A stretch of 64,000 bases of DNA from Rufibacter tibetensis. Its GTDB lineage: Bacteria; Bacteroidota; Bacteroidia; Cytophagales; Hymenobacteraceae. The notes beneath the pieces were generated by a model. The model worked only from the letters and a program-made list of their open reading frames with translations. It was not told the DNA's origin and did no database searches. Numbering within the stretch: position 1 is the first letter of the stretch; each line of letters starts with the position of its first letter. The stretch spans positions 4,532,001 through 4,596,000 of the forward strand of contig NZ_CP012643.1 in the NCBI RefSeq assembly GCF_001310085.1. The letters run 5' to 3'. Shown in pieces: positions 1-64,000 of the stretch. Position numbers and translations under genes: made by a program.

Positions 1-876
1 GGCCACTAGTTTTTTCAGTACCTCAGATATTAAAGTAACAATTGATATATCGGCTAGTGGACATTCCTGGTTGTCTATGATCCTGATCTCAATGGCGCCG
101 CGGCTGAAACGGGCTATGGCTCCTCTTGAATTCAAGAACTCTTCCTGTAAATCTCCCTCCGGGTCAAAAGGTGCAATGGCCTTGAACATGGGCTGAAATA
201 TCTTGGCGACATACACCGCCTCAGAAAAGACAGCTTCAGGCACCACCTGACCAGCAATAAGCGGGATCTTCTGCTGGTTTTTACGGTACACCTCCAGCCT
301 GGTGTCTAACAACCCACTCACCTTTCCGTCCAGCACGGGAGAAGCCGCACTGATGGCGGGGATTAAAGGCAGTATGAGCCGGATAGCAGCATGCAGTCTC
401 CCAAACTCTTCGTCAGAACTAAAGGGCAGGTTAAGATGCGTGCTTTGCAGGTTAGACCAGCCGTGTCCCTGGCAGTTGAAGATGCGGTTGTAGGCCTCGT
501 AAATCTCACTTGCTTCATGCGGCCAGAGCTTCGTTTCTTTGTATGGGTCCATGAACGGATGTGCTCCCGTAGGAAGCAGCATAGCGTTAAACGGTTCCAG
601 TAATTGGTTAACCCTAAGCACTTCTTTATGAAACTGTTCAATCAGAGTGCTTAAAGTTGAAGCCGGGCCATTGGTTTTAAGCTCCAGCACATGGAGCACC
701 AGTTCATTGGACCATGCCATGGTACCTCGCTCGACGTCTGAAGTGAGCTCGCCTGCTTCAGCCTTCAGAACCTCATCTGAAATGGGTTTGACTTCCAGCG
801 TGTCTCGATCCACAATCATGTATTCCATCTCCACACCATAGCCTTCAAACAAGCCTAATCTGCTGGACTGAGTCAT
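1..876 (-). CDS. GCS2-type carboxylate-amine ligase (glutamate-cysteine ligase family), 3' part outside window
   Basis: The reading frame is open from the ATG at 876 to the window edge (292 codons, no stop), so the C-terminus lies outside. The N-terminus reads MTQSSRLGLFEGYGVEMEYM, with the acidic GxExE-like start of glutamate-cysteine ligase family 2. Near the edge, RGAIEIRIIDNQECPLADIS matches the family's conserved R-x-IEIR-x-x-D-x-QECP region. Family members join an amino acid to a carboxylate using ATP. The ATG overlaps the stop of the upstream ATP-grasp gene by 4 bp (ATGA), which indicates translational coupling in one operon with the RimK-like and C39-like genes. Whether it makes gamma-glutamylcysteine or another amide cannot be read from the sequence. 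The family call is fairly safe; the substrate is unknown. Confidence 0.85.
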   Translation of the reverse strand, partial: MTQSSRLGLFEGYGVEMEYMIVDRDTLEVKPISDEVLKAEAGELTSDVERGTMAWSNELVLHVLELKTNGPASTLSTLIEQFHKEVLRVNQLLEPFNAMLLPTGAHPFMDPYKETKLWPHEASEIYEAYNRIFNCQGHGWSNLQSTHLNLPFSSDEEFGRLHAAIRLILPLIPAISAASPVLDGKVSGLLDTRLEVYRKNQQKIPLIAGQVVPEAVFSEAVYVAKIFQPMFKAIAPFDPEGDLQEEFLNSRGAIARFSRGAIEIRIIDNQECPLADISIVTLISEVLKKLVA

Positions 877-2339
877 GATACATCAAATTTTTTCTGGTTG
901 TCAATGCGCCTTTTTATAGACTTCAGAATGGTGAGGTACAGGTTCTTTCTCAGGATGCGGTCTTCCACGCCGTGGTCAATGTTGGGGTTGTCATTTATCT
1001 CGATCACGTAGGATTTGCCATCTATTTCTTTCAAATCAACGCCATATAGGCCATCACCAATCAGGTTTGCCGCTTTTAAGGCAGTGTGTAAGACGAAGAA
1101 TGGAACCTCCTCAAAGGGAACGGTCTCAAAGTTGCCGATGATGTCTTTCTTCTTACCGTCCCAATTATATATTTGCCAGTGGTCCTTGGCCATAAAGTAT
1201 TTGCAAGCGTACAAAGGCTGTTTGTCCAGCACCCCAATGCGCCAGTCAAAATCGGTGGGCTTAAACTCCTGACCAATGATAAGGTCAGACTCTGAAAGCA
1301 TCTCTTTCAGCTGCTCGGCTAACTCTTCCTGGGTTTTCACCTTCACCACACCTTGTGAGAAGGAGGAATCAGGCTTCTTCAGCACACAGGGCAGCCCCAG
1401 TTCCTCTACCACTTTGCGGCAGTTATCTCGGTGAATGATCATGCTTTTGGGTATGTTCACCTTCGCCTTGGTGAGCAACTCTGCCAGGTACACTTTATTG
1501 GTGCACCTCAAAATGGACACCGGATCATCAATCACCACCAGCCCTTCAGCATGTGCTCTGCGCGCAAAGCGGTAGGTATGATGATTTACCGAAGTGGTCT
1601 CTCTAATGAATAGTGCGTCAAATTCAGAAAGGCGCCTATAATCTTCCTTCGTAATCAGCTCTGTATAAAACCCTAAACTTTCAGCCGCCTCCACAAAATT
1701 CTGAATAGCCCTGTCATTAGAAGGCGGATCACTATCTGCGTGGTTGACTAAAATGGCCAAGTCATAGATTTTCTTGTTTGTCCGGACGTGGGAGAACCTG
1801 TTTCGGGCAAAGTAGGCCTTCGCAAATTTGTATAAGTCCTTTAGGTGATGTTCTGGAACCTCATTCACCGGAATAGGATTAATACTCTCCAGAACCCATT
1901 CCTTGTTGTACACAAACTGCGCCCGTAGCAAAGGAGCTTGAAAAAGGTCGTGCAATTGCTTGCTTAGTTTCTCATACTGTTTGGCAACGTTTTGCCCAAA
2001 ATAGATGCTAAGCGTAAAATTCTTAGACTTAAGCTTAGATAGGCTCTTCTGAATGGTTTCGTTTATTTCATCAGTAATTACCTTCACAATGGTTTGTGAC
2101 TTTAAATCCTGAATGGTAGTCACATTGGGTATGGCCCTGTGTCCCCTGGCTTCAGCTAACAAAGACACATAGTAACCGCTGCTTTGGTATTTATATGAGC
2201 GGCATAGGTTGAAGATGCGGGCGCTCTTCAGCTCTATATAAGCAGGATCTGTGAGGTAACGTTGCGCGTCAACTACTTCTACATCTTCTACGTCAAGATC
2301 CCAATCTTTAGGGTTATTGACCACTACTAGTTTGCGCAT
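873..2339 (-). CDS. RimK-like ATP-grasp ligase with RLAN-type N-terminal domain
   Basis: 488 aa. The N-terminal half (about 1-150, starting MRKLVVVNNPKDW) resembles the RimK-like ATP-grasp N-terminal (RLAN) domain. The C-terminal part (about 285-470) is an ATP-grasp domain, with a nucleotide-binding stretch VLKKPDSSFSQGVVKV, the strand DWRIGVL and the metal-binding motif EINDNPNIDHG at residues 447-457. ATP-grasp enzymes of this type activate a carboxylate as acyl phosphate and join it to an amine. The gene sits between a GCS2-type ligase (4-bp overlap downstream) and a papain-like peptidase (26-bp overlap upstream), so the three products probably act together. The substrate is unknown; a modified peptide or amino-acid conjugate is inference. 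Confidence 0.85.
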   Translation of the reverse strand: MRKLVVVNNPKDWDLDVEDVEVVDAQRYLTDPAYIELKSARIFNLCRSYKYQSSGYYVSLLAEARGHRAIPNVTTIQDLKSQTIVKVITDEINETIQKSLSKLKSKNFTLSIYFGQNVAKQYEKLSKQLHDLFQAPLLRAQFVYNKEWVLESINPIPVNEVPEHHLKDLYKFAKAYFARNRFSHVRTNKKIYDLAILVNHADSDPPSNDRAIQNFVEAAESLGFYTELITKEDYRRLSEFDALFIRETTSVNHHTYRFARRAHAEGLVVIDDPVSILRCTNKVYLAELLTKAKVNIPKSMIIHRDNCRKVVEELGLPCVLKKPDSSFSQGVVKVKTQEELAEQLKEMLSESDLIIGQEFKPTDFDWRIGVLDKQPLYACKYFMAKDHWQIYNWDGKKKDIIGNFETVPFEEVPFFVLHTALKAANLIGDGLYGVDLKEIDGKSYVIEINDNPNIDHGVEDRILRKNLYLTILKSIKRRIDNQKKFDVS

Positions 2340-3099
2340 GGAAGTTGGTTTGTTCTGAAAGTTGAGAAGTTTTAGGTTGGGGTTCTATGGCCAACAGGTT
2401 GGCGTCATAGGTCACAATGCCTAGCATAATGGCATTAATAAGGCGTTGAATGGGTACGTTATAGTAGTTGTTACCTACCAGGGGGTTTTCCTGGTAAGGG
2501 TCTGCCACAATCACGTGTTCTTTTTCCTGCTCGTTGTCGAATCCTGCTAATACTACAAAGTGGCCCAAAGGCTCTCCCCGTACATCATCGTATATGGCTT
2601 CGCCGCGGTCATTGGTGCGTTCGCGGGCGCAGTTATAAAGATAAGTGGCACTCAACCCTGTGAGTAAGGGAATACCTCTGGAAAAATACCGGTCCAGCAA
2701 ACTTAGAGTAAGGTCTTTGTGCTTGATTTCTCCTCCAAGTTCCAGAAACTCAATGTAGGCATGGGTGGCTACGTGCAGCTTCGCATCAGATTTGTAGATC
2801 AGCTGCTCCCTTAGGTTTAAAATCAACTTTTCAGAAGGCAGTTTAAACCAGGTTGGGTCAAACACGTGCAGGTTATAGGTGTAGATACGAGCTTTGTAAC
2901 CTCTACGCAACGCATGGCAACCCAGCAATACAGCCAGTGTGCCACCTTCCTCTAAAAAAGACACTTCAGAGATGACCTGCTCCAGCGGAATTACGTCTTT
3001 ATAGTATTGATATACCGCGTGCAGACTGGTAGGTCCACAGGTAGAATCATCTGGCTGGGTAAGTATCCTGAGCGAATTAAGTAAAGTTACTGGAAGCAC
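2314..3099 (-). CDS. C39/papain-like cysteine peptidase associated with RimK-like ligase
   Basis: 261 aa. The motif DDSTCGPTSLHAVYQYY (Cys21), GEPLGHFVVLAGF (His180) and VADPYQENP (Asp200) form a Cys-His-Asp triad of the C39/papain-like type. There is no signal peptide or membrane segment, so it is probably cytoplasmic. The start shown is GTG at 3099; no in-frame ATG precedes the Cys motif and no convincing ribosome-binding site is visible, so the start is uncertain by some codons. Its 3' end overlaps the ATP-grasp gene by 26 bp. It could trim a peptide before or after ligation, or hydrolyse the ligase product; the sequence does not decide. Confidence 0.7.
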   Translation of the reverse strand: MLPVTLLNSLRILTQPDDSTCGPTSLHAVYQYYKDVIPLEQVISEVSFLEEGGTLAVLLGCHALRRGYKARIYTYNLHVFDPTWFKLPSEKLILNLREQLIYKSDAKLHVATHAYIEFLELGGEIKHKDLTLSLLDRYFSRGIPLLTGLSATYLYNCARERTNDRGEAIYDDVRGEPLGHFVVLAGFDNEQEKEHVIVADPYQENPLVGNNYYNVPIQRLINAIMLGIVTYDANLLAIEPQPKTSQLSEQTNFHAQTSSGQ

Positions 3100-3349
3100 T
3101 TTTTTATAATTATTTGTGCCTCTTATACGTGTTTTTACGGTAGAGTTGCTTTAGAACTCTTTATTATGATCCTACTTTACCCGGTAATTCAATAAATTGA
3201 AAGGCAAGATTCACTTACATAATTATTTTTAGGTAAACCAATCCACGAAATCTTCAAAATTTAGAGTGTAGAAATAGCCCATAACTCCTGAAGATTGATA
3301 ACTTTGGAAAAAGAAAGAGATACTTTGTTCACTTTCAACAAAGAGAGAT
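3100..3349. other. Divergent intergenic region
   Basis: AT-rich region of 250 bp between the minus-strand ligase cassette and the plus-strand response regulator. It should hold promoters for both sides. Only the plus-strand TAACTTTG box at 3299-3306 stands out; I see no small gene or strong hairpin. Confidence 0.5.
3299..3306 (+). promoter_or_regulatory. Candidate -7 box (TAACTTTG) for the LytTR regulator
   Basis: Matches the Bacteroidota -7 consensus TAnnTTTG, 44 bp before the start codon. No TTG at the usual -33 distance, so this is a partial match. Confidence 0.4.
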
Positions 3350-4066
3350 TTGAAAAAGGATACCCCCTACCGCACCATTATTATTGACGATGACGAGTTG
3401 AGCCGGATGATTCTGGAACGACACATCAAGTCTACCCCTTCCCTGGAACTAGTGCAAACGTTCAGTTCCAGCGTAGACGGTTTAGCGTGGCTACTGAAAA
3501 ACGACCACATAGACGTTCTTTTCCTGGATGTAGAAATGCCTGAAATGACAGGCTTAGAGCTGCTCAGGACCTTGCCCCATAAGCCTGAAACCATTCTCAT
3601 CACCTCACACAAGGATTTTGCTTTACAGGCCTTTGAGCTTCAGGTAGCGGATTACCTTCTTAAACCTGTAGATTTTACCCGCTTCACCCAGGCAGTACTG
3701 AATACCACTAAAAAGCTTCAGCCCCAAACTTCCGCTGTACAGGCCACCAACCAGCCCGATGAGCTATTTGTGAAGGTTGATAATAAGATCATCAAGCTAA
3801 ACCTGAATAATATTTGCTTCATTGAAGCGCGCGGCGATTATGTGGTCATCAATACAGATACCAAAAAACACATTGTGTACACCACAATGAGCGCCATTGA
3901 TCAAAAGCTTCCGGTAGATCAGTTCCTCCGTATTCATAGGTCTTTCATCATTAACCTGAAGAAAATCGAGTTAATTGAAGATGACTCTGTATTCATGCAG
4001 GAAAAATACATTCCTATTGGAGGGTCTTACCAATCTAAATTTTACAGCCGAATCAACAAACTGTAA
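3350..4066 (+). CDS. LytTR-family two-component response regulator (LytR/AlgR type)
   Basis: 238 aa. The receiver domain (1-120) has the acidic cluster IIDDDE (Asp13-15), phospho-acceptor Asp60 in LFLDVEMPE, Thr85 and Lys105 in LLKPVD. A LytTR DNA-binding domain occupies about 133-238 (ICFIEARGDYVVI, FLRIHRSFIINL). The start must be TTG at 3350: the next ATG is inside the receiver domain, and a purine-rich AAGAGAG lies just upstream. In Bacteroidota these regulators usually pair with a membrane kinase of the LytS/YehU type, but no kinase gene is in the window. A hairpin terminator follows at 4097-4142. Confidence 0.92.
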   Translation: MKKDTPYRTIIIDDDELSRMILERHIKSTPSLELVQTFSSSVDGLAWLLKNDHIDVLFLDVEMPEMTGLELLRTLPHKPETILITSHKDFALQAFELQVADYLLKPVDFTRFTQAVLNTTKKLQPQTSAVQATNQPDELFVKVDNKIIKLNLNNICFIEARGDYVVINTDTKKHIVYTTMSAIDQKLPVDQFLRIHRSFIINLKKIELIEDDSVFMQEKYIPIGGSYQSKFYSRINKL

Positions 4067-4096
4067 TAATTACATTCATAATCCATTCAATAGATA

Positions 4097-4142
4097 CACC
4101 CGCTTTAGAGCCACTTTTCTGAAAAAAGCTTTAAAGCGGGTG
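4097..4142 (+). terminator. Terminator hairpin after the LytTR regulator
   Basis: An 11-bp perfect stem (CACCCGCTTTA with TAAAGCGGGTG) with a 24-nt interior, followed by a moderately T-rich tail. Confidence 0.6.
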
Positions 4143-4299
4143 CTTGTTTATCTGAATAACCAGAAGATAAGTAGATTAGATAAAAAATTCCTTTCAAAGC
4201 TGTATTGTCCAGTATATAATTAACTCCACAACTATTTATTTAAAGATTTTCTCTAAAAGTGCACGTTTGAGCCTGAAAAAACTAAAATGCTTAAGTTAT

Positions 4300-5196
4300 A
4301 TGAATAATCAGCAACCTACCTGGCTTGACAAAACTGCTTATTCTTTCACGTCCCATTTTCTTAAAGTTTCGCAGGGAGAACTGCACTATGTAGACGAGGG
4401 AAAAGGTGAACCTATACTATTTGTGCACGGTACACCCACCTGGTCTTTCCTCTGGCGAAATCAAATCAAGGAATTTTCTACCCAGTACCGGTGCATTGCT
4501 TTTGATCATCTTGGCTTTGGCTTGTCTACTAAACCATCAGACTTTTCCTACTCCTTAGATGCCCATCAGCAAAACCTTGCCCTGTTAGTAGAGCATCTGC
4601 AATTAGATAATGTGACCTTGGTAATGCATGATTTTGGAGGGCCTATAGGGTTAGGCTGGGCACTACAGAACCCTGATAAAGTTGCAAGGTTGGTGATTAT
4701 GAATACTTGGATGTGGCCTTTAACTCATGTGAAATCTATGATGCAGGGCAGCAAGTTCTTTGGAAGCAGCGTCGGAAAGTTTCTGTATACGACCCTTAAC
4801 TTCTCTCCCAGGTTTCTGTTGCCATTAGCATTCTTCCATAAAGAAAAACTAACCAAAGAGATTCACCAACACTATCTCCTGCCATTTGCTGACAAGAAAG
4901 AGCGCTTAGGTCCCTGGAACTTTGCCAAGGCTTTGGCCGGAGAGACGACCTATTTTGAAGAATTACTTAAGCTAAAACAATCTTTGACTGAAAAGCCTAC
5001 TTTGATCCTCTGGGGAACAAAGGACAAATTGATTCCTGCTTCATTTCTTGAAATATGGAAACAAACACTACCAACAGCGCACGTCATAGAAATGGAGACA
5101 GGTCATTTTCAGCAGGAAGAGAACCCTGAAATAGTAACTCGAGTTATAAAGGAGTTTTTTCAAGACACCATGAAAACACAAGAGCCAGTTCTCTGA
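4300..5196 (+). CDS. Alpha/beta hydrolase, haloalkane-dehalogenase-like
   Basis: 298 aa from the ATG at 4300. An upstream in-frame TTG at 4267 would add 11 residues without family support. The fold features are the oxyanion loop FVHGTPTWSFLW (about 42-52), nucleophile Asp111 in VMHDFGGPIGL, likely acid Asp242 in LILWGTKDKLIP and His269 in METGHFQ. The Asp nucleophile groups it with haloalkane dehalogenases and epoxide hydrolases. However, the residue after the nucleophile is Phe, not the halide-binding Trp typical of true dehalogenases, so dehalogenation is doubtful. The last codons and the stop lie inside a terminator hairpin shared with the converging his operon. Confidence 0.82.
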   Translation: MNNQQPTWLDKTAYSFTSHFLKVSQGELHYVDEGKGEPILFVHGTPTWSFLWRNQIKEFSTQYRCIAFDHLGFGLSTKPSDFSYSLDAHQQNLALLVEHLQLDNVTLVMHDFGGPIGLGWALQNPDKVARLVIMNTWMWPLTHVKSMMQGSKFFGSSVGKFLYTTLNFSPRFLLPLAFFHKEKLTKEIHQHYLLPFADKKERLGPWNFAKALAGETTYFEELLKLKQSLTEKPTLILWGTKDKLIPASFLEIWKQTLPTAHVIEMETGHFQQEENPEIVTRVIKEFFQDTMKTQEPVL

Positions 5197-5216
5197 AAGG
5201 AACTGGCTCTTGTGTT
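5175..5216. terminator. Bidirectional terminator between hydrolase and hisIE
   Basis: A 17-bp perfect stem (AACACAAGAGCCAGTTC and its complement) with loop TCTGAAAG. The hydrolase stop codon (5194-5196) is in the loop, so the 5' arm is coding. It lies between converging genes and can serve both. Confidence 0.8.
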
Positions 5217-5229
5217 AAGGTATTTAAAG

Positions 5230-5880
5230 CTACTCTCTGGGCTTATGACGGCTTTCCAGCACCTGTACTACCTCTGCTAAGGACAAACCCGAAGCTTCTA
5301 ACAGTACAAGCAGGTGGAAGATCAAATCAGCAGCTTCGCCTTTCATAGTATCTGTTTTACCAGCTACGGCATCAATCACCACCTCTACGGCTTCTTCTCC
5401 CACTTTCTGCGCCATTTTGTTCAGGCCTTTATCAAAGAGGAAGTTGGTGTAAGAGCCTTCTATTGGGTTCTTGCGGCGTTCTTTAATGGTTTGCTCCAGT
5501 TTGGCAATGGATTGCAGAGCTTGCTCTGTTGGAGTAAAGTTCTGGAAGCTTCTCTCATGGTAAGAGTTGCTGTCTTCATTCACATCAAAACAGGTTTCTG
5601 TATTTCGGTGACATGCCGGACCAGTTGGATCAACCAGAATCAGGAGAGTGTCTTGGTCGCAGTCCAGTTCCATCTTCACCACCTTTAAGGTATTACCTGA
5701 GGTTTCTCCTTTGGTCCAGAGACGGTTTTTTGAACGGGAGAAGAAGGTTACCAAGCCTGAGGTTTGAGTATGCTGAAAGGCTTCCTCATTCATGTAGCCC
5801 AGCATCAATACTTTTCCGGTAGTGGCATTCTGGATAATAGCTGGTACCAGGCCCTCTCCTTTTTTGAAATCTATGGTCAT
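5230..5880 (-). CDS. hisIE: Bifunctional phosphoribosyl-AMP cyclohydrolase / phosphoribosyl-ATP pyrophosphatase
   Basis: 216 aa fusion catalysing steps 2 and 3 of histidine synthesis. The N-terminal cyclohydrolase domain (about 1-110) shows MLGYMNEEAF, SRSKNRLWTKGETSGN and the metal-binding DCDQDTLL and ACHRNTETCF motifs. The C-terminal pyrophosphohydrolase domain (about 120-216) shows KKVGEEAVEVV-like residues (QKVGEEAVEVVIDA) and FHLLVLL. It is the last gene of the his operon; a 96-bp gap with AAGAC-type short repeats separates it from hisF. Length and domain order are normal. Confidence 0.97.
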   Translation of the reverse strand: MTIDFKKGEGLVPAIIQNATTGKVLMLGYMNEEAFQHTQTSGLVTFFSRSKNRLWTKGETSGNTLKVVKMELDCDQDTLLILVDPTGPACHRNTETCFDVNEDSNSYHERSFQNFTPTEQALQSIAKLEQTIKERRKNPIEGSYTNFLFDKGLNKMAQKVGEEAVEVVIDAVAGKTDTMKGEAADLIFHLLVLLEASGLSLAEVVQVLESRHKPRE

Positions 5881-5976
5881 GTCTTTTATGTTAAGACATA
5901 AGATCTAAGACGCAAGACTTAAGATAACTTGAATGTATCTAAAAAGTAATGTGTCTTACATCTATTGTCTTTTGTC
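5881..5976. repeat. Short AAGAC/ATAAGA-type repeats between hisF and hisIE
   Basis: The gap holds repeated units such as TAAGACATAAGATCTAAGAC on one side and their imperfect complement (GTCTTACATCTATTGTCTTT) on the other, forming a weak imperfect inverted repeat. A related pattern occurs in the hisA-hisF gap. Function unknown. Confidence 0.5.
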
Positions 5977-6729
5977 TCAAATACGAATATCTATCTTATT
6001 CTCTGCTAAGTATTGTTTCAGCCCTGGGATAGGTACTTCCTGAAAGTGGAAGATACTTGCTGCCAGGGCTGCGTCAGCACCTACTTCAAAAACATCTAAG
6101 AAGTGTTGCTGGTTACCGGCTCCGCCTGAAGCAATCACCGGCACAATTACGTTGCGGGAGATTTCACCTGTAATATCCAAGGCGAAACCGTTTTTGGTGC
6201 CGTCGTTACTCATAGAGGTGAGCAGGATTTCTCCGGCGCCTAGCTCAACTACTTCCTTCGCCCAGTCTAAAGCCCAAAGACCAGTGTCTACGGTGCCTGC
6301 TTTGCTGAATACCTTCCAACCTTCGGGAGTGCTTTTGGTATCAATGGCTACAGTAACGCACTGGCTCCCGAAACGGCTTGCCAACTCGGTAATCAAATCC
6401 GGACGGTGAATAGCCGAGGAATTTACAGATACTTTATCGGCGCCGTTTTGCAACAGTACTTCTACATCTTCCACGGCACTAATACCGCCACCAACAGTAA
6501 ACGGAATATCTATATAACGGGCTATTTCGCGCACCAATTCACGCAGGGTTTTGCGTTTCTCATTAGTAGCGGTGATGTCCAGAAACACCAGTTCATCAGC
6601 GCCTTGTTTTGCGTATAAAGCAGCTAATTCAACTGGATCACCGGCATCACGGATATCTTCAAAACGTACCCCCTTTACGGTGCGTCCGTTTTTAATATCT
6701 AAGCAAGGGATAATTCTTTTTGTAAGCAT
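5977..6729 (-). CDS. hisF: Imidazole glycerol phosphate synthase, cyclase subunit HisF
   Basis: 250 aa (beta/alpha)8 barrel with catalytic Asp11 ([13 protein letters not shown]) and the second Asp in TVAIDTK (about residue 130). Phosphate-binding motifs TVGGGI and VIASGGAG are present. With HisH it converts PRFAR and ammonia to IGP and AICAR. It is the penultimate his gene. Unlike the rest of the operon it is set apart by gaps of 182 bp (upstream, with a REPIN-like element) and 96 bp (downstream). Confidence 0.97.
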
Positions 6730-6732
6730 TTT

Positions 6733-6800
6733 AGTAGCTCAAGATATAAGATGACAGAAATAAGACTTCTTCTTACATCTTCATCTATTCAAATCATATT
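6733..6800. repeat. AAGAT/ATAAGA-type short repeats downstream of the REPIN-like element
   Basis: AAGATATAAGATG ... CTTACATCTTCATCT forms an imperfect inverted repeat resembling the one between hisF and hisIE. Seen by eye only. Confidence 0.4.
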
Positions 6801-6812
6801 TTCGATATTACC

Positions 6813-6900
6813 GCTGGCGCGAGCGTCCCGCTCGTGCCTTCTTTGCAGGTTTGATGTAATCTTGAATGCTAGAGGACACGAGCGGGACGCTCGCGCCAGC
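6813..6900. repeat. REPIN-like element: two inverted 24-nt GC-rich arms in the hisA-hisF gap
   Basis: Arm 6813-6836 and arm 6877-6900 are perfect reverse complements over 24 nt, separated by 40 nt. Each arm contains its own small hairpin, CGAGCG-TCC-CGCTCG. This two-level palindromy and high GC in an AT-leaning intergenic gap is the usual form of REP doublets spread by REP-associated tyrosine (RAYT) transposases. No RAYT gene is in the window. In the his transcript it would form a strong hairpin inside the operon. Confidence 0.8.
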
Positions 6901-6911
6901 AACCTGACTTA

Positions 6912-7631
6912 CTAGATTACTTCTTTGGATAGATCTTCTAGGGAGATGGTTCCCTCATAGATAGCTTTACCAATGATAGACCCGTGCAAACCTGCTTCAC
7001 GCAACTGACGGACTTCCTCAATGGTCGTTACACCGCCGCTGGCAATGAACTGTAAGGTTGGAAACTGCTCCAATAAACGCTGATAAACCTCAATAGAAGA
7101 ACCTTGCAGTTTGCCGTCTTTGCTAACATCGGTACAGATGAACGTTTTTCCGCCCTTTTCAGCAAAAGAGGCTAAAAACGTCTCAAGCGTTAATTCACTT
7201 TGGTCAGCCCAGGCATTTATGGCGATATGATTATTTTTAAAATCAGCTCCAATAATAATTCTATCAGCGCCGTACTCCTTCAACCATGCTTCTACCGTTA
7301 CCGGCTCCCGAACGGCAATACTGCCTGCGGTGATTTGCTTGGCACCGGCATTAAAAGCCTGACGTACGGCTTCTGAGCTTTGTAGGCCTCCGCCGTAATC
7401 AATGTGCAGTTTGGTTTGGCTGGCGATACGCTCCAGTACAAGTAGATTCACGGGCTGTTTAGCACGGGCACCATCCAAATCGACTAGGTGCAAGCGACTT
7501 AAGCCAAGGCCTTCAAACTGTTTCGCTACTTCTACCGGGTCTGTGTGGTACGTAGTCTGCTGTGTAAAATCACCTTCGGTGAGGCGAACGCATTGTCCAC
7601 CAATAAGGTCAATAGCCGGAATAATGTCCAT
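6912..7631 (-). CDS. hisA: ProFAR isomerase HisA
   Basis: 239 aa (beta/alpha)8 barrel that isomerises ProFAR to PRFAR. Asp8 (MDIIPAIDLIGGQCVRL) and the second catalytic Asp in FICTDVSKDG are present, as are phosphate-binding IDYGGG and FIASGGVT. The start is 3 nt after the hisH stop. It is followed by the 182-bp gap with the inverted repeat before hisF. No HisA/TrpF dual-function signs are visible. Confidence 0.97.
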   Translation of the reverse strand: MDIIPAIDLIGGQCVRLTEGDFTQQTTYHTDPVEVAKQFEGLGLSRLHLVDLDGARAKQPVNLLVLERIASQTKLHIDYGGGLQSSEAVRQAFNAGAKQITAGSIAVREPVTVEAWLKEYGADRIIIGADFKNNHIAINAWADQSELTLETFLASFAEKGGKTFICTDVSKDGKLQGSSIEVYQRLLEQFPTLQFIASGGVTTIEEVRQLREAGLHGSIIGKAIYEGTISLEDLSKEVI

Positions 7632-7634
7632 GGC

Positions 7635-8216
7635 TTAGAGATTTAAGAAGTTCTGAAGAATATGTGCTCCCGCAGGACCACTTTTCTCGGTATGAAACTG
7701 TACTGCGTAGAAGTTTTTGTATTGCAAGGCGGCACTGAAAGGCTCTGGATATGAACTCTGCGCAATAGTATGCTCTGTTACCGGCGCATAGAAGCTATGC
7801 ACGAAGTAAGCGTACTCATCTTCATTAATACCAGTGAATAAATCACTTTTCAGGTGATGCAAATTGTTCCAGCCCATGTGCGGCACTTTCACAGCTGCGT
7901 CAAATTTTTTCACCGGCACCGGAATAATGCCCAGCATCACTGTATCACCTTCTTCAGAGTGCTGACAAAGCAACTGCATACCCAGGCAAACACCTAGAAA
8001 GGGTTGCGTAAGGGTAGGTAACAGCTGATCCAGGTTATTTACTTTGAGAGCACGCATTGCTGAAGAAGCTTCGCCTACACCCGGGAAAATTACCTTGTCG
8101 GCTGATTGAATCTCTTCCGCATTGGAGGTAACGGTAGCTTGTGCGCCCAATCGCTCTAAGGCGAAAAGTACACTCTGCACGTTACCTGCTTTATAATCAA
8201 CTATGACGATTTTCAT
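7635..8216 (-). CDS. hisH: Imidazole glycerol phosphate synthase, glutaminase subunit HisH
   Basis: 193 aa class I glutamine amidotransferase. Nucleophile Cys77 lies in FLGVCLGMQLL; His175 and Glu177 in QFHTEKSG complete the triad. It supplies ammonia to HisF. Its ATG overlaps the hisB stop by one base (TAATG), so translation is probably coupled. Confidence 0.97.
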   Translation of the reverse strand: MKIVIVDYKAGNVQSVLFALERLGAQATVTSNAEEIQSADKVIFPGVGEASSAMRALKVNNLDQLLPTLTQPFLGVCLGMQLLCQHSEEGDTVMLGIIPVPVKKFDAAVKVPHMGWNNLHHLKSDLFTGINEDEYAYFVHSFYAPVTEHTIAQSSYPEPFSAALQYKNFYAVQFHTEKSGPAGAHILQNFLNL

Positions 8217-9310
8217 TATAGAACGCCTTTGGTGCTTGGAATTTCCATTTTGTTCACGTCACGAACCAATGCCATCTTGATTGCCTTAGATACGGCTTTG
8301 AAGATAGCTTCAATTTTGTGGTGCTCATTCTCGCCTTCTGCCTTGATGTTGAGATTAGACTTAGACGTGTCTGAGAATGATTTGAAGAAGTGCATGAACA
8401 TCTCAGTGGGCATGTCTCCTATTTTCTCACGAGAGAATTTAGCATCCCACACTAACCATGGGCGACCAGAGAAATCAATAGCGGCGTGAACTAAGGCATC
8501 ATCCATCGGTAAAAGGAAGCCGTAACGGCTAATGCCACGTTTATCGCCAATGGCTTGCGCGAAAGCTTCACCTAAGGCTAAAGCGGTATCTTCAATGGTA
8601 TGGTGCTCATCAATGTGTAAATCACCTTTAACGTGAATGCGCATGTCTACGCCAGAGTGACGAGCTAACTGATCCAGCATGTGGTCAAAGAAACCAACTC
8701 CCGTCTGCATGTCTGATTTACCTTCACCGTCCAGGTTAATTTCTACACTGATTTGCGTCTCATTCGTGTTCCGCTGGATGGTTGCGGTTCGGGCTGGTAA
8801 ACGCAGGAAGTTATAAATGGTATCCCAGTCTGTACTGATGAAAGTAGCATCTTCATTGGCTACGTCCTGTAACAAAATGCTCTTAGAACCTAGGTTCTTC
8901 GCCATCTGCACATCTGTGAGGCGGTCGCCAATCACATAAGAGTTAGCCAAGTCATATTCGCTGGTGAGGTACTGGCCCATCATGCCTAACCGTGGTTTGC
9001 GGTTAGGGCTGTTTTCGTGCTCAAAACTGCGGTCAATGTGGATATGAGAGAATTTAATGTCCTCGCCTTCCAGAATCTCCAGCATCTTATTTTGGTATGG
9101 CCAGAATGTATTTTCAGGGTAAGAATCTGTGCCTAGCCCGTCTTGGTTGGTAACCATCACGAACTCGTAATCTAACTCTGTAAATATTTTGTAAAGGTTA
9201 CGGATGACCTTCGGGTAGAAAGAAAACTTCTCAAATGAGTCTACCTGATAATCGGTAGGTGGTTCAAGGAGAATGGTACCGTCGCGGTCTATAAATAAAA
9301 CTTTTTTCAT
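8216..9310 (-). CDS. hisB: Bifunctional histidinol-phosphatase / imidazoleglycerol-phosphate dehydratase HisB
   Basis: 364 aa fusion. The N-terminal HAD phosphatase (about 1-165) has the DxD motif FIDRDGT (Asp8, Asp10), MVTNQDG and VIGDRLTD. The C-terminal IGPD domain (about 172-364) has the metal-binding [19 protein letters not shown] and the late HHKIEA motifs. It catalyses two separate steps of the pathway. The start is 3 nt after the hisC stop. Confidence 0.97.
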
Positions 9311-9313
9311 GGT

Positions 9314-10381
9314 TTACAGAGTAGCTTCTTGGGCGGAATAAGCGTTCAGTGATTCTAAAAGATTATCGTTTTCAGCAGGCGTACCAATAGTGATGCGCAG
9401 GCAATTTGCACAGCCCGGTTGGGTAGAACGGTTACGAACTACTACTCCACGCTCTAACAAGTAGGCATATAGTTCATTGGCGTTATGCACCTGTACCAGC
9501 ACAAAATTGGCATCTGACGGGTACACTTTCTCAATCAAAGGAAGTGCTTCAAAAGCTTCGACTAAACGAGTACGTTCTTTGATGATAACTTGTAGCATAT
9601 CCTGCAATTGTGCAGTTTTATCTAAAGCAGCACTTACCAGCTCCTGCGTTACAACGTTGATATTATAAGGTGGTTTAATTTTGTTCAGATAGCCAATGAT
9701 TTCTGGCGAAGCGAAGGCCATTCCCAAACGTAGACCGGCCATTCCCCACGCTTTAGAAAGCGTCTGCATCACCAGCAGGTTTGGGAACTCATCTAAACGG
9801 GTACTCCAGCTAGGAATATCAGTGAAGTCAATGTATGCTTCATCCACTACTACCAATCCGTTGAAAGAACGGATAAGCTTCTCTACCGTAGCAGGCTCCA
9901 GAATATTTCCGGTTGGGTTATTTGGCGAACACAGGAAAAGAATCTTGGTGCTCTCAGTTTGTTTTTCGGCTATTTTCTCAAAAACAGGCTGAAAGTGCTC
10001 ATCTAAAGGTACGCGCTGAATGCCCACATTATGGATGTTAGCACTTACCTCATACATACCATACGTGGGTGGTAATAACAAAACTTCATTACGACCCGGC
10101 TCACACACTAGACGCATCAACAAGTCAATGGCTTCGTCTGAACCGTTGCCTATGAAGATTTGCTCTGGCCGTATGCCTTTCAGCTTTGACAGTTTTTCTT
10201 TGATGGTTTTCTGGTATGGGTCTGGGTAGCGGTTATAATCTACGCCACCAGCCAGACTGCCCAGGTTATTCTCGTTTGCGTCCAGATAGACGCTGGCTTC
10301 GCCTTCAAACTCATCACGCGCCGATGAATACGGCTTCAGTGATTTCAGGTGCGGACGAATGAAATTATCTATTGAAAACAT
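9314..10381 (-). CDS. hisC: Histidinol-phosphate aminotransferase
   Basis: 355 aa fold-type I PLP aminotransferase. LDANENNLG near the N-terminus, SPNNPTGN, VVDEAYIDF and the PLP lysine Lys210 in TLSKAWGMAGLRLG are all present. It transfers an amino group from glutamate to imidazole acetol phosphate. It lies 27 nt after hisD and 3 nt before hisB. Confidence 0.96.
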   Translation of the reverse strand: MFSIDNFIRPHLKSLKPYSSARDEFEGEASVYLDANENNLGSLAGGVDYNRYPDPYQKTIKEKLSKLKGIRPEQIFIGNGSDEAIDLLMRLVCEPGRNEVLLLPPTYGMYEVSANIHNVGIQRVPLDEHFQPVFEKIAEKQTESTKILFLCSPNNPTGNILEPATVEKLIRSFNGLVVVDEAYIDFTDIPSWSTRLDEFPNLLVMQTLSKAWGMAGLRLGMAFASPEIIGYLNKIKPPYNINVVTQELVSAALDKTAQLQDMLQVIIKERTRLVEAFEALPLIEKVYPSDANFVLVQVHNANELYAYLLERGVVVRNRSTQPGCANCLRITIGTPAENDNLLESLNAYSAQEATL

Positions 10382-10408
10382 GTTTGTTCCTTCAGTTAAT
10401 AAGTACTG

Positions 10409-11689
10409 TTATTTCTTGGTTAGTCTAATGGTCACCGCATTTTTATGGGCATGTAACCCTTCTGCCTCGGCCATTATTTCCACCGCAGGACCAATGCGCT
10501 CTAAACTTTCACGGGTCAGTTGCTGGAATGTAATCTTCTTCACGAAACTATCCAGGGAAACACCGCTGTAATTGCGGGCATATCCATTGGTAGGTAGCGT
10601 GTGATTAGTTCCTGAAGCATAGTCACCTACAGATTCTGGGCTAAAGTGGCCCATGAAGACAGAACCTGCCTGAGTTACCTGTCCAGCCAATACTTCTGGT
10701 GCATCCACAGAAAGGATTAGGTGCTCCGGTGCATAGAGATTTGAAAAAGCTAAAGCATCTTCCAACGTGCTTAAAACCACACCAATGCTGTTGTTCAATG
10801 CTTGTTCCGCCACCGTCTGACGAGGTAATTTAGCAACCTGATCCACTACCGCAGCCTGCACGTTTTTGAGCAGATTTTCAGAATTCGAGACAAAAACTAC
10901 CTGTGAGTCTGGGCCGTGTTCTGCCTGTGAAAGCAGATCAGCCGCCACGAAATCTGCATCAGCAGAATCATCGGCAATCACCAATACTTCCGATGGGCCA
11001 GCTGGCATATCAATGGCTACTCCCATTTGAGTCACCATTTGCTTAGCTGCAGTTACGTACTGGTTGCCCGGACCAAAGATTTTATCAACTGCCGGAACAG
11101 TCTGGGTGCCAAATGCCATAGCTGCGATGGCTTGTGCCCCGCCTGCCTTTAAGATGCGTTTGATACCTAATTTATTTGCAGTATAGAGAATGGTAGCATT
11201 AATAGAGCCATCTGCGCTTGGTGGTGTAGCCAGAATGATCTCACGGCAACCTGCAATCTGGGCAGGTACACCCAACATGAGCAGCGTAGAGAACAAAGGA
11301 GCAGAACCGCCCGGTATGTACAAACCCACCTTCTGGATACCTACTGACTTTCTCCAGCAGGTAACACCTGACATGGTCTCAACCCGTTGTACCGGTTCAC
11401 GCTGCGCTTCATGAAAACGCATTATGTTGCTGTAGGCTAACTCAATTGCTTCTTTCAGCTCTTCAGAAACTTGCGGAATAGCAGCGGCAACTTCCTCGTC
11501 GGTTACCCATACACTTTGCAGCGCTGCCTTGTCAAATTTAGCGGCTAACTCAATCAGAGCTGCATCGCCACTTTGCTGTACCAGATCAAAAGTTTGCTGC
11601 ACCCCTGCCCGCAACTGATCCAGTTTCTGTACTGGTCTCTGCGTTAAGGCTGCCCATTCCTCTTGTTTTGGATATAGATAGGTCTTCAT
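10409..11689 (-). CDS. hisD: Histidinol dehydrogenase
   Basis: 426 aa zinc enzyme for the last two NAD-dependent steps to histidine. Family signatures include GLYIPGGSAPLFSTLLM, the segment KIFGPGNQYVTAAKQ, PAGPSEVLVIAD, AEHGPDSQ and FMGHFSPESVGDYASGTNHTLPT. I place the start at the ATG at 11689, one base after the hisG stop. An in-frame TTG three codons earlier would overlap hisG and has no advantage. Confidence 0.96.
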   Translation of the reverse strand: MKTYLYPKQEEWAALTQRPVQKLDQLRAGVQQTFDLVQQSGDAALIELAAKFDKAALQSVWVTDEEVAAAIPQVSEELKEAIELAYSNIMRFHEAQREPVQRVETMSGVTCWRKSVGIQKVGLYIPGGSAPLFSTLLMLGVPAQIAGCREIILATPPSADGSINATILYTANKLGIKRILKAGGAQAIAAMAFGTQTVPAVDKIFGPGNQYVTAAKQMVTQMGVAIDMPAGPSEVLVIADDSADADFVAADLLSQAEHGPDSQVVFVSNSENLLKNVQAAVVDQVAKLPRQTVAEQALNNSIGVVLSTLEDALAFSNLYAPEHLILSVDAPEVLAGQVTQAGSVFMGHFSPESVGDYASGTNHTLPTNGYARNYSGVSLDSFVKKITFQQLTRESLERIGPAVEIMAEAEGLHAHKNAVTIRLTKK

Positions 11690-11690
11690 C

Positions 11691-12542
11691 TTACCCAATC
11701 ATCTTTTCAATAGGTACCACCAGAATACCTTCTGCGCCGGCTTCTTTCAGCTTCTGGATGATATCCCAGAAATCATCTTCATTCACTACAGAGTGTAAAG
11801 AACTCCAGCCTTCTTCGGCCAATGGAATAACGGTAGGAGATTTGATGCCTGGTAACAGATTTTTAATTTCAGAAATCGCGTCATTTGGGGCATTTAACAC
11901 CACGTACTTTGACTTCTGGGCTTTCTGCACCGCCTCCATTCTGAACAAGAGTTGCTGCAGTAACCTGTTCTTCTCAGGATCTAGATTTTTATTAGCGATG
12001 AGGACTGCTTCAGATTTAAATACTGTTTCTACTTCACGCAGACCATTGCTGATCAAGGTTGATCCAGAAGAAACAATGTCACATACAGCATCTGCCAATC
12101 CTATGCTAGGCGCAATCTCTACTGAACCACTAATGGTATGGATATCGGCTTGAACACCTTTAGAGGTTAAAAACTCCTGTAAAAGGTTGGGGTATGAAGT
12201 AGCAATGCTTTTACCTTTTAAAGTGGTCACGTCCTGGTAGGTATCTCCTTTAGAGACAGCCAAAGACAAACGGCACTTGCTGAAGCCAAGGGTCTTGACT
12301 GTTAACTCCTGCAATCCTTCCTCTACCAGCACATTCTGACCTACAATGCCAATATCAGCCACTCCGTCGGCTACATAGCCAGGAATGTCATCATCACGGA
12401 GGAACAAAATTTCAAGAGGGAAATTGGTGGCTTCGGTTTTAAGTTTAGAAGAAGCACTGATAAAAGAAATGCCGCACTCTCTAATGAGTTTCAAAGAATC
12501 ATCAGAAAGGCGCCCGGACTTTTGAATGGCTAACCGGATCAT
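11691..12542 (-). CDS. hisG: ATP phosphoribosyltransferase, long form HisG
   Basis: 283 aa, the length of the long HisG form that carries a C-terminal ACT-like regulatory domain (about 210-283) and does not need HisZ. Starts MIRLAIQKSGRLSDDSL; VADIGIVGQNVL and SGSVEIAPSIGLADAVCDIVSSG (split here as SGSVEIAPS and ADAVCDIVSSG) are typical. It commits ATP and PRPP to histidine synthesis, and the ACT-like domain normally binds histidine for feedback inhibition. As first gene of the operon it is preceded by a leader-peptide region. Confidence 0.96.
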   Translation of the reverse strand: MIRLAIQKSGRLSDDSLKLIRECGISFISASSKLKTEATNFPLEILFLRDDDIPGYVADGVADIGIVGQNVLVEEGLQELTVKTLGFSKCRLSLAVSKGDTYQDVTTLKGKSIATSYPNLLQEFLTSKGVQADIHTISGSVEIAPSIGLADAVCDIVSSGSTLISNGLREVETVFKSEAVLIANKNLDPEKNRLLQQLLFRMEAVQKAQKSKYVVLNAPNDAISEIKNLLPGIKSPTVIPLAEEGWSSLHSVVNEDDFWDIIQKLKEAGAEGILVVPIEKMIG

Positions 12543-12579
12543 ATAAATAAGTAAAGCTTTATCAAGCGTGAATTGGGAA

Positions 12580-12587
12580 CAAATATA
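12580..12587 (-). promoter_or_regulatory. Possible second promoter box (TATATTTG) close to hisG
   Basis: Perfect TAnnTTTG on the minus strand, 38 bp before the hisG ATG and downstream of the leader peptide. No TTG at the proper -33 distance. If active it would bypass the leader. Confidence 0.35.
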
Positions 12588-12595
12588 GTAGCTGA

Positions 12596-12643
12596 ATCGC
12601 TTAACTCTTAGTGAAGCGATGGCTTATATGGGGCCCAGCCCCA
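12596..12643 (-). promoter_or_regulatory. Hairpins between his leader and hisG (possible attenuator)
   Basis: Two stems in the leader transcript: TGGGGC/GCCCCA (12629-12643, 6 bp) and ATCGCTT/AAGCGAT (12596-12620, 7 bp, 11-nt loop). Neither is followed by a clean U-run, so a classical Rho-independent attenuator is not certain. Confidence 0.4.
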
Positions 12644-12665
12644 GTTAGGACGATATGATGTAAAT

Positions 12666-12683
12666 ATTCCTCCTAGGAGGAAT
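12666..12683. repeat. 18-bp perfect palindrome over the his leader stop codon
   Basis: ATTCCTCCTAGGAGGAAT is its own reverse complement. In RNA it makes a 7-bp stem with a CUAG loop, containing the leader's UAG stop. A ribosome stalled on the preceding His codons would cover it. Confidence 0.75.
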
Positions 12684-12762
12684 GATGAAAATGATGGCAA
12701 TGCACCCCGTGTACCGCGATTGCGGTGGTAGGAAGGGTAATATAATAGTAGGTGCAGCTCAT
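12673..12762 (-). CDS. hisL: Histidine leader peptide of the his operon
   Basis: A 29-codon frame from ATG (12762-12760) to TAG (12675-12673). The first part reads MSCTYYYITLPTTAIAV; the end reads HGVHCHHFHHSS. Six of the last twelve residues are histidine, each read by CAT or CAC, directly before the stop and 130 bp before hisG. This is the layout of a his attenuation leader: shortage of charged tRNA-His stalls the ribosome on the His run and changes downstream RNA folding. The promoter box at 12772-12779 places transcription start only a few bases before the ATG, so the mRNA would be almost leaderless. A shorter version starting at an internal GTG (12705) is possible. Confidence 0.8.
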   Translation of the reverse strand: MSCTYYYITLPTTAIAVHGVHCHHFHHSS

Positions 12763-12771
12763 ATAATAGGT

Positions 12772-12800
12772 CAAAGGTAGTACGTTCTGTATATAATCAA
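12772..12800 (-). promoter_or_regulatory. his operon promoter
   Basis: Minus-strand TTG (12800-12798), 18-bp spacer, TACCTTTG (12779-12772). Fits the Bacteroidota promoter pattern TTG-N19-TAnnTTTG with a spacer one base short, immediately upstream of the histidine leader peptide. Confidence 0.6.
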
Positions 12801-12840
12801 ACAAGATTAAGGGTGTTTTTGATTTGTTTAACTAATTTTA

Positions 12841-12870
12841 TTGAACCATATTTGAATTATTATACACTTG
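12841..12870 (+). promoter_or_regulatory. Promoter for the DUF2911 gene
   Basis: TTG (12841-12843), 19-bp spacer, TACACTTG (12863-12870; one mismatch to TAnnTTTG). Lies 90 bp before the ATG at 12961 and argues against an upstream TTG start at 12868. Confidence 0.55.
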
Positions 12871-12960
12871 CAAGGAATATTCCTGTATTATACTTCCGCT
12901 AAACAACCAATTGATTTGAAGGCGCTTCTATTTGTAGCTCGTACATATACACATCGTTTC

Positions 12961-13833
12961 ATGAATAAAATAACAATTTCCTTTATACTCGTTTTACTAT
13001 CTATTACTGTTCGTGCTCAGAACTTATTGAAGTTGCCACAGGTAAGTCCCAGGGCAGTTTTGAATTACACCGTTGGAGTTACTGACATTACGATCAACTA
13101 TGGAGCACCAGGGGTTAAAAACAGAGCAGTATGGGGAAAACTGGTTCCATACGGACAGGTTTGGAGAGCGGGGGCTAATGAAGCCACTACTATCAAATTC
13201 AGCACTGATGTTCGGATTACCCAAGAGAAAATTCCGGCTGGTACGTACACCCTTTATGTTTTACCCGTAGATTCTTCTAATTGGACCTTTATCTTAAGCA
13301 AACAGAAAGGACTCTGGGGAACTGAAGGGTATGATTCCAAACAAGACTTAATCCGGTTGCCCTTCAGCCCACAGCCTGCTCCTTTTCATGAAACCCTTCA
13401 ATACACTATTCAGGATATTACCCCTAATGGCGGAAGATTGACTTTAAATTGGGCAGATAAACAATTGGCAGTGCCTATTAGAGTTGAGTCGCACAAGGAG
13501 ACCATGAACTTGATCAAGGAGTCCCTGCAGAAGTCTCAACCTACAGATTGGATGGTGTACGCCCAGGCTGTTAACTATTTGATACAGCAGAACCAAGACC
13601 ATGAGCAGGCCTTACAATGGGTGAACAAATCCATTACTATTGAAGAGAATTTTTATAATATTTGGCTTAAAGCAAAGCTGTTGGCACAGAAAAATGAATA
13701 TGCCGAAGCCTTAGAATTAAACAAGAAAGCTCAAAAACTTGGAAAAAAGTCGTTGGAATCTTACCAGACTTATGCCAACGAGATTGAAGATGCAGCTGTT
13801 CTTTGGAAAGAAAAACGCTTCACCGTTAATTAA
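12961..13833 (+). CDS. DUF2911 family secreted protein with TPR-like C-terminus
   Basis: 290 aa from the ATG at 12961, which directly begins a signal peptide (MNKITISFILVLLSITVRAQ). The DUF2911 domain (about 25-180) shows VTDITINYGAPGVKNR, VWGKLVPYGQVWRAGANEA, IPAGTYTLYVLP and WTFILSK. The remaining 110 residues look like two or three helical TPR-type units (ALQWVNKSITIEENF, AEALELNKKAQKLG). DUF2911 proteins are common in Bacteroidota and are exported; the biochemical role is unknown to me. A terminator at 13866-13907 follows. Confidence 0.9.
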   Translation: MNKITISFILVLLSITVRAQNLLKLPQVSPRAVLNYTVGVTDITINYGAPGVKNRAVWGKLVPYGQVWRAGANEATTIKFSTDVRITQEKIPAGTYTLYVLPVDSSNWTFILSKQKGLWGTEGYDSKQDLIRLPFSPQPAPFHETLQYTIQDITPNGGRLTLNWADKQLAVPIRVESHKETMNLIKESLQKSQPTDWMVYAQAVNYLIQQNQDHEQALQWVNKSITIEENFYNIWLKAKLLAQKNEYAEALELNKKAQKLGKKSLESYQTYANEIEDAAVLWKEKRFTVN

Positions 13834-13865
13834 GCCTATATACTCTGCAATGCAGAGTCAGGAAC

Positions 13866-13907
13866 AAAAAAAGAGGCTGCTTCAAATTGAAGTAGCCTCT
13901 TTGTTTT
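13866..13907. terminator. Bidirectional terminator between DUF2911 gene and TonB-dependent receptor
   Basis: Stem AAAGAGGCTGCTTCAA against TTGAAGTAGCCTCTTT (one mismatch), A-run on one side and T-run on the other. The genes converge here. Confidence 0.8.
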
Positions 13908-13961
13908 AAGCCGTTTTCTTTAAATCAACTGAAAACAATGATAGAGCTTATAGAGTGTTTT

Positions 13962-16424
13962 TTACAATTTTGCTATAAACCGCAGGTTCACTAACCTTCC
14001 GGTCAGGTAGTTGGGAACTGCGTAGGTAGTAGCATTAAAATCCTGTACGTAGTTGTAGGAGATGACATTGTTGGCAGATATAAGATTTAGAACCTCCAAA
14101 CTCAACCATAGGCTTTTCAACCCGAAGCCACTGCTTTCTTCTGGACCCCGCAAGGAAATTAATTTAGAGAACCCAATATCTACGCGTTTGTAGCTGGGAC
14201 CTGGAAAGGAGCTTCTGAGGTTAATGTTCCCCGGCGGGCTAAACGGTAAACCAGAGCTGAACACCATGTTCAGGTACATCCGTAAAGTAGGGTTATTGGG
14301 TAGATGGTCCTGAAAGAAAACTCCGAAGTTGATTAATTGATCTGTGGGTCTTCTAATGTACCCACGTGCTTCTTTAGACACCACCTCTCCTGTCTGCTGA
14401 TCTCTGATGATGGTGGAGTCACCTGCGAGATTCTCTCTTGTTCTCATAAAACCAACGCTAAACCAAGACTCCTCTCCTTTGATAAATTCCCCGTTTACCC
14501 GTACATCTACTCCCATGGCGTACGCAGTTGCCCTAACGTCTGGCAGGTATCTCACCCTCATATTATCCTGGTCATAGGGAATGACCGAAGGAAGAAATTT
14601 ATAATATGCCTCAGCAGAAAGTTTGAAAGGCCTATCCCATTTTAAGAACCTGTACTCTGTGCCCGTTATGAAGTGCCATGATTTCTGGTTAGCTAAATCT
14701 ATCACTAAGTTACCATGCGCATTACGCAGTTCACGGTACAAAGGAGCCTGCACGTACAAACCACTAGCCACCTTGAACGACCAATCTTGCAAGCGTGGGA
14801 TCTGCATGGCATATTGGAAGCGGGGACTTAGTGAAACCTCCTTGTTCACTGACCAATAATGAAGTCGTATACCGTAAGTCAGAGTTTTCAAACTATCAAT
14901 AGCCCATTGGTGTTGCGCAAAACCCTGATAACGCCAAGAAGAAAGATCCTGCTGACTTTGTAGCCTGTTCAGGTTGAAGACATAGTCAGAAGAATCCTGA
15001 AACGAATATTCCTGTACCACATCTCTGATGTTTTCCCGGCTGCCTTTTACACCGGCACTGAATTGACTTCTGTTTGAAGGAGACCATGTGGTTCTAAACT
15101 CCAAGGTTTGCAGGGCGGCTCTCAGGCGGTTTCTGGAATACTCGTACCTGGTGCCAACTCCCCGTTCACCAGCACAGCGGTTAAAAGAGGAAACACCTGG
15201 AGTTGGTACCACGTCACAGAAGCGGTACCCAGATTCCAAATCCCTAAATTCCCGTTCCTGGCTGTACAAACCAGAATAGATTAATTCAGAACGTAAGTTA
15301 GAAGTAAAGTCGTGCTGGAGCCGAAGGCCTCCCTGGTAATTGGTGAAGCGCAATTGTTCCTGGCCGTCATACCCCACCAGCAACTGCAGCATTTGGGACT
15401 GTGTCCCAAAGGAAGTTTCCCGGGTTTCGGGCCGAACCAAGTAGTTGTTCTGGGCAATGTTGCCCAGGAAGCTAAGCTGGGTTTTAGGGTCTAGTCCTGT
15501 TTCACGGTGTCTGGCAGAGGATAAATTATAGGTGAGGTACGCTTGAACATCAGAGAATTTGGGCCTGTAATCTCCTTCCACCTCTAAGCTATTCAGGACA
15601 TAGGCTGCATTCTTATGGCGGGCACCAATTAAATAGGTAACCCTACGGTTTGCAGCTGTTCCTTCGGTATGCATTGATCCGCCGGTTAAGCTACCAGAGA
15701 CGGTTGCTGCAAATTTTGAAGGCTTTCGGTACTGAATGTCTAATACAGATGATAATTTGTCGCCGTACTTGGGTTGCCACCCTCCTGAGGAAAACGTCAC
15801 ATCCTCCACCAAATCAGGATTGACAAAGCTTAGACCTTCCTGCTGACCGCTAATGCTGAGAAACGGACGGTATACTTCAATTCCATTGACGTACACTAAA
15901 TTCTCATCGTAATTGCCGCCCCTCACTGAATAGCTGGAAGACAGTTCATTATTGCTTGTAACCCCGGGCAGCGTTAGCAGAATTTTGTTGAATTCCTGAA
16001 AAGGGGCTGGAAGAGTTTGGGTTAAACGAGGATCAAGGCGGGTGATGCTTATTTGCTCCCTAGTGTCATTGAGGTTTCTGCCCTCAACTCTTACTTCATT
16101 TATGCGGCTGTTTTCTTCCTGAAGTTCAATAGTGATATACCTTGTTTCCTGGGGTAGTAATTCTACCTCCCTACTAATGGTCTGATATCCTATGTAGCTT
16201 GTTACTAAAGAATAATGAGTATTTGGGTCAAGCTTTAATGTAAACCTGCCCCGGGCATCAGTGGCAGTGGAAATGCTATTGTCTTTTAGAGTGATGGTGG
16301 CACCAGCTAATGGTTGTTGTTTGCTGTCTTGTACAACCCCTTGCAGCAAAGCCTGCTGTGCAAAAGCAGGGAAGCTAAGAAGAAACAGTAATAGCCCAAT
16401 ACACCACCCCAATCGCTTGAACAT
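13962..16424 (-). CDS. TonB-dependent receptor with CarboxypepD-regulatory-like N-terminus
   Basis: 820 aa. A signal peptide (about 1-23, ending FPAFAQQ) is followed by a CarboxypepD_reg-like beta-sandwich (about 25-110: LLQGVVQDSKQQPLAGATI), a plug domain (about 130-235: NKILLTLPGVTSNN, YSVRGGNYDENLVYVNGIEVY) and a beta-barrel ending in NLRFIAKL. It is an outer-membrane importer of the Bacteroidota type powered by TonB-ExbBD. No SusD partner lies next to it, so it is not a standard polysaccharide-utilisation pair. Its ATG overlaps the rpe stop by one base (TGATG), so the two are co-translated. The substrate is unknown. Confidence 0.93.
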   Translation of the reverse strand: MFKRLGWCIGLLLFLLSFPAFAQQALLQGVVQDSKQQPLAGATITLKDNSISTATDARGRFTLKLDPNTHYSLVTSYIGYQTISREVELLPQETRYITIELQEENSRINEVRVEGRNLNDTREQISITRLDPRLTQTLPAPFQEFNKILLTLPGVTSNNELSSSYSVRGGNYDENLVYVNGIEVYRPFLSISGQQEGLSFVNPDLVEDVTFSSGGWQPKYGDKLSSVLDIQYRKPSKFAATVSGSLTGGSMHTEGTAANRRVTYLIGARHKNAAYVLNSLEVEGDYRPKFSDVQAYLTYNLSSARHRETGLDPKTQLSFLGNIAQNNYLVRPETRETSFGTQSQMLQLLVGYDGQEQLRFTNYQGGLRLQHDFTSNLRSELIYSGLYSQEREFRDLESGYRFCDVVPTPGVSSFNRCAGERGVGTRYEYSRNRLRAALQTLEFRTTWSPSNRSQFSAGVKGSRENIRDVVQEYSFQDSSDYVFNLNRLQSQQDLSSWRYQGFAQHQWAIDSLKTLTYGIRLHYWSVNKEVSLSPRFQYAMQIPRLQDWSFKVASGLYVQAPLYRELRNAHGNLVIDLANQKSWHFITGTEYRFLKWDRPFKLSAEAYYKFLPSVIPYDQDNMRVRYLPDVRATAYAMGVDVRVNGEFIKGEESWFSVGFMRTRENLAGDSTIIRDQQTGEVVSKEARGYIRRPTDQLINFGVFFQDHLPNNPTLRMYLNMVFSSGLPFSPPGNINLRSSFPGPSYKRVDIGFSKLISLRGPEESSGFGLKSLWLSLEVLNLISANNVISYNYVQDFNATTYAVPNYLTGRLVNLRFIAKL

Positions 16425-17086
16425 CAGCTGTATATGGTAAACTGTTTCAGATCAAGAATAGTCTGGGTGGGATCCTGAGAGTTGAAAACAAAAGAACCTG
16501 CTACCAACACATCTGCTCCGGCAGCTACCAGCAAAGGCGCGTTCTCCAGGTTTACTCCTCCATCAATCTCAATTAAACAAGCAGAACCTTTTTCCTGGAT
16601 CAATGCCTTTAATTCTCTTATTTTCTGATAAGTATGCTGGATAAACTTCTGACCACCAAACCCAGGGTTTACGGACATCAAGCACACTACTTCTATGTCT
16701 TGTATTACATCAGAAAGAAAGGAAATGGGAGTGTGTGGGTTTAAGGCTACTCCCGCTCTTGCTCCTGTGGCTTTAATCTGCTGAAGTATGCTGTGTAAAT
16801 GGGTGCATGCTTCATAATGAACTGTGATAATATGTGCGCCCCCTTCCCTGAATTGCTCAATGTACTTTTCAGGCTGTTCTATCATGAGATGCACATCCAT
16901 CGTTTTCTGGGCCTTTTTCTGAATAGCCTGCAAAACCGGAAAACCAAATGAGATATTAGGCACAAACCTCCCATCCATCACGTCTATATGGATCCAGTCG
17001 GCGGTACTTTGGTTGAGCATTTCAACATCATGATCCAGCTGCCCAAAATTAGCGGCCAATACAGAAGGAGCGATTAAGTGAGACAT
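16424..17086 (-). CDS. rpe: Ribulose-phosphate 3-epimerase
   Basis: 220 aa (beta/alpha)8 barrel interconverting ribulose-5-P and xylulose-5-P in the pentose phosphate pathway. The start is the ATG at 17086 (MSHLIAPSVLAANFGQL); an upstream GTG would add 31 non-conserved residues that read through the terminator arm. Metal and catalytic motifs are present: HIDVMDGRFVPN, DVHLMIEQPEKY, MSVNPGFGGQKF, IEIDGGVN and VAGSFVF. The stop overlaps the ATG of a TonB-dependent receptor gene. Confidence 0.96.
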   Translation of the reverse strand: MSHLIAPSVLAANFGQLDHDVEMLNQSTADWIHIDVMDGRFVPNISFGFPVLQAIQKKAQKTMDVHLMIEQPEKYIEQFREGGAHIITVHYEACTHLHSILQQIKATGARAGVALNPHTPISFLSDVIQDIEVVCLMSVNPGFGGQKFIQHTYQKIRELKALIQEKGSACLIEIDGGVNLENAPLLVAAGADVLVAGSFVFNSQDPTQTILDLKQFTIYS

Positions 17087-17163
17087 GGGAAGGATAAATT
17101 TTCTTCTACAAAGCAACACTTTCTGTTGGCAAAAAACAATCTCCTTTAGACACAATAGCTTGT

Positions 17164-17212
17164 AAAAACATCGCCCCACCCTAAAAAGCTAAGGGTGGGG
17201 CGATGTTTTTGC
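17164..17212 (-). terminator. Terminator between the lipoprotein gene and rpe
   Basis: Strong 18-20 bp stem (AAACATCGCCCCACCCT and its complement) with a short AAAAAGCTA loop and T-run in the minus direction. Confidence 0.8.
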
Positions 17213-17249
17213 TGTTACTGGAATAAAGTCAGTGACTGATAAGAACTTA

Positions 17250-17978
17250 TTATATTTTACCTGTTTCAGTTAATGTTTCTATGCGGTCAAGCCCTGAGAT
17301 AATATAGTTGCTTCCTACTTGACAATTTGTTCCCGGTCCGGCATCACAATAATAGCGGTCATGTGAGAAGCGGTAAACCGGTCCTTGTTCTTTTGAATAC
17401 ACTTCATAAACATCAAGGTAATTGAAAACACTAGGATCACCTACAGATTTTATAACCTTTACCGTGTTAGCATAACTCTTCCCGCCTATTTCAAAAGGTC
17501 TAGCTACATCTTGATAGAAGAATTTTACCCGATTATGCTCTTCCTCTTCCTTGTCATAGTCAGTGTTGAAAGCATTGGGGTTCCACTCTTTTGTTTCTAC
17601 TACTGGGAACACCATCTCTACCGTAGTGCGGTTATTATTCTTAACTTCTACATCTGTAAAAGTTTTAGAAATCATCTTAACCCCAGTGATGGTCCAGACG
17701 TCATTTGCATTGTTTCTCCTGCTTACCTCTACCCTATACCAATCTTTGCCAGTCTGGTCCGTTGATACCTCGTTTATCAACTCTCTTGTTTGGTAAGACG
17801 TTATTTGTTTAACGTTATTGGTATACTTTGTTTCTGTGACGTTGAAGATAGAGTACCTGCCTAATTCTAATGGAAAATAATGATGACCTAAAGCCTCAGG
17901 GTCTCTAGTTACTTCATTATCTCCGCAGGAAGAAACCAAGCTGGTCAATAAGACCACGAAGAGCAGAATTCTTTTCAT
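17250..17978 (-). CDS. Lipoprotein of unknown function
   Basis: 242 aa with a lipoprotein signal peptide (MKRILLFVVLLTSLVSSCGD, lipidated Cys18). The mature part is beta-rich, with no recognised catalytic motif; it contains two Cys near the C-terminus (YYCDAGPGTNCQVGS). It sits 18 bp after mnmA on the same strand and before a terminator, so it may be co-transcribed with mnmA. I do not recognise the family. Confidence 0.8.
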   Translation of the reverse strand: MKRILLFVVLLTSLVSSCGDNEVTRDPEALGHHYFPLELGRYSIFNVTETKYTNNVKQITSYQTRELINEVSTDQTGKDWYRVEVSRRNNANDVWTITGVKMISKTFTDVEVKNNNRTTVEMVFPVVETKEWNPNAFNTDYDKEEEEHNRVKFFYQDVARPFEIGGKSYANTVKVIKSVGDPSVFNYLDVYEVYSKEQGPVYRFSHDRYYCDAGPGTNCQVGSNYIISGLDRIETLTETGKI

Positions 17979-17996
17979 ATAAAGGGAAAGACTAAG

Positions 17997-19103
17997 TTAG
18001 TCTACTATAAAACTGGTTTCAATCCAACCACCGCCAATCACATCATCTCCTTCGTAGAAAACGGCAGCTTGACCAGGGGCTATGGCATTCACGCCAGCAT
18101 GAAACTTCACCAGCATTTTGTCACCTACCTGTTCAATGGTGGCAGCAGTACCCGGGTCATTGTAGCGTACTTTAGTAATGGTCTCAGTTGGTAAGCCCAA
18201 CAGGTTTTCATACTTCACCATACTCAATTTGCCAACGTTCATGCCGTTTTTAGCTAACTGCTCATAATTGCCTAGCACTACCCTGTTCGTTTCTTTCTCT
18301 ATACGGGTTACAAACGCCGGATAACCCAAAGCCACTCCTAAGCCTTTGCGCTGCCCGATGGTATAGAACGGATAGCCTTCATGCTTGCCCACTACAGTGC
18401 CGTCTTCCAGCACAAACTCCCCACCAGCTACTTCTGCCTGTAAAGTAGGAACTCTTCTTTTCAGGAAGCCCCGGTAGTCGTTGTCCGGAATAAAGCAGAT
18501 TTCATACGACTCAGCTTTTTTCACCAATGCATCAAATCCACGGTCCATAGCCATTTGACGGATTTCAGTTTTATGCAATTGGCCTAACGGGAAGATAGTT
18601 CGGCTTAAGCTTTCCTGTGAAATCCCCCAAAGCGCGTATGACTGGTCTTTGTTGTGGTCTTTCCCTTTGGAAATTACATACCGGCCATTCTCTTCTCTAA
18701 TATTAGCGTAATGGCCTGTTGCTATAAAGTCACACCCCAATTTGTCTGCGCGCCTTAGCAGAGCGTCCCATTTTATGTGGGTGTTGCAAAGAACACACGG
18801 GTTTGGGGTACGGCCGGCAATGTACTCATCAGTGAAATGGTTGATGACGTAATCCCCGAACTCTTCTCTGATGTCAATTATATAATGTGGGAACCCCAGT
18901 TGCACCGCAATGTCACGAGCATCGTTAATTGAATCAAGGCTACAGCACCCTGTTTCCTTTTTGCTTCCCCCGGCACTGGCATAGTCCCAGGTTTTCATGG
19001 TCATGCCCACTACTTCATATCCCTGCTCGTGGAGCAAAACCGCTGCCACGGAGGAATCAATGCCACCACTCATGGCCACTAATACTCTTCCTTTTGAACT
19101 CAT
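17997..19103 (-). CDS. mnmA: tRNA-specific 2-thiouridylase MnmA
   Basis: 368 aa. The PP-loop ATP-binding motif VAMSGGIDSSVAAVLL is near the N-terminus; catalytic cysteines are in TPNPCVLCNTHIKW and ESYEICFIPD; FYTIGQRKGLG and the C-terminal DPGTAATIEQ region are family-typical. It adds sulfur at U34 of tRNAs for Lys, Glu and Gln. Start at the ATG at 19103; a longer frame upstream crosses the promoter box. Confidence 0.97.
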   Translation of the reverse strand: MSSKGRVLVAMSGGIDSSVAAVLLHEQGYEVVGMTMKTWDYASAGGSKKETGCCSLDSINDARDIAVQLGFPHYIIDIREEFGDYVINHFTDEYIAGRTPNPCVLCNTHIKWDALLRRADKLGCDFIATGHYANIREENGRYVISKGKDHNKDQSYALWGISQESLSRTIFPLGQLHKTEIRQMAMDRGFDALVKKAESYEICFIPDNDYRGFLKRRVPTLQAEVAGGEFVLEDGTVVGKHEGYPFYTIGQRKGLGVALGYPAFVTRIEKETNRVVLGNYEQLAKNGMNVGKLSMVKYENLLGLPTETITKVRYNDPGTAATIEQVGDKMLVKFHAGVNAIAPGQAAVFYEGDDVIGGGWIETSFIVD

Positions 19104-19153
19104 TTTTTTCTTAGATGAAACGGGATTCACAGTCCCGCCGAAAAACAATGCGG

Positions 19154-19161
19154 CAAATATA
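19154..19161 (-). promoter_or_regulatory. Candidate -7 box (TATATTTG) for mnmA
   Basis: Perfect TAnnTTTG on the minus strand about 50 bp before the mnmA ATG; no clear -33 TTG. Confidence 0.45.
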
Positions 19162-19388
19162 GTGATTTTATAGCGCTTAGTCCTTATTTGAGCCTCAGGC
19201 ACTTACTACAGCCTTTATTCTAACCCAATGTCAAAAAATTAAGTTTAAAGAGTAGGGAGGGAAATTGGCTGACTGAAAGAAGGCACTAATTTTACAGCAG
19301 GTATAGGCTGTAAATGATAAACCGGTTACTTTTGGTCCCCGAAGCTGCTAATTTGTTAGCCGTTTTACTGAAAACAAGCAAAAAACGC

Positions 19389-20009
19389 ATGGCACTAAAT
19401 ACAATTGTTCTCGTCAACCAAATCACAAACCTAAGCGATGCCCGTTATTGCGCTGGGATGGGGGTAGAAATGTTAGGCTTCTCATTACAGCCTGGTCAGC
19501 CAGAGCATCTTTCACCTGCCGCTTTCAAAGAAATATCAGGTTGGGTGTCTGGCGTGAAACTGGTTGGCGAGGTAACAGATTTACCTATCCATGAACTGGA
19601 GGAACTACTGCTAGACTATAAAGTAGACATGCTTCAGCTAAACAGCCTCTACTTTATAGAGGAACTGGATGATCTGCCTTTGCCTATTATAATGAGAATT
19701 CTGATAGATAAAGACACCGTGGAGGAAAGAATCATCAGTACCCTGGAGACCTACCACCAACACGTAGAGTACTTCCTGGTAGACTCAGAAGATTTCTCCT
19801 TCATTGATGACACAAACCTGCGCTTCCTGAGCGATATTTCTAAAAAGTACCCCATCCTTTTAGGCTTTGGGCTCACCAAAGAAAATACCCGCGAAGCCCT
19901 AGATAAGATTCATCCGGCTGGCATTGCCCTGAAAGGTGGCCATGAGATTCGTCCTGGATTCAAGAACTTTGATGAGCTGGAAGAGATCTTTGAACAGCTG
20001 GAAGATTAA
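19389..20009 (+). CDS. TrpF-like (phosphoribosylanthranilate isomerase-like) protein, probably not a functional TrpF
   Basis: 206 aa from the ATG at 19389; an in-frame ATG at 19314 would add 25 residues. The N-terminal NQITNLSDARYCAGMGVEMLGF aligns with the TrpF start motif (KICGITNxEDA), but the catalytic Cys is replaced by Asn. LLGFGLTKENTREAL and GHEIRPGFKNFDEL match the C-terminal TrpF helices, but the phosphate-binding SSGVE-like loop is changed to LKGGHE, and no GGTG follows the VDS segment. So the fold is TrpF-like, but the usual isomerase chemistry seems lost. No other trp genes are nearby. Role unknown. Confidence 0.75.
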   Translation: MALNTIVLVNQITNLSDARYCAGMGVEMLGFSLQPGQPEHLSPAAFKEISGWVSGVKLVGEVTDLPIHELEELLLDYKVDMLQLNSLYFIEELDDLPLPIIMRILIDKDTVEERIISTLETYHQHVEYFLVDSEDFSFIDDTNLRFLSDISKKYPILLGFGLTKENTREALDKIHPAGIALKGGHEIRPGFKNFDELEEIFEQLED

Positions 20010-20043
20010 GAACCAGTAGAACACTGTATCTAAGGAATGAAAC

Positions 20044-20101
20044 AACGAAGAAGCCCTTTTAAGCCTGTTTTATAAAACAGGCTTAAAAGGGCTTCTTCGT
20101 T
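20044..20101. terminator. 58-nt perfect palindrome acting as bidirectional terminator
   Basis: 29 bp on each side are exact reverse complements with no spacer (the loop forms from the centre TTTATAAA). It lies between the converging TrpF-like gene and trmB. Confidence 0.85.
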
Positions 20102-20156
20102 TCTATGTTAACTTAACCTTAGCAGAAAATCTTTTCTCCTGAGTACATTTTTCTAT

Positions 20157-20810
20157 TCAGACAGTGAGTTGAAGATACTTGATGGGCACACCTAAATCAA
20201 GGTACTTTTTTTCAAAAGTAGTGTAAATACCCATGGTGTGCTCCTGAAGTTCAGATTCGTATAAATCCTTGGTGAATTGCAGATTAGAAAGACTACGTTC
20301 TTGCAGTACTTCTAGTGAGTAATCAAATAACAACTCGCTGTCGGTTTTGAGGTGCAGCTTTCCGCCGGGTTTAAGAATGCGTTCATACATCTCCATAAAA
20401 CGGGGTGATGTAAGTCTGCGTTTAATGTCGCGTTTACGGGGCTGTGGGTCTGGAAAAGTGATCCAGATCTCATCTACCTCGTTTTCACCAAAATGCTGGT
20501 CCAGGTTTTCTAGGAAAATCCTTAGGAAGCCAACGTTGTATAAACCGGCTTCCTCGGCAAGGGAACTTCCTTTCCAGATACGGTTACCTTTGATGTCAAT
20601 CCCGATAAAGTTTTTGTTTGGGTATAACTGAGCCATTCCAACGGTGTACTCACCTTTGCCACAGCCTACTTCCAGAACCAGGGGTTGCTCTTTCAGGAAG
20701 AAGTCACGGTTCCAGTGCCCCTTCAGTTTTTCAAAATTCTCTTTGCCTGGTTCCACCACGTTAGCACGGGTGGCGTTTACCGCAAATTTCTCTAGTTTAC
20801 CTCTGCCCAT
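20157..20810 (-). CDS. trmB: tRNA (guanine-N7-)-methyltransferase TrmB
   Basis: 217 aa SAM-dependent methyltransferase making m7G46 in tRNA. SAM-binding LEVGCGKGEYTVGMA, FIGIDIKGNRIWKG and the family motif DEIWITFPDPQPRKRDIKRRL are present. It is the last gene of the eight-gene operon, 3 nt after folC. Confidence 0.96.
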   Translation of the reverse strand: MGRGKLEKFAVNATRANVVEPGKENFEKLKGHWNRDFFLKEQPLVLEVGCGKGEYTVGMAQLYPNKNFIGIDIKGNRIWKGSSLAEEAGLYNVGFLRIFLENLDQHFGENEVDEIWITFPDPQPRKRDIKRRLTSPRFMEMYERILKPGGKLHLKTDSELLFDYSLEVLQERSLSNLQFTKDLYESELQEHTMGIYTTFEKKYLDLGVPIKYLQLTV

Positions 20811-20813
20811 TAA

Positions 20814-22106
20814 TTATAGATCCGCTATTTCTGCCACCACAAAGGTACTACCGCCAATGAAAATTACCTCATCTTCCTGCGCAAAGGCTTTGGCCGCCAG
20901 AATGGCGTCTTCAACGGTGGGGTATGCTGCTCCCTTTAAGCCTGCAAACTGTGCCTCCTCCCAAATCTTTTGCACTGGGTAAGCCCTTGGAATCTGTGCC
21001 TCACAGAAGTAATACCGGTAACTGACTGGTAACAAACGAAGCACACTCTGGATATCTTTGTCATTAACTGCCCCGAATACAAAATGCACTTGTTTGGGCT
21101 TCATGGCGAGCAGTTGCAAGACCACCTCCCGCAATCCATCCACATTATGGCCTGTATCACAGATCATCAATGGATTGTGTCCCAGTACCTGCCATCTCCC
21201 TTTGAGGCCGGTGAAGCGTTGCACGTTCTTTAATCCTTCCCGCACATGGGCTTCAGTAATGGAAAAACCTTTCTGGTTGAGTTCATCTACTGTTGCCAGA
21301 ACACCAGGCAAGTTGTGCTGCTGGTAATTGCCAATAAGTGAAAGCTCCAGTTGATCCAGGTACACCTTGTCTTGCTTGTAAACAGTGTAATAGGCAGAAG
21401 AACCACTCCTCTCCTGCAGCTCTACTTTAAACACCTGGTCTGCAAATGTTAGAGGGCTACCAGTTTCCTGGCTTTTTTCTGAAAAGACAGATGAAACAGC
21501 AGGTTGGGTCTTGCTGACAACAGCGGGGACACCATGTTTTATAATCCCGGCTTTCTCTGAGGCAATTTCCTGCAGGGTATTCCCCAATAAAGATTGGTGG
21601 TCTAAACCAATGTTGGTGATAAGGGAAACCAAGGGAGTGATGATGTTGGTAGAATCTAGTCTACCACCAAGGCCTACTTCAATGATGGCTATGTCTACCT
21701 GCTCCTCTACAAAGTAATCAAAGGCCAATGCTACAGTCATCTCAAAGAAAGAAGGCTTTACCTGCTCAAACAAGGCTTGATGCTGCGTGGTAAAAGCCGC
21801 CACTTTCTCCCGGCTGATCATCTCTCCGTTTACCCTTACACGCTCTGTAAACTCCTTGAGGTGGGGTGAGGTGTAGAGGCCGGTTTTATAGGCGGCAGCC
21901 TGCAGAATGGCAGCCAGCATGGAAGAGGAACTGCCTTTCCCGTTTGTGCCTCCCACATGGACTGTTTTAAACTTGTGCTGGGGGTTATCTAATGCTACGG
22001 TGAGGGCCAGAATGTTGTCCAGGCTCTTCTTAAAAGCAGCGTTGCCGATGCGGTGAAACATCGGCAACTGCTGGTATAAATAGTCTAAGGCTTGTTCGTA
22101 GGTCAC
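20814..22106 (-). CDS. folC: Bifunctional folylpolyglutamate synthase / dihydrofolate synthase
   Basis: 430 aa Mur-ligase-like enzyme adding glutamate to dihydropteroate or folates. P-loop VGGTNGKGSSSSMLAAIL, YTSPHLKEFTERV, IIEVGLGGRLDSTN, DHQSLLGNTLQEIASEKAGI and CDTGHNVDGL are the family landmarks. It follows the TonB-type gene by only 11 nt, so a cytosolic folate enzyme is co-transcribed with envelope genes. Confidence 0.96.
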   Translation of the reverse strand: MTYEQALDYLYQQLPMFHRIGNAAFKKSLDNILALTVALDNPQHKFKTVHVGGTNGKGSSSSMLAAILQAAAYKTGLYTSPHLKEFTERVRVNGEMISREKVAAFTTQHQALFEQVKPSFFEMTVALAFDYFVEEQVDIAIIEVGLGGRLDSTNIITPLVSLITNIGLDHQSLLGNTLQEIASEKAGIIKHGVPAVVSKTQPAVSSVFSEKSQETGSPLTFADQVFKVELQERSGSSAYYTVYKQDKVYLDQLELSLIGNYQQHNLPGVLATVDELNQKGFSITEAHVREGLKNVQRFTGLKGRWQVLGHNPLMICDTGHNVDGLREVVLQLLAMKPKQVHFVFGAVNDKDIQSVLRLLPVSYRYYFCEAQIPRAYPVQKIWEEAQFAGLKGAAYPTVEDAILAAKAFAQEDEVIFIGGSTFVVAEIADL

Positions 22107-22117
22107 GAAGTTCGTCT

Positions 22118-22972
22118 TTAATTTGCTCTGATGATAAAGGTAATGGTTCCGGTAGCACCTGCACTTGAAGAAGCTCCGCTAATCCGGCTGAAAGAGGTTT
22201 TCCTTACTTCGTTCTTGTACCAGTTTACTACCTGTGGGCTAACGTTGCTTTCTACCACTTCCAGGTTCACCAGTTCGCCATCTCCGTCAATTTTGATCCG
22301 GAATACAACCCGCCCGCTTTCGTTGTCATACGGGTCTGGTTTTGGCTCTATGTCATATCGCCAACCAGGCATGTTCAAAGAGCCTCCTCCGCTGCCACCT
22401 TTCCCGTTTTTCTTGCCAGTCATAAGACCTCTTGGGTCTCCCTTGTCTCCTACTGTTCCTTCGTCTCCGTTGTTATTGCCAGTAGGCCGGTTGCTTGAGC
22501 CTGCTGTTCCATTTCCGGCACCGTCTTTGGCTTTGCCCGTCATCAGGGCGCGGGTGTCTACTTTTTTAACAACCTCTTTTGGCTGCTCCTCTACTTTAGG
22601 CTTAGGCTCTTCTTTCACGCTCACCGGAGATTCCATGGTGGTGGTCACCACTTTCTCGGCTTTGGTAACCTCAACCGGCTGGGGTTGAGGCTGCGGGGTT
22701 GGCGTCACTTTAGGAGCTTTAGCCGCTGGCTTACTATCTTCAGTGTTGGTAGAAGGATTAGGCTGGGCTTTGCTATGCACATCACCGCTACCCGTTTCTG
22801 TTGTGCCGAATGACATTTCAATGCCTCCCAACTGATCAAGCGGAGGGTCTGGAGCACGCCAGGCCAGCATGTAGAAAAGAAACAGCAACAACAGCACGTG
22901 TACCACCAGGCTCACGCCCATGGCAATGCGTTTGTTCTTTTCTTCTTCTTGTTGGTTGTTTACGGCAATCAT
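22118..22972 (-). CDS. TonB-family energy transducer (TonB/TolA-like)
   Basis: 284 aa. One N-terminal membrane anchor (about 17-40, VVHVLLLLFLFYMLAW), a long Pro/Lys/Glu-rich periplasmic linker (PTPQPQPQPVEV, EEPKPKVEEQPKEVV), a Gly/Asn-rich part with the twice-used unit RALMTGK / RGLMTGK, and a C-terminal TonB-like domain (about 200-284, VVFRIKIDGDGELVNLEV, GTITFIIRAN). It links inner-membrane proton force to an outer-membrane partner. It lies 3 nt after exbD and shares the operon with ExbB, ExbD and a barrel protein, which may be its partner. Confidence 0.88.
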   Translation of the reverse strand: MIAVNNQQEEEKNKRIAMGVSLVVHVLLLLFLFYMLAWRAPDPPLDQLGGIEMSFGTTETGSGDVHSKAQPNPSTNTEDSKPAAKAPKVTPTPQPQPQPVEVTKAEKVVTTTMESPVSVKEEPKPKVEEQPKEVVKKVDTRALMTGKAKDGAGNGTAGSSNRPTGNNNGDEGTVGDKGDPRGLMTGKKNGKGGSGGGSLNMPGWRYDIEPKPDPYDNESGRVVFRIKIDGDGELVNLEVVESNVSPQVVNWYKNEVRKTSFSRISGASSSAGATGTITFIIRAN

Positions 22973-22975
22973 TCT

Positions 22976-23377
22976 CTATTCAGTTGGTACGGTAGCAATG
23001 GATATCTTAGCTTTTAGATCGCTGGCTATTCCGCCTACTTTCACCAGATACTCGACCGGTACAGTTTTGTCTACGTTTAAAATCACTACCCGTTCACCTT
23101 CTTCTGCACCGCCCAATGCCTGTTCAAGGTCAGCACTCATCGTCTCCATGGTAGTTTCTTTGTCATTAACCAGATACTTTAAATCAGCGGTGATGGTCAC
23201 GCTTACCTTCTGCATGACAATACCGCCCTTTGAACTGGAGGGCAGGTTGACTGGTAACGCGGTGGGCGTCACAAAACTGGAGGTTAGCATAAAGAAGATC
23301 AGCAACAGGAAAATAATGTCCGTCATGGAGGACATATTAAATTCTGGGTTGATCCTATTTTTTGAACGTAAATCCAT
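22976..23377 (-). CDS. exbD: ExbD/TolR-type proton channel subunit
   Basis: 133 aa. The single N-terminal membrane helix carries the proton-path Asp20 (MSSMTDIIFLLLIFFML), followed by a periplasmic domain with the ExbD/TolR ending (LKAKISIATVP). Its ATG overlaps the exbB stop by one base (TAATG). Works with ExbB and the TonB-type protein encoded next to it. Whether it is ExbD-like or TolR-like in function is not decidable from sequence alone. Confidence 0.93.
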   Translation of the reverse strand: MDLRSKNRINPEFNMSSMTDIIFLLLIFFMLTSSFVTPTALPVNLPSSSKGGIVMQKVSVTITADLKYLVNDKETTMETMSADLEQALGGAEEGERVVILNVDKTVPVEYLVKVGGIASDLKAKISIATVPTE

Positions 23378-24084
23378 TAGGCTTGTGGTTCCTGTAAAAG
23401 GTCAATAAACTCAATAGAACTGTGTTCCATGTCATGCACAATGCTGTCCACTTTTGATACCAGGAAGTTGTAGCCAACGTACGCAGGTAAACCAATAATC
23501 AGGCCAGTGGCAGTTGTTACCATAGCTTCATAAATCCCGCTGGATAGCAATTTAGGGCTGATGGTTCCTTCTGCCTGTGCAATGGCGATAAAAGCACCAA
23601 TCATACCTGTTACGGTTCCTAGGAATCCCAACATGGGCGCGGCACCAGCTACAGTTGCCAATCCAGAAAGGCCTTTTTCTAACCGGGCTATTTCAATTTT
23701 ACCAACGTTCTCAATAGATGCCTCTATGCTTTTTAACGGCTGACCTATCCGGGTAATACCTTTCTCCAGCATGCGCGAGATGGGTGAATTAGTTTGGGCA
23801 CATAACATGCGGGCTCCTTGAACGTCACCGGCCAGAACTAAACTTTTCAGCCTTCCCGTAAAGCCTGCCGGGTTTTGGGCAGCTTTTCTAATGGTAAGAT
23901 ACCGTTCTACAAAGATATAGATAGCAACCAGAGACAATAGAATAAGCGGAATCATGGCCCATCCGCCAGCCATGGCTAAGTCTAATAAAGAAACAGTTTC
24001 TTGTGTGGCTTCTGCGCCCGCAGCAGCGGCGGCAGTGGTGTCAGTTGTAACAGGTGTGGTAATCTGAAGAAGGAAAGCGTTCAT
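23377..24084 (-). CDS. exbB: ExbB/TolQ/MotA-type proton channel subunit
   Basis: 235 aa from the ATG at 24084, one base after the stop of the HU/SPOR gene. Three membrane helices: about 38-58 (WAMIPLILLSLVAIYIFVE), about 130-150 (GAAPMLGFLGTVTGMIGAF) and about 170-195 (MVTTATGLIIGLPAYVGYNF). The second and third carry the conserved ExbB/TolQ Gly/Thr-rich motifs. The N-terminal stretch with TTAAAAAGAEA is a low-complexity periplasmic tail, common in Bacteroidota ExbB. Confidence 0.94.
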   Translation of the reverse strand: MNAFLLQITTPVTTDTTAAAAAGAEATQETVSLLDLAMAGGWAMIPLILLSLVAIYIFVERYLTIRKAAQNPAGFTGRLKSLVLAGDVQGARMLCAQTNSPISRMLEKGITRIGQPLKSIEASIENVGKIEIARLEKGLSGLATVAGAAPMLGFLGTVTGMIGAFIAIAQAEGTISPKLLSSGIYEAMVTTATGLIIGLPAYVGYNFLVSKVDSIVHDMEHSSIEFIDLLQEPQA

Positions 24085-24085
24085 G

Positions 24086-25303
24086 TTAATAGTTATATAC
24101 CCAAAGTTCATTGCTGATTTTAGAGCGCAACGCCGGTAGAGCTGCGAAGGCTTCGGCCTCAGTGGCATAGTCTGCTACTGAAACACGCTGCCGTTTGGTG
24201 TCATAGATGGAGGTAATAATCTTCGCTTCAAATCCTTTTTTCTTCAGGCGGTCCTGGTGCATGGTGGCATATTCATTGGAAGAGGAAAATACTCCCATAA
24301 TGACGTAGAAACGGCCAGTTTTTTTATTAATTGTTGAAGTTTTAGCCTCCACTGGTTTCTTCACTTCAGGTACAGCTACCACTTTCTCTTCTTTTACCGG
24401 AGCGGGTACTTCTGCTACTTTGGGAGCAGAAGTCACTTTAGTAGGCTCTGGCTGAACTGTGGTTTGAGCCGGTGAAGAAGTAACTTCTGGTGAGGTTTCT
24501 ATTACTGAACCAGTTTTAGGAAATGAGGCTAAAAGTGAGTCTTCAGCGGCAAGCTCCGCTTCCATAGAAGCCTCCACTGGCAAAGCTGTCTTATATTGCT
24601 CTGTTAACTGAGCCTGTTCAAAAGCATCTACTTCAGGATCTTGCGTAGTTTGTTCTGGCGCGGAAGCAGTAGCTTCAGAATTTGAAAGAAGAGCTACCGG
24701 GTTAAGCGAACTCAAAGCTACGTCGCTCTGCAAAGAAAGCAGATAAATGGTGGCAACTGACACACAACCAATGACCAGGGTGGCACCCACGCGGTACAAT
24801 TTGCGAAGTTTCTGGTTTCCTTTCTTAGCCTCAGCTTTCTGGGCAAGTTGATCCTGGTACTTTCCTCTCAGGATTAAGGTGTCTTTGCCAGTAATTGGTT
24901 TTGCCACTAACTCAGGCAATCCAAAGGCATGCTCCAGGAAATTGTCGCTGTCAATTGTTTCAAATACCAGTTTACGCTCAGCATTGTAGCGGAATACGCC
25001 CACATCCTGCAGTTCAAAGCGGTGTTGCGTTCTTAGTTGCTCTTTTAGATCCAACACAAATTCTGCCACTGCCACCTGTGCCTGGTTCATAGGCCACTTT
25101 TCCTTTTGGGCAAGTGTTGAGATCAGGAGCCCATCATTTACCTTCAGTTGCTCATTAAAGGCAACCCGTTTAGAAGGTGGTGAAAACATGTGTTTCACCG
25201 GATGGATTTTAGCAGGCGCATAATGCGTAATCAACCCACCAAAGTTGGGGATGATGACGCAGTCATACGTGTATAGCAGCGATTTTATGTGGCTTTGAAC
25301 CAT
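24086..25303 (-). CDS. Membrane protein with N-terminal HU-CCDC81-like domain and C-terminal SPOR domain
   Basis: 405 aa. Residues about 1-130 resemble the bacterial CCDC81-type HU domains (YDCVIIPNFGGLITHYAPA, RVAFNEQLKVNDGLLIS, FELQDVGVFRYN). One membrane helix lies at about 171-191 (RVGATLVIGCVSVATIYLLS), then a Ser/Thr/Pro-rich periplasmic linker (to about 325) and a SPOR domain (about 329-405, GRFYVIMGVFSSSNEYA ... ELWVYNY). SPOR domains bind peptidoglycan stripped of stem peptides, often at the division site. The HU-like domain, if it faces the cytoplasm, may bind DNA or be a structural relic. It is operon-linked to the TPR and barrel genes upstream and ExbB downstream. Confidence 0.82.
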   Translation of the reverse strand: MVQSHIKSLLYTYDCVIIPNFGGLITHYAPAKIHPVKHMFSPPSKRVAFNEQLKVNDGLLISTLAQKEKWPMNQAQVAVAEFVLDLKEQLRTQHRFELQDVGVFRYNAERKLVFETIDSDNFLEHAFGLPELVAKPITGKDTLILRGKYQDQLAQKAEAKKGNQKLRKLYRVGATLVIGCVSVATIYLLSLQSDVALSSLNPVALLSNSEATASAPEQTTQDPEVDAFEQAQLTEQYKTALPVEASMEAELAAEDSLLASFPKTGSVIETSPEVTSSPAQTTVQPEPTKVTSAPKVAEVPAPVKEEKVVAVPEVKKPVEAKTSTINKKTGRFYVIMGVFSSSNEYATMHQDRLKKKGFEAKIITSIYDTKRQRVSVADYATEAEAFAALPALRSKISNELWVYNY

Positions 25304-25309
25304 GGTAAT

Positions 25310-26980
25310 TTAAAATGAATAGGTAACCCCACCAATCAGGGAGATTCCCTGGGTTGGATAATTCACAAACCGTTCGTACTTGCTTCCCAAGAGATTGTTT
25401 CCCATTAAGAACGCAGAGAACCTTGGCGAAAAGCGGTAATCACCTTTCAGGTTCAGGTCTACAATGGTATCGGTCTCTTGTAACACGTTAGAACCATAAG
25501 TACGGGTTATTTGCCCGAACGAACTGCTAATATAGTAAAGTTCACTGTTCAAGAGAATCTTGTCTGAAAGATTATATGATGCAAAAGCGGTGGCACTCAT
25601 GCTTGGCCGGTGGAAAGGCTCTCTTAATGAGGTGGTTGTGTACTTGTTGCTTTCTGCCTTCACTCCCAATCTTAAATCCTCTGACTGGTTAAAGGTCAAT
25701 TGCCCGAAGAACTGGAACACCTTGGTTACACCGTTGTCATACACCACATCAAATTTAGAAGAGTCTGAAACGGCGTTGTTAAAGAAGTATAAGTTTCGAT
25801 AGTTCTGGAGCGCAACCCGGCCGGTAAACTGCACAAACTTGCTGATGCTTCCATTTAACCCGGCATACACCTCCAGGCCTTTGTTTATGTCAGCAATCTG
25901 CAGGTTCTGGTTCAGGAAAGGGTTTTCCTTGCTTAAAGCATACAAAGTGGTACGTTGCAGGTCTCCGCTAGCTCCTACAAAGATTCCCAGCTTATCCTGT
26001 ATTACCTGGTAGTTAGCTTCCAGGGCCGGATAGAGGTTGAATTTGCGGGCGTCATTGATGGTGTCACCAGTGTAAGCAATTGTTGCTCCCAACACAAGAC
26101 CTAACTGGTCCATCTGGAGTGAGTACGCTGGTCTCACTTTGAAGAACCCACGTCCATAGGTTTCAGCATCTTTCAGGCTAGTGTAGGCCAGATCAAAATC
26201 AACTAACACCTTTGACACATCACTAAGGGCAAAAGAGGTTTCTACCTTGCCATACAAGTGAGTTTCTTTGGCGTTGTAGTTGTCATTGGTGTAGTTCAAC
26301 CCCACTTTCCCATCGTACTGAAACACGTTCTTCACGTCAGTGAGGTTGTTCAGGTGACCCTCTACGCCAAAACGGTTATAGACTTGTTTGATATCCTCTT
26401 TCTCTACTTCGGCAACGTTCTTTCTTCCATAGAAATAGTTCTGATCGCGCTCATACCCTACTTGTCCACCCACAGCCACAGGCCCCAGGTAAAGTTCTCC
26501 GTTGGCTTTGGCATATGAACTGGCGGAACCTGAATTCTCTACCGGACCATGGGCAGAGGAAAGGTGCCCTACCTGCGCCCCAAAAGAAGACTTGTCGCTG
26601 CGCTTGTTGTTGAAGTAGCCTTTCGCATACACCGTTCCATAATTGCCAATACCGCCTTTCACATAGTTGCCATACAACTTGGAAAGTTCTTCCTGCTGAA
26701 TGGTTAACACCTTCATGGGCAGGTTGATATAATGCTCCGGTAAACGGTATTCATTAAAGCGGTAGGTCACTTTACGGTCGCCCAGTTTAGGAGGCTGAAT
26801 CAGGAACTTCTGGAAGTTACGGTTTGCTTCAGGCAATTCCAGAACCCGGTTCTTTTCAACTACAATTTCAGTGCTTTCCAATTTAGTGCCTTCGCCCCAA
26901 CCTGTCTGAGCATGAGCGGCCGGTAGCAAGCCCAGCAAAAAGAGAGCAGAAACGCCTGCCCATTTTGTTGTATATCTCAT
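25310..26980 (-). CDS. Outer-membrane beta-barrel protein, TonB-receptor-like barrel without plug
   Basis: 556 aa from the ATG at 26980, which starts a signal peptide ending LLPAAHAQ. The mature protein is rich in alternating beta strands with Tyr/Gly turns and ends in the aromatic strand SLIGGVTYSF, as expected for an outer-membrane barrel. No plug domain or TonB box is clear. The ATG is 4 nt after the stop of the TPR gene, and a TonB-ExbBD set follows, so it may be the outer-membrane partner of that complex. Substrate unknown. Confidence 0.75.
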   Translation of the reverse strand: MRYTTKWAGVSALFLLGLLPAAHAQTGWGEGTKLESTEIVVEKNRVLELPEANRNFQKFLIQPPKLGDRKVTYRFNEYRLPEHYINLPMKVLTIQQEELSKLYGNYVKGGIGNYGTVYAKGYFNNKRSDKSSFGAQVGHLSSAHGPVENSGSASSYAKANGELYLGPVAVGGQVGYERDQNYFYGRKNVAEVEKEDIKQVYNRFGVEGHLNNLTDVKNVFQYDGKVGLNYTNDNYNAKETHLYGKVETSFALSDVSKVLVDFDLAYTSLKDAETYGRGFFKVRPAYSLQMDQLGLVLGATIAYTGDTINDARKFNLYPALEANYQVIQDKLGIFVGASGDLQRTTLYALSKENPFLNQNLQIADINKGLEVYAGLNGSISKFVQFTGRVALQNYRNLYFFNNAVSDSSKFDVVYDNGVTKVFQFFGQLTFNQSEDLRLGVKAESNKYTTTSLREPFHRPSMSATAFASYNLSDKILLNSELYYISSSFGQITRTYGSNVLQETDTIVDLNLKGDYRFSPRFSAFLMGNNLLGSKYERFVNYPTQGISLIGGVTYSF

Positions 26981-26984
26981 TTTC

Positions 26985-29900
26985 TTATTCTTTAGGAGTG
27001 GTGGTAGACGGAACAACAGTGTTTTCCAGTTCCGCCAACTTGGCTCTGGCCTGGGTCTTGATTTCTTCCAGCGGGGTATTTTCAATGATGGAGTTTAATG
27101 TTGCCTTCGCTTGAAAAGCCTCATTTTGTGCCACGTACACATCAGCAATGAGCAGGAAGGTCTTTCCTAACCACAAGTCATAGTCCCCGAAGGTTTTGCT
27201 GAATTCAAACCCGTGGTCTAAGGCTTCTTTAAGTTTCTGCTGCTTGAAATAAATCTCACTGAGCAGGTAATGTGCTTCTGCCCCGTTTTCATCTGTGGCG
27301 GAGGTGGCAGCGGCGCTGAATTCCTTCTCTGCTTGCTCCAGGCGTCCCAAAGCGTAACTTGCCTTACCTCTGAATAGCAATGCAGAATTGTAAGCATTGA
27401 GGGTGGCATTACCACGGGCAATCAACTCATCTGCAATAAGGATAGTGTTGTTGAAGTCATTGGTGAAGTAGAAACTCTTCATGAGTCCCAGTAAGGCATT
27501 TGCCTGCTCCTTTTTGTTTACTGCCAGATCACGCAGGCGGGAATAGAAATTAGCCGCCTCGGTGTAGTTTCCGTTTTCAAACTCCATATCAGCTACCCGC
27601 AGTACCGCTTTGCTTAGGTACTCAGACTTTCCTTCAATGGCAACTTCTTTCAGGCTTCGCAAGGCATTGGCTTTATCCCCGTTCCGGAAGTAAGAATCTC
27701 CCAGGAAGTACCGCGCATTAGGCACTGAGGCACTGGCCGGATAACTTTTGATAAAACCTTCAAACTTAGGAATAGCTTGGTTGTACTTTTCATTGAAGTA
27801 AAGCGACTTGGCTGCTTCAAACTCGACACTTTCCAAGGCGTCACTTTCAGGGTTAGCAGTTTTAAACTTCGTTAAATAGGTATCCAACTGCTCTGTCTGG
27901 TTAGCTGCGCCCAATGCCTCCTGCAAGGAGTATAGAGCATTATTTGCTATTTCATGGGTAGGGTACTGATCTATCACCCTTTTGAAATCAGCTATCCCTT
28001 CATTCTGACGCTTCAGGTTTATATACGCCACCCCGCGTTTCTGCAGGGCATTTGGTACAAGTGTGCTGGAAGAATAGTTGTCAATAAGCGTGGTAAACGA
28101 CGCAATGGCTGGCGCGTAGTTTGAATTTTCAAAGTCTATGATCCCTTTCTGGTAGACGGCATCATCCGCGTAGCGGGATTTAGGATAGGACTTCAACAAC
28201 GTCTGTAAACTTTGAATTCCCTGCTCCTTCTTACCCGTTAAGTTGTACACGACGCCCTTCTGGAAGAGCACGTAATCAGCATCCGGAGTGCGAGCAGCCA
28301 ACGCCTGGTCATAGTAGTTGAGCGCTGAGGCATAGTCCTTGGTCACATAGTAGCAATCCGCTAACCGGATCATGGCATCAGCGTAGTTTGGATTGCCGGC
28401 TTTTATGGTATTATCATTCAAGTATGCCTTGAAATGCGTCAACGCCTTGTCATACTGCTTCTCATTGTAATAGGCGTATCCTATGCCGTAACGTGACTTC
28501 ACGTAAAACTCAGTCCGTCCCGAATTCACAGTTTGGAATACGGCACCGTAGCTATTGATGGCTTGTGGCCAGCGCTGTCCAATGGAATAGGCCTCTCCTT
28601 TCAGGAAGTTACTCCCTGCTTCAATCTCCTTATCATAAGGAAAACCCAAAGACTTATCTAACATGGTTACTGCCTGTTGGAACAGCTGGTCATTGTACAG
28701 TTTTACCGCCTGGTAGTACGTTACCCGCTGGTAAGTCTCATTAATGCGGTGACTACGCTTGGGCAATTTCTCTATGTGCTGGATGGCCTCTACATAGTTG
28801 CTGGAGTTCAGGTAGGCATCGCTCAGAATGTCGTCCACCTCGCCGCTATACCTTGAGTCTGGATAGTCTTTGCTAAAGGAAGCCAAAGAGTTAATCACCT
28901 CAGAGTTGTTGCCCAGTTCATAATTGATCTGCGCGTATTTCACAGTGGCTCCCTCTTTTACATTTTTGTCAATGTTCAGCTTGCGCGCCTGATCAAAAGC
29001 CCGCATGGCAAACTGCTTGTTGTTTTCCTTTAGGTAGGTTAAGCCTAAATGATACGAAGCATTCTGACCAAGTGAATCGGAGTGAAACGCTACTGCCTTC
29101 AGGTTCTGCTCGGCACTCTTAAAGTCATTGTTCTTGTAGTCAGCAATACCCATTTTGTACTGCACCGTCTTGTCAAGGCTTTTCTTGCCTTTGGCGTAGC
29201 TTTTGAAATATTGCGAAGCTGATTTAAAGTCGTTGTTCTGGAAATAGGCATCTCCCACCAGCAGTTCAATCTCTTGTGGGTTCTGCACGGGAGGCGTCAT
29301 CTTCAGCGATTTCTCGCCGTAGCTGATTACCTCCGGGAAGTTCTTCTCTTTGTACAGCACCTCGGTGAGCATGTACGGCACTACCGTTTTGTAATTCTCG
29401 TCTTTCTCTGCTACCTGCAAATCTAGCTTAGCTCCTATGTAGTCTCCTTCGCGGTACGCCAGATAACCGGCATAATAGCTGGAGGCATAGGTGTACTTAT
29501 GCGTGCCGCGCTTGTTACGGTCAAACAGTTCTTTTGCTTTTTTGAAGTTCTTCTTAGAGAAGTAAGAATATCCTAGCTTGAAATCAGACTCTTTCAGTTG
29601 CGCCTCATCTAACCGGTCAGCGGGTGCTTTCTCCAGGTACATGATGGCTTTGTCGTAGTTCTTACTGTCAAAGAAAGACGTGCCCAGTTCAAAGAAAGCA
29701 GTGGCAGCTTTGGGGTGCGTAGGATAACGCGAGGCAAACTGCAAGACCAATTGCTCTGCATCTGGGTGAAACAGATGCAGACCACTAATGGCATAGTAAT
29801 ACTGCGCATCGGCGGTTCTCAAGGGATCATTGATGAGTCGGATGTACTCGCCGAAAGCTTGTTGAGCCGCGCCAAATTTTTCACGGTCAAACAGCTCCAA

Positions 29901-30014
29901 TCCTTCCTGAAAGAAGCGCTCTTCTGAACGGAAGGTCAGCGATTGCTGCGCGTGCGCAATCTGCGCTCCTCCCAGCAAGGCAGTAGCCAAGGCTAACTTT
30001 TGAGGTAGTTTCAT
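26985..30014 (-). CDS. Large exported TPR-repeat protein
   Basis: 1009 aa with a signal peptide ([24 protein letters not shown]). Nearly the whole mature protein is tetratricopeptide-type repeats, e.g. FFQEGLELFDREKFGAAQQA, PNALQKRGVAYINLKRQNEG and PNARYFLGDSYFRNGDKANA, some of the TolA-associated YbgF/CpoB type. It probably acts as a periplasmic scaffold. The start chosen (30014) begins the signal peptide; the longer frame upstream is not conserved-looking. First gene of an eight-gene operon with barrel, SPOR and TonB-ExbBD genes, so it may couple envelope machinery. Confidence 0.85.
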   Translation of the reverse strand: MKLPQKLALATALLGGAQIAHAQQSLTFRSEERFFQEGLELFDREKFGAAQQAFGEYIRLINDPLRTADAQYYYAISGLHLFHPDAEQLVLQFASRYPTHPKAATAFFELGTSFFDSKNYDKAIMYLEKAPADRLDEAQLKESDFKLGYSYFSKKNFKKAKELFDRNKRGTHKYTYASSYYAGYLAYREGDYIGAKLDLQVAEKDENYKTVVPYMLTEVLYKEKNFPEVISYGEKSLKMTPPVQNPQEIELLVGDAYFQNNDFKSASQYFKSYAKGKKSLDKTVQYKMGIADYKNNDFKSAEQNLKAVAFHSDSLGQNASYHLGLTYLKENNKQFAMRAFDQARKLNIDKNVKEGATVKYAQINYELGNNSEVINSLASFSKDYPDSRYSGEVDDILSDAYLNSSNYVEAIQHIEKLPKRSHRINETYQRVTYYQAVKLYNDQLFQQAVTMLDKSLGFPYDKEIEAGSNFLKGEAYSIGQRWPQAINSYGAVFQTVNSGRTEFYVKSRYGIGYAYYNEKQYDKALTHFKAYLNDNTIKAGNPNYADAMIRLADCYYVTKDYASALNYYDQALAARTPDADYVLFQKGVVYNLTGKKEQGIQSLQTLLKSYPKSRYADDAVYQKGIIDFENSNYAPAIASFTTLIDNYSSSTLVPNALQKRGVAYINLKRQNEGIADFKRVIDQYPTHEIANNALYSLQEALGAANQTEQLDTYLTKFKTANPESDALESVEFEAAKSLYFNEKYNQAIPKFEGFIKSYPASASVPNARYFLGDSYFRNGDKANALRSLKEVAIEGKSEYLSKAVLRVADMEFENGNYTEAANFYSRLRDLAVNKKEQANALLGLMKSFYFTNDFNNTILIADELIARGNATLNAYNSALLFRGKASYALGRLEQAEKEFSAAATSATDENGAEAHYLLSEIYFKQQKLKEALDHGFEFSKTFGDYDLWLGKTFLLIADVYVAQNEAFQAKATLNSIIENTPLEEIKTQARAKLAELENTVVPSTTTPKE

Positions 30015-30086
30015 AGGTAAATAGGCTTTGGGTGTCCGCCTGGTCTTAAATAAGAATTGTTCTGCGGCAGTGACGGGCCCGTCCTT

Positions 30087-30094
30087 CAAATTTA
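30087..30094 (-). promoter_or_regulatory. Candidate -7 box (TAAATTTG) for the TPR-TonB operon
   Basis: Perfect TAnnTTTG on the minus strand, about 73 bp before the TPR gene ATG; no TTG at the proper -33 distance. A 12-bp perfect palindrome GACGGGCCCGTC (30073-30084) lies just downstream of it. Confidence 0.45.
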
Positions 30095-30235
30095 GAAAAA
30101 ATGCGGGTAAGCGGCAGCTTAATTTTACTTGCTTGCCACAACTAAGCAACGAGAATATAGTGCTTTTAGCATTTTTAGCTGCTCAAAAAATTGCAGTTTT
30201 AGGCTTCCTTTCTTTAAGCAGGCCCTAAACACAAT

Positions 30236-31288
30236 TTAGGTATACACCGGTACGGGATGCAATATTTTGAAGACCAGTTCTTTCAGTATGGCCGCATCTG
30301 ACAAAGAGCCCCCCTCAATGCCTTTACTCTGCAAATCAGCTTTATGGATGAACGTGATGATTAGCAGTACGCGCTGGTACGGGTACGCACGAAGAGCCTG
30401 TAAATACTCTTTCTTCAGAAATCCGCGGTTTCCCAGTTCCTTGGCTACGGTTTGTTCGGTTATCTGCGGAAGCAGGTGCAGCGTCATCAGTTTAGTGAAA
30501 AATGAAAACAGCAGTACCAAGTTAGGAATAAGCGGATTGTCTTTAGGGTTAGACTCAAAGTAGTTCAAGATGCGGTTTGCCTTTAACACGTCCTGCCGGG
30601 TGAGGGCATTCTGGAGTTCAAAAATGTTATATTCTTTGCTCATGCCGATGTTCTCCTGCACGAGCCGCTCATCTATGGTTTGCCCCGGTTTCAGGTTGAT
30701 GGCTAACTTTTCAATTTCATTCGCTAAACGGGACAGGTCTGAGCCAATGAACTCGCCCAACATCATTACCGCTTGTGGGGTAGCCAGCAGGTTCTTGCTT
30801 TTAATGTACTGGGTAATCCAGCCCGGCACCTGATTTTCATACAGCTTTTTGGTGGTCAGGAAAACTGCTTGTTTTGACAAAAGCTTGCCTAAACGCTTGC
30901 GGCCATCTACGGTCTTGAGCTTGTGGCAGAAAACCAGAATGGTGGAAGGCAATGGATTGTTCAGGTATGCCTCTAGTTGCTTGGCTGCGGGGTCTTTCTC
31001 AGGATCAGCCTCCAGGTTGGGCAGGTTCTGTGCTTCTTTTACTATGACCACCTGCCGGTCAGACATCATGGGAAACCTCTTGGCCTGCAGCAGCACGGTG
31101 GGCACATCAGTGTCTTTGCCATACATGACTACCTGGTTAAAGCCCTTCTCCATGTCATTAAGGGCATGCTGTTCTATGTAATCTGAGAGCATGTCTATGT
31201 AAAAAGGCTCATCGCCCTGCAGGAAATAAACAGGGGCAAATTCACGGTTCTTGAGTTGCTTCAGGATGTCTTCTGCGGTAAGCGCCAT
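30236..31288 (-). CDS. holA: DNA polymerase III subunit delta
   Basis: 350 aa clamp-loader subunit. Start at ATG 31288 (MALTAEDILKQLKNREFAPVYFLQGDEPFYID), where the Walker-A-degenerate YFLQGDEPFY motif is typical of delta. The middle AAA-like domain (SDRQVVIVKEAQNL) and the C-terminal collar (SDLSRLANEIEKLAI, FELQNALTRQDVLKA) fit the family. It opens the beta clamp during loading. Monocistronic or upstream of the TPR operon; 221 bp separate the two. Confidence 0.93.
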   Translation of the reverse strand: MALTAEDILKQLKNREFAPVYFLQGDEPFYIDMLSDYIEQHALNDMEKGFNQVVMYGKDTDVPTVLLQAKRFPMMSDRQVVIVKEAQNLPNLEADPEKDPAAKQLEAYLNNPLPSTILVFCHKLKTVDGRKRLGKLLSKQAVFLTTKKLYENQVPGWITQYIKSKNLLATPQAVMMLGEFIGSDLSRLANEIEKLAINLKPGQTIDERLVQENIGMSKEYNIFELQNALTRQDVLKANRILNYFESNPKDNPLIPNLVLLFSFFTKLMTLHLLPQITEQTVAKELGNRGFLKKEYLQALRAYPYQRVLLIITFIHKADLQSKGIEGGSLSDAAILKELVFKILHPVPVYT

Positions 31289-31327
31289 GGGCTGTACTTG
31301 ATGGGATGGTAAAAAGGAATAACACTC

Positions 31328-31335
31328 CAAAGTTA
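31328..31335 (-). promoter_or_regulatory. Candidate -7 box (TAACTTTG) for holA
   Basis: Perfect TAnnTTTG about 40 bp before the holA ATG; -33 TTG not seen. Confidence 0.45.
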
Positions 31336-31485
31336 CCACAGACCAGAAACGAATACACTATGGGCAGAAACAAAAAAGCGAGTTTCTGTTTTGAATTCCT
31401 TCTCGCAAAAACAATCCCCAACCGTAAATCAAATCTAGAGATCCTGCTTACCAGATTCTCTCCTGCTATCATTTTAAAAGATGTG

Positions 31486-31493
31486 TATCTTTG
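31486..31493 (+). promoter_or_regulatory. Candidate -7 box (TATCTTTG) for tyrS
   Basis: Perfect TAnnTTTG 22 bp before the tyrS ATG; -33 TTG not seen. Confidence 0.5.
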
Positions 31494-31515
31494 GCCCTAG
31501 TAAACTTGAAGCCAC

Positions 31516-32820
31516 ATGAATTTAATTGAAGAACTGCGTTGGCGCGGCATGCTGCAGGACACCATGCCCGGCACTGAAGAACAACTGAACGCAGGCATGA
31601 CTACGGGCTATATAGGCTTTGACCCTACAGCCTCCTCGCTCCACATAGGCAACCTGGCCACTATTATGCTGTTGGTGCATCTGCAACGCGCAGGTCATAA
31701 GCCTATCGCGTTAGTAGGCGGTGCCACTGGTATGATCGGGGACCCCTCTGGCAAGAACGCGGAGCGTAACCTGCTCTCTGAGGAAGTTCTGCGCGCAAAC
31801 CAGGAGGGCATCCGGAAACAGCTGGAGAAGTTCCTGAAGTTTGAAGGCGTGGAGAACGCCGCCGAGATCGTGAACAACTATGACTGGTTCAAGGAGTTCT
31901 CGTTTCTAGATTTCCTGCGCAATGTAGGCAAGCACCTTACGGTGAACTACATGATGAAGAAGGAATCTGTTCAGAAGCGGATCACCGCCCAGGAAGGTGA
32001 AAACGGTGCCGAAGGACTTTCTTTCACTGAATTCTCTTACCAGTTGCTGCAAGGCTACGATTACTACCACTTGTACAAGCACAAGAATGTGAAGCTGCAG
32101 ATGGGCGGCTCTGACCAATGGGGCAACATTACCTCCGGTACAGAACTCATCCGGCGCATGGAAGGCGGCAAAGCCTTTGCTTTGACTACGCCTTTGGTGA
32201 CCAAAGCCGATGGCAGCAAGTTCGGCAAGTCTGAAAGCGGCAACGTGTGGCTAGACCCTTCCATGACCTCGCCGTACAAGTTCTACCAGTTCTGGCTTAA
32301 CGTCGCCGATGAAGAAGCAGAGAAACTGGTGAAACGCTTTACCTTATTGCCCCAGGAGGAGATTGAAGCGTTAGTAGCCGAACACCAGCAAGCTCCTCAC
32401 CTGCGTGTGCTGCAGAAAGCACTCGCTAAAGAAGTAACCACCACCGTGCACTCCGCAGCAGACTACGAAAGCGCAGTAGAAGCTTCGCAGATCCTGTTCG
32501 GGAAAGGTGACCTGGAAACCTTGCGCGGTTTACCGGAAGAAACCTTATTGGCAGTTTTTGAAGGCGTGCCCCAGATAGAGGTTCCCAAGGATAGCTTATC
32601 CACTGACACCCTCTCCGTGGACTTCCTTTCTGAGTTGACACAAAACCAGATTTTTGAGTCAAAAGGTGAGGCAAAAAAAATGATACAAAATGGCGGCGTA
32701 AGCATCAATCGGCAGAAAGTAGGCAAACCAGACGAGGCGCTCTCACAGGATTTACTGCAGGGCAAATACCTGGTGGTGCAGAAAGGAAAGAAGAACTATT
32801 ACCTGGTAAAAGCAGTCTAA
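31516..32820 (+). CDS. tyrS: Tyrosyl-tRNA synthetase
   Basis: 434 aa class I synthetase. The HIGH-type motif is in [12 protein letters not shown], the Tyr/tRNA-binding [12 protein letters not shown] and QGYDYYHL are present, and the KMSKS-type loop reads [11 protein letters not shown]-terminal S4 RNA-binding domain (about 365-434, [19 protein letters not shown]) completes the TyrRS-I layout. Two hairpins follow before the converging Hc1-like gene. Confidence 0.97.
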
Positions 32821-32850
32821 GCGGCAGCTCTCCCCTCTTTATACCTCATA

Positions 32851-32909
32851 AGAAAACCTCCTGTTTAGGGCTAGTTTTACTAAAGCTGGCTCTAAACAGG
32901 AGGTTTTCT
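32851..32909. terminator. Terminator after tyrS
   Basis: 18-bp perfect stem (AGAAAACCTCCTGTTTAG and its complement, 32851-32868 / 32892-32909) with a secondary inner stem GGCTAG/CTGGCT-like and T-run beyond. Confidence 0.8.
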
Positions 32910-32929
32910 TTTTTACTCTGAACGGACAT

Positions 32930-32963
32930 AAAAAAAGGTGGGTTTGTAGGCCCACCTTTTTTT
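32930..32963. terminator. Bidirectional terminator upstream of the Hc1-like gene's 3' end
   Basis: AAAAAAAGGTGGG / CCCACCTTTTTTT, a 13-bp stem flanked by A- and T-runs; serves the minus-strand Hc1-like gene and backs up the tyrS terminator. Confidence 0.85.
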
Positions 32964-32989
32964 ATAATATCTTATCTCAGAACGACTTA

Positions 32990-33178
32990 CTATTTAGCAG
33001 CACCTTCGCTGTTTTTCATGTCCTGAACTTCCTTACGGATATCCTGAGCCATGTTTTTCAGATCTTGCATGCCTTTTCTTACACGAGTCCCAGCAGCTGA
33101 GTTCTTCTTGTCATAGAATTTCTCAAAGTCGCCTTCAAGAGAAAGAACCAGATCCTTAAGTTTGGAAAAATTGTTCAT
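32990..33178 (-). CDS. Hc1-like small basic protein (histone H1-like)
   Basis: 62 aa, Lys-rich and mostly helical (MNNFSKLKDLVLSLEGDFEK ... GTRVRKGMQDLKNMAQDIRK). Size and pattern match the short histone H1/Hc1-like proteins common in Bacteroidota, which are thought to bind DNA. A good promoter lies 41 bp upstream and a bidirectional terminator follows, so it is a stand-alone transcript. Confidence 0.8.
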   Translation of the reverse strand: MNNFSKLKDLVLSLEGDFEKFYDKKNSAAGTRVRKGMQDLKNMAQDIRKEVQDMKNSEGAAK

Positions 33179-33218
33179 TAGAGCTTGTTTAAATGGTTTA
33201 ACATTTCGTTTTATGGCT

Positions 33219-33248
33219 CTAATATAGGAATTTTAAAATAAGGTGCAA
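33219..33248 (-). promoter_or_regulatory. Promoter of the Hc1-like gene
   Basis: Minus-strand TTG (33248-33246), exactly 19 bp, TATATTAG (33226-33219; one mismatch to TAnnTTTG). Confidence 0.6.
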
Positions 33249-33290
33249 AAAAAATAAGCGTTTGCATTATTTTATTACCAATGTCCGTTT

Positions 33291-34529
33291 TTAGGCTGTC
33301 ACCGATGATTTGGTGTAAAGGCCTTTGTCCAATTTTGCGGAAATTGCTTCGAAAGCAGCAATGGTTTCAGCCACATCATCTAATGTATGAACTGCAGTAG
33401 GGATAAGACGGAGCATGATCACATCTTTAGGTACCACCGGGTACACCACAATAGAGCAGAAAATGTTGTAATTCTCGCGCAAATCAAGGGTTAAAGCCGT
33501 AGCATCAGGTATTTGGCCGTTCAGTAGTACCGGAGTCACGCAAGACTCTGTTGTACCAATGTTGAAGCCTTTCTCCCGAAGACCAGACTGCAGCGCATTC
33601 ACTACTTTCCAAAGATTATCCTTCAGTTCTGGCTTTGTACGCAGCAATTCAAGACGCTTTAAAGCTCCTACCACCAATGTCATAGGAAGAGACTTGGCAT
33701 AGGTCTGAGAACGCATGTTGTAACGAAGGTACTCAATCACTTGCTCATTGCTGGCCACAAAGGCGCCAATGCTGGCCATTGATTTGGCAAACGTAGAGAA
33801 GTAGATGTCGATGCCGTCCTGCACGCCTAAGTGCTCCCCAGTACCGGCGCCGGTTTTGCCCATGGTCCCGAATCCGTGGGCATCATCAATAAACAAACGG
33901 AAACCGTATTTCTCTTTCAGGGCAACAATCTCCTGTAGTTTACCCAAGTTACCGCTCATGCCAAAAACGCCTTCAGTGATTACCAGAATGGCACCACCAG
34001 TTTCGTTTGTTAAGCGAGTAGCACGCTGTAGTTGCTTCTCAAGGCTTTCAATATCATTGTGCTGGTACACATACCGCTTGCCTTGGTGCAAACGCACGCC
34101 ATCAATAATACAGGCATGTGACTCTGCGTCATACACAATCACATCATGACGATCTACCAAAGCATCAATGATAGACACCACACCCTGGTACCCGAAGTTA
34201 AGCAGGAAAGCATCTTCTTTCTGTACAAATGCCGCCAGTTCATTTTCTAAACGCTCGTGGTTATTGGAGTTACCAGACATAATGCGGGCACCCATGGGTA
34301 GAGCCATTCCAAACTCAGCAGCTGCATCAGCATCGGCCTTCCTAACTTCCGGGTGGTTTGCCAAACCCAGATAGTTGTTCAAGCTCCAGGTAAGTACTTG
34401 TTTGCCCCGGAAAGTCATGCGTGGCGCTATCTCTCCCTCCAGTTTAGGAAACGTGAAATACCCGTGTGCGTAGTGTGAATGGCTGCCAAGCGGTCCGCGA
34501 TTGGCCAATAACTTTTCAAATAAATCCAC
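33291..34529 (-). CDS. Alpha-oxoamine synthase family PLP enzyme (serine palmitoyltransferase or cysteate acyltransferase candidate)
   Basis: 412 aa fold-type I PLP enzyme. SLNNYLGLANHP, GARIMSGNSNNHERLE, His138 (DAESHACIIDG), DDAHGFG (Asp215-His218) and PLP lysine Lys249 (YFSTFAKSMASIGAF) are the family landmarks. Members condense an amino acid with an acyl-CoA: glycine (KBL), serine (SPT, first step of sphingolipids) or cysteate (capnine-type sulfonolipids). Cytophagales make sphingolipids or sulfonolipids, so the last two are most likely; sequence alone does not choose. A strong promoter lies upstream. Confidence 0.82.
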   Translation of the reverse strand: MDLFEKLLANRGPLGSHSHYAHGYFTFPKLEGEIAPRMTFRGKQVLTWSLNNYLGLANHPEVRKADADAAAEFGMALPMGARIMSGNSNNHERLENELAAFVQKEDAFLLNFGYQGVVSIIDALVDRHDVIVYDAESHACIIDGVRLHQGKRYVYQHNDIESLEKQLQRATRLTNETGGAILVITEGVFGMSGNLGKLQEIVALKEKYGFRLFIDDAHGFGTMGKTGAGTGEHLGVQDGIDIYFSTFAKSMASIGAFVASNEQVIEYLRYNMRSQTYAKSLPMTLVVGALKRLELLRTKPELKDNLWKVVNALQSGLREKGFNIGTTESCVTPVLLNGQIPDATALTLDLRENYNIFCSIVVYPVVPKDVIMLRLIPTAVHTLDDVAETIAAFEAISAKLDKGLYTKSSVTA

Positions 34530-34612
34530 TTTAGATAATGTTAAGGCGGTTAATATTATGAAGGCCGTGAAACTACCTTCTTAAATCAAGATTTAGAAAC
34601 CTAAAAGGTAGG

Positions 34613-34642
34613 CAAATTTACATTGAATGTTATCAAATACAA
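34613..34642 (-). promoter_or_regulatory. Promoter of the alpha-oxoamine synthase gene
   Basis: Minus-strand TTG (34642-34640), exactly 19 bp, TAAATTTG (34620-34613): full match to the Bacteroidota promoter pattern, 84 bp before the ATG. Confidence 0.7.
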
Positions 34643-34677
34643 AGCCAGCATCATAAAGCGAAGGCAAATTCGCCTTT

Positions 34678-34685
34678 TAACTTTG
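34678..34685 (+). promoter_or_regulatory. Candidate -7 box (TAACTTTG) for accC
   Basis: Perfect TAnnTTTG 48 bp before the accC ATG; -33 TTG not seen. Confidence 0.5.
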
Positions 34686-34733
34686 AATGGAATAAACTTT
34701 CTTTGAAGAACGAACTGAACTGTACCTGCCCCA

Positions 34734-36242
34734 ATGAAAAAAATCGAAAAGCTTCTGATTGCCAATCGTGGAGAAATAGCCCTGAGAGTCATGCGGTCAG
34801 CCCGTGAGATGGGCATCAAAACGGTGGCTATCTATTCAGAAGCAGACCGCCAGGCCCTGCACGTGCGCTTCGCCGATGAAGCTGTTTGCGTGGGCCCTCC
34901 AGCCTCCAGTGTCTCATACCTGCGCACGGATGTGATTCTGGACGTTTGCAAAAAGTTAGGCGTAGATGCCATTCACCCAGGCTATGGCTTCTTGTCTGAA
35001 AACGCGGGGTTTGCCCAACAGGTACAGGAAGCTGGCATTACCTTCATTGGACCCTCCCCGGAAGCCATAGAATTGATGGGAAGCAAACTGGCCGCGAAGG
35101 CTGCGGTGGCAAAGTACAACATACCCATGGTACCCGGCACCGAGTACGCCATCACTGATATTGAGGAAGCCAAAACCATAGCCACCAACATCGGATTCCC
35201 TATTCTGATCAAGGCAAGTGCCGGTGGCGGGGGGAAAGGCATGCGGGTAGTAGACCAGGTATCACAGTTTGAGGAGCAGATGCAGTTGGCGGTGAGTGAG
35301 GCTACCTCGGCCTTTGGTGATGGCTCGGTGTTCATTGAGAAATACGTGACCTCACCCCGTCATATCGAAATCCAGGTGTTGGGTGACACGCACGGCAACA
35401 TTGTGCATTTATTTGAGCGCGAATGCTCTATCCAGCGCCGTCATCAGAAGGTAATTGAAGAAGCTCCTTCTGCGGTTCTTACTCCAGAGTTAAGGGAACA
35501 GATGGGAAGGTGTGCGGTGGACGTAGCCAAAGCTTGCGATTACGTAGGTGCGGGTACCGTTGAATTCCTGTTAGACGAAAACCACAACTTCTACTTTCTG
35601 GAAATGAATACCCGTTTGCAGGTTGAACACCCCGTAACGGAGCAAATTACTGGTCTTGATTTAGTGAAGGAGCAAATTAAGGTAGCTCAAGGAGCGCCTC
35701 TCTCCTTTTCTCAGGAAGACCTCACCATCAATGGTCACGCTATGGAACTGCGGGTATATGCAGAAGACCCCGCTAACAACTTCTTACCAGACATCGGGAC
35801 TTTGACCACCTACAAGCGTCCTCAGGGATTAGGTGTACGAGTGGATGATGGCTTTGAAGAAGGTATGGAGATTCCTATTTACTATGACCCTATGATTGCA
35901 AAGCTGGTGACCTACGGCAAAGATCGGGAGGAAGCCATCGAAAAGATGATCAGGGCTATAGAGGAATACCAGATCACCGGAATCGAAACCACTTTACCGT
36001 TTGGGAAGTTTGTGATGCAACATGAGGCGTTCAGGTCAGGCAACTTTGATACTAAGTTTATTGAGCGGTATTTTCAAGACCCTTGCGTATTGAAGCCTTC
36101 CTCTTCTCCTGATGAAGCAGAGATTGCAGCAGTACTAGCGGCCATGTTCTCCGGACAAGCCAAAAAAGTAAACTCTGCTTCTACTTCAGTAAATCAAAGT
36201 ACAGGTGGTATGTCTGACTGGCGTAAAAACAGGCTAAAGTAA
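34734..36242 (+). CDS. accC: Biotin carboxylase (acetyl-CoA carboxylase AccC type)
   Basis: 502 aa. N-terminal LLIANRGEIALRVMRSAREM, ATP-grasp Gly-rich loop SAGGGGKGMRVV, FIEKYVTSPRHIEIQVLGD, ERECSIQRRHQKVIEEAPS, FLEMNTRLQVEHPVTE and ELRVYAEDP are the full set of biotin carboxylase motifs. It carboxylates biotin on a carrier protein. There is a Ser/Ala-rich tail of about 40 residues beyond the usual end. No accB or carboxyltransferase gene is adjacent, so it may serve acetyl-CoA carboxylase or another acyl-CoA carboxylase. Confidence 0.93.
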   Translation: MKKIEKLLIANRGEIALRVMRSAREMGIKTVAIYSEADRQALHVRFADEAVCVGPPASSVSYLRTDVILDVCKKLGVDAIHPGYGFLSENAGFAQQVQEAGITFIGPSPEAIELMGSKLAAKAAVAKYNIPMVPGTEYAITDIEEAKTIATNIGFPILIKASAGGGGKGMRVVDQVSQFEEQMQLAVSEATSAFGDGSVFIEKYVTSPRHIEIQVLGDTHGNIVHLFERECSIQRRHQKVIEEAPSAVLTPELREQMGRCAVDVAKACDYVGAGTVEFLLDENHNFYFLEMNTRLQVEHPVTEQITGLDLVKEQIKVAQGAPLSFSQEDLTINGHAMELRVYAEDPANNFLPDIGTLTTYKRPQGLGVRVDDGFEEGMEIPIYYDPMIAKLVTYGKDREEAIEKMIRAIEEYQITGIETTLPFGKFVMQHEAFRSGNFDTKFIERYFQDPCVLKPSSSPDEAEIAAVLAAMFSGQAKKVNSASTSVNQSTGGMSDWRKNRLK

Positions 36243-36260
36243 AATCAGAGATTTTATAAA

Positions 36261-36320
36261 AGAAAGCCCTCTGTTTTAAGCCTTTTATATAGAAAATAGG
36301 CATAAAATAGAGGGCTTTCT
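36261..36320. terminator. Terminator after accC
   Basis: Outer 12-bp stem AGAAAGCCCTCT / AGAGGGCTTTCT with inner imperfect pairing (TTTTAAGCC / GGCATAAAA). Genes converge here. Confidence 0.75.
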
Positions 36321-36405
36321 GTTGAACTTTATAATTGAATAAAGCTTTATCAAAATACCTTTCAGTTTAATTTTGGTAAAACAAGCTAAAATTGATACAG
36401 AAATT

Positions 36406-37134
36406 TTAAATTAAATCGAAGAGGTTCTTCACACCTACAAAACGTTCCCGTGTAAATCCTTCCCCGTAGGTGGCTCCTATGGCATGTCCTAGTTCTAGAG
36501 CTCGGGCTTCGATAAAGCGCATGAAATCAGGGGAAGAGATATAGGTGGCAGGCTCCGATGATTCAGGGCTGCTAGGGGTAAAGAACTGAGTTTTGAAAGC
36601 TCTTATGGCTTCTACCTTCTTTTCCCAAAAAGGGGTGATATCTACCACCAGGTCTGGAGAAATAAACCTATCCTGAATATAATGATACACTGCCTTAGGT
36701 CGCCAGGGTTCCTGCTCCACCCCGCCTTGGCCCTGGGTTTTCACCTGCAGAAGACCAGAGTAGAAACATGCCTCAGACACCAACTGACTTCCCCTTCCAT
36801 GGTCTGGGTGGCGGTCATGGATAGCATTCATCAACACAATCTCCGGCTGATACTTTCTGATTGCCTGAATGACTTTGCGCTGATGAGCTTCATCGTTTTG
36901 AAAAAAGCCATCAGCTAAGCCTAGGTTTTCACGGGCATCAAGGCCTAAGATGGTAGCTGAATCAGCAGCTTCCTGGGCCCTGGTTTCCGGAGTACCCCGG
37001 GTACCCAATTCGCCCCGGGTTAAGTCCACTACCCCCACCTTCTTTCCCAGTGCTTTATGGACCAGCAAGGTACCCACACAGCCAAGTTCAGCATCATCTG
37101 GGTGAGAGGCAAAAGCAACTATATCAAGCTTCAT
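36406..37134 (-). CDS. bshB1: Bacillithiol biosynthesis deacetylase BshB1
   Basis: 242 aa PIG-L-type zinc deacetylase. The metal motif SHPDDAELGCVGTL near the N-terminus and HDRHPDHGRGSQLVSEA are diagnostic; TRGELGTRGTPETRAQEA is typical of the BshB1 subfamily. It removes acetyl from GlcNAc-malate in the synthesis of bacillithiol, the low-molecular-weight thiol of many Bacteroidota. It follows the M23 peptidase gene by 10 nt on the same strand. Confidence 0.93.
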   Translation of the reverse strand: MKLDIVAFASHPDDAELGCVGTLLVHKALGKKVGVVDLTRGELGTRGTPETRAQEAADSATILGLDARENLGLADGFFQNDEAHQRKVIQAIRKYQPEIVLMNAIHDRHPDHGRGSQLVSEACFYSGLLQVKTQGQGGVEQEPWRPKAVYHYIQDRFISPDLVVDITPFWEKKVEAIRAFKTQFFTPSSPESSEPATYISSPDFMRFIEARALELGHAIGATYGEGFTRERFVGVKNLFDLI

Positions 37135-37144
37135 TGGTGTAGAG

Positions 37145-38197
37145 TTATTTGATGCGAAGGCTTCTGCCTACGCGCAAAGTAGTTTTTGTTGAAATACGGT
37201 TTAATCTCGTGATTTGAGAAACCGAAACACCATATTTACGGGCAATGGACCCTAGCACCTCTCCATTTCTCACTTTGTGGTAGACCACTTTTCTGGCCTT
37301 ACTAGCCCCAGAGGAGGAGGATGTTTTCTTAGCCCGATTGTAGTAATTGAAAAGCGCAGAGGTGATTTTAAAGTTCTCCCCCTTCAGCAGATACTCAGGG
37401 AAATTATAGATCTCCTCCGGGTCAATGGGATTACCTTCATAGCGCACTTCATAATGCAAGTGTGGACCAGAAGAACGACCCGTGCTTCCGCCCCAGCCTA
37501 TCAACTCCCCGGCTTTTACGTATTGGCCTACTTTTGCTATGGGTTTGCTTAAATGCCCATAAAGCGTTTCCAACCCATTTACATGGCGTACCACCAGGTA
37601 ATTGCCGTATCCGCCGCCATCCCATTTAGAGATCCTGATTACACCGTCAAAAGCAGTTTTCACAGAGTCACCTGTATCCAGGTCCAGGTCCGTGCCATAA
37701 TGCCACCGGTAGCCTCTAAACCCGAAGTCAGAGGTAATGGGTGTTTCCACCAGAGGCATCTTGTAAGCGTGCTTGGAATCGTATAAACGCAGGGCAACCG
37801 TGTCTTTCAACTGGCGTCCATCTTTATGATAAGGATTAATGTTGCGGGTATCCCATATGGCGTAATAGGCGGCAATCTTCACCCAGACACTATCATCCAT
37901 CTGGATTTGCTCAGATATCTCCACAAGGCTTTGCTCACCTAAATCCAAAGAGCTGGTGTCTTCGCTCACAATGGAGAGTTTCCGGACAGGGCTAAACTCC
38001 CCTCTGTTAGGTTTGTCGCTGTCCTGAGAGGTTTCTTGTTTTACCTCTACCGTAGTTTTGGGCTTCACCTGCCTTATCTTGGGAGCCTTTCTTCTGAACA
38101 GGTCTTTATTTGTTCTCTTCTTTTGGGCTTCAGCCATGTTCCCAGAAAGGGCAAAGCAGGAAAGCAAAAAGAAGAAAAGTAGTTTCTTAAAAAGCAT
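37145..38197 (-). CDS. M23 family metallopeptidase with C-terminal LysM domain
   Basis: 350 aa, exported (signal peptide about 1-24, FALSGNMAEAQ). The LytM/M23 domain (about 150-255) has zinc ligands in RWHYGTDLDLDTG and SGPHLHYEVR. A LysM domain (about 306-350, YHKVRNGEVLGSIARKYGVS) binds peptidoglycan. It likely cuts peptide cross-links or activates amidases in the cell wall. It is the first gene of a pair with bshB1. A basic linker (RAKKTSSSSGASKARK) joins the domains. Confidence 0.93.
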   Translation of the reverse strand: MLFKKLLFFFLLSCFALSGNMAEAQKKRTNKDLFRRKAPKIRQVKPKTTVEVKQETSQDSDKPNRGEFSPVRKLSIVSEDTSSLDLGEQSLVEISEQIQMDDSVWVKIAAYYAIWDTRNINPYHKDGRQLKDTVALRLYDSKHAYKMPLVETPITSDFGFRGYRWHYGTDLDLDTGDSVKTAFDGVIRISKWDGGGYGNYLVVRHVNGLETLYGHLSKPIAKVGQYVKAGELIGWGGSTGRSSGPHLHYEVRYEGNPIDPEEIYNFPEYLLKGENFKITSALFNYYNRAKKTSSSSGASKARKVVYHKVRNGEVLGSIARKYGVSVSQITRLNRISTKTTLRVGRSLRIK

Positions 38198-38249
38198 TTA
38201 ATCCAATTAATCACCGAGCCTGAACTTCCTCAGATTCGGCTTTAGAACT

Positions 38250-38297
38250 GAACAAGCCCCTATTTTATTGCCTTAACAATAAGATAGAGGCTTGTTC
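38250..38297 (-). terminator. Terminator after trxB
   Basis: Stem GAACAAGCC / GGCTTGTTC extended by TA/TA, with a 22-nt interior, downstream of trxB on the minus strand. Confidence 0.65.
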
Positions 38298-38305
38298 TCC
38301 TTGTT

Positions 38306-39250
38306 TTAATGATCTTCCAGTGAGGCCAGGTAGCGTTCAGCATCAAGAGCCGCCATACAACCTGTACCGGCTGCTGTCACCGCTTGTCGGTACACATTGT
38401 CCTGCACATCGCCGCAGGCAAAGACGCCGTCTACATTCGTTTTAGACGTACCCGGAATTGTTTTCAAGTAGCCGCTCTCATCGTGCTCCAGGTAAGACTG
38501 GAATATCTTGGAATTTGGTTCATGACCAATGGCCACAAAGAAACCACTCACCTTGATGTCTTGTGTCTCACCAGTTACCGCATTTTTGATACGAGCTCCT
38601 TCTACGCCATGCTCCCCTAAAATCTCTTCGGTCACACTGTTCCAAAGAATTTCAATGTTAGGTGTGTTCTTCACGCGGTTCTGCATGATGGTAGAGGCAC
38701 GCATCTCTTCACGGCGCACAATCATGTACACCTTAGAGCAAAGGTTAGATAAGTAATGCGCCTCTTCGCAGGCAGTATCTCCAGCTCCTACAATAGCTAC
38801 GTCCTGTCCACGGTAGAAGAATCCGTCACACACGGCGCAGGCAGAAACACCACTTCCGTTCAATCTTGACTCAGATTCCAAGCCTAACCACTTCGCAGAA
38901 GCTCCTGTTGCAATAATCACCGTATCTGCATCAATCTCCTTCTCCTCGTCAATCGTCACTTTATGCGGCTTTCCGGAGAAATCTACTGAGGTAGCGATGC
39001 CGTACCGTATATCAGTTCCAAATCTGGCTGCCTGCTGACGGAAATCTTCCATCATCTGCGGGCCATTTATGCCGGAAGGATATCCGGGGTAGTTTTCAAC
39101 GTCGTTCGTAATGGTCAACTGACCACCAGGTTGCAAGCCTTGGTACATTACCGGTTGTAAGCCGGCACGTGAGGCGTAAATGGCAGCGGCATATCCGGCA
39201 GGACCAGAACCTATGATCAGACACTTTACACGCTCCTTTTGGTTTTCCAT
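38306..39250 (-). CDS. trxB: Thioredoxin-disulfide reductase
   Basis: 314 aa FAD/NADPH flavoenzyme. GSGPAGYAAAIYASRAGL (FAD), the redox pair in SACAVCDGFFY, VAIVGAGDTACEEA (NADPH) and FACGDVQDNVYRQAVTAAGTG are all present. It keeps thioredoxin reduced, and in bacillithiol-using bacteria it complements the BSH system. Length is normal. Confidence 0.97.
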   Translation of the reverse strand: MENQKERVKCLIIGSGPAGYAAAIYASRAGLQPVMYQGLQPGGQLTITNDVENYPGYPSGINGPQMMEDFRQQAARFGTDIRYGIATSVDFSGKPHKVTIDEEKEIDADTVIIATGASAKWLGLESESRLNGSGVSACAVCDGFFYRGQDVAIVGAGDTACEEAHYLSNLCSKVYMIVRREEMRASTIMQNRVKNTPNIEILWNSVTEEILGEHGVEGARIKNAVTGETQDIKVSGFFVAIGHEPNSKIFQSYLEHDESGYLKTIPGTSKTNVDGVFACGDVQDNVYRQAVTAAGTGCMAALDAERYLASLEDH

Positions 39251-39439
39251 ATGGGGTAATAATTTGGGAGTGCAATATTACAAATTATTTTAGAGACACC
39301 GGAAGAAGAGCTGGTATCCTGTGCGTCCAAATAACATTTATTTGATATAAAAGTTTGTAAACCATCTTTTTACAACTGTTTTACCAACTTTTCACTCTTC
39401 TTGAATATAACAAAATAGAGGAAAGAAGAATTCTCTTCC

Positions 39440-39558
39440 GGCAGGGCAATCTTTAGACCTACTGTCTCCGCAATGGTTTAAACCCACTTACCTGTTTACA
39501 GGGAGTTTTGCAGAAAGCGCGTGTAAACGGAGGCAGCAGTCTTGGCACCTACCCTGCT
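39440..39558. ncRNA. Candidate rod-shaped structured RNA, possibly 6S-like
   Basis: About 119 nt that fold into a long rod: 39440-39446 with 39552-39558 (7 bp), 39555 region excepted, AGAC 39455-39458 with GTCT 39539-39542 (4 bp), 39462-39470 with 39528-39536 (9 bp, one G-U) and 39494-39500 with 39522-39528 (about 6-7 bp). The stems alternate with internal loops, the shape of 6S RNA, and the length is similar to the short Bacteroidota 6S (6S-Flavo) class. I found no perfect promoter on either strand, so strand is open: the plus strand would end at the adjacent hairpin 39568-39600. Identification as 6S is inference. Confidence 0.35.
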
Positions 39559-39567
39559 GAAAAGCAA

Positions 39568-39600
39568 AAAGCCTTGGCTTCTTGAGAAACCAAGGCTTTA
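39568..39600. terminator. Terminator after rpoD (possibly also for the rod RNA on the plus strand)
   Basis: Stem AAAGCCTTGG / CCAAGGCTTT with loop; on the minus strand it is followed by TTTTTGCTTTTC. Confidence 0.8.
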
Positions 39601-39616
39601 AAATCCTTTTATAAGC

Positions 39617-40480
39617 TTATCCTAAGTAAGGTTTTAAGGCCTTGCTGCGGGAAGTATGACGTAAACGACGGATGGCTTTCTCTTTGATCTGGCGCACACG
39701 CTCACGAGTCAGGTTGAATTTCTCACCAATCTCTTCCAAGGTCAGGGAGTGCTCACCGTTCAATCCAAAGTAAAGAGTAATCACATCGGCTTCACGTTTG
39801 GTTAAGGTAGAAAGGGCACGCTGTACTTCTTTGCGAAGAGAGTCGTTCATCAGGCCTGTATCCGGAGACTCTTCGTCTTCGTTTTCCAGAACATCTAATA
39901 AACGGTTTTCTTCTCCTTGCACGAACGGTGCATCTACCGACACGTGACGGCCTGAGATCTTCAGGGTATCTACTACCTCAGCAGTGGTGAGTTCCAGTAC
40001 TTCGGCAATCTCTTCCGGAGACGGCTCACGCTCAAACTTTTGTTCCAGCTCTGAGAAAGACTTGGAGATCTTGTTCAAAGAACCTACTCTGTTCAAAGGC
40101 AGACGCACAATTCTTGACTGTTCGGCCAAAGCCTGAAGAATTGACTGACGGATCCACCATACGGCGTAGGAAATAAATTTGAAACCACGGGTTTCGTCAA
40201 AACGCTTAGCGGCTTTGATCAAACCTAAGTTTCCTTCGTTGATCAAATCACCCAGGGATAAACCCTGGTTCTGGTATTGCTTTGCCACCGACACCACGAA
40301 GCGGAGGTTGGCTTTAGTTAATTTTTCGAGGGCGAACTGGTCGCCTTCTCTGATGCGCTGGGCAAGCGTTACCTCCTCGTCTGGGGTGAGCAAGTCCACC
40401 TTTCCAATCTCCTGCAGGTACTTATCTAGGGATTGGCTTTCGCGGTTGGTAATCTGCTTGCTTATTTTCAGCTGTCTCAT
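39617..40480 (-). CDS. rpoD: Primary sigma factor (RpoD/SigA type)
   Basis: 287 aa, the short form typical of Bacteroidota that lacks region 1.1. Region 1.2 ([20 protein letters not shown]), region 2 ([40 protein letters not shown]), region 3 and region 4 helix-turn-helix ([20 protein letters not shown]) are present. In this phylum it reads TAnnTTTG / TTG promoters, which occur throughout the window. It is a single-gene transcript with its own terminator. Confidence 0.96.
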
Positions 40481-40621
40481 TGGAGTGTATTTCTATCTGT
40501 GTAAATCTCTGTATTGGTTGGCTGTTGGGGTAACACTTTCCCAGGCTCCAAAAGTTCTCTTAAATCCAAAACACCTGCTAACTCTCCTATTTTAAGGCCG
40601 TTTATAGTTAAACAGCCCTAA

Positions 40622-40666
40622 AACCCGGCCCCTCACGTCCAATTTGTAAACGTGCAGAGCCGGGTT
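40622..40666 (-). terminator. Terminator after pnp
   Basis: Outer stem AACCCGGC / GCCGGGTT with inner CACGT / ACGTG; minus-strand tail TTTAGGGCTGTTT. Confidence 0.65.
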
Positions 40667-40681
40667 GTAAGAGGCTAGTAC

Positions 40682-42832
40682 TTAGTCCTTTTTGGGAGCA
40701 GACTCCTGGCGCTCAGGCTTAGGCAATAAGGCTTTGCGGGAAAGTTTGAATTTTCCGGTCTTTTGGTCGATGTCCACCAGTTTCACCTGGATTTCTTCGC
40801 CTAATTCCAACACGCCTTCCATGCTTTCAAGACGTTCCCACTTCACCTCAGAGATGTGCAGCAAACCGTCTTTGCCCGGCATGAATTCAACAAATGCGCC
40901 GTAAGGCTGGATTGATTTTACTTTACCGGTGTAGGTATCGCCCACTTCAGGAACGGCTACAATGGCTTTGATTTTAGACACGGCCATCTGCATTGCTTCC
41001 TGGTTGGTAGCGAACACGTTCACAAGGCCTTTGTCGTTTTTCTCCTCAATTTGGATAACCGCACCAGAATCACGCTGAATTTGCTGGATTACTTTACCAC
41101 CTGGTCCAATAATAGCACCAATGAATTCCTTTTCAATGATGATATTGGTAGAACGTGGGGTATGCGGTTTGAAGTCTGCATTAGGCTGAGCGATGGTTTT
41201 GTTCATCTCACCTAATATGTGCAAACGTCCATTTCTAGCCTGAGCCAATGCCTGGCCTAGGATCTCAAAAGAAAGACCTTTCACTTTGATGTCCATCTGG
41301 CAAGCAGTAATCCCGTTGGCAGTACCGGTTACTTTGAAGTCCATGTCACCTAGGTGATCCTCATCACCCAAGATGTCAGAAAGAACTGCGAAGTTGCCGG
41401 ACTCCTCGTCCATGATCAAGCCCATGGCTATACCAGATACCGGCGCTTTGATTTGGATACCTGCATCCATCAAGGCTAGCGTTCCGGCGCAAACAGTCGC
41501 CATAGAAGAAGAACCGTTTGACTCCAGAATATCTGAAACGATACGGATGGTGTATGGATTCTCATCTTCTGCTGGTAATACTTTCTTCAATGAACGCATA
41601 GCCAGGTTTCCGTGTCCTACTTCTCTACGGCCGGTACCACGCATAGGCTTGGCCTCACCAGTTGAGAATGGAGGGAAGTTATAGTGCAACATGAATTTGT
41701 TGTAGCCAGAGAACATGGCGCCATCAATCATCTGCTCATCTAATTTGGTACCCAAGGTTACCGTAGTCAACGACTGCGTCTCACCACGGGTAAATACCGC
41801 AGAACCATGCGCAGATGGCAGGTAGTTGATTTCTGACCAGATAGGACGAATTTCGTCTAAAGCACGGCCATCTAAACGGCGACGCTCTTTCAATACCGCA
41901 TCACGTACCGCTTCTTTCTCTGCATCATGGAAGTATTTTCCAATGAGGGTAGAATCATACGTATGGTCTTCAGGCAAAGAGGCTACAAACTCCTCTTTGA
42001 TCGCCTTGAAGGAAGCCTTGCGCTCAGCTTTTACGTTGTTACCAGAGGCAGCAACTTGGTAGGCTTTATCATAAACCGCTTTGAATATAAGCTGTTTCAG
42101 TTCTTCGTCGTTGGTTTCGTGGCTGTATTCGCGTTTGGTTGTTTTACCAACTTCCTGGCCTAGCTCCACCTGCACTTGCACTTGCTCTTTGATGGCTTGG
42201 TGCGCTATGCGGATGGCTTCCAGCATGTCTTCTTCAGACACTTCGCTCATTTCGCCTTCCACCATGGCCACACTGTCAGCGGTACCACCCACGATCAGGT
42301 CAATATCGGCACGCTTCAAGTCAGACAGTAAAGGGTTGATCTGGAACTGACCGTCAATACGGGCAACCCGCACTTCAGAGATAGGTCCGTTGAAAGGGAT
42401 ATCAGAAACAGAAAGCGCAGCTGAGGCAGCCAAAGCAGCTAAAGCATCAGGCAGGATTTCAGCGTCTGCAGAGATCAGGTTGATGATCACCTGGGTTTCA
42501 GAATGGTAATCATCCGGGAACATAGGCCGCAGGATACGGTCTACCAAACGGCTGATCAGGATTTCGTAGTCAGAAAGACGTGCTTCTCTTTTCAGGAAAC
42601 CACCAGGGATTTTACCTGAAGAAGCAAATTTCTCTTGATAATCTACTGACAAAGGAAGGAAGTCTACTCCTTCACGGGCACCTACGTTAGATACCACTGT
42701 AGCCAGCAGCATGGCATTTCCGCATCTCACCACTACAGAGCCGTCTGCCTGTTTTGCAAGCTTGCCGGTTTCAATAGTTATATCACGGCCATTGGCCATG
42801 CGGATTGTTTTTGTTATAGCGTTGTATGACAT
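40682..42832 (-). CDS. pnp: Polyribonucleotide nucleotidyltransferase
   Basis: 716 aa from the ATG at 42832 ([15 protein letters not shown]). Two RNase PH-like domains (about 1-225 and 310-540) flank an all-alpha domain, followed by KH (about 555-615, [20 protein letters not shown]) and S1 (about 620-695, [20 protein letters not shown]). It degrades RNA by phosphorolysis from the 3' end. As often in bacteria it follows rpsO, here with a terminator between. The tail [13 protein letters not shown] is charged and short. Confidence 0.97.
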
Positions 42833-42922
42833 CGTTCTCAATATATGATGCAATCAAAGTAAAAGGCACCCGAAGGCAGAGAGCCCAGGGCGCTGAGAGC
42901 AAGAAGGGAAAGCGGAGGCAAT

Positions 42923-42967
42923 AAAAAAGATTAGGGAATCCTATTAATGAATTCCCTAATCTTTTTT
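42923..42967 (-). terminator. Terminator between rpsO and pnp
   Basis: 17-bp perfect stem AAAAAAGATTAGGGAAT and complement with an 11-nt loop and flanking A/T runs. Confidence 0.85.
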
Positions 42968-42976
42968 CTATAATGA

Positions 42977-43252
42977 TTATTTACGAATGCCTAATTCAGC
43001 GATAATAGCACGATAGCGCGTAATGTCGGTTTTTGTCAGGTAATTCAGTAATCTTCTTCTTTTACCTACCAGTTTCAAAAGACCCAAACGAGTTGAGAAG
43101 TCTTTTTTATTTGATTTCAGGTGTTCTGTCAGGTGGTTAATCCGGGCAGTAAACAAGGCGATTTGTGATTCAGCAGATCCGGTATCGGTGGCTGACTTAG
43201 AAAAACCGCTGGTTTGGAAGATTTCTTTTTTCGCTTCGGTAGTTAATTTCAT
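42977..43252 (-). CDS. rpsO: 30S ribosomal protein S15
   Basis: 91 aa, family length about 89. [22 protein letters not shown] and [18 protein letters not shown] are the S15 signatures. It binds 16S rRNA in the platform. A full-consensus promoter lies 50 bp upstream, and a strong terminator separates it from pnp. Confidence 0.97.
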
Positions 43253-43301
43253 TGCGTGTAACTGTACTTGTCTTATTTATCGCAGTTCTGAATATAAGGC
43301 G

Positions 43302-43331
43302 CAAAGTTAAGAAACAAAGCCAAATATTCAA
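43302..43331 (-). promoter_or_regulatory. rpsO promoter
   Basis: Minus-strand TTG (43331-43329), exactly 19 bp, TAACTTTG (43309-43302): full match to the Bacteroidota promoter pattern. Confidence 0.72.
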
Positions 43332-43364
43332 ACAAAACAGGTAAATATAGTAGGCCTATTTCTA

Positions 43365-44777
43365 CTAGATTGCCTTTTTACGTTGCAACCGCGCAGTGAA
43401 CTTCCGCCAGAAGTCAAATTCCAGAAGGTTAGAGTCATTGCGCGCCTGGTACAGGAAGAAAAGCCCGGCGGGCAGAAGGATCAGGTTAGCAGCCCACATG
43501 CCTAAGGCTACGGGAGCCACTCCTTCCCTTCCCCATTTCTCCCCTAAAATGCTGAGCACGTAATACACAATAAAGAAGGCTATGGAAATGATTACCGGCA
43601 TACCTAATCCTCCTTTTCGAATGATAGCACCCAGAGGTGCGCCAATCAGGAACATGATAAAGCAAGCTACGGCCTGGGTGAATTTGCGGTAAATCTCAAT
43701 CTCATAGTTGTTCTGCTCCCGCTGGATAGTAGTAAGCCTGGATGCATAAGAACTGGTAAAGCTCTTTACATTTCGGGCAGCGTTGGAGGCCGTTTGCACG
43801 TCTTGCAGAGTAGCTTCTGGCAATTTCTTCAATAAGATTTTTTTAACCTTAAGCGTGTCTGCTGACTTCAGGCTGGAAAAGTGCGAAAAGAAAGGGCGCA
43901 CATTGGGCTCCAGCAAAGTAGTTTCTTTTTGAATTTGTTTCTGGAGAGAGTCTGTTACCTGGGTTAGTTGATTGATGTTCTTCATCATCTTATTATCAGC
44001 GAACCACTGCGCGTTGCTGCGGGTCATCTGGAAGGAAGCCAGGTTCACCACAATTTTGTTTTTGGTGAAGGCTTGCCGTAAATACCCAGAGCTTGGACCA
44101 TAGCCATTAGAACTGCCTGGCCGCTCTTCAGCAAAGGTTTTACCATGGAACATTTCCAGCACCAGGTACTGGTCATTGAACTGGGTGTACATCTTGCCTG
44201 AGTCGGCTAGCATGACCACGGCATTTCCCTGTCCGTTGGAATGGTCATAGATCATAATGTCTTTCAGGGTCTGCCCATCTTCAAACTTCTTCCCTACCCT
44301 AATGCTACGGTTAGGCAAACCGTTGTAAAAAGAACCTTCTTTCAGGTCAAGGGAGGGTTTCTTCTGTCGGATGTCCCACATTAAGCTATAGGCCTTCAGG
44401 TTGGCTTTAGGGACTATGGTATTATGGAAAACAAAGGCCGCAACAGTTAGTAGCACGGCAAAAATAAACACCGGGCGCAGGGTACGCACCAGTGAAATAC
44501 CTGAAGTCTTGATGGCGGTTAATTCATGATGCTCTCCCAGGTTTCCGAACGTCATGAGAGAGGAAAGCAGGATGGCCAAGGGAAAGGCCATGGGCGCCAG
44601 GTTCAAGCTGAAGTAAAACAGCAACTCTGAGATAACTGCTGCACCCAAGTCCTTTCCTATCAGGTCATCCAGGTATTTCAGGATGACCTGTAGGAGCAGA
44701 ATAAACTCTACAACAGCAAAAGTGAGTACAAAAGGCCCTAAAAAGGACTTAAGAATAAGTTTATCTAATTTTTTCAT
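43365..44777 (-). CDS. LptF/LptG-family permease (YjgP/YjgQ)
   Basis: 470 aa from the ATG at 44777 (MKKLDKLILKSFLGPFVLTF). Three N-terminal membrane helices (about 15-35, 55-80, 98-120), a periplasmic beta-jellyroll-type middle (about 125-370) and three C-terminal helices (about 375-455, FIMFLIGAPLGAIIRKGGLG). It is a subunit of the LptB2FG exporter that extracts lipopolysaccharide from the inner membrane. The middle has an extra helical insert (about 255-350) compared with enterobacterial LptF. Whether it acts as LptF or LptG is not clear. Confidence 0.92.
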   Translation of the reverse strand: MKKLDKLILKSFLGPFVLTFAVVEFILLLQVILKYLDDLIGKDLGAAVISELLFYFSLNLAPMAFPLAILLSSLMTFGNLGEHHELTAIKTSGISLVRTLRPVFIFAVLLTVAAFVFHNTIVPKANLKAYSLMWDIRQKKPSLDLKEGSFYNGLPNRSIRVGKKFEDGQTLKDIMIYDHSNGQGNAVVMLADSGKMYTQFNDQYLVLEMFHGKTFAEERPGSSNGYGPSSGYLRQAFTKNKIVVNLASFQMTRSNAQWFADNKMMKNINQLTQVTDSLQKQIQKETTLLEPNVRPFFSHFSSLKSADTLKVKKILLKKLPEATLQDVQTASNAARNVKSFTSSYASRLTTIQREQNNYEIEIYRKFTQAVACFIMFLIGAPLGAIIRKGGLGMPVIISIAFFIVYYVLSILGEKWGREGVAPVALGMWAANLILLPAGLFFLYQARNDSNLLEFDFWRKFTARLQRKKAI

Positions 44778-44870
44778 GCAGTAACACCGCTTCCTGCCCA
44801 GAGCCAAAGATATGTGGCCAACTATTTCAGGAGAAGTGGTGCAATTTACGAAAAGCGGTAGAAAGACAGC

Positions 44871-45266
44871 CTATCCGCCTATTAACTCCCGTAAGGTTAG
44901 TACCTGATTGTCCCAGAGCTCAGCTAGTTGTTCAACGTCTCCTACATCTGTATAGTCTACAACACGTAAGAATTGTTCCTGCGTCAACTCACCAGATTCA
45001 ATAGAGAAGTCAATGTAGCTGTAGTCGTGGGGCATTCCTTTGCCAGTACCAGGGAAGGTAAACCGAACGGACTTGTTCATCCGGTGGCTTGTCATTTCAG
45101 CAATGTGCTCCTGGTTGTCCCAAATGAGGTTATACTTCCGCTCTCCTATTTGTTTAGCAGCATCACATAACCATTGTGCTAAGCCAGAGGCTGTGCTTAG
45201 GTAAGGATACAGCATCTTAGGTGATGCATTGAGAGAATACTCTCTTACAAACTTAATTTTACTCAT
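44871..45266 (-). CDS. START-like (SRPBCC) domain protein
   Basis: 131 aa cytoplasmic protein. KIKFVREYSLNASPKMLYPY, LAQWLCDAA and the following beta strands fit the small Bacteroidota START-like/SRPBCC family, close to AHSA1 proteins. The hydrophobic cavity of this fold binds lipids or other small ligands, but no ligand is known. The start is ATG 45266. It lies 93 bp upstream of the Lpt permease gene on the same strand. Confidence 0.8.
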   Translation of the reverse strand: MSKIKFVREYSLNASPKMLYPYLSTASGLAQWLCDAAKQIGERKYNLIWDNQEHIAEMTSHRMNKSVRFTFPGTGKGMPHDYSYIDFSIESGELTQEQFLRVVDYTDVGDVEQLAELWDNQVLTLRELIGG

Positions 45267-45360
45267 AGACAAGAAAGCATAAAGGTAAAGGGCGTTAGTC
45301 GTTTAGGTCGGGGGCGGTATATGGTTCTCAAGTAAAGGAAAATATTTTATACAAAAAAAC

Positions 45361-45392
45361 TTGTGTGATTATAAATCTTTCTCCTACATTTG
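45361..45392 (+). promoter_or_regulatory. tRNA-Met promoter
   Basis: TTG (45361-45363), 21 bp, TACATTTG (45385-45392), ending 11 bp before the tRNA. Confidence 0.7.
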
Positions 45393-45403
45393 CACCACAA
45401 TTC

Positions 45404-45477
45404 GGCGGGGTAGCTCAGATGGTTAGAGCGCAGGATTCATAACCCTGAGGTCGGCAGTTCGATTCTGCTCCCCGCTA
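45404..45477 (+). tRNA. tRNA-Met (CAU), elongator type
   Basis: 74-nt cloverleaf: acceptor GGCGGGG with CCCCGCT (G-U at the first pair), D-arm TAGCTCAGATGGTTAGAGC, anticodon loop TTCATAA, T-arm GGCAG-TTCGATT-CTGCT, discriminator A; CCA is not encoded. The anticodon stem lacks the three G-C pairs of initiator tRNA. A tRNA-Ile with lysidine-modified CAU cannot be fully excluded by eye. A strong terminator follows. Confidence 0.93.
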
Positions 45478-45497
45478 CAAAACTTCTAGGTTCTTTT

Positions 45498-45540
45498 AAC
45501 AAAAATGCCTTCAAACTATCTGTTTGAAGGCATTTTTGTT
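45498..45540 (+). terminator. Terminator after tRNA-Met
   Basis: 19-bp perfect stem (AACAAAAATGCCTTCAAAC and complement), 5-nt loop, T-run. Confidence 0.85.
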
Positions 45541-46972
45541 AAATCACTCTTATAACTCATTCCACTTCCAAAGCCTTAGTCTCTTCTCAAATTACTTGAC
45601 TTTCAAAGGCATAACTTCCTTCTTTCAGGTAACCTGAAATCAAAAAAGGCATACATAATTGCGACCTGGTGTGAGACAGATTTCCTATTGCAATGAAGGA
45701 GTAAGGATCTGAATCTAGGGCATGTTTATGGTATAGGTTAAAAGTCTTACTACTGCATCCCTTTATGACATCTCCTCAGGTGTTGCTTAGCTGAAATATG
45801 GATGACTTCCAAGCATCCTTCAAGTACTGAACTATTAGTTCTGAATGCTCCGGTGTTCTGTGCCCTTAAAAGAAAGCTGTTGCGTAATCAAGCATCAATC
45901 TATTTTGATTGGTTACCCACTACTTCCAATTCCTCATCTTTAGACTTCCTATTTTCTCTACCCCTTCTAATAAGCTTAGCTTTACTCTTCCTTTTGCTTT
46001 CTATTTTATAGAGCAATAATCTCAAGGGAAGATTTTTGTGAAAGAAGTCCATGACTAACGGGAAGTAACTTGCATTACTTAAAATGAATAAACACTCAAT
46101 CACTTCTTTGCATCCAGCCATTAAGGCCTAGCAAAACGTCAACAGAACGAAGTACTTCAAGAAGCTTTAATTAAAACCAAATTTCAACTTTGTACTTCTC
46201 TGTGTAAACGAGATAAGTTAGAGGGAAGAATAGGTTATTGATTGAGTATATTTTAACTGAATAATTAAAAATGTAATCATACCCCTCTATTTAACTTTGA
46301 AATAAAGGTTCTATTATTAACAGGGCTGATTGGCTGTAAAGACCGATATAAATAAAAAAGTTATAAACGGAATAAATTAAAGTTTATCTATTTAGCTCCT
46401 GCTATTGAAAATTTAACATTTATATAAACTGAAATCTAAATAAGTATGAACAATCTACTATACAATTATTTTATAAAATCATATTAATTTTCCGTTGAAA
46501 TTTAACATAAATGTAGTTAACTTCATTATACTCTGTTAGGGGGATGAAAGAAGTTCTAACTCAACAGTGTAAGACTTTGGAGCGCAAAAATTTTCGCTTT
46601 CTACAGTTTTCAAAATGACACCTCTCTCTGCCACAGTTAATAAATGGTAGAGCTTTTACACCGGTATCCCCCTCTTCAAGGCTCCACAGGCTGACAGTCT
46701 TATATCAAGACTGATCTAGAAAACAAAGTTTAGCTGTTGAACAATTGAGTTTGTCTGACCACTAAAACAGTTTTTCATCCACTTCATCAAAATAAACGAG
46801 AAAGAAGAACACAACACCCACCTAACACACAATTTATATCTCGTCAAATAGAGGTATAAGCCGCTGCACAAACCTTCCATGAATGGTCACATCCATTTCT
46901 GGGCTGGAATCACTTTGTGATTTTGTACCTGAAATCCTAAAATCAATCCCAACATTAAATCAAATCAAAATC
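45541..46972. other. AT-rich gene-free stretch after tRNA-Met
   Basis: About 1.4 kb. Short frames exist on both strands (e.g. 45802-46011 plus, 45900-46121 minus) but overlap each other and lack recognisable sequence. A TAACTTTG box is at 46292-46299 and a small hairpin CAGTCTT-ATATC-AAGACTG around 46694-46712. It may include a long 5' leader for the SprB-repeat gene or be decayed DNA. Confidence 0.5.
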
Positions 46973-49897
46973 ATGGTTAACTCTTACAATTGTTCAGTCG
47001 CAACGGAAAACTTCCAGAATTTCTGGCGTTACGTCTTGACGGTTATGACTTTTTTCCTGTTTGCAGGGAATGTTTTTGCTCAAACTGTTTCCCACCCTCG
47101 GTGTACAAAACCTAATGGGGATTTAGATCCACCTCATTGCGTTTCTCAAGATTTACAAGTTACAAAAGCTTTTTTGACTGCAGATCAATGCTCCTGCACT
47201 AGTGGGCAAGTAACTGCAGATCTAAACTTTAATTTATTCAATAAAACAGGTTCCACAAGAACCTCTTTTGCCGTTTTTGCGATTTTAGTGAAGACAAATC
47301 CTGATGGCTCTACCCAGGAAGTTTATTTTAAAGATTGCGTTAGTCCAGTACCCCCAGGGGAGACTTCAACTATAACCTTCAATGATGCAATTACTTATAC
47401 CTGCGGGCAGACTTTAACGCTGACTGATGTTTATCTAGCTTGGACTGACGCATCTACAGGTGACAACAGACAATGCACAGAGTTGAAAGACAATTTCTGT
47501 AATATAGATCCAAAATGCGGAAGACCAGCTGATATTGTTATCATCCCACTCCTTTCAGCTAATGCCACAGCTGGAACAATTAATTGTCATGGCGGTACAA
47601 CTACATTAAATGCAGTTGCTTCTGGCGGAGTTGGTCCTTATCAATACAGTATTGATGGTGTTAACTACCAGTCATCACCTAACTTTACAGTTGAAGAAGG
47701 TTCTTATTCAGTTTATGTCAAAGACTCTCAATCTCCAAACCCTTGTGTAGCTACAGGTGGACCAGTAATCATTTCTGAACCAGCTGAGTTGGTGGCAGGA
47801 AGATCTGCCGGAACAATCTCTTGCCATGGAGAAACCACCACCTTGACCGGTTCGGCGAGCGGAGGAACAGGAGCTTACCAATACAGTCTTAACGGTACCA
47901 CTTGGCAGTCAAGCTCTAACTTTACGGTTACAGCAGGCACTTATACGGTTCAGGTGAAAGACGCCAACAACTGTATTGATGCGGCTGACCCGATCACCAT
48001 AGGCCAACCGGATGCACTAGTAGCGGGAAGGTCAGCCGGAACTATTGCTTGTCGCGGGGGAACCACAACCCTTACCGGCTCCGCCACTGGAGGTACAGGC
48101 GCTTACCAGTACAGCATCAACGGTACCACCTGGCAGAACGACCCGAACTTTACGGTGGCCGCAGGAACCTATACAATCCATGTCAAGGACGCCAACAACT
48201 GTATTGATGCGGCTGACCCGATCACCATAAGCCAACCGGATGCTCTTGTGGCAAATGGTGTTGTAGGTGCCCCTATTACTTGTCACGGAGGTACAACAAC
48301 CCTAACTGCAAGTGCAACAGGTGGAACAGCACCTTATAGATTTAAATTGAATGATGGAGAGTATCAATCTTCTCCGAGTTTCACTGTGGGTGCAGGTACC
48401 TACACGATTCATGTTATAGATGCTAATAATTGTACAGACGCTTCAGATCCAATCCCAATTACTGCTCCTGATGTAGTAGTTGCTGGGCGATCTGCTGGAA
48501 CAATTGCTTGTTTTGGAGGTACTACCACCTTAACCGGCTCGGCAAGCGGTGGAACGGGGCCTTACCAGTACAGTATTAATGGCACTGATTGGCAGCCTGA
48601 CCCCAACTTCACTGTGAGTGCGGGAACCTACACGATTCAGGTTAAAGACGCCAACAACTGTAGAGATGCTGCTGACCCTATCACTATAGGGCAACCTGCT
48701 GAACTTGTTGCAGGTGGCCGTGCTGGAACCATTAGCTGTTTTGGTGGATCTACTACATTGACTGCCTCTGCTATGGGAGGAACAGGACCGTATCAATATA
48801 GTCTTGATGGCGTAAATTGGCAATCAAGTGCTACTTTCACAGTAAACGCAGCAAGAAGCCCTTATACAGTTCACGTAAAAGATGCAAATGACTGTAGAGA
48901 CACTTTCGGTCCAATTGCCGTTACTCAGCCTAACTCTTCTCTTCAATTAGGACCTTGCTCTAAAACGGACGTTACTTGTGACGGCCCAAATACTGGTTCC
49001 GTCACCGCGGGAACTGTAACTAACGCAGTAGGCAATGTAAGCTACAGCTGGATTAACTCTGCAGGTATGGTTGTTGGAAATAGTCCTACAGTAAGTAACC
49101 TACCTGCCGGAACCTATACTCTTACTGTAAGGGATGACTGCTTCACCAGAACTTGTACAGTCATTATCAATCCAGCCACAAACTGTATTCCTTTACAAGG
49201 TTGTACTCCTGGTTACTGGAAAAACCATCCTGAAGCATGGGGTTGTGGCTATGCACCTTTTAATAACTTCTTAACTACATTCGGAATTTCCAATCGTAGA
49301 GGACTCAATCAATCTCTGACTTTGGCAGGTGCTCTTGATTTAGGAGGTGGAAATTACAATGCTTTGGCACGTGCATCGACAGCCGCCCTACTTAATGCAT
49401 GCCATCCAGTAGTTAATTATCCGTATTCGACAGATGATATTTTAAGGGCTGTAAGAGAAATGTTTATGAATGGAACTACAACATTAAATGGAGTTACATA
49501 CACAAGCGCAGAAGCACTTAAAAATGAGTTAGACAGAGCAAATAATCTTGGCTGCCCGCTTAATAATCAAAACGCTGTGATAAGATCCACTAGCTCTTCT
49601 TCTGTGGTAGCTTCTGGTAAAACCTCCGCTGTTGGCCAAGGTATAGAACTCAGTGCATATCCTAACCCATACACTGAGTCTGCAACCATCAACTTTACTC
49701 TTCGTGAAGCGGGAGCATACACTTTGGAAATCCATGACATGAATGGCAGGGTTGTTAAAAAGGTAAGTGTTGGAAAAGCCGAAGCAGGAAGAAGCTATAG
49801 CTTCAACCTTGACGGAAGCTTGCCATCAGGTATCTACATTGCCCGCCTGAAAACTGGAAAAACAACTAAAGTGATCAGACTCATGCATAGAAAGTAG
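46973..49897 (+). CDS. T9SS-secreted SprB-repeat protein with GYWKNHP domain
   Basis: 974 aa from the ATG at 46973; an in-frame ATG 30 codons earlier is less likely because the signal peptide (WRYVLTVMTFFLFAGNVFAQ) would start too late. The order is an N-terminal Cys-rich domain (about 40-180), six SprB-type repeats of about 76 aa (47573-48950, each with GTI-x-C-x-GG-TTLT and GPYQYSI), one degenerate repeat (to about 49180), a domain starting CTPGYWKNHPEAWGCG (about 740-860), and a type IX sorting domain (LSAYPNPYTESATINF ... IRLMHRK). SprB repeats occur in gliding adhesins of Flavobacterium. It is probably a cell-surface or released adhesin. There are no adjacent gliding genes. Confidence 0.88.
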   Translation: MVNSYNCSVATENFQNFWRYVLTVMTFFLFAGNVFAQTVSHPRCTKPNGDLDPPHCVSQDLQVTKAFLTADQCSCTSGQVTADLNFNLFNKTGSTRTSFAVFAILVKTNPDGSTQEVYFKDCVSPVPPGETSTITFNDAITYTCGQTLTLTDVYLAWTDASTGDNRQCTELKDNFCNIDPKCGRPADIVIIPLLSANATAGTINCHGGTTTLNAVASGGVGPYQYSIDGVNYQSSPNFTVEEGSYSVYVKDSQSPNPCVATGGPVIISEPAELVAGRSAGTISCHGETTTLTGSASGGTGAYQYSLNGTTWQSSSNFTVTAGTYTVQVKDANNCIDAADPITIGQPDALVAGRSAGTIACRGGTTTLTGSATGGTGAYQYSINGTTWQNDPNFTVAAGTYTIHVKDANNCIDAADPITISQPDALVANGVVGAPITCHGGTTTLTASATGGTAPYRFKLNDGEYQSSPSFTVGAGTYTIHVIDANNCTDASDPIPITAPDVVVAGRSAGTIACFGGTTTLTGSASGGTGPYQYSINGTDWQPDPNFTVSAGTYTIQVKDANNCRDAADPITIGQPAELVAGGRAGTISCFGGSTTLTASAMGGTGPYQYSLDGVNWQSSATFTVNAARSPYTVHVKDANDCRDTFGPIAVTQPNSSLQLGPCSKTDVTCDGPNTGSVTAGTVTNAVGNVSYSWINSAGMVVGNSPTVSNLPAGTYTLTVRDDCFTRTCTVIINPATNCIPLQGCTPGYWKNHPEAWGCGYAPFNNFLTTFGISNRRGLNQSLTLAGALDLGGGNYNALARASTAALLNACHPVVNYPYSTDDILRAVREMFMNGTTTLNGVTYTSAEALKNELDRANNLGCPLNNQNAVIRSTSSSSVVASGKTSAVGQGIELSAYPNPYTESATINFTLREAGAYTLEIHDMNGRVVKKVSVGKAEAGRSYSFNLDGSLPSGIYIARLKTGKTTKVIRLMHRK
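47573..48950 (+). repeat. Tandem 228-bp repeats in the SprB-repeat gene
   Basis: Six units with starts near 47573, 47810, 48038, 48267, 48497 and 48725. Units 2 and 3 share nearly identical stretches, e.g. 47960-48016 and 48188-48244 differ at few bases, which indicates recent duplication or conversion. Confidence 0.85.
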
Positions 49898-49920
49898 TCT
49901 TGGATAGACTCCTTTGAAAT

Positions 49921-49956
49921 ACAAAAAGGCCGGGGCAAATGCTCCGGCCTTTTTGT
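49921..49956. terminator. Terminator after the SprB-repeat gene
   Basis: ACAAAAAGGCCGGGGC / GCTCCGGCCTTTTTGT with AAAT loop (one G-U), between converging genes. Confidence 0.85.
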
Positions 49957-50059
49957 TATACACTAAGTGTCTTCAGGAATAAAGTTCTTTTAAAAGATAA
50001 ACGAACTTATGTTCACTTTCAATCCCTAAGCTTTACTTCAACTTATGGTTAAATACTTA

Positions 50060-53000
50060 CTACTGTTTGATGATTTTCTTCACCTCAGAAAATCCTTTTG
50101 CTCTTAGACGTAGGAAGTACATGCCATTGGTAAGATCTTCCAGAGGAATGGTTTGGGTGACCTCCTCCGAAGTTTTCTTCAGAGTACTATGCTTTATCAC
50201 TTTGCCAGCCGCATTGATGAGTTCCAAACTTACCTCACCTGTGATCTGCTTTCCAATTTGCACCTGAACTTTGTCAGGGGTTGGGTTAGGGTAAATATTC
50301 CATTTAATGGCAAATGCATCTTCCTCTGAGCTGATAGACGTGGCAGACTGTACTTGTGTCATTCCGCTGCCTATCTCCAACCAATTGAAGTTCCAGCCGC
50401 CGCCTCTCACATAAAGTTGCAGTGTCTGGGTTCCTGAAACCAGGTTAACCGGAACGCTCACCGTCTGCCAGTTCTGCCAGCCGCCAGTGTTAGGCACATT
50501 TACTGAGCCAAGTACGGTTCCATTAGAGTTACGCACTTCAATGGCACCTGTGTTGATCGGCGAAGCTACCCGCAGGTTGATGGTGTAAGTTCCGCTAGAA
50601 GATACATTCACTGAGTAGTTCATCCAGTCATTGGGGTCTATATAGCTTAGGTTCTGCCCACCGCCCACGTCTGAGGTGTTCTCCACCTGCACGCCGCTCA
50701 TGTTCGTGTAACGCTCGGCCTCTATTCTGGTGGAACTACCAATCACACTTGCATTTTCGGTATCAATAGGATGCTCAATGTAAGAAGTAACCTTTAAGCC
50801 GTTACCAGCTGCGTTACCTTGGTGCATACGGTACGTTAGCTTCTGTCCAGATACCCAGTTGGTCTGCAGAGAAAGAGTCCAGGTGGTACCACTTCCAGTC
50901 ATGCTAGTTACAGAATTACCGGCTACTTCATAGCCTGCAACACCAGACTGTGTGACAGCTTTATCATACGTGATGGTCAGCTTATTGCCGCTGGCCTTCA
51001 CAGAAGTGATTTGTGGTGGAGTTGGATCGATGAACGGAGACGAAACATTCTCATTTGCTTCATAGATGTTGATCAGTTTGGTACCCAAGTTATAAGAGAA
51101 ACCATCTGCACCCGTTACGGTAACCCCACTGATAGAAGCAGAGCTGTTTACCAATAAGGACATGTCTCTTAGTTTATTCCGATCAGAAACTTTAGACAAA
51201 TCCAGCGTGATGGTTAAGGTATTTCCTGAAAGTACCTCAGATTTCACCACGTTTTCTTTAGTCTCAAAGTATTCAGCAAACTCCTGAGCGCCCGCTATCC
51301 AAACTTTGTCATTGTTTGAAGGGTGATTTTTAACGTAATCTATAAACTGTTTAAAGTATTGCACCTCACCTGCTCCACCAGGTCCGTGAGAGAAGGCGTG
51401 AGCCATAATCTTGTTGCCGTTTGCTGCAGCAGCAAACATACCATCTACCCAACTATCGGCACTTCCTAAGTCAGCCTTCCACATGCCATCCATGTTAAAG
51501 CGGGAAACCAGCAGATGGTTCGTGTTCATGCTTTGGATAATGGCACGGTCATTCCAGTTTACAAAGGCATCATAGCCATCTCTTGAAGCGGCAACTCCAA
51601 AGGTACTTCCAACAAATTTGTAACCCTCTTGCATCCAGGCAGAAACGAACCCTTCGTCTGCGGTGGGGATTACACCAGTTCTGGTTCTATAACCTGTATT
51701 TTGGAAGATTTCTTTCTCAAGGTCCTTGATCTCTTTGTAGCGGTGGAACCCACCATGGCTATCGGTATGGTTCATTAAGTCAAACCCGCTCTTTACCATC
51801 TCAATTAACTGCGGATATTGCGTGTAAACCGTGTTACCAGTTTCATCTCCCCTGCCATTAATGGCAAAGCTCCATTTATAGCCTACAGAGTTACCGGCCC
51901 CGTCTGTGTAAGTAACCTTAGGGTAGGTTTTTCCATCAATGGCTGTTCCGCCATTCAGCACTTTATATACCAGGTTATAATTACTTAAGTGGCCATCATC
52001 AGACACAAATAAGAAACCAAGAGACTTGTTGTACTTCATGTCAGCAAAAGAGGCGCTTGCCGAAGTAGGTGTGGTGGCAAATTGAACTTGAACTGTGATG
52101 CTGCCTGTTGAAGAAGGCGCTTGAGCAAGAGTGGTGCTGGTGCTGGTGCTGGAAGAAGACACGCCCTCAAACCAGTTGAAGTTCCAGGCGCCCTTCCTGG
52201 CGTAGATGCGCAGGGTCTGCTCGCCGGCCGGTAGCGTGACCGTGGTCTTGAGGGTGGTGTAGGTTTGCCAGCCGCCCGTGTTGGGCACGCTCACCGAGCC
52301 GAGCACGGCAGCCGCGGAGTTGCGCACCTCGATGATGCCGGTGGTGCTGGTGGAGGCCACGCGCAGGTTGAGGGTGTAGGTGCCCGCAGAGGCCGCGTTC
52401 ACCCGGTAGTCCACCCAGTCGTTGTCGTCCACGTAGCCCAGGTTCTGCCCCCCGCCCGTGTCGCCGGTGGTCTCCTTCTGCATGCCAAACATGCCGTCGT
52501 AGGCCTCCGCCTGGATCAAACCAGGGAAGGACTTGGCCGTGGAGACGATAGTAGTGTTGGTAGAGGTTGCTCCCTCAAACCAGTTGATGTTCCATCCGCC
52601 GCTCTTTACGTACAGTTGCAGAATCTGAGTCCCGGAGGTCAGCGCCACTGGCACACTTACCGTCTGCCAGGTCTGCCAACCACCTGTGTTGGGCACGGCC
52701 ACAGAAGCCAGAGTAGTGCCAGCTGAGTTCCTAACCTCTATGGCGCCGGTGTTGTTAGGGGAAGCCACGCGCAGATTTATGGTGTAGGTACCCGCCGAAG
52801 CCACGCTCACAGAGTAGTTCATCCAATCGTTTGCGTCAGTATAGCCTACGTTCTGCCCCCCACCCGCGTCACCGGTGGTTTCTTTTTGCACACCAAACAT
52901 AGCGTCGTAAGCTTCAGCCTGGATCAAACCAGGGAAAGCCTTGGCTGAAGTGGTGGTAGAAGCCGGATTTACTACCTGTTGCTGTGATACATTGTTTGCT

Positions 53001-56000
53001 GCTAAGTAGCCAGAACCAGCAGGCTGAGAAGCCGTGATAGTTGCTGTACCTGCGGCCACAATGGTAGCCATCCATTTTCCTGAAGCGTTTGATACTGATA
53101 CTACACCCGGGTTTGCAGAAGTAAAGCTAATTGGGGTGCTGGTGTTAGTACTGGTAGCAGTTAACTCAAATGAAGGATTACCTACTGTACGCTCGATCAA
53201 GGCAGGGAAAGTGATAACTGCTTGTGATTGAGTTTCAGAGCTGGAAGAAGACACGCCCTCAAACCAGTTGAAGTTCCAGGCGCCCTTCCTGGCGTAGATG
53301 CGCAGGGTCTGCTCGCCGGCCGGTAGCGTGACCGTGGTCTTGAGGGTGGTGTAGGTTTGCCAGCCGCCCGTGTTGGGCACGCTCACCGAGCCGAGCACGG
53401 CAGCCGCGGAGTTGCGCACCTCGATGATGCCGGTGGTGCTGGTGGAGGCCACGCGCAGGTTGAGGGTGTAGGTGCCCGCAGAGGCCGCGTTCACCCGGTA
53501 GTCCACCCAGTCGTTGTCGTCCACGTAGCCCAGGTTCTGCCCCCCGCCCGTGTCGCCGGTGGTCTCCTTCTGCATGCCAAACATGCCGTCGTAAGCTTCC
53601 GCCTGGATCAAACCAGGGAAGGACTTGGCGGTTGAGGTAGAGGTTTGGGTTACCGTAATAGATCTGGTCACATTTTCAGCAGCATTGTACCCCGAGCTCG
53701 CCGCTTGTAAAGCGGTAATGTTAGCAGTACCTGCCCCTACTACTGTTGCTTTCCATATACCCGTAGAGTTTGAAACAGAAACTATAGACGGATTAGAAGA
53801 AGTAAAGGTGATAGGAGCTGTGGTGTTGGTACTGGTGGCGTTCAACGTAAAGTCTGCATCACCTACCATTTTATTTGCTAAAGCAGGGAAAGTAATAATT
53901 GGGGTCACATTAGCCGTAGGAGCAGTAGTAAAGGTACCGCCAATCTCCAGCCAGTTGATGTTCCAGCCGCCGCCCCTTACGTAAAGCTGCAGGGTCTGCG
54001 TACCAGCAGCAAGGGCCACAGGGGCGCTCACCGTCTGCCAGGCTTGCCAGCCACCCGTCTGCGGAACGTCCACTGTGGCCAGTACTGCGCCTGAGGCGCT
54101 GCGCACCTCGAAACGGCCGCCGGTGTTGCCTGTGGCTACCCGGAAACTTACGTTGTAGGTGCCCGCCGAGCTCACGCTCACTGAGTAGTTCATCCAGTCG
54201 TTGGTGTCAATGTAGCCCACGTTCTGACCACCGCCCACGTCTGAGGTGTTTTCCACCTGCACGCCGCTCATGCTCGTGTAACGTTCGGCCTCAATTCTGG
54301 TGGAGTTTGCTTGTGTGGAAGAGGTAACTTCAAAGCTTTGGGTTACTGCTGGAGCAGCGTTGTAAGTAGTATTTCCGCTTTGGGTAGCTTCAACAGTTAC
54401 AGTACCCGTTCCGGTAAGGGTTAACGTATTTCCGCTTAAGGTGGCTGGTCCGGAAGTCACATTGAAAGCTACCGTTAATCCTGAAGATGCTGTGGCTTCT
54501 AAAGTGACAGTTGGACTTTGCTCAATGGTTTTTGCTCCTATGGGTGCAAAGGTGATGGTCTGGTTTTGCTTTGTTACAGAACTGGTGGTAGCCTTGAAGA
54601 AGGATGGGCTTGTATTAAGCGTTAGTCCGGTTGGTGCGGCCTGAGTTATAGCGCCTGTGGTTCCAAAATCCCACTCGAAGCGGTCTAATTTAGATATGTT
54701 TAAAGAAGATGGGAATGAATAAGGCTGGGTATAGTTTTCAGTTTTGTCATTAGGGTTTTTGGCCCATAGAACGTAAACTAATTCGGTGCCCTTTCTGAAG
54801 GCTCCTCCTTCTACTCCAGCTGGTAAGTTTAAGGCAGCTGTTTGCCCAGCGTCATAACTGAAACCTAATAAGAGCTGAGAAGTAGTTTTTATTCCGCTTC
54901 CCAACTGTGTAAATTTTTCAACTCCTGGAGCGTCTCTTGTCAGGTTTTCATAAAGCCCCATGAGTCCGTATTCAACATTACTAGATACCAAGTCATTGAC
55001 ACCGGGAGCAGTAACATTTTCGCCTACTCCATAGATGTGTATCTGTTTGATTTCATTCTTTTGGGCAAGCACCATGGCTTTGATACCAAAGTTGCGTTGC
55101 ATCTCATCTGAACCGTACCGCCAATCATTGGTGCGGCGGCTGATGTTGGTTTCAGTAACGATGTAGTGCTTTTTAGGGTAAGTGGCCCCGTTATACCCGT
55201 ATTTTTGTAAAACAGCTTCAAAACCATTTTTATGGTTGATCACCTGGGCAGCAGCATAGTCTGAGTTCCGCAAGTATTTGAACCCTCCTATGGAGTTATC
55301 CCATACCCGCAGGAAGAAAGAAGGATACACGTGATAGCTCACCATGTCAAAGTAAGCGCCGCCTTTGTGTGGGAACTCGCTGGTAACGGTACCACCGTTA
55401 GGGTTATCTGTGTAACGCAGCAGAGCGTCAAGATAAGTAGAGTGGCCAATACCGCCCGGAGTTACGTGATCATCTGGGTTATACTTCTTTACCACCTCCC
55501 ATGTAATGCGGAGCATGCGGATGTAGTGTGAGAAGGGCGCCTGAATGTTTTCCATCTCACCAGGAAGGGGCGCTCGCGTCAACCAGTCGGTTGGGTTGTT
55601 ATTTCCTATGTCTGGCTCGTTGTAAACCTCCCAGTTCTTTACGTAAGGTCCATACGTTTGCACCAATTTGAAAACGTAATTAGCATAGTAGTTATTAGGG
55701 TTTACAGTACCATCTGCATTCCAGATGGGCACATATAAGTTGGCAAATACTTTAGAGGAAGTATGAGCCCCAGGGTAAGTAGTTTTATCACGGTGCGCTT
55801 CTGTAGGACCTTCAATAAAACACGTAATTTCCTTCATACCCAAGGTGTTCGCGTAGTACTGAAATTCGCTTAACCTTACATTATATCCCCAGGTATCAAC
55901 AAAGGTCTCTGGCAAAGTAGGCCTGATGGAATTACCCCCGGCTTTACTGACTAAACCTGCCAGATTTCTGTCATTCCAACCATTGGCATAATACCCCATA

Positions 56001-56131
56001 TTACTACCATATCCGAAGATAGCAGTATAAGGAGTTACCCTTTCGTTAGCAGTTGGCTGCTGAGAGAAAGCCGAAAAAGAACTTAAAAAGAGTGATAAGG
56101 CAATGAATGAGCGTAAAAAACCTAATTTCAT
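50060..56131 (-). CDS. T9SS-secreted multidomain carbohydrate-active protein (glycoside-hydrolase-like barrel, five CBM6-like modules, polysaccharide deacetylase-like domain)
   Basis: 2023 aa. Signal peptide 1-24. A TIM-barrel glycoside-hydrolase-like domain (about 30-480) of clan GH-A type has acid/base Glu172 (WEVYNEPDIG) and nucleophile candidate Glu327 (HYIVTETNIS). A possible Ig-like segment follows (about 520-605). CBM6-like modules lie at about 610-732, 834-964, 1065-1185, 1198-1328 and 1797-1922, with Ig/BACON-like domains at 735-825 and 968-1057. A NodB/CE4-like domain (about 1360-1630) shows FVSDDGHLSN and MNHTDSHGG, consistent with metal-binding Asp and His residues. A SwmB-like domain (about 1700-1794) and a type IX sorting domain (about 1940-2023, YPNPTPDKVQVQ) end the protein. 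It probably acts on an extracellular acetylated polysaccharide; the substrate is not readable. Confidence 0.87.
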   Translation of the reverse strand: MKLGFLRSFIALSLFLSSFSAFSQQPTANERVTPYTAIFGYGSNMGYYANGWNDRNLAGLVSKAGGNSIRPTLPETFVDTWGYNVRLSEFQYYANTLGMKEITCFIEGPTEAHRDKTTYPGAHTSSKVFANLYVPIWNADGTVNPNNYYANYVFKLVQTYGPYVKNWEVYNEPDIGNNNPTDWLTRAPLPGEMENIQAPFSHYIRMLRITWEVVKKYNPDDHVTPGGIGHSTYLDALLRYTDNPNGGTVTSEFPHKGGAYFDMVSYHVYPSFFLRVWDNSIGGFKYLRNSDYAAAQVINHKNGFEAVLQKYGYNGATYPKKHYIVTETNISRRTNDWRYGSDEMQRNFGIKAMVLAQKNEIKQIHIYGVGENVTAPGVNDLVSSNVEYGLMGLYENLTRDAPGVEKFTQLGSGIKTTSQLLLGFSYDAGQTAALNLPAGVEGGAFRKGTELVYVLWAKNPNDKTENYTQPYSFPSSLNISKLDRFEWDFGTTGAITQAAPTGLTLNTSPSFFKATTSSVTKQNQTITFAPIGAKTIEQSPTVTLEATASSGLTVAFNVTSGPATLSGNTLTLTGTGTVTVEATQSGNTTYNAAPAVTQSFEVTSSTQANSTRIEAERYTSMSGVQVENTSDVGGGQNVGYIDTNDWMNYSVSVSSAGTYNVSFRVATGNTGGRFEVRSASGAVLATVDVPQTGGWQAWQTVSAPVALAAGTQTLQLYVRGGGWNINWLEIGGTFTTAPTANVTPIITFPALANKMVGDADFTLNATSTNTTAPITFTSSNPSIVSVSNSTGIWKATVVGAGTANITALQAASSGYNAAENVTRSITVTQTSTSTAKSFPGLIQAEAYDGMFGMQKETTGDTGGGQNLGYVDDNDWVDYRVNAASAGTYTLNLRVASTSTTGIIEVRNSAAAVLGSVSVPNTGGWQTYTTLKTTVTLPAGEQTLRIYARKGAWNFNWFEGVSSSSSETQSQAVITFPALIERTVGNPSFELTATSTNTSTPISFTSANPGVVSVSNASGKWMATIVAAGTATITASQPAGSGYLAANNVSQQQVVNPASTTTSAKAFPGLIQAEAYDAMFGVQKETTGDAGGGQNVGYTDANDWMNYSVSVASAGTYTINLRVASPNNTGAIEVRNSAGTTLASVAVPNTGGWQTWQTVSVPVALTSGTQILQLYVKSGGWNINWFEGATSTNTTIVSTAKSFPGLIQAEAYDGMFGMQKETTGDTGGGQNLGYVDDNDWVDYRVNAASAGTYTLNLRVASTSTTGIIEVRNSAAAVLGSVSVPNTGGWQTYTTLKTTVTLPAGEQTLRIYARKGAWNFNWFEGVSSSSTSTSTTLAQAPSSTGSITVQVQFATTPTSASASFADMKYNKSLGFLFVSDDGHLSNYNLVYKVLNGGTAIDGKTYPKVTYTDGAGNSVGYKWSFAINGRGDETGNTVYTQYPQLIEMVKSGFDLMNHTDSHGGFHRYKEIKDLEKEIFQNTGYRTRTGVIPTADEGFVSAWMQEGYKFVGSTFGVAASRDGYDAFVNWNDRAIIQSMNTNHLLVSRFNMDGMWKADLGSADSWVDGMFAAAANGNKIMAHAFSHGPGGAGEVQYFKQFIDYVKNHPSNNDKVWIAGAQEFAEYFETKENVVKSEVLSGNTLTITLDLSKVSDRNKLRDMSLLVNSSASISGVTVTGADGFSYNLGTKLINIYEANENVSSPFIDPTPPQITSVKASGNKLTITYDKAVTQSGVAGYEVAGNSVTSMTGSGTTWTLSLQTNWVSGQKLTYRMHQGNAAGNGLKVTSYIEHPIDTENASVIGSSTRIEAERYTNMSGVQVENTSDVGGGQNLSYIDPNDWMNYSVNVSSSGTYTINLRVASPINTGAIEVRNSNGTVLGSVNVPNTGGWQNWQTVSVPVNLVSGTQTLQLYVRGGGWNFNWLEIGSGMTQVQSATSISSEEDAFAIKWNIYPNPTPDKVQVQIGKQITGEVSLELINAAGKVIKHSTLKKTSEEVTQTIPLEDLTNGMYFLRLRAKGFSEVKKIIKQ
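52148..52537 (-). repeat. CBM6 DNA copy A (near-identical to copy B)
   Basis: 390 bp encoding CBM6-like module 4. Compared by eye with 53240-53629 (offset 1092 bp), it differs at about two positions near its end. It is clearly GC-richer than the flanking modules. Confidence 0.9.
53240..53629 (-). repeat. CBM6 DNA copy B (near-identical to copy A)
   Basis: 390 bp encoding CBM6-like module 2. Direct repeat of copy A. The intervening 702 bp encode an Ig-like domain and the more diverged module 3. Confidence 0.9.
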
Positions 56132-56196
56132 TATTTAAAGTTGTAACCAATGATGAGATAGGACGTTTAAAGCAAGTTGCGGAAACGAATTCTGGA

Positions 56197-56204
56197 CAAA
56201 ACTA
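56197..56204 (-). promoter_or_regulatory. Candidate -7 box (TAGTTTTG) for the multidomain hydrolase gene
   Basis: Perfect TAnnTTTG on the minus strand, 66 bp before the ATG; no -33 TTG. Confidence 0.4.
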
Positions 56205-56951
56205 CTTCAATTAATTTTTAAATAAAATTTCTGTTAACACAATATTAATATTGTTAATTCTATATATAACTTATATTCGTATACTTAGCTTAGGCATCAT
56301 CCTAAAAAGTCCTATTTTTATATAATAGAAACAGCTTCTAAAACATTTAAACTCGCCTTTCAAAGTGGCTTGTACAATTCATATTTTATTTAGATTTATT
56401 TAAAAACAGCTTTAAATGAAAATATTTTTTTTATCGGTACTTTCTGATTGATAAGAGTTTATAAATTTTTATATCTGTCAAAAAATCCCTTTGCTGAAAA
56501 CAATTACCTCACTATTGCATTATTCCTTATTATACATAATGTAAGTAGCTGATTTTCAATGTAGTATGTACATGATATGTAAATACATTACTTTGTATAC
56601 ACTCGTTAATAATAGAAATCAATACTTATTGATTATTTATTTTTAATTAGCCATTATCATTAGATTAGAGGATGACCTTGTGGCATAAAGTTTCTGGTTC
56701 CTTTTTTAAATCAGGGCAGGAAACGACTTAGAATTTTAGCCTATTAAATAAAATTTAACCCTAATTTACTCTGATAGCGAGCATACCTTGTCCTATGCTG
56801 CTCCTGGTTTTACAAGAAGCATGTAGATATTATAAGTACCTACTTCTACATTGCTGTAAATAAAAGGCAGAGTGTTGAAACATTATATAGATAAAGGCTA
56901 AAGGAGAAATAGTTGATAAGAACATAGCTTATGTCTACCATAAAGCACAAA

Positions 56952-56979
56952 AAAAAGCCTAGCTTATGCTAGGCTTTTC
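56952..56979 (-). terminator. Terminator of the thrS-infC-rpmI-rplT operon
   Basis: AAAAGCCTAGC / GCTAGGCTTTT with TTAT loop; on the minus strand followed by a run of Ts. Confidence 0.85.
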
Positions 56980-57000
56980 AAATGGTATGAGCAGGAAAGC

Positions 57001-57345
57001 TTATCTTACTTTCTCAACAATTCCGGTGAAAGCTTCTGGATGGTTCAAGGCTAAATCAGCTAAAACCTTACGGTTTAGGTTGATGTTGGCTTTTTTCAAA
57101 CCTCCCATTAACTGAGAATAAGACAGACCGTTAATACGGGCTGCAGCATTGATACGCTGAATCCAAAGAGAACGGAAGTCTCTTTTCTTCACCTTTCTGT
57201 CACGGTAGGCATATAATAGACCTTTTTCAACCGCGTTTTTGGCTACTGTCCAAACGTTTTTTCTACGACCAAAGTAACCTTTGGCCATTTTCATTATTCT
57301 TTTTCTCTTGTGGCGGGCCGCCACGGTGTTTACCGATCTAGGCAT
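57001..57345 (-). CDS. rplT: 50S ribosomal protein L20
   Basis: 114 aa; family length about 117. [29 protein letters not shown] (as [14 protein letters not shown] and [11 protein letters not shown]) and [19 protein letters not shown]-like residues are the L20 hallmarks. It binds 23S rRNA early in 50S assembly. It is last in thrS-infC-rpmI-rplT, the conserved order, and ends at a strong terminator. Confidence 0.97.
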
Positions 57346-57427
57346 TTCTACTTTTTTTTGGGGCTGGTGATTTCGGTTTAATGCTTAGTTACCAGTTCCC
57401 GTTGAAACAATTGGTTAATTGAATGGG

Positions 57428-57622
57428 TTAAGACGCAAGCATTCTTAACACGTTGGCTTGATCAGCTTCGCTTACCAGTCCGGTGTGAGTAAGATTTCTC
57501 TTCTGCTTGGTGGTCTTTTTGGTCAGGATGTGGCTTTTGAAAGCATGTTTACGCTTTACTTTGCCAGTACCTGTCAGGGTGAATCGCTTCTTAGCCCCTG
57601 ATTTGCTTTTCATCTTTGGCAT
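57428..57622 (-). CDS. rpmI: 50S ribosomal protein L35
   Basis: 64 aa. [20 protein letters not shown] and [20 protein letters not shown] are typical of L35. It lies between infC (24-nt gap) and rplT (82-nt gap). Confidence 0.97.
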
Positions 57623-57646
57623 TTGGGTGTATATAAAAGTGTACTG

Positions 57647-58201
57647 TTATTTTTTCACCTTTGGTCCCAGGAAAAGAAACATCCGTTTCCCCTCTAGCTT
57701 TGGCAACTGCTCTACTTTCGCCACGTCTTCCAACGCTTGGGCAAACTTAAGCAAAAGTAACTCACCACGCTCTTTGAAGACAATTGTTCGGCCAACAAAG
57801 TGCACATAAGCCTTCACTTTTGCACCTTCACCCAGGAACTGGCGGGCATGCTTCAGCTTGAACTCGAAATCGTGGTCATCGGTGTTAGGACCGAACCTGA
57901 TTTCTTTCATCACCACTTTCGTGGTTTTAGCCTTCATTTCCCGCTGCTTCTTCTTTTGCTCGTATTTGAATTTTGAATAATCAATAATACGGCAAACGGG
58001 CGGATCTGCCTTGGGCGATATCTCTACCAAGTCCAGGTTCTGCTCTGTGGCAAGACGGCGGGCTTGGTCTATGCTGTATACACCTGGCTCCACGTTCTCA
58101 CCTACCACCCGCACGTCGCGGACGCCGGTGATGCGCTGATTGATACGATAAGGTTCTTCGACCTTGCCACGTGGCACGTAGCGTCTGTTATTCGTAGAAA
58201 T
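57647..58201 (-). CDS. infC: Translation initiation factor IF-3, predicted AUU start
   Basis: 184 aa if started at ATT 58201-58199. That codon is preceded, with a 7-nt spacer, by a perfect AGGAGG (58214-58209), which is rare in this window. The frame runs ATT-TCT-ACG-AAT-AAC-AGA-CGC-TAC into a GTG at 58177, the only conventional start, which has no ribosome-binding site. The N-terminal extension [20 protein letters not shown] fits IF-3 N-terminal domains. IF-3 domains: N about 15-85 ([25 protein letters not shown]), C about 95-184 ([17 protein letters not shown]). In E. coli, AUU start of infC is used for autoregulation by IF-3. Confidence 0.93.
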
Positions 58202-58208
58202 AGTTGTA

Positions 58209-58214
58209 CCTCCT
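58209..58214 (-). promoter_or_regulatory. Strong Shine-Dalgarno site of infC
   Basis: AGGAGG 7 nt before the ATT start, on the minus strand. It decides the start codon. Confidence 0.8.
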
Positions 58215-58289
58215 AAAGTTTAAGATTTCACAATCAGGGTGCGAATATCGCCTTTTTCCCTGTAAATTAAAAGTATATTTCTAATATTT

Positions 58290-60227
58290 TCAAGTAAGCA
58301 GTTCAGAAAGTACTGCCCGGAAGTTGTCTACGAAGGCATCTACGCGCAACGTACCCATGTCTCCCAAGCCGTGTTTACGTACAGAAACAATTTGGTTTTC
58401 CTGTTCTTTCTCCCCTACAATGATCATGTAAGGCACTTTACTTACTTCTGCATCCCGGATTTTACGGCCAATTTTTTCATCACGGGTATCAATGTACCCT
58501 CTAATGTCCTGCTCGGCTAATTGTTCATTTACCTGATGCGCGTACTCATGATATTTTTCTGAGATAGGCAGAATGGCCACCTGGTCTGGGCTGAGCCATA
58601 GCGGGAAGTTACCACCACAGTGTTCAATGAGCACCGCCACAAAGCGCTCCAAAGAACCAAATGGTGCCCGGTGAATCATCACCGGCCGATGTTTCTCATT
58701 ATCGGCACCAATGTATTCAAGGTCAAAACGCTCGGGCAGGTTGTAATCAACCTGAATAGTTCCTAACTGCCACTTACGGCCTAAAGCGTCTTTCACCATG
58801 AAGTCCAGTTTAGGACCATAGAAGGCGGCTTCTCCCAGCTCCGTTACGGTAGGCAGGCCTTTCTCAGTAGCAGCCTCAATAATAGCGCGTTCTGCTTTCT
58901 CCCATAGCTCATCGGAACCAATGTACTTGGTTTTGTTTTCAGGATCACGCAAAGAGATTTGGGCAGTATAGTTGTCAAAGCCCAATGCCTTGAATACGTA
59001 CAACACCAGGTCAATTACTTTAGTGAACTCTTGTTTTACCTGATCTGGGCGGCAGAAGATGTGTGCATCATCCTGCGTAAAGCCACGAACACGGGTCAAG
59101 CCATGCAACTCACCACTTTGTTCATAGCGGTAAACCGTTCCGAACTCTGCCAATCGTACCGGCAACTCTTTGTAAGACCTTGGACGTGTCTTATAGATTT
59201 CGCAGTGATGCGGGCAGTTCATAGGTTTCAGGAAGAACTCCTCATTTTCATTCGGGGTTCTGATTGGCTGAAACGAGTCAGCTCCATACTTTTCGTAGTG
59301 CCCTGAGGTCACGTACAATTCCTTAGAGCCAATGTGCGGAGTGACTACCGGTTGGTACCCGGCTTTCATCTGCGCTTTTCGCATGAATTGTTCTAAACGC
59401 TCCCGAAGCAGGGTGCCTTTTGGTAACCAGAGCGGTAAGCCCATACCTACCTTTTCGGAGAAGGCAAAAAGCTCCATTTCCTTGCCCAGCTTGCGGTGGT
59501 CACGGCGTTTGGCTTCCTCCAAGCGCTCCAAGTACTCAGTGAGATCTTTTTGCTTAGGGAAAGTGATAGCGTACACTCGGGTTAACTGCTTGCTCTTTTC
59601 GTCTCCGCGCCAATAAGCACCAGCTACGTTCATGAGTTTGGCAGCCTTGATAAAACCTGTGTTGGGGATGTGTGGTCCGCGGCAAAGGTCTGTGAAGTTT
59701 CCTTGGGTGTAGAACGTGATAGAACCATCTTCCAGGTTCTGAAGCAAATCTAATTTATAAGGATCGTTTTTCTCCGTGAAGTAAGCAATTGCATCGGCTT
59801 TGCTTACGGGCTGGCGAACGAACTCGCTTTTCTGACGGGCAAGTTCCAGCATTTTCTGCTCTATGGCCGAAAAGTCTTCCTGAGATAGGGTTTTACCTTC
59901 GCCTAAGTCTATGTCATAATAGAAGCCGTTTTCAATGGCTGGACCAATCCCTAGCTTCACCCCCGGGTAAAGAGCTTCCAACGCCTCAGCCATTAAGTGG
60001 GCAGACGAGTGCCAGTAGGTTGCTTTTCCTTCATCATCGTTCCAGGTCAGTAACTGGATAGATGCATCCTGTGGGATAGGTCGAGTTAAATCCCAAACCT
60101 GGCCGTTTACTTTCACAGCTAACACGTTGCGTGCTAAACCTTCACTAATAGAGGCGGCAATTTCAATGCCGGTTACACCTTCCTGGTACTCACGGACCGA
60201 ACCGTCTGGTAAGGTAATGTTGATCAT
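58290..60227 (-). CDS. thrS: Threonyl-tRNA synthetase
   Basis: 645 aa. TGS domain (1-62), editing domain with [11 protein letters not shown] and its Cys/His partners (about 70-220), class II catalytic core with motif 2 ([20 protein letters not shown]) and zinc-type Cys/His ([12 protein letters not shown]), and the anticodon-binding domain (about 530-645, [14 protein letters not shown]). It is first gene in the thrS-infC-rpmI-rplT operon, 88 bp before infC. No Thr-rich leader peptide was seen upstream. Confidence 0.97.
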
Positions 60228-60276
60228 ATTGAAAGTAATAAAACTTCTTTGTTTTGGCTTGTTTTTGGCAAAATAG

Positions 60277-61347
60277 CTAAAAAACAGATATAGTGCTCAA
60301 AGTATCTACAATTGGGCGCTTTGGAACCTGCCTTCTGGTTCGTTGCAAAGCTACACTATACCTCCGGTTCTGTGGATATTTTCTGGTTAAAAAAACATAA
60401 TGAAGTCTGGCAGCATCTTTTTGCCCGGTCCACTCAAGGCAAGAAGCCAGAACCCAACGGTTGTGCTCCGTTAACTTTAGACCCAATTCCTGTGCTTTGA
60501 GCAACAGTGGTAGTGCGGTGCTGTACTGCCTTTTCTTGTACCAGGCTTCTCCCAACCCGGCATACCCCTCCGGCTGATTCGGTTGTAAGTTTACAGACCT
60601 GGAGAAACAGGCTAAAGCAGTGTCAGACAAGTTCCGGTTTAGGAAGATGGTCCCCAGTTGCTGCCACCAAAACGCATCTTTCGGCTGCTTTCTAACTCCG
60701 TGGTTAACCAAGGGATACGCCACATCATATAACCTTCTGGCAGTATAGATGGCACTTAGTTCTCGGTAAGCAGGAAGAGAAACTGAATCACTTACCAGGG
60801 CTCTTTGTAAGTTGTACAAAGCACGCGTGGTGTCACCGGTTCCGGTTTGTGCCTTCGCCATTAAGACGTAGTACTTTGCTTCTCCGGGGTTTAATTTAAT
60901 GGCTTTGTTGCCATGGTTTAGCGCTCTTTTGTATTGTTTTAAACCTACGTACGTCTCTGCTAAAATAGCCTCAGATTCTGGAGTGTAGAAGCTGAAGGCA
61001 TTTGCTTGCATCATCATCTTCATGGCGTCCTGGTATTGGCTGCGGCTCACCATGACTTTTGCCTTCCAGAAATAAGCCTCTCCTAAAGATGGATCTAAAA
61101 CCGTGGCAGTGGTAAGGTCTTTTAAAGCTGGTTCAGGCTTTTCCTGGGCTAGGTAGAGCTTGGCCCGCTTCACATACCATTCTGGCTGGGGGTTACGCTG
61201 CTCCAGCGCCCGGCTTATTTCTTTAATATGCGTGGGAACACTGCTATCCACCTTCTGTGGGTTGAACATTCTTTCTTCAGCATTTTTCTGAGAGCAGGCT
61301 GTGAAGAATGCTGCGCCTAGCCACAAAATCAAAGAAGAATAACGCAT
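60277..61347 (-). CDS. TPR-repeat lipoprotein
   Basis: 356 aa from the ATG at 61347. Lipoprotein signal with Cys18 ([14 protein letters not shown]). At least seven TPR units follow, for example [20 protein letters not shown] and [20 protein letters not shown]. Likely a periplasm-facing or outer-membrane lipoprotein acting as a protein-protein scaffold; partners unknown. It lies just upstream of thrS (49-bp gap). Confidence 0.82.
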
Positions 61348-61448
61348 GCTTGAAATAAACTGCCGTAGATGATGAGAAAGCGAAGGTACCATTTCCCGAT
61401 TAGTTCTCCTGTTCTTTGGCTTCGTTTTTCAAAAACAGCATTGAAATT

Positions 61449-63923
61449 CTATGGGTTTACCGACACTGACAGACGAACTCCCCACAAGGGTGAATCAAGC
61501 TCTTTATAAGTAAGCCTGTGCACCAAATCTACCCTCAGCAATTGAAATATATTTTTAAAGCCCACATTCACTTCAGCATAAGGAGTTTTACCCAAGCTAC
61601 GGAAGTTCCTGCTTTGCTCAGGACCTACGGTTTGAGTTGGTTTGTTTTTGTCAGACAAGCGACCGTATAATACGGCACCTCCAGCCACCAGCAACATTTT
61701 GGTTTTCTTTAGCAAGGGCAACCGGTTGGTGATAGAAAAAGCACCTTCAAAATGGTGATCATACCGTAGTGACACATATTCATCAGTTGCAAAAGAGAAG
61801 AACGGCATCAGGTTGTACCCGTGCAAAATAAAGAAGGGGGTCTCGTTCCCAATGGGTACTTGCAGCATAGGCAGCGGAACTTTAGAGAAAGTTTTGCCTG
61901 CTTTCAGGTAATAGCGTCCATACCCAAAGATGCCTGCCCGCACCCGCTGTTCCACAGACAAGGCTACTTCCTGGTAGTTTAAATCTGAATTCATTACCCC
62001 TCTAATCCCAGCGGAAACATCTAATCCAAATATTGGGGCATTAGAGTTGGAGATTGGAATCTTCTCGTAGTGCCGGATCAGCATTTTCAAGTCTGGGGAG
62101 TAACGCAAGCTAAGAGAAACATCTGTGGTACTGAATACCCCAAATGGAGAGCCATCTTTCTCACCGCCCATTAGTTTGGTGTCAAATTCTGGACGGTAAT
62201 TGGTATGCCGGAAAGTAACTCGCTGCCGAAAACCAGGAAGCCATTCCCGCTCGGCCCACATTTGCATTCGTTCTTGCTGGTAAGGAAAATTCATCTTCCC
62301 CCACCTGAAAGCTGAGAAAAACAAGCTATTGAGTTGCGAATTGTTTAGGTCAAGAGAAGCGGGTCCTACATCATTCAAGTAGCTTACCCCCCACTCTGTC
62401 CATTGCTGACGATTGGCTATGTACCTGATGTTAAGCAGGCTTTTAAAAGATTCATCTCTGGTTCCGTACCCAAGGTACCCATTTAAGATCCAGTTTGGGT
62501 GAAAGGCCTCTGTGGTTCTACCTCCAAATTGAATTCTGTGACCTTCCAGCTTATTAAACACGTAGGTGCCAAATACAGGTCCCCATTCTAATTTATCGTT
62601 CAGAGGCATATGCCCTTCCACCACAATCCTGATAAGCTTGACCGTACTCTGGATTTCAGGGAGTTTGTTGATCTGAGCTATGGCCTGCACGCGCTTGAGT
62701 TCTTCAGGGGAAAATGCCTGTGGCCGGACTGCTTGCCAGTAATCCTCTTTGTACTTTAACGCAGAGTCACTGATTTGGTGGGTCATGTCGAAGAACTCCT
62801 CCGGCTTTGGCTGACCTACCACCAGGTCGGTGTAGGTAGTCACAGATTCTACAAACAATCGCACATCAGTTCCGGGTAACCCAGTAATCTGAAACTGGCG
62901 CTTGCTGGAAACAGGCAGCAACGACGGGTTCTTTTCATCCCACGCTTGAACAATGTGCAGACCTGTTACAAAATTAAGGGCCACACCTTTGTTTAGCCTG
63001 ATGTCTATCCGGCGGAGGGAGAAAGAGCCATCAGCAATCCACATAGTGCCCTCAAATGTGAGATCCTGGGAACGCTTCGGGAGAATCTTGAGCCGGTACA
63101 CTTTGCCACTGGAGGTTTCTACGCTGTCCTCCAAGTCATAATCATAATAGCTGGCCCACTGGTTGGCAATAGGACTTACAAAGTCCTTGTCAAACATGCG
63201 CATCCAATTCTGGTTCAAAGAGAAGTGTTCTGCCTGTGCGTTCAGCAGTTGGGCTATCTGGCCTTCACGCTCTACGCCCACTCCTACCACCTTGCTGGCT
63301 TTTAAAATCTCTTTCGATTTACGAGGTTCCCGGCTATAATAAGTTTCCTTAATCGTTTCTGATTGAAAGATGGGCAAAGAAGCTGTTCGGGAGGGATTAT
63401 CACTAATAGTGAGGCTGTCCAGGTAAGGGGCATATCTTTTAGAGAAACCTTTCTTTTTATCTTTCGCTTCCCGCTCTAAGATGCTTCCCTTCATTAAGGT
63501 GTAGGTTCCAAACTGGATAGCTGCCTGGTTCTCGGGCAGGTAGTTCAGTTTGTTTTTAGCGGCTGCCCGAACAATACGATGGGCAGGGTTCTCCCTGGGT
63601 CGCACCACCACCTCTTGCAGGGTATAGCTCTGCCGCACCATGGCAATGTCTGGCTTCGCCTGAAGATCTTTGATGGACTTTATGATAGGCTTATACCCAA
63701 GAAGGGTAAACGTAACTGTATCAGTGGGCGAATACTTGCGGAGGATGTACTGCCCGGATTCATCTGTGAAGGCGGGCACCTTAGCAGAATTCAGGTGTAC
63801 TGTGACATAATCAAGCGCCTTATGGTTCTCTGAATCATGAACTCGCCCCACTAAAGGGGTAGTCTGGGCATGCGCTGCCAATGCACACATCATTAAGAGA
63901 ATATAAGTTAGCGCCTTTCTCAC
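61449..63923 (-). CDS. DUF5686 outer-membrane protein with CarboxypepD-regulatory-like N-terminus
   Basis: 824 aa. Signal peptide 1-19 (LLMMCALAAHAQ), CarboxypepD_reg-like domain (about 22-105, LVGRVHDSENHKALDYVTVH), middle of beta-rich sequence (LRRIDIRLNKGVALNFV) and a C-terminal half with amphipathic strands ending in WGVRLSVSVNP, as expected for a barrel. DUF5686 proteins are Bacteroidota-specific outer-membrane proteins of unknown function. It is transcribed on the minus strand; 101 bp separate it from the TPR lipoprotein gene, so a shared transcript is possible. Confidence 0.85.
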   Translation of the reverse strand: MRKALTYILLMMCALAAHAQTTPLVGRVHDSENHKALDYVTVHLNSAKVPAFTDESGQYILRKYSPTDTVTFTLLGYKPIIKSIKDLQAKPDIAMVRQSYTLQEVVVRPRENPAHRIVRAAAKNKLNYLPENQAAIQFGTYTLMKGSILEREAKDKKKGFSKRYAPYLDSLTISDNPSRTASLPIFQSETIKETYYSREPRKSKEILKASKVVGVGVEREGQIAQLLNAQAEHFSLNQNWMRMFDKDFVSPIANQWASYYDYDLEDSVETSSGKVYRLKILPKRSQDLTFEGTMWIADGSFSLRRIDIRLNKGVALNFVTGLHIVQAWDEKNPSLLPVSSKRQFQITGLPGTDVRLFVESVTTYTDLVVGQPKPEEFFDMTHQISDSALKYKEDYWQAVRPQAFSPEELKRVQAIAQINKLPEIQSTVKLIRIVVEGHMPLNDKLEWGPVFGTYVFNKLEGHRIQFGGRTTEAFHPNWILNGYLGYGTRDESFKSLLNIRYIANRQQWTEWGVSYLNDVGPASLDLNNSQLNSLFFSAFRWGKMNFPYQQERMQMWAEREWLPGFRQRVTFRHTNYRPEFDTKLMGGEKDGSPFGVFSTTDVSLSLRYSPDLKMLIRHYEKIPISNSNAPIFGLDVSAGIRGVMNSDLNYQEVALSVEQRVRAGIFGYGRYYLKAGKTFSKVPLPMLQVPIGNETPFFILHGYNLMPFFSFATDEYVSLRYDHHFEGAFSITNRLPLLKKTKMLLVAGGAVLYGRLSDKNKPTQTVGPEQSRNFRSLGKTPYAEVNVGFKNIFQLLRVDLVHRLTYKELDSPLWGVRLSVSVNP

Positions 63924-64000
63924 ATGTTAAACATTGGTTTTCTAATTTAGAAAATATGCAGCAAATTATATTTGTGTTTTGCTATTTTAATTTAGCATGA

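Follow-up and report, generated by a model that had tools for sequence, protein, structure and literature searches.

A widespread operon of two amide ligases and two hydrolases in Rufibacter tibetensis, predicted to build a small amide conjugate

A four-gene operon in Rufibacter tibetensis, lying at the edge of the 64,000-nucleotide stretch of DNA analysed here (the window), combines two amide-forming ligases with two hydrolases. Reading from sequence, we propose, with a probability of roughly 0.55, that its enzymes assemble a single small amide conjugate without the ribosome and then process it. The gene set recurs in distant bacteria and its catalytic residues are invariant. Moreover, beside the same ATP-grasp ligase, a GCS2-family ligase and a GNAT acyltransferase are mutually exclusive partners.

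The operon runs on the minus strand and is cut by the window edge, and we followed it past position 1 in the whole-genome sequence. Its first gene encodes a C39-like papain-fold cysteine hydrolase of 261 aa with a GTG start (2314..3099). Next come an amide ligase of 488 aa that joins an RLAN domain (residues 25-168) to a RimK-type ATP-grasp (873..2339), and a divergent GCS2-family carboxylate-amine ligase, whose N-terminal 292 of 413 aa lie in the window (1..876; full gene L003:13635-14876 in the whole-genome sequence). A protein of the N-formylglutamate amidohydrolase family (FGase, PF05013) follows outside the window (G000:C1:4530940-4531638, equal to L003:12940-13638). The three successive overlaps measure 26, 4 and 4 bp. 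The initial annotation had described a three-gene cassette with overlaps of 4 and 26 bp; these are exact, all on the minus strand, and the genes do form one operon, but it has four members, with C39 and FGase being accessory. Upstream, 250 bp of intergenic DNA (3100..3349, no strand assigned) separate the operon from a divergent gene for a LytTR response regulator, which recurs only in close relatives. The gene after FGase encodes a co-directional membrane protein with four TMS, 91 bp away, and recurs mainly in close relatives. The closest named relative in the ATP-grasp protein is Rufibacter roseus (90% identity).

A comparison of neighbourhoods across Cytophagales had been suggested at the outset, with a lack of joint conservation named as a refuting outcome; instead, the genes are conserved together in relatives and far beyond that group. 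Across 181 RLAN ligase neighbourhoods (25 from relatives including the host, 36 from a sample of the phylum, 40 from Pseudomonadota, and 80 named loci that were chosen by similarity to the cassette ligase in a similarity scan and are skewed towards the GCS2 form), a divergent GCS2 is present in 121, always adjoining the ATP-grasp on the same strand. Among these 121 GCS2-type loci, 94 carry C39 and at least 83 carry FGase. Every neighbouring pair is co-directional (GRASP-GCS2 121/121, C39-GRASP 94/94, GCS2-FGase 83/83), and the median distances between the genes are -4, 2 and -7 bp under a longest-ORF gene caller that over-extends some starts, leaves some gaps approximate and misses some genes. 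This adjacency is not chance. An independently annotated Legionella record places a RimK family protein, a glutamate-cysteine ligase family protein and an N-formylglutamate amidohydrolase consecutively.

GCS2-type carriers come from about 15 named phyla, although many are metagenome bins and individual assignments could be mistaken: Bacteroidota, Balneolota, Ignavibacteria, Fibrobacterota, Thermodesulfobacteriota, Omnitrophota, Planctomycetota, Pseudomonadota, Verrucomicrobiota, Spirochaetota, Nitrospirota, Acidobacteriota, Tectomicrobia, Krumholzibacteriota and Sumerlaeota. Of 59 sampled relatives, 27 carry RLAN, as do 45 of the 396 genomes in a sample of the host phylum (about 11%) and 72 of 399 sampled Pseudomonadota (18%), but 0 of 14 control genomes. 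Systematic clustering of neighbouring proteins, together with a Pfam count over 135 flanking proteins, revealed no further universal partner, the top family being MFS (4/135). None of the four proteins matched a PADLOC model for anti-phage defence at E 1e-5.

The two hydrolases come and go. Searching 14 whole genomes for C39, we found none anywhere in the nine that lack a cassette C39 (G051, G296, G280, G252, G410 and G449-G452; mostly flavobacteria), while the five with matches have the cassette copy. A search of 14 genomes for FGase found none in ten at E 0.001; G012, G035 and the Blastopirellula genome G454 carry it apart from the cassette, and G289 has one next to GCS2 that the gene caller missed, which makes the count of 83 a lower bound. 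On the tree, presence changes 8 times for C39 and 21 times for FGase. As both are missing from many lineages, only the two ligases make up the invariant core, and the minimal pathway may not need the hydrolases. This turnover bears on whether the operon could be a catabolic or salvage unit, in which the main activity would be breakdown of acylated glutamate or gamma-glutamyl peptides by the hydrolases, with the ligases serving a side or repair reaction. The presence of two hydrolases speaks for such a unit, as does the family precedent of FGase in histidine breakdown (the HutG role, N-formylglutamate deformylation). The operon's FGase does belong to that family by profile (PF05013 3.4e-20, 73.6 bits against a cut-off of 28.9), with Atu2144 as its nearest solved structure (6.3e-31); it matches no NCBIfam model, and the host has two other FGases, one with a much higher PF05013 score. 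A ligase core that persists where hydrolases are missing, in several cases from the whole genome, nevertheless makes a salvage role very unlikely.

The partner of the RLAN ligase falls into two nearly exclusive classes. Of the 181 loci, 121 have GCS2 only, 53 have GNAT only, one has both (L184) and six have neither. In the 53, GNAT either forms a fusion with the RLAN ligase or is its neighbour, and in many cases it is joined to a C39 domain; our detection profile was built from RLAN-fused GNATs and one GNAT-C39 fusion. GNAT-type loci lack both GCS2 and FGase, the latter occurring in 0 of 53 compared with at least 83 of 121 GCS2-type loci. Nor was the cassette GCS2 found anywhere in 12 genomes with the GNAT fusion, whereas it is present in 9 of 9 GCS2-type genomes taken as positive controls, including five from the same family. 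In a tree of 91 ATP-grasps built with IQ-TREE, the GNAT-fusion clade is nested inside the GCS2 clade, and the partner label changes three times on the best tree, two of these changes being forced by well-supported branches. Kinship among genomes inflates the raw counts and Fisher tests, and the tree count of 2-3 swaps is the safer figure.

This is the pattern expected from non-orthologous replacement of a single step. GNAT and GCS2 enzymes both acylate amines but differ in activation, the former using acyl-CoA and the latter ATP. Since they share this chemistry, it is plausible that they occupy the same capping slot, and they probably fill one position, N-capping an amine. The swap also strengthens the idea, put forward in the initial annotation, that two ligases and a peptidase work one after the other on a single small peptide or amino-acid conjugate. 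Furthermore, as FGase is confined to GCS2-type loci, its substrate likely holds the GCS2-added moiety or an N-acyl-glutamate made downstream; C39 is present in both forms and so likely acts on a shared part of the product.

Combining these observations, we infer an order of steps, a building block and targets for the hydrolases. GCS2 would use ATP to activate a carboxylate, which precedent in the family suggests is the gamma-carboxyl of glutamate, and with it cap an amino-acid-like acceptor at its amine. Next, the carboxyl end of the capped acceptor would be activated by the RLAN ATP-grasp and joined to a second amino acid, often glutamate if RimK and LysX are a guide. The two hydrolases, C39 and the FGase-like enzyme, may then cut amide bonds of the conjugate in trimming, editing, turnover or recycling.

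The ATP-grasp protein matches both RLAN (PF14401 1.7e-50; 171 bits against a cut-off of 25) and RimK (PF08443 2.2e-09; 37.7 against 21). Its EINDNPN motif is present as first noted, with E447 and N449 invariant in 75 ATP-grasps. The ATP-grasp part matches RimK, ArgX, LysX and Ddl in structure, all matches listed being ATP-grasp enzymes and none a separate match to RLAN; with a pTM of 0.62 for the whole RLAN and ATP-grasp model, the placement of the RLAN domain is unsure. Two more specific identities were rejected: RimK alpha-L-glutamate ligase (TIGR00768, 65.6 bits against an NCBIfam cut-off of 143.4) and NAGGN synthetase (TIGR03103, 16 bits against 569). The ligase shares the ATP-grasp fold and the E-x-N metal motif with RimK, LysX and ArgX, but adds the RLAN domain and falls below the RimK family cut-off.

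Kinship with these enzymes raises the possibility of protein tagging. RimK adds amino acids to ribosomal protein S6, and RimK, LysX and ArgX, the closest relatives of the ATP-grasp by sequence and fold, act on protein C-termini. The ATP-grasp could likewise add residues to a protein C-terminus or side chain, GCS2 one more, and C39 and FGase would remove the tag; the likeness of the C39 fold to peptidases and an endoisopeptidase is compatible with this, as are the DUF155/RMND1 genes found near some loci of both the GCS2 and the GNAT type. However, no conserved gene for a protein substrate occurs within or beside the cassette, the known substrates of GCS2 enzymes are free amino acids, and those of FGase-type enzymes are small N-acyl amino acids. 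We consider tagging unlikely, though the likeliest of the rival readings.

The GCS2 protein belongs to its family (PF04107 2.9e-31; 109 bits against a cut-off of 21), and no PDB chain matching the GCS2 profile was found. Within its IEIR...QECP motif, noted at the outset, E263, R265, D268, Q270 and E271 are invariant in 84 homologues; E16, E18, E65, H147, E263 and R265 are invariant and common to YbdK too. Identity with YbdK (55.2 bits against a cut-off of 176.4, the best equivalog score), EgtA (11.4 against 370.8) and cyanobacterial GshA (43.3 against 249) was rejected in each case. With scores far below all three cut-offs, this is, by sequence, not an ordinary gamma-glutamylcysteine ligase, the outcome that the initial annotation had favoured; the host has a true YbdK-type GCS2 paralogue elsewhere, in another cluster. 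More specifically, the cassette enzyme keeps the core of YbdK, EgtA and GshA (GxExE, the second Glu, the central His, Arg193 and E-x-R) while having conserved residues of its own (Y126, N142, Q144, N149, Q270, E271). Compared with YbdK, its amine pocket has H-x-N in place of H-x-H and an insertion around residues 235-256, a difference that suggests glutamate may not be the donor.

These features weigh on a glutathione- or phytochelatin-like thiol pathway, in which GCS2 would make gamma-glutamyl-X, the ATP-grasp would play the part of GshB by attaching a third residue, and the papain-fold protein would transpeptidate in the manner of phytochelatin synthase. The three folds are the same as those of GshA, GshB and phytochelatin synthase, and among the structures matched by the C39 model is the acyl intermediate of the phytochelatin synthase Alr0975 with glutathione. 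No clear GshB was seen in the host, where the best GSH-S_ATP match looks like a RimK-type cross hit. Yet GCS2 scores far below every gamma-glutamylcysteine ligase model, the ATP-grasp is RimK-type and not GshB-type, and a GNAT in place of GCS2 would abolish the gamma-glutamyl thiol. We regard a thiol product as distinctly improbable.

The C39 protein shows papain-fold, C39-like membership in both fold and Cys-His-Asp residues. It matches Peptidase_C39_2 (PF13529 3.7e-07) and PF03412 (8.3e-05), and the triad noted at the outset (Cys21, His180, Asp200) is invariant, together with the oxyanion residue Gln15, across 64 diverse homologues. Its structure model (pLDDT 92.6) has as best PDB matches the C39 leader peptidase of PCAT, the endoisopeptidase PeiR and the phytochelatin synthase Alr0975, with Foldseek E-values against C39 structures down to 1.7e-06. 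With Alr0975 and the bacteriocin leader peptidases it shares the papain fold and the Cys-His-Asp arrangement, but at 11-17% identity and with neither a transporter fusion nor a leader-peptide partner. The first description of this protein as a peptidase is a call on its fold, and the substrate may be something other than a peptide. A C39 double-glycine leader peptidase proper was rejected for this stand-alone 261-aa protein, which has no recurring transporter or precursor family.

As the nearest solved structures are C39 leader peptidases, we also considered RiPP maturation, with C39 cleaving a leader peptide and the ATP-grasp forming macrolactams as in graspetides. The initial annotation had seen no precursor peptide, and likewise no cluster-encoded one was detected in 700-bp flanks, where no small ORF is conserved outside close relatives; those matched in close relatives look like antisense shadows of neighbouring genes. 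There is also no ABC transporter fusion and no recurring neighbour family, and the ATP-grasp is RimK-like and carries an RLAN domain. Maturation of a ribosomal peptide is thereby largely refuted.

How does the operon relate to known systems? The Pfam RLAN entry reportedly mentions GNAT-papain fusions and GCS2 neighbourhoods, and Iyer and colleagues reportedly predicted in 2009 that neighbourhoods of RLAN, GCS2 and GNAT-papain proteins act in peptide biosynthesis. The general kind of system is one predicted before, reportedly by Iyer et al. 2009, whose neighbourhoods are likewise reported to combine an RLAN ATP-grasp with GCS2, GNAT and a papain-like domain. A citing paper, crediting Iyer et al. 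2009, describes linked ATP-grasp and other amide ligases that act successively before a GNAT caps the product (PMC4431377), and another reports a papain-like family fused to GNAT (PMC10318531). As far as citing papers allow the comparison, our loci differ from those of Iyer et al. 2009 in the four-gene form with FGase, the exclusion between GCS2 and GNAT, the restriction of FGase to the GCS2 form and the phylum-level spread; on the same footing, what this analysis adds is the form that includes FGase, the exclusion pattern and its test on a tree. An analogous logic operates in the NAGGN osmolyte pathway (Ngg/AsnO, PA3459-PA3461), where an amine-capping acyltransferase, a ligase step and a peptidase yield a capped dipeptide; the proteins employed are a GNAT, an asparagine synthase and a peptidase (PMC8070244). 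It differs from the cassette in having no RLAN, GCS2, C39 or FGase.

The literature searched held no functional paper or experimental product for the RLAN/GCS2 gene set. The initial claim that the product is undescribed therefore stands within that literature, but the genomic association is of the previously predicted kind. RLAN ligases occur in the host phylum and in Pseudomonadota at the rates given above, yet no product for them was found there. More tentatively, very diverse bacteria might share an undescribed capped amino-acid conjugate, in which interchangeable capping by ATP-dependent GCS2 or CoA-dependent GNAT feeds one RLAN ligase; such a compound could be a metabolite, an osmolyte or cofactor-like. 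If the capped-conjugate reading is true, the product would be a common bacterial small molecule, and the swap of GCS2 for GNAT predicts that the two forms either share a core and differ in the cap or arrive at one compound by separate routes.

Divergent from the cassette lies a LytTR response regulator gene (window 3350-4066) that is conserved among close Rufibacter relatives and is a candidate regulator of the cassette. The histidine genes hisIE, hisF, hisA, hisH and hisB (window 5230-9310, minus strand; assigned by eye from their translations) keep their usual arrangement. In Pontibacter, genes resembling those of arginine biosynthesis, among them argH and one for an M20 deacylase, adjoin the cassette at L072, L073, L075, L121, L123 and L124, a neighbourhood that probably reflects local synteny.

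The host genome carries a second cluster, separate from the cassette (L001, G000:C1:3811772-3815608), that encodes a 353-aa ATP-grasp-like protein, a 367-aa YbdK-like GCS2 and a 275-aa protein resembling class I glutamine amidotransferases, and probably represents a further amide-ligase pathway. At L248 (G000:C1, ~1249485), a succinylglutamate desuccinylase/aspartoacylase-like enzyme adjoins a RimK-type ligase, pairing ligase with amidohydrolase as the cassette does.

Class II glutamine-amidotransferase-like genes (PF13230) lie close to the cassette at six loci from four phyla (L152:1262-2119, L159:10433-11491, L156, L174, L061 and L116), in no constant orientation. They resemble the type of hydrolase that removes gamma-glutamyl groups.

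Eleven loci, five of the GCS2 type and six of the GNAT type, place a DUF155/RMND1-family gene within six genes of the RLAN ligase. These include L079 (8184-8972), L223 (2772-3572), L105, L108, L225, L228, L229 and L237; at L079 and L108 the gene sits immediately upstream of C39. Such neighbours raise the possibility that RLAN loci are linked to translation or membranes.

Follow-up and report, generated by a model that had tools for sequence, protein, structure and literature searches.

In enterobacteria, the his leader (hisL; Rfam HIS_leader) places a run of His codons in a short open reading frame (ORF) that precedes the his operon, and hairpins lie between this ORF and the first gene. The his operon examined here, from a window of 64,000 nucleotides (the whole stretch of DNA analysed) of Rufibacter or its GTDB equivalent (Hymenobacteraceae; Bacteroidota), is preceded by the same arrangement. 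Unlike hisL, however, the Rufibacter leader is predicted to have nearly no 5'UTR, its stop codon lies in a hairpin loop, it lacks a strong U-tract, and the leader region gave no match in an Rfam covariance-model search that included the his leader family. The mycobacterial polycysteine attenuators resemble it in another respect, since they too have short leaderless ORFs in which the codon for the sensed amino acid recurs, but they sense cysteine and belong to actinobacteria. Some attenuators in Bacteroidetes/Chlorobi were reportedly predicted by Vitreschak et al. in 2004, and our locus agrees with those predictions in the kind of regulation and in the phylum.

An excerpt of PMC7298713 describes the trpL of Sinorhizobium meliloti as a leaderless attenuator ORF with a 0-nt leader; as predicted for Rufibacter, the attenuator peptide ORF starts at the 5' end of the transcript, but the phylum is another, the amino acid is tryptophan, and 0 nt are reported there against about 5 nt predicted here. 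In the excerpted part of PMC8305728, which deals with his genes in this superphylum, attenuation is mentioned for enterobacteria only. A full-text literature search, compared at the level of titles and abstract beginnings and covering neither the 2004 survey nor that of 2010 (Lopatovskaya et al.), returned no description of a near-leaderless start combined with the hairpin (hairpin A) and 14-nt element reported below. We propose, with a probability of roughly 0.83, that the his operon is controlled here by a histidine-responsive attenuator of the leader-peptide type whose leader ORF is nearly leaderless.

The His-rich leader ORF and its conservation

The window carries a complete minus-strand operon (12542-5230) in the order hisG-hisD-hisC-hisB-hisH-hisA-hisF-hisIE, headed by the leader (Table 1). 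The leader frame consists of 29 codons and a TAG stop, its C-terminal end is HGVHCHHFHHSS, and its stop lies 130 nt from the start of hisG. A longer version of the ORF can be read from a TTG at 12804, but because this TTG sits upstream of the -7 promoter box, the reasonable choice of start codon is the ATG at 12762. On the other side of the leader, a divergent ORF of 321 amino acids (12868-13833, plus strand) with a signal-like start was observed, and an NCBIfam search of it at 1e-20 gave no match.

Table 1 Features of the his leader region and operon in the window
Feature	Position	Strand	Basis or remark
TTTG, probable -33 promoter element	12798..12801	-	18 nt 5' of the -7 box; sequence
TACCTTTG, Bacteroidota -7 box (TAnnTTTG)	12772..12779	-	identical at all 16 Rufibacter-clade loci
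Leader peptide ORF, MSCTYYYITLPTTAIAVHGVHCHHFHHSS-stop	12673..12762	-	6 of the last 13 codons are His; frame, family conservation, codon pattern
Hairpin A, ATTCCTC-CTAG-GAGGAAT	12666..12683	-	TAG stop in loop; 5' arm overlaps last His codon
Spacer of 14 nt ending CATATC, then conserved G (ATATnG)	12651..12665	-	spacing in 47/48 loci with the motif
Overlapping alternative stems	12630..12651	-	GTCC (12651-12648):GGGC (12641-12638); GGGGC (12642-12638):GCCCC (12634-12630)
Two-tier hairpin before hisG	12590..12624	-	folds in 16/16; outer stems differ but are complementary
U-rich tail	12576..12589	-	7-9 T among the 12 nt that follow the hairpin region, 16/16; includes TATATTTG
hisG, start of his operon	11691..12542	-	TIGR00070 and TIGR03455, both above cut-off
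hisD, hisC, hisB, hisH, hisA, hisF, hisIE	5230..11698	-	NCBIfam equivalogs above cut-off and ORF listing

Relatives were then scored for a leader, defined as a short ORF with at least 4 His in 12 codons located no more than 400 nt upstream of hisG. The family sample comprised 70 upstream regions taken from 147 genomes with a match. The phylum sample comprised 103 genomes with a hisG match, two of which (G000 and G020) are family members; 60 loci were retrieved and 58 used, as anchoring to hisG failed for two of the 130 loci (L129 and L130), and the remaining 41 genomes, about 26-36% identical, stand outside the 58-locus count. A His-rich short ORF preceded hisG in 70/70 family loci versus 1/70 shuffles, and in 50/58 wider Bacteroidota loci versus 0/58 shuffles; three of the eight wider-phylum misses (L073, L084 and L087) still carry a leader with three His. 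When upstream regions of other long ORFs in the same genome served as controls, only 2 of 204 scored as His-rich. Furthermore, the leader was present at 79 of 80 loci from named GTDB species, which partly overlap the other samples. All 16 Rufibacter-clade genomes share the layout, including the His run; the only indel within their leader ORFs is one of 3 nt in L005, and three of them (L003, L005 and L015) have lost the stop, so that their ORF closes three codons later, just beyond the hairpin.

The substitution pattern was examined in 15 of the 16 clade loci, L005 being excluded for its 3-nt insertion. In codons 17-29, variable columns numbered 3, 3 and 8 of 13 at codon positions 1, 2 and 3, and codons 2-16 had no third-position bias. 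This pattern, together with the shuffle and upstream controls, argues against a chance ORF without function, a reading in whose favour we found nothing and whose probability we consider negligible. The ORF might alternatively encode a peptide that is itself functional, for instance in metal binding through its His residues, and does not serve as a codon sensor; the conserved HHSS ending and aromatic residue would agree with this. However, the rest of the peptide varies freely, the spacing and number of His differ between genera, HHSS maps onto a hairpin arm, and the location is always at hisG, so that we regard such a function as very improbable.

The locus thus has a run of codons for the regulated amino acid in a short ORF before a biosynthetic operon, the mark of an amino-acid attenuator. 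The His-rich peptide is very probably the histidine sensor of the attenuator, and histidine attenuation at the his operon is well supported as a prediction from sequence comparison. An earlier note on this DNA had described a 29-codon His-rich frame ending 130 bp before hisG, and coordinates, ending and distance were all found as described; the His codons, whose conservation it had left to comparison, are kept in all 70 family loci. Its further assertion of strong evidence for attenuation in Bacteroidota was overstated for a single sequence, but it holds after the comparison with relatives.

Promoter box and the predicted 5' end of the leader transcript

The Bacteroidota -7 box has the consensus TAnnTTTG. 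TACCTTTG ends 9 nt before the leader ATG, and this spacing is 9-10 nt in 16/16 Rufibacter-clade genomes. Upstream of it, TTTG is a fair candidate for the -33 element, and most of the 16 clade sequences, inspected by eye, have TTG or TTTG there. In section 8 of PMC7366714, as excerpted, the -7/-33 promoter layout is described with the -7 element centred at -7; because the box ends 9 nt before the ATG, the 5'UTR of the leader would be about 5 nt. For comparison, the same paper gives about 3.7% of the 5'UTRs of B. thetaiotaomicron as shorter than 10 nt, and 23 nt for most mRNAs.

The exact box was present in 65 of the 70 family loci and was no more than 11 nt away from the leader ATG in 51, namely in 16/16 of the Rufibacter clade, 20/20 of Pontibacter, 8/8 of Adhaeribacter, 7/14 of Hymenobacter, and 0/7 of the group g5. 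Ordinary genes were surveyed in 464 kb of the genome, where 48 of 296 long ORFs had TAnnTTTG near the start; the median distance from box to ATG was 31 nt, and it was 11 nt or less in 6 of the 48 and in none of the 14 that also had TTG at -33. Short spacing was accordingly more frequent in his leaders (51/65) than in genes (6/48), with a Fisher p of about 1e-12 for sequences that are not independent of one another. Among the 19 family loci without an exact box within 11 nt, five had no exact TAnnTTTG and 14 had it at 16-25 nt, the latter being g5 (19-25 nt) and half of Hymenobacter. Box-to-leader distances in Flavobacteria-like relatives were commonly 17-35 nt. The near-leaderless form, with its 5' end predicted from box position and spacing, is therefore well supported, and appears typical of the family without being universal.

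Five of the ten distant loci without a usable ATG (L111, L119 and L124-L126) showed, by eye, TAnnTTTG followed after 4 nt by GTG and a His run. If this GTG is used, these leaders would be truly leaderless with a non-ATG start.

Another box, TATATTTG at 12587-12580, also fits TAnnTTTG and lies 37 nt from the hisG ATG, close to the usual 31 nt. If hisG were mainly transcribed from this second promoter, the His-rich ORF would lie upstream of the functional transcript. By eye, TAnnTTTG is found there in 12 of 16 relatives, but it is lost in the other four (L003, L011, L014 and L015) while the U-richness stays, and the window has no TTG at -33. We rejected it as the main start on these two grounds; moreover, it would leave the conservation of the upstream box, the ORF and the hairpins unexplained, and we judge it improbable. 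Since it is kept in 12/16 only, lacks a -33 TTG and follows a conserved hairpin, the segment reads better as a U-rich tail. As to the earlier note, its inference of a nearly leaderless leader from the box at 12772-12779 was borne out as far as the box and its fixed spacing go, the 5' end itself being a prediction, and a start at the downstream box alone, which it had named as the contrary case, is disfavoured by the sequence, in which the upstream box is invariant in 16/16.

Hairpin A, the downstream stems and the proposed control of transcription

Hairpin A (ATTCCTC-loop-GAGGAAT) overlaps the last His codon and HHSS, with the stop codon inside or just after it. It is kept in 16/16 Rufibacter-clade loci and also in Pontibacter and part of Hymenobacter; covariation analysis of the 16 clade loci gave it no support, the hairpin being nearly invariant. 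At the 48 loci with the ATATnG motif, from Rufibacter, Pontibacter and part of Hymenobacter, the distance from hairpin A to the G was exactly 14 nt in 46 by script; L057, with two G in the motif, also has 14 nt on inspection, and L058 has 15 nt. Because loops (4-6 nt) and stop positions vary across these loci, the hairpin, rather than the stop codon, is the reference point of the distance. In 68 of 120 family genomes the pattern of the whole element had exactly one match, adjoining hisG wherever the matches were compared with the hisG search, and the reversed pattern had 0 matches. The three Rufibacter-clade genomes without a match carry GGGGAA in place of GAGGAA. Under the strict pattern, hairpin and 14-nt element were found at 52 of the 80 named GTDB-species loci. 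Hairpin A is probably an antiterminator or a pause hairpin.

A different his-leader architecture was observed upstream of hisG in part of Hymenobacter (L042, L045, L046, L048, L049, L068 and L069), with GC-rich stems, a near-leaderless start and no hairpin A.

Between this element and hisG, the two alternative stems are mutually exclusive and both can pair in 16/16 clade loci. The last hairpin is maintained by complementary outer stems such as AGC/GCT, AACC/GGTT, TACC/GGTA, CCAG/CTGG, CACC/GGTG and ATCTGA/TCAGAT. By analogy with relatives, this two-tier hairpin is probably the terminator. Its U-tract is weak for that role: 4 of 16 clade loci passed a strict script, and a consensus terminator scan of the window detected no terminator. 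We also considered a translated second ORF at 12657-12630, which was rejected since L012 and L013 have a 1-nt deletion that interrupts its codon-like wobble pattern.

Equilibrium folding with the ribosome placed at the first His versus at the stop revealed no consistent switch in the downstream stems; hairpin A had a probability of 0.72-1.0 in the former state and, by construction, 0 in the latter. Helix scans of the hairpin A 3' arm, or of the GGGGCTGGG segment, against the 5' arm of the last hairpin found no clade-wide pairing. A long-range stem, GGGGT:GCYCC (alignment columns 77-81 with 151-155), was 97.5% paired, and covariation of the structure holding it was no better than in shuffles.

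The link between hairpin A and termination is more direct in relatives. In three Adhaeribacter loci (L033, L034 and L051), the 3' arm of hairpin A doubles, by eye, as the 5' arm of a strong terminator with a terminal T run; because the arm is shared, hairpin A would act there as an antiterminator. Such strand-sharing was seen at these three and at many distant loci, whereas ribosome-position folding revealed no link between the stems in the window and the last hairpin. In other Bacteroidota, Flavobacteria-like loci among them, a U-tract terminator followed 34 of 50 His leaders by script, 29 of them with stems at -12 kcal/mol or better.

These results bear on a rival explanation, in which a translated leader senses histidine but control is exerted by Rho- or pause-dependent elongation (or at hisG translation), the two-tier hairpin being a processing or stability element. 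The weak U-tract, the folding without a switch, and the ATATnG sequence kept at a fixed distance from hairpin A all point this way; the like leaders that precede U-tract terminators in Adhaeribacter and most other Bacteroidota sampled point against it. We consider this explanation possible but rather unlikely.

Under attenuation as we propose it, transcription would start about 5 nt before the AUG, and a ribosome would load at the 5' end once it is exposed, with no Shine-Dalgarno region; in Bacteroidota, Shine-Dalgarno signals are little used. If charged tRNA-His runs short, the ribosome would stall early in HGVHCHHFHH and hairpin A would form behind RNA polymerase. With ample histidine, the ribosome would reach the stop in the loop of hairpin A and open it. 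The state of hairpin A would then decide between read-through by RNA polymerase and a stop at the two-tier hairpin that precedes hisG. This ribosome-state logic is carried over to Rufibacter from Adhaeribacter and the other Bacteroidota loci where leaders precede terminators, and the ribosome states and termination at the last hairpin are accordingly put forward by analogy. For the last step in the Rufibacter clade, our favoured guess is a hairpin-dependent pause at ATATnG.

That a regulatory ORF stays at the predicted 5' end across the family points to selection for immediate ribosome loading in a setting in which the sensor must not lag behind RNA polymerase. If the proposal is true, a function would be assigned to the conserved element upstream of hisG, and such leaders would offer simple reporters for transcription-translation coupling in a phylum in which such coupling has received little study. 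Quite tentatively, hairpin A, the 14-nt spacer and ATATnG might form a new type of pause or antitermination element for RNA polymerase that is gated by the ribosome, coupling a 5'-end-loaded ribosome to the polymerase without a strong-U-tract terminator, as part of a wider Bacteroidota habit of leaderless or near-leaderless amino-acid sensors (his, trp).

Other amino-acid leaders in the genome

Two tandem Trp leaders, each with WW, were observed at L157:5200-5253 and L157:5359-5418, before a trpE-like gene at L157:5508; on the contig they lie at about 4260200-4260420 (G000:C1). The best NCBIfam model for this gene was trpE, below the cut-off. The second leader, MKQVISTGMNCWWHQSEDS, precedes a T7 terminator. 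A short ORF rich in Ile/Leu/Val, MRHRFIISILVIRPLPQGG (L156:10920-10979), was also found before ilvD (L156:11075); it is followed by a textbook T7 terminator and is likely, judging from its sequence, to be an ilv attenuator. The RNA polymerase of this host thus seems to use ordinary U-tract attenuators, and the weak tail of the his element stands out because the Trp and Ile/Leu/Val leaders of the same genome have U-tract terminators. The first Trp leader, MNKTQFTHNAWWHTHQN, starts 4 nt after a TAnnTTTG box, and both Trp leaders and the 4-nt distance are kept in 15/15 genus genomes with a trpE-like gene (16 searched).
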